A DNA stretch of 5,591 nucleotides, from assembly GCA_017431185.1 (NCBI GenBank), contig JAFRLP010000490.1, positions 1 through 5,591 on the forward strand. Direction: 5' to 3'. This DNA comes from Victivallales bacterium. Lineage in GTDB: Bacteria; Verrucomicrobiota; Lentisphaeria; Oligosphaerales; Oligosphaeraceae. The notes under the pieces are model-generated. The model saw nothing but the letters and a program-made list of their open reading frames with translations, did no database searches and was not told where the DNA came from. Of the stretch, positions 1-5,591 are shown one piece after another. Position numbers and translations under genes: made by a program. Position 1 is the first letter of the stretch. Each line of letters opens with the position of its first letter.

Positions 1-438
1 CTTGCCCCCTCCCCGCAGAATGTCGGGCGGATAGTTCCGCCCCGCCTCCACCCGAGGGACGCTTCCCCAGTCAGGTTTCGGCGCGAAAAAGCGTACTCCT
101 GGGACAACCATTGCCTCCCAGCGGCCAGGCAAAGTGCAGTAAAAGCCATGGCGGACCGTCATTTGGCAGGCGGCGGAAGACTGGCCGAATGCCAGCAGCC
201 TGGCGGTCAGGGCATGTTTGCCTGGGGATAGCGGCACGAGGACATGGTTGGTGAACCAAAGTTCAGGCGCACCCCGGTCTGGCCCCGCGGCCAGCAGTTT
301 TCCGTCCAGGAAAAGTTGGCACGACTCGTCGGCGCTGTAATCGAAGTCCAGTGTACGGGGAGCCTCCGCATCCAGGAGAAGCCTGAAGACGGCAAGGAAG
401 GGGGCGGCCGGAGCGGCCTGAGGAGACATCCATTTCAT
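1..438 (-). CDS. N-terminal part of a GH78 (alpha-L-rhamnosidase)-like protein, cut by the window edge
   Basis: The frame is open from ATG at 438 to base 1 (146 codons, no stop), so the gene continues off the left edge. The product starts MKWMSPQAAPAAPF. Residues about 29-95 have the pattern of the beta-sandwich found at the N-terminus of bacterial alpha-L-rhamnosidase-like enzymes: a hydrophobic strand, then SADESCQLFLDGKLLAAGP (the 'AD..Y.L.vNG' motif followed by 'GP'), then VPLSPGKHALTARLLAFG (the 'L.PG.N.l.a.v..yG' motif). No catalytic domain is visible. The N-terminus has no signal peptide, so a cytosolic enzyme is likely. No clear Shine-Dalgarno precedes 438; ATG at 429 is a possible alternative start. 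It is divergent from the AraC-type regulator and has a paired operator upstream. Coding is well supported; the family call is inferred from motif shape, and another glycosidase with a similar sandwich (GH2-like, for example) is possible. Confidence 0.7.
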   Translation of the reverse strand, partial: MKWMSPQAAPAAPFLAVFRLLLDAEAPRTLDFDYSADESCQLFLDGKLLAAGPDRGAPELWFTNHVLVPLSPGKHALTARLLAFGQSSAACQMTVRHGFYCTLPGRWEAMVVPGVRFFAPKPDWGSVPRVEAGRNYPPDILRGGGK

Positions 439-488
439 AAAATTGTGATAATGGGGGCAAAGATGGAGTTTTGGAACATCAGCGGTAT

Positions 489-494
489 ATTATA
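489..494 (-). promoter_or_regulatory. Putative -10 hexamer of the leftward glycosidase-like gene
   Basis: The minus strand reads TATAAT here, giving a leader of roughly 44 nt to the ATG at 438. With a 17-bp spacer the -35 position (512-517) reads AAGGCA, which is poor, as is common for promoters that need an activator. The hexamer lies exactly 32 bp downstream of the nearest TTTGGCAC box. Confidence 0.5.
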
Positions 495-496
495 AT
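491..496 (+). promoter_or_regulatory. Putative -10 hexamer of the AraC-type regulator gene
   Basis: The plus strand reads TATAAT, overlapping the minus-strand TATAAT at 489-494, so the two divergent promoters would share one AT-rich core. The -35 is not convincing (TTTTGG at 469-474 with a 16-bp spacer). If this is the promoter, transcription starts near 503 and the operator pair at 527-555 lies downstream of the start, in a position that would block transcription. Confidence 0.3.
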
Positions 497-526
497 GCGA
501 TAATCCGGATTTGCCTTACTGTCATC

Positions 527-555
527 GTGCCAAATCATCATCGTTTTGTGCCAAA
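527..555 (-). promoter_or_regulatory. Left operator: two TTTGGCAC boxes, 21-bp period, facing the leftward gene
   Basis: On the minus strand, TTTGGCACAAAA occupies 555-544 and TTTGGCAC occupies 534-527, so the box starts are 21 bp apart, two helical turns. This is the classic spacing of AraC-family direct half-sites. Aligned with the pair at 1457-1485, 25 of 29 positions are identical, including part of the spacer. The pair ends 32 bp before the leftward -10 and also lies 8 bp before the regulator's ATG at 564. The likely roles are activation of the leftward gene and autoregulation. Binding by the neighbouring regulator is inferred from geometry and proximity. Confidence 0.7.
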
Positions 556-563
556 TCGGCAAA

Positions 564-1499
564 ATGAGTTCCTCGCCTCCCGTGAATCGCTTCTACCATT
601 CCACTCTGCTTGCCTTGGTGCGAGCGGAGGATTTGCCCGTCTTCATTCGGCGTGTGTCGGCTGGCCATCACCCCAATCGCCTGTTCCACGACCACGACTA
701 CACGGAAATCGCGATGGTTGCCTCTGGCGAGCCGTTGCATGTCCTGGGCGATGGCACGACCATTCGCCTGCACCCGGGAGACGTGCTGATCTTGCGGCCA
801 GGGCTCATCCATGCCTACGATGAAGCGGAGGAACTCTCCATCGTCAATGTGGTCTTCCGCCCGGAAGTGATGTTTTCGTCCGCCATTCTGGAGGATTGGA
901 ATGCGCTGCCGCTCAACGCAGCCACCGGACAGTTCGCCTTGCTTCATCTGGAGTCCCAGCAGAGGGTGTCTTTCCTTTCGGCTGTGGATGCGCTGGAACG
1001 CGAACTGAAAGGTTTGCGCACTGGTTTCCGCGTGGCTGTGACCACACGGCTGCTGGAGGTGGCGCTGGCGTTGCTGCGCCGTCCAGGCCAGGACGCCGAC
1101 CAGGATGCCGTCCGTCTGGAACACTGCATCGACTACATCAGTCGCCATTACGGCGCCACCCTGAACATTGATGCCCTATGTCGCATCGCCGCCATGTCGA
1201 GGCGAAATCTGTTCCGTCAGTTCCGTCTGCTGACGGGTTCGTCTCCGCTGGAGTATCTCATCAGCGTGCGTCTTCACCAGGCCGTGAACCGGCTTCTCTC
1301 CACCACCGACACCGTGGCGGCCATCGCCCAGGATTGCGGATTCTATGACAGCAATGCCTTTTGTCGCCATTTTCAAAGCCGTTTCAACATGACTCCAAGG
1401 CAATTCCGCCAAGCCAGCATCGTCAAGGGAAACACGAAGGAGGATGGAAAAAATACTTTGGCACAAAATGAAGATTCTTTGGCACAAAAAAAGAGGTGA
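564..1499 (+). CDS. AraC-family transcriptional regulator, RhaS/RhaR-like cupin plus HTH
   Basis: A 311-residue protein of typical AraC-family length. The N-terminal cupin sensor contains HDHDYTE (residues 42-48), HPGD (70-73), GLIHAY (80-85) and LSIVNVVFRP, an arrangement resembling the sugar-binding domain of RhaS/RhaR. The C-terminal double helix-turn-helix spans about 185-283: NIDALCRIAAMSRRNLFRQF forms the first HTH, IAQDCGFYDSNAFCRHFQ the second, followed by the family signature FNMTPRQFR. I chose ATG 564; the frame also opens at TTG 546, but that codon lies inside the operator. No Shine-Dalgarno is visible. A non-conserved tail of about 28 residues follows the HTH and contains LAQ at 299-301 and 306-308, encoded by the right operator pair. 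It probably binds a mono- or oligosaccharide and activates both flanking units; rhamnose is only a guess from similarity. Confidence 0.93.
   Translation: MSSSPPVNRFYHSTLLALVRAEDLPVFIRRVSAGHHPNRLFHDHDYTEIAMVASGEPLHVLGDGTTIRLHPGDVLILRPGLIHAYDEAEELSIVNVVFRPEVMFSSAILEDWNALPLNAATGQFALLHLESQQRVSFLSAVDALERELKGLRTGFRVAVTTRLLEVALALLRRPGQDADQDAVRLEHCIDYISRHYGATLNIDALCRIAAMSRRNLFRQFRLLTGSSPLEYLISVRLHQAVNRLLSTTDTVAAIAQDCGFYDSNAFCRHFQSRFNMTPRQFRQASIVKGNTKEDGKNTLAQNEDSLAQKKR
1457..1485 (+). promoter_or_regulatory. Right operator: two TTTGGCAC boxes, 21-bp period, inside the regulator's 3' end
   Basis: TTTGGCACAAAA at 1457-1468 and TTTGGCAC at 1478-1485 (this copy is also followed by AAAA) are direct repeats 21 bp apart, facing the pseudopilin operon. 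The spacer shares GA and GAT with the left pair. The boxes are read in frame as Leu-Ala-Gln near the regulator's C-terminus. The pair ends 32 bp before TATAGT, the same distance as on the left. If the half-site is about 17 bp, as in AraC, the proximal one would run up to the -35 position. Confidence 0.7.
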
Positions 1500-1517
1500 A
1501 TATTGTTGAGAACAGTG

Positions 1518-1523
1518 TATAGT
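1518..1523 (+). promoter_or_regulatory. Putative -10 hexamer of the pseudopilin-glycosidase operon
   Basis: TATAGT, one mismatch from consensus. The -35 position at a 17-bp spacer (1495-1500, GGTGAA) is poor, consistent with dependence on an activator. The predicted start near 1530 leaves a leader of about 70 nt. The assignment is supported mainly by the 32-bp distance to the operator, which matches the left promoter. Confidence 0.5.
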
Positions 1524-1587
1524 AATATCATCGCGCCACGAAACAAATCACCGAAATCGTTGACTCTTCTGGCCAACGGAAAACACC

Positions 1588-1591
1588 GGAG
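1588..1591 (+). promoter_or_regulatory. Ribosome binding site of the pseudopilin gene
   Basis: GGAG lies 7 nt before ATG 1599. It supports this start over the upstream in-frame TTG at 1503, which would add 32 residues ahead of the prepilin leader and destroy its usual short form. Confidence 0.65.
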
Positions 1592-1598
1592 AACGCCC

Positions 1599-2405
1599 AT
1601 GAAAATTTGTCAACCCAGATTCACACTTGTTGAATTGTTGGTAGTGATAGCCATCATCGCCATACTGGCGTCCATGCTGTTGCCGGCGTTGAGCAAGGCT
1701 CGGGAGAAAGGACGGGCTGTCAGTTGCGCCAGCCAGATGCGCCAGCTTGGAATCGCGTTTCAGATTTATCTCCAGGACAACGAGGACTTCTATCCCATTG
1801 GACGCGGCGCCTCTGGGGAGAACTGCTGGGCGGGATGCCTGGCCGTCAATAAATACATTTCGGAGACGAAACTGCTATGCTGCCCCAGCCGTTCCGCCCT
1901 TGGTCTAAGCAACTCCACGACTAGCGGGAGTTACACCAAAGTCTATCGCAACACCGTCTTGCAGGAGACCTCGCCCTTGGCGGAGAGTTCATGGGCGTAC
2001 ATTGACTATGGCTACAACAAGTGGTGGCTGGGCAGTTGGGCCAGGGCCAGCGCCAATGGCGAGACCTACAGCATGAAAGCCACCAGGTTGCCTCGTGTGT
2101 CAGAAACCGTGAATTGCCTGGAGGCTGTCCAGTCCAATTGGCTGAACGGAGGCCTTGCGGCTCCATTGGGACGGTGCTATGTGTTCCATTACTACAACGA
2201 TGGCCAGCCGATGCCCTATCCGGTGCATACCCTGAGCCTCAATGTCCTCTGGTGTGACGGACACATCTCCGTTCTTGGCGGGGCGCCCAGCACCAAAAGT
2301 TCCGACTGGACAACCCGCCTCTATGCCTCCGGCGGCAGGCTGGAAGGAAGCTGGGGAGGCAACACCACGCACGATATGTGGGGCGGAGACGCATGGAGGA
2401 GATGA
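1599..2405 (+). CDS. Type II secretion/type IV pilin-like pseudopilin, H-X9-DG family
   Basis: A 268-residue protein. The short basic leader MKICQPR is followed by [20 protein letters not shown], the class III prepilin signal with Glu at +5 (residue 12) and a transmembrane/assembly helix to about residue 30, then the usual [11 protein letters not shown]. The residue before the expected cleavage site is Arg7 rather than the canonical Gly. The globular part has CCPS at 94-97 and, near the C-terminus, H210 followed by nine residues and D220-G221 within LNVLWCDGH. This is the H-X9-DG signature of a pseudopilin family that is greatly expanded in Lentisphaerota and Planctomycetota. It is expected in the inner membrane/periplasm after processing by a prepilin peptidase (none is encoded here). 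Its stop overlaps the start region of the next gene, indicating co-translation. Its precise role is unknown; help in export or display of the neighbouring glycosidase is an inference. Confidence 0.92.
2395..2401 (+). promoter_or_regulatory. Ribosome binding site of the exported glycosidase-like gene
   Basis: GGAGGAG, a near-perfect Shine-Dalgarno inside the last codons of the pseudopilin gene. It is followed by three consecutive in-frame ATGs at 2402, 2405 and 2408. The 6-nt spacing favours 2408. The ATG at 2402 would overlap the upstream stop as ATGA. Either choice implies translational coupling. Confidence 0.75.
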
Positions 2406-2407
2406 TG

Positions 2408-5227
2408 ATGCAACGTAACGCACTTCTGCTGGCGCTGTTTGCCGCTGTCACGCTGACCGCCCAGAACCTGGTCCGCAATCCCGCGTTTGACGGCAATCCG
2501 CCGGCTGGCTGGCGACTGGCAGGCGCGCAATGCGAAAATGGAGTCGCCGCTGTGGCAAAGAATCCAGATGGCTCCAATGGCTTTCTGGAGCAAACGCTGA
2601 AAGGGCCAGTCAAGGGACGCCGCTACCGCATCTCCTGTGAAGCCATGGGAGAGCCTGGCAGCCTGTTCCGTTTCTGCGCATACTGGTCGGCGGGAAATCA
2701 TGCGTCCCCCAGAAAACGTGCCTCTGACAACTGGAAGAAACACCAGGGCAACGGCAAATGGGTCACGCTTTCCAGCGAGATCACCTATGATGCGGATGCC
2801 ATCAACGACATCCGAGTCTCCTTTGTCACCTTTGAGGGCAAGGTGCAGATGCGTCACCCTGTTGTGGAGGAGATGGAACAGCCGCCAGAACTGCCGTCCG
2901 TGCAGGGAGGGCGATGGAGTTTCCATCCGACCGCAGCCGGCGTACACATGCAGGAAGGTCAGCCAGCCCTGGTAATCAAGTTTGCGGGAAGCCTATGGAC
3001 GCCTGCGGCGGAGATCAAAGGCATTCCCATCAAGCCAGGGCAGAGATACCGCTTGCGCTATGAGGCGCTCGGCATCGGGCAGGCGGTCAGAGATACAGGA
3101 TTCCATGGCTACCGCGTCGAATTGTCCGTGCCCGACCAAGGGTACAGCGCCCGACGGCCTTTTGAGGAGGTCTGGGCTAGCAGTTGGCAGGGCAAAAGCG
3201 CACTGCTCGACAAATTGCCGACGAGCGCGACGTCCGTTGACGTGCGGCTCTTCGCGGAGTCGGGGTGTACCGTAGCCTTCCGCAATTTCTCCCTGGAGGA
3301 GTACACTCCGCCCATCACAGCCGACGCCCAACTGATCCTGACCAGTCCGCTTTACAGAGACTCCATCTATGCCTCCCTGCCCGTGAAGGAACTCACGGGG
3401 CATGTGCTCATGCCACCCGATGTGCGCAACTATCGGGTGAGGCTGGAACAGGGCGGAAAAGCGCTGGCCTCGGTCTCGCGGACGGTGGATTGCTCCTTCG
3501 TCTTGCCAGCCAGTGAACTGACCGAAGGAGAGGCGACGGTGATTGCCGAAGGTCTCTCAGACAAAAATGATGTTCTGCGGACGGTCACCCGAAAGCTGCG
3601 CAAACTCCCGCCAGCCGCGCACGAGATGGTGATGGGCCCCAACCGAATCATGTACTTTGACGGAGTGCCCTTTCTCCCGACCATGCTGATGGGCGAATTG
3701 CCAAACGATGACTTTGCCGCCTTTGCCTCCGCGCATGGCCTCAACTCCTTCCTGGGACGCAGCGGCACCGCGAAAGGCATCCTCGCTTTGCTGGAGATGG
3801 CACGCCGCCATGGGCTGAAGATGATGCTGGGCTATACATACGCCAAGGATGGCAATCTGGCCAGTTTCAGGCAACGCGCCCAAAGGCTGCTTTCGGCGGA
3901 GGTCACCGCCCATCCGTCTTTGCTGGGCTACTTTCTGGCGGACGAGCCGTTCTGGACAGGGGCAAACCTGGACTATCTTCGCGAATCCTACAACATCCTC
4001 AGGGAGCGCGACCCTTATCACCCCGTATGGATCAACTCCGCTCCGCCAAGCACACTGGAGGAAAACCGCCCCTATATGGCCTGCGCGGACATCAATGGCT
4101 TTGACGTCTATCCCGTCCCCTACCCCTGCACACATTCCTTCATCGCCGACAAATATCCGACGGCATTGGGAAAATACAGCCAACTCGCCTTTGACACATC
4201 CGGGGGACGGCATGCCGTCTGGATGGTACACCAGGCCCATAGTTGGAAACGCTATATTCCAGGCAAGCCGGACTCCGTCATCTATCCCAACCTGGATGAA
4301 TTGCGCTTCATGTGCTTTGACTCATTGCTTCATCAGGCCAGCGGAGTCATCTACTGGGGGAGCAACAACGTGGTCGAGCCGCAGTTTCTGCGCCACGTGC
4401 TTGCCTCATGTGCGGAAGTCGAGAGCCTCTCCCGACTGCTTGCCGAGGGCCGTCGGCGCCTGCTTTCGGAACAGGATGACCTGGCAGTCCACGAGCTGGA
4501 GTTCGGCGGTTTGCGCTGGCTGGCCGTCCTGAACTGCTCGACCAGGGAAAGGGAGGTCTCCTTCCCCGCCCCATGCTTTGGCAACGGTTTGGTCACGGTC
4601 TTTCACGAGCAGCGAAAAGTGGAGTGCAGGGAGGGAGTGCTCCAGGACCGTTTCAGGCCCTATTCCGTGCATCTCTACGGCGTCGCTCCACTGCCGCCCG
4701 CCTATCGGGAGCCGCCTTTGTGGCAAGGGAAAAACGACCCGCTGGAGGAGTTTTGCCGCCGTGTCCGCGACCCAGGCGCAAAATACGCGGGGACGGCCAA
4801 CTGGCTGTGGGAGGAATCGACTGCCGCGACGGTGGCTGGCAAGGCCTTTCTGCGCCGTCACCTCAAACTTGACGCTCCTGTGAAATCCGCCACCATCCTG
4901 GCATCTGTGGATGACTATGCCTCCCTCACGGTCAACGGACAGCCTTGCGCCAGTTTCGGTGGCTGGTCACAACTCACGAAAGTCGATATCACCCATCTTC
5001 TGCGAATAGGGGACAATCTCATGCTTGTCGAAGCGGAGGATGCAGGACATCTGCCCTGTGCCTTCCTGGCTGAAATACACCTGGAACACATGGATGGCCA
5101 GAGCACAGTCATCATCACCGACGACCAATGGGAGAGCGCGGCGACCGAGGATGGCCCCTGGCATCCCGCCAAAGTCATCGCACCGTATGGGCAAGGCGCC
5201 TGGGGACGCAAGGTGCAGTTGCCTTGA
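2408..5227 (+). CDS. Exported multidomain glycoside hydrolase-like protein (clan GH-A-type TIM barrel)
   Basis: A 939-residue protein. Residues 1-18 (MQRNALLLALFAAVTLTA) form a Sec signal peptide with probable cleavage before Gln19. Residues about 20-157 begin NLVRNPAFDGNPPAGW and look like a CBM4/9-type jelly-roll; about 160-300 look like a second such module; about 305-410 look like an Ig-like linker. A TIM barrel spans roughly 412-690: RIMYFDGVPFLPTM at the first strand, LGYFLADEPFW with D512-E513 as candidate acid/base region, INGFDVYPVPYP at 563-572, WMVHQAHSW at 605-613 and VIYWGSNN at 647-654. A sandwich follows, and residues about 780-939 (ANWLW, LTVNGQ, LLRIGDNLMLV, ITDDQW at 903-908) resemble an alpha-L-rhamnosidase accessory domain. 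No obvious strand-7 nucleophile Glu is seen. I do not recognise a numbered GH family; the substrate is unknown, probably a plant or host glycan. Coupled to the pseudopilin. Confidence 0.85.
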   Translation: MQRNALLLALFAAVTLTAQNLVRNPAFDGNPPAGWRLAGAQCENGVAAVAKNPDGSNGFLEQTLKGPVKGRRYRISCEAMGEPGSLFRFCAYWSAGNHASPRKRASDNWKKHQGNGKWVTLSSEITYDADAINDIRVSFVTFEGKVQMRHPVVEEMEQPPELPSVQGGRWSFHPTAAGVHMQEGQPALVIKFAGSLWTPAAEIKGIPIKPGQRYRLRYEALGIGQAVRDTGFHGYRVELSVPDQGYSARRPFEEVWASSWQGKSALLDKLPTSATSVDVRLFAESGCTVAFRNFSLEEYTPPITADAQLILTSPLYRDSIYASLPVKELTGHVLMPPDVRNYRVRLEQGGKALASVSRTVDCSFVLPASELTEGEATVIAEGLSDKNDVLRTVTRKLRKLPPAAHEMVMGPNRIMYFDGVPFLPTMLMGELPNDDFAAFASAHGLNSFLGRSGTAKGILALLEMARRHGLKMMLGYTYAKDGNLASFRQRAQRLLSAEVTAHPSLLGYFLADEPFWTGANLDYLRESYNILRERDPYHPVWINSAPPSTLEENRPYMACADINGFDVYPVPYPCTHSFIADKYPTALGKYSQLAFDTSGGRHAVWMVHQAHSWKRYIPGKPDSVIYPNLDELRFMCFDSLLHQASGVIYWGSNNVVEPQFLRHVLASCAEVESLSRLLAEGRRRLLSEQDDLAVHELEFGGLRWLAVLNCSTREREVSFPAPCFGNGLVTVFHEQRKVECREGVLQDRFRPYSVHLYGVAPLPPAYREPPLWQGKNDPLEEFCRRVRDPGAKYAGTANWLWEESTAATVAGKAFLRRHLKLDAPVKSATILASVDDYASLTVNGQPCASFGGWSQLTKVDITHLLRIGDNLMLVEAEDAGHLPCAFLAEIHLEHMDGQSTVIITDDQWESAATEDGPWHPAKVIAPYGQGAWGRKVQLP

Positions 5228-5300
5228 CTCGCCTGACGCCATGCCCTCCACGCTGATGCTCCATCGAAGGACGAAAACCCGCTGCGCAAAAAGCGTCGAT
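5228..5300. other. Convergent intergenic spacer without a clear terminator
   Basis: Seventy-three bases separate the two convergent stop codons. The best hairpin is only CGCT (5280-5283) pairing with AGCG (5292-5295). Read on the minus strand it is followed by a GGG and a four-T run, too weak to call a terminator. No gene or repeat is seen. Confidence 0.5.
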
Positions 5301-5591
5301 TCACGGCAGATAGGTCATGGCCTGTTCGCGTGAAAGATGGAAGTCCTCGCACAGGGCATCCAGGACATTCTCCCTGCTGACATTCATGCGCAGCAGCCTG
5401 GCCACGTATGCCAGAATGCCTCGCTTCTCTCCCTCTTTCATTCCCTCTTTCATTCCCGCTTCCTTGCCTCTTGTCTCACCGATTCTCTCTGCCTCTTCGC
5501 ACAACTCCTGTTCCGCCTTGCACATGTTCATGGTCTCCTTTTTTCGTGGAATCCTGAAACTGGCGCCTGTGACAGCGCGGATGACCCTCGC
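5301..5591 (-). CDS. C-terminal part of an Rpn/PD-(D/E)XK-type putative nuclease/transposase, cut by the window edge
   Basis: The minus-strand frame is open from the right edge (base 5591) to TGA at 5301-5303, giving 96 residues of a longer protein. ATG 5531 is an internal methionine, since the frame reads on upstream as VTGASFRIPRKKETMNMCKA. The order VTGA..RIP...MCKA, then a charged Glu/Gly/Lys stretch (ETRGKEAGMKEGMKEGEKRG), then a short helical C-terminus (LLRMNVSRENVLDALCEDFHLSREQA) matches the tail of Rpn-family recombination-promoting nucleases/putative transposases, which usually run to about 250-350 residues. The catalytic PD-(D/E)XK domain would lie outside the window, so activity cannot be judged. 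It converges on the glycosidase gene with 73 bp between the stops. The family call rests on this tail pattern only. Confidence 0.7.
   Translation of the reverse strand, partial: ARVIRAVTGASFRIPRKKETMNMCKAEQELCEEAERIGETRGKEAGMKEGMKEGEKRGILAYVARLLRMNVSRENVLDALCEDFHLSREQAMTYLP
5431..5454 (-). repeat. Two perfect 12-bp tandem units inside the Rpn-like gene
   Basis: The plus strand carries CCCTCTTTCATT twice in a row with no mismatch. On the coding strand this yields Met-Lys-Glu-Gly twice, followed by a degenerate Glu-Lys-Arg-Gly. Such repeats in the charged hinge of Rpn-like proteins expand and contract in frame by slippage, because the unit is a multiple of three. Confidence 0.8.

Follow-up and report, generated by a model that had tools for sequence, protein, structure and literature searches.

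Which protein reads the two near-identical pairs of boxes around the AraC-type regulator gene of this Victivallales contig, and what would it do there? The window, i.e., the whole 5,591-nt stretch that was analyzed, holds four exact copies of TTTGGCAC and no further one, set as two direct pairs with a 21-bp period. We consider it very probable (about 0.86), from sequence comparison across relatives, that the AraC/RhaS-like regulator whose gene lies between the pairs uses both of them as operators, on which its tandem protomers would activate the two flanking units.

Two box pairs around an AraC/RhaS-like regulator gene

The features of the window on which this reading draws are the following.

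1..438, minus strand: first gene of the left unit, an open ORF that runs off the window after 146 aa and is predicted to be controlled from the left operator
489..494, minus strand: TATAAT, predicted to be the -10 hexamer for the left unit; the second box ends 32 nt before it
527..534, minus strand: left candidate operator, promoter-proximal half-site TTTGGCAC, core GGCAC, exact match
548..555, minus strand: left candidate operator, promoter-distal half-site TTTGGCAC, core GGCAC, exact match
564..1499, plus strand: AraC/RhaS-like regulator, AraC_binding/cupin N terminus plus HTH_18; stop codon at 1497-1499
1197..1223, plus strand: HTH1 recognition helix SRRNLFRQF (h1-h9), coordinates counted on the sequence
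1457..1464, plus strand: right candidate operator, distal half-site TTTGGCAC, within the 3' end of the regulator gene, exact match
1478..1485, plus strand: right candidate operator, proximal half-site TTTGGCAC, within the 3' end of the regulator gene, exact match
1518..1523, plus strand: TATAGT, predicted to be the -10 hexamer for the right unit; the second box ends 32 nt before it
1599..2405, plus strand: prepilin-like (pseudopilin) protein with an N-terminal methylation motif and DUF1559, first gene of the right unit
2402..5227, plus strand: 941-aa protein with a weak C-terminal rhamnosidase-type domain, second gene of the right unit

On recount, everything that the initial annotation had said of the boxes themselves proved correct: their sequence and period, the near-identity of the two 29-mers (minus-strand 555-527 and plus-strand 1457-1485), which match at 25 of 29 positions, the outward orientation of both pairs, the spacer of exactly 32 from second box to -10 in both, and the poor -35s, which read AAGGCA (left) and GGTGAA (right) at a 17-bp spacer. 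The left pair precedes the regulator gene and stops 8 bp short of the ATG at 564. The right pair is not intergenic and overlaps the gene's 3' end, within the last codons. There, the regulator tail NTLAQNEDSLAQKKR (the last residues, with two LAQ repeats; window 1457-1499) overlaps the right operator; this tail is missing from the 79% identical regulator P0002. Both pairs show the layout of AraC-type activator operators: the half-sites are direct repeats with a 21-bp period, a poor -35 adjoins the proximal half-site, and the distance to the -10 is 32 nt in both.

The protein encoded between the pairs has the double HTH of the AraC/XylS family together with a sensor domain such as is found in many members. 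Its C-terminal double HTH passes Pfam (HTH_18 and HTH_AraC at 80.8 and 58.7 bits, versus cut-offs of 33.6 and 26.6), as does its N-terminal cupin-type sensor domain (AraC_binding, 34 versus 21.1 bits; Cupin_2, 30.6 versus 27.2). RhaS is among its closest curated models, at 112.8 bits and below the NF010028 cut-off of 288; against the arabinose AraC equivalog NF007860, it scores 59.1 bits, below the cut-off of 208. A database of 5.8 billion proteins returned eight matches, of which one was the regulator itself, one was 79% identical, and two were 36-37% identical. The regulator probably responds to a sugar signal, a reading drawn from the RhaS-like match, the cupin sensor, and the 941-aa protein with its weak domain of the rhamnosidase type; by the same analogy, the ligand may perhaps be a rhamnoside.

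In the right unit, the start of the 941-aa gene overlaps the stop of the pilin gene by 4 bp. Residues ~797-938 of the 941-aa protein resemble a lectin/rhamnosidase domain, and among the matches listed the protein database gave back only the protein itself. The 146-aa piece of the left-unit gene had no match in Pfam, PDB, or the protein database, the last being compared only for proteins of a length similar to the piece. A gene fragment at 5301-5591 (minus strand) has weak similarity, below the cut-off, to the Rpn family (recombination-promoting nucleases).

The 21-bp geometry beside related AraC genes

Related genomes were searched for the spaced pair, as had been put forward as a check. The exact pair occurs once each in five of 387 genomes of a distant relative's phylum (the backward word in none), and only two of the five (L013 and L015) adjoin an AraC gene. 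The pair of L015 (genome G059) has a divergent AraC gene on one side and a pilin gene on the other, and the search was continued in the order of G059 (137 genomes), which may belong to the Lentisphaeria side of the phylum. At any spacing from 3 to 33, the exact word was not enriched in these 137 genomes (15 matches versus ~70 for the backward word); the 15 matches fell in 12 genomes, three at N13 and two at N12, with no clear 21-bp peak. Pairs with at most one mismatch, in contrast, stand at 36 places in 25 of 120 genomes, compared with 16 places in 13 genomes for the backward word; an AraC HTH lies within 1.5 kb of 13 of the 30 loci fetched from these 36 places but of none of 16 backward-word loci (Fisher p = 0.0015). 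When L013 is counted with the 13, 13 of 14 AraC-adjacent pairs point away from the divergent AraC gene, and 11 of 14 are followed by a hexamer that matches TATAAT at 5 or more of its 6 positions at a spacer of 30-34. The other 17 fetched pairs are without an AraC gene nearby; ten of them lie in DNA of GC at least 0.50, and three (L019, L021, and L041) have a -10 hexamer.

Two further arrangements were met in these searches. L048/L056 (G077:C76:76055-76111) has three successive TTTGGCAC boxes in a different arrangement, with periods of 20 and 29, and genome G386 (L327, L340, and L342) has tandem CACGGTT repeats of period 7 on three contigs, which came up through the control pattern. A viral collection yielded neither a relative of the regulator nor a box pair.

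A 21-bp peak appears only if the boxes may differ between loci. We counted 12-mer direct repeats of any word with at least 10 matches in the 200 bp upstream of 90 AraC loci related to the window regulator (30 plus 60 more among the matches listed), at periods of 10-45. Period 21 was present in 27 of the 90 loci, other periods in 0-3, and the shuffle mean at 21 was 0.4. It recurred in 14 of 56 further loci (0-2 for the other periods from 12 to 41), in 13 of 90 AraC genes of genome G400 (the best 90 of 150 by HTH score; 0-6 for other periods), and in 5 of 30 of genome G428 (the best 30 of 98 by HTH score; 0-1 for other periods). The geometry belongs to part of the AraC genes and is not universal, being chiefly a trait of the clade near the window regulator. 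G400 (6.0 Mb) has at least 150 AraC-type HTH matches (150 scored of 216 candidates), and G428 (5.3 Mb) has 98, some of them partial.

Among 197 genomes of the class, with at most 11 candidates scored per genome, the nearest regulators found share 35-39% identity with that of the window. With the helix numbered S1 R2 R3 N4 L5 F6 R7 Q8 F9 in the window, all five nearest carry R3 and R7, and, read by eye, all five show pairs of the G[GT]C type with a 21-bp period and, after them, a hexamer resembling TATAAT. The reading of the initial annotation, in which direct half-sites of the AraC family with a 21-bp period precede a poor -35, is supported: the geometry recurs beside the AraC genes of relatives, and so does the distance to the -10.

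These pairs could also be operators of the regulator that serve mainly for repression, or the left pair could mediate its autorepression, a reading that we hold unlikely. Only 8 bp separate the left pair from the start codon at 564, so that a bound regulator would block its own leader, and many AraC proteins do autoregulate. Repression, however, would not need the fixed distance of 32 nt that both window pairs, in the same orientation, keep from an outward -10, and the 13 of 14 pairs of relatives that point away from the regulator gene are as expected for target activation. Activation of the flanking units remains the reading that we prefer.

A constant promoter frame with a variable core

Forty-six of the 90 related loci have a TCAAGG-like element 25-26 nt before TAnnnT, a distance that was part of the selection. 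Aligned, these framed promoters read TTT-core-TATTATACTATTT-TTT-core-taatgTCAAGG, with a core of 5 bp. Within a locus, both half-sites have the same base at core positions 1-5 in 40, 34, 40, 31, and 32 of the 46 loci, whereas 21.6, 19.0, 19.5, 21.6, and 12.0 would be expected with the loci mixed. With the pair disregarded, the 90 flanks contain 52 TCAAGG elements, 21 of which have a -10 variant after 19 nt and 24 after 20 nt. A test set was drawn from 59 new loci, 16 of them framed; two framed loci and one unframed locus had been seen earlier and were dropped, which left 14. Together, the 60 framed loci (46 + 14) come from 41 genomes and display 53 distinct half-site cores. Not one of 25 framed within-genome paralogue pairs (14 genomes) has a common core, and within the ~2-4 kb of each of the 60 loci no second same-core pair was found except for three self-overlapping matches.

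In its core, its period, and the comparable distance to the -10, the window resembles the framed loci. Their TATACTA-like spacer is absent from the window pairs, and so is a TCAAGG 19-20 nt before the -10: the window has just three copies of this element, at 1423, 2610, and 5222, and none of them follows the boxes. The two absences count against membership in the framed group, and the remainder of the window half-sites therefore differs from that of the framed relatives.

Among the genes downstream of the framed promoters, a prepilin motif was recognized in 15 of 60 loci (some loci end too soon), and other targets look by eye like sugar-metabolism enzymes. Seven loci (L116, L140, L143, L146, L289, L324, and L326) combine the distal core CGTAA with the helix APST[LF]LPVF (7/7) and have a divergent gene with MQGTFRFSFGPWNIHEGADPFGP, of the xylose-isomerase type by eye; this is a conserved regulator-target unit. 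The idea that TCAAGG is a general promoter element was not supported: GTCAAGG-N19/20-TATAAT has 14 matches in 41 genomes, six adjoin an AraC gene, and four of these six were already in the 90-locus set. By eye, a 21-bp pair is recognizable at five of the six AraC-adjacent matches and, among the other eight, at L355 alone; at L349, the two cores agree at two of five positions. L355 (G090:C16:6725-6756) is a framed pair (TTTGGCGA / ATAGGCGG, then TCAAGG and TATAAT) with no AraC gene within the locus and is possibly a distant target of a regulator.

Four rules that relate the HTH1 helix to the core were written from the 46 training loci before the test; 12 framed loci of G400 and G428 had already been seen. 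Rule 1, that R7 is present if and only if base 1 is G, fits 88 of 91 training half-sites (the breaks are one half-site each at L080, L086, and L095) and 27 of 28 test half-sites. Nine of the 14 test loci have helices new to training (eight different ones), and their 18 half-sites all fit. Among 30 representatives with less than 55% HTH identity, the locus table for this rule was 22, 1, 0, and 7 (Fisher p = 3.9e-6). Rule 2, by which R3 plus R7 gives G[GT]C, fits 41 of 42 training half-sites and both test half-sites, which come from one locus. According to rule 4, E at h2 goes with a last base other than C (21/22 training and 6/6 test half-sites), and R or K at h2, with R3 and R7, goes with C (23/24 training half-sites; zero test loci). 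Rule 3, which paired Q at h6 with G at base 4 and any other residue with a base other than G, was rejected: regulators without Q had G at base 4 in 12 of 83 half-sites of the training set and in 10 of 28 of the test set, which contained zero loci with Q at h6.

In a scan of 85 HTH columns in 28 representatives, base 1 had its top column in h7, bases 2 and 3 had theirs in h3, and base 5 had h2 followed by h6; in a 36-member set, h6 came first and h2 second for base 5. No strong HTH column emerged for base 4 in the 85-column scan. Base 3 also gave a score with column C68 of HTH2, as did base 1 with h1; both may be clade effects. Relatedness alone would not pick out the same few helix positions. 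The combination of R3 and R7 occurs in 22 of 23 framed regulators with the distal core G[GT]C and in none of 37 with other cores, as well as in all 14 regulators beside TTTGGCAC pairs that were found from the DNA (L031 of these is the same place as L076 of the 90); the baseline is 15 of 90 AraC genes in G400 and 3 of 30 in G428.

In the window, R7, R3, and R2 predict GGC-C, base 4 not being specified, and all four half-sites read GGCAC. Since the core covaries with the HTH1 recognition helix, we assign the boxes to the adjacent regulator and not to another protein. The support for the proposed candidate regulon of both flanking units is computational. An unlinked AraC paralogue or a global regulator might nonetheless bind the boxes, which we judge a little less probable than repression. 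Related genomes are indeed rich in AraC-type genes (at least 150 matches in G400), and the AT-rich pairs with a -10 at L019, L021, and L041 have no AraC gene within 1.5 kb; against this stand the core that follows the helix of the adjacent regulator and the 25 within-genome paralogue pairs among which no core is common. The regulator encoded between the pairs is the better candidate for their reader.

Within the near clade, paralogues would keep the promoter frame while the 5-bp core and four positions of the HTH1 helix change together, which amounts to a natural recognition code; regulator-operator pairs of one genome would then have no core in common, and the window would be a distant GGCAC member with a second operator in the 3' end of its regulator gene, by which a second unit would be controlled. 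Judged from the sequences compared, we find this broader reading likelier to hold than to fail, though by a smaller degree than the operator reading itself. We do not rate it higher because rule 1 fits only 14 of 24 half-sites outside the near clade, in the loosely related AraC genes of 12 framed loci from two genomes (10 of 14 where TCAAGG is exact). Several of these 12 G400/G428 loci have no real pair. Outside the near clade, the core-helix code is not established.

Proposed mechanism, known systems, and significance

From the computed geometry, recurrence, and core-helix covariation in relatives, we infer binding, activation, a ligand, co-regulation, and a role for HTH2 as follows. One regulator protomer would occupy each TTTGGCAC half-site, with the HTH1 recognition helix reading GGCAC through the arginine at h7 (base 1), the arginine at h3 (bases 2-3), and h2/h6 (base 5), and HTH2 would reach the next DNA turn. 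Two tandem protomers would lie on one face of the DNA, 21 bp apart, the proximal one beside the poor -35, where it would help RNA polymerase at the -10, 32 bp on. In this way, the regulator would turn on two units, the divergent one on the left and, on the right, that of the prepilin-like and 941-aa proteins.

Could the box pairs instead be chance repeats or a repeated mobile sequence? We regard this as highly improbable. With at most one mismatch, TTTGGCAC has 12 matches in the window; shuffled sequences average 5.75, and 12 is attained in 2 of 200. Some 8-mer with equal spacing at two or more places turned up in 15 of 500 dinucleotide shuffles of the window, a loose count that ignores intergenic position, outward orientation, and equal distance to the -10, and the stretch shared by the two pairs is just 29 bp, identical at 25 of 29 positions; both points could be taken in favor of chance or mobility. 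Against them stands the fact that such pairs, with the period and the distance to the -10 unchanged, recur beside AraC genes, which is a stronger argument against chance than the shuffles; the original claim that the match is very unlikely by chance is upheld chiefly on that ground. That TTTGGCAC is the -24 element of sigma-54 promoters, for which the resemblance of TGGCAC to the -24 consensus is the sole support, is hardly credible and was rejected, as 21-bp pairs with a TATAAT-type -10 do not fit and TGGCAC-N5-TTGCW is absent from both strands of the window.

Operation by the adjacent AraC/RhaS-like regulator has parallels in known systems. At araI1-araI2, AraC of Escherichia coli binds a direct pair of half-sites with a 21-bp period next to a weak -35, and the window regulator shares with it the AraC family and this arrangement; unlike E. 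coli AraC, it has two operators, which flank its own gene, and does not reach the arabinose AraC model. RhaS and RhaR of E. coli are its closest curated models, but their sites are inverted repeats, whereas those of the window are direct repeats, and the RhaS score stays below the cut-off. MarA, SoxS, and Rob have the same HTH domain, as detected by sequence; MarA and SoxS lack an N-terminal sensor domain and use single asymmetric sites, in contrast to the sensor and paired sites of the window regulator. AdpA of Streptomyces griseus (PDB 3w6v) aligns with the window regulator and likewise has arginines at h3 and h7 of its helix, SRRTFDRRF. An excerpted report describes AdpA as a pleiotropic regulator with the consensus TGGCSNGWWY, which begins with TGGC (PMC3411110); unlike the window operators, this consensus as excerpted is without a 21-bp pair at a fixed -10 distance. 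According to an excerpt of a second paper, the AraC protein CdpR may recognize base pairs via two arginines that correspond to AdpA Arg262 and Arg266 (PMC4847859), and their four-residue spacing would make these two h3 and h7. AdpA is an independent experimental case of an arginine-pair helix with a TGGC site.

The AraC-type operator geometry is already known in kind. Three features are new as far as our limited literature searches go: a frame that runs through the lineage while the core is specific to each locus, the map of covariation, and an operator present twice, once in the coding end of the regulator gene. A limited literature search, thin on subscription journals, found nothing on this system, which does not imply that it is unpublished.

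AraC-type regulators are very numerous, and their target sites are usually unpredictable from sequence. The relatives analyzed here suggest that such regulators may read a short DNA address via a few changeable residues, and the many core-helix combinations within one fixed promoter frame make a predictive HTH1 code readable and testable. In the window, the candidate regulon consists of the left, divergent unit together with the genes of the prepilin-like and 941-aa proteins. If the code holds true, targets of similar uncharacterized AraC regulators would be nameable from the genome alone, and mutually silent regulator-operator sets would be on hand for synthetic circuits.
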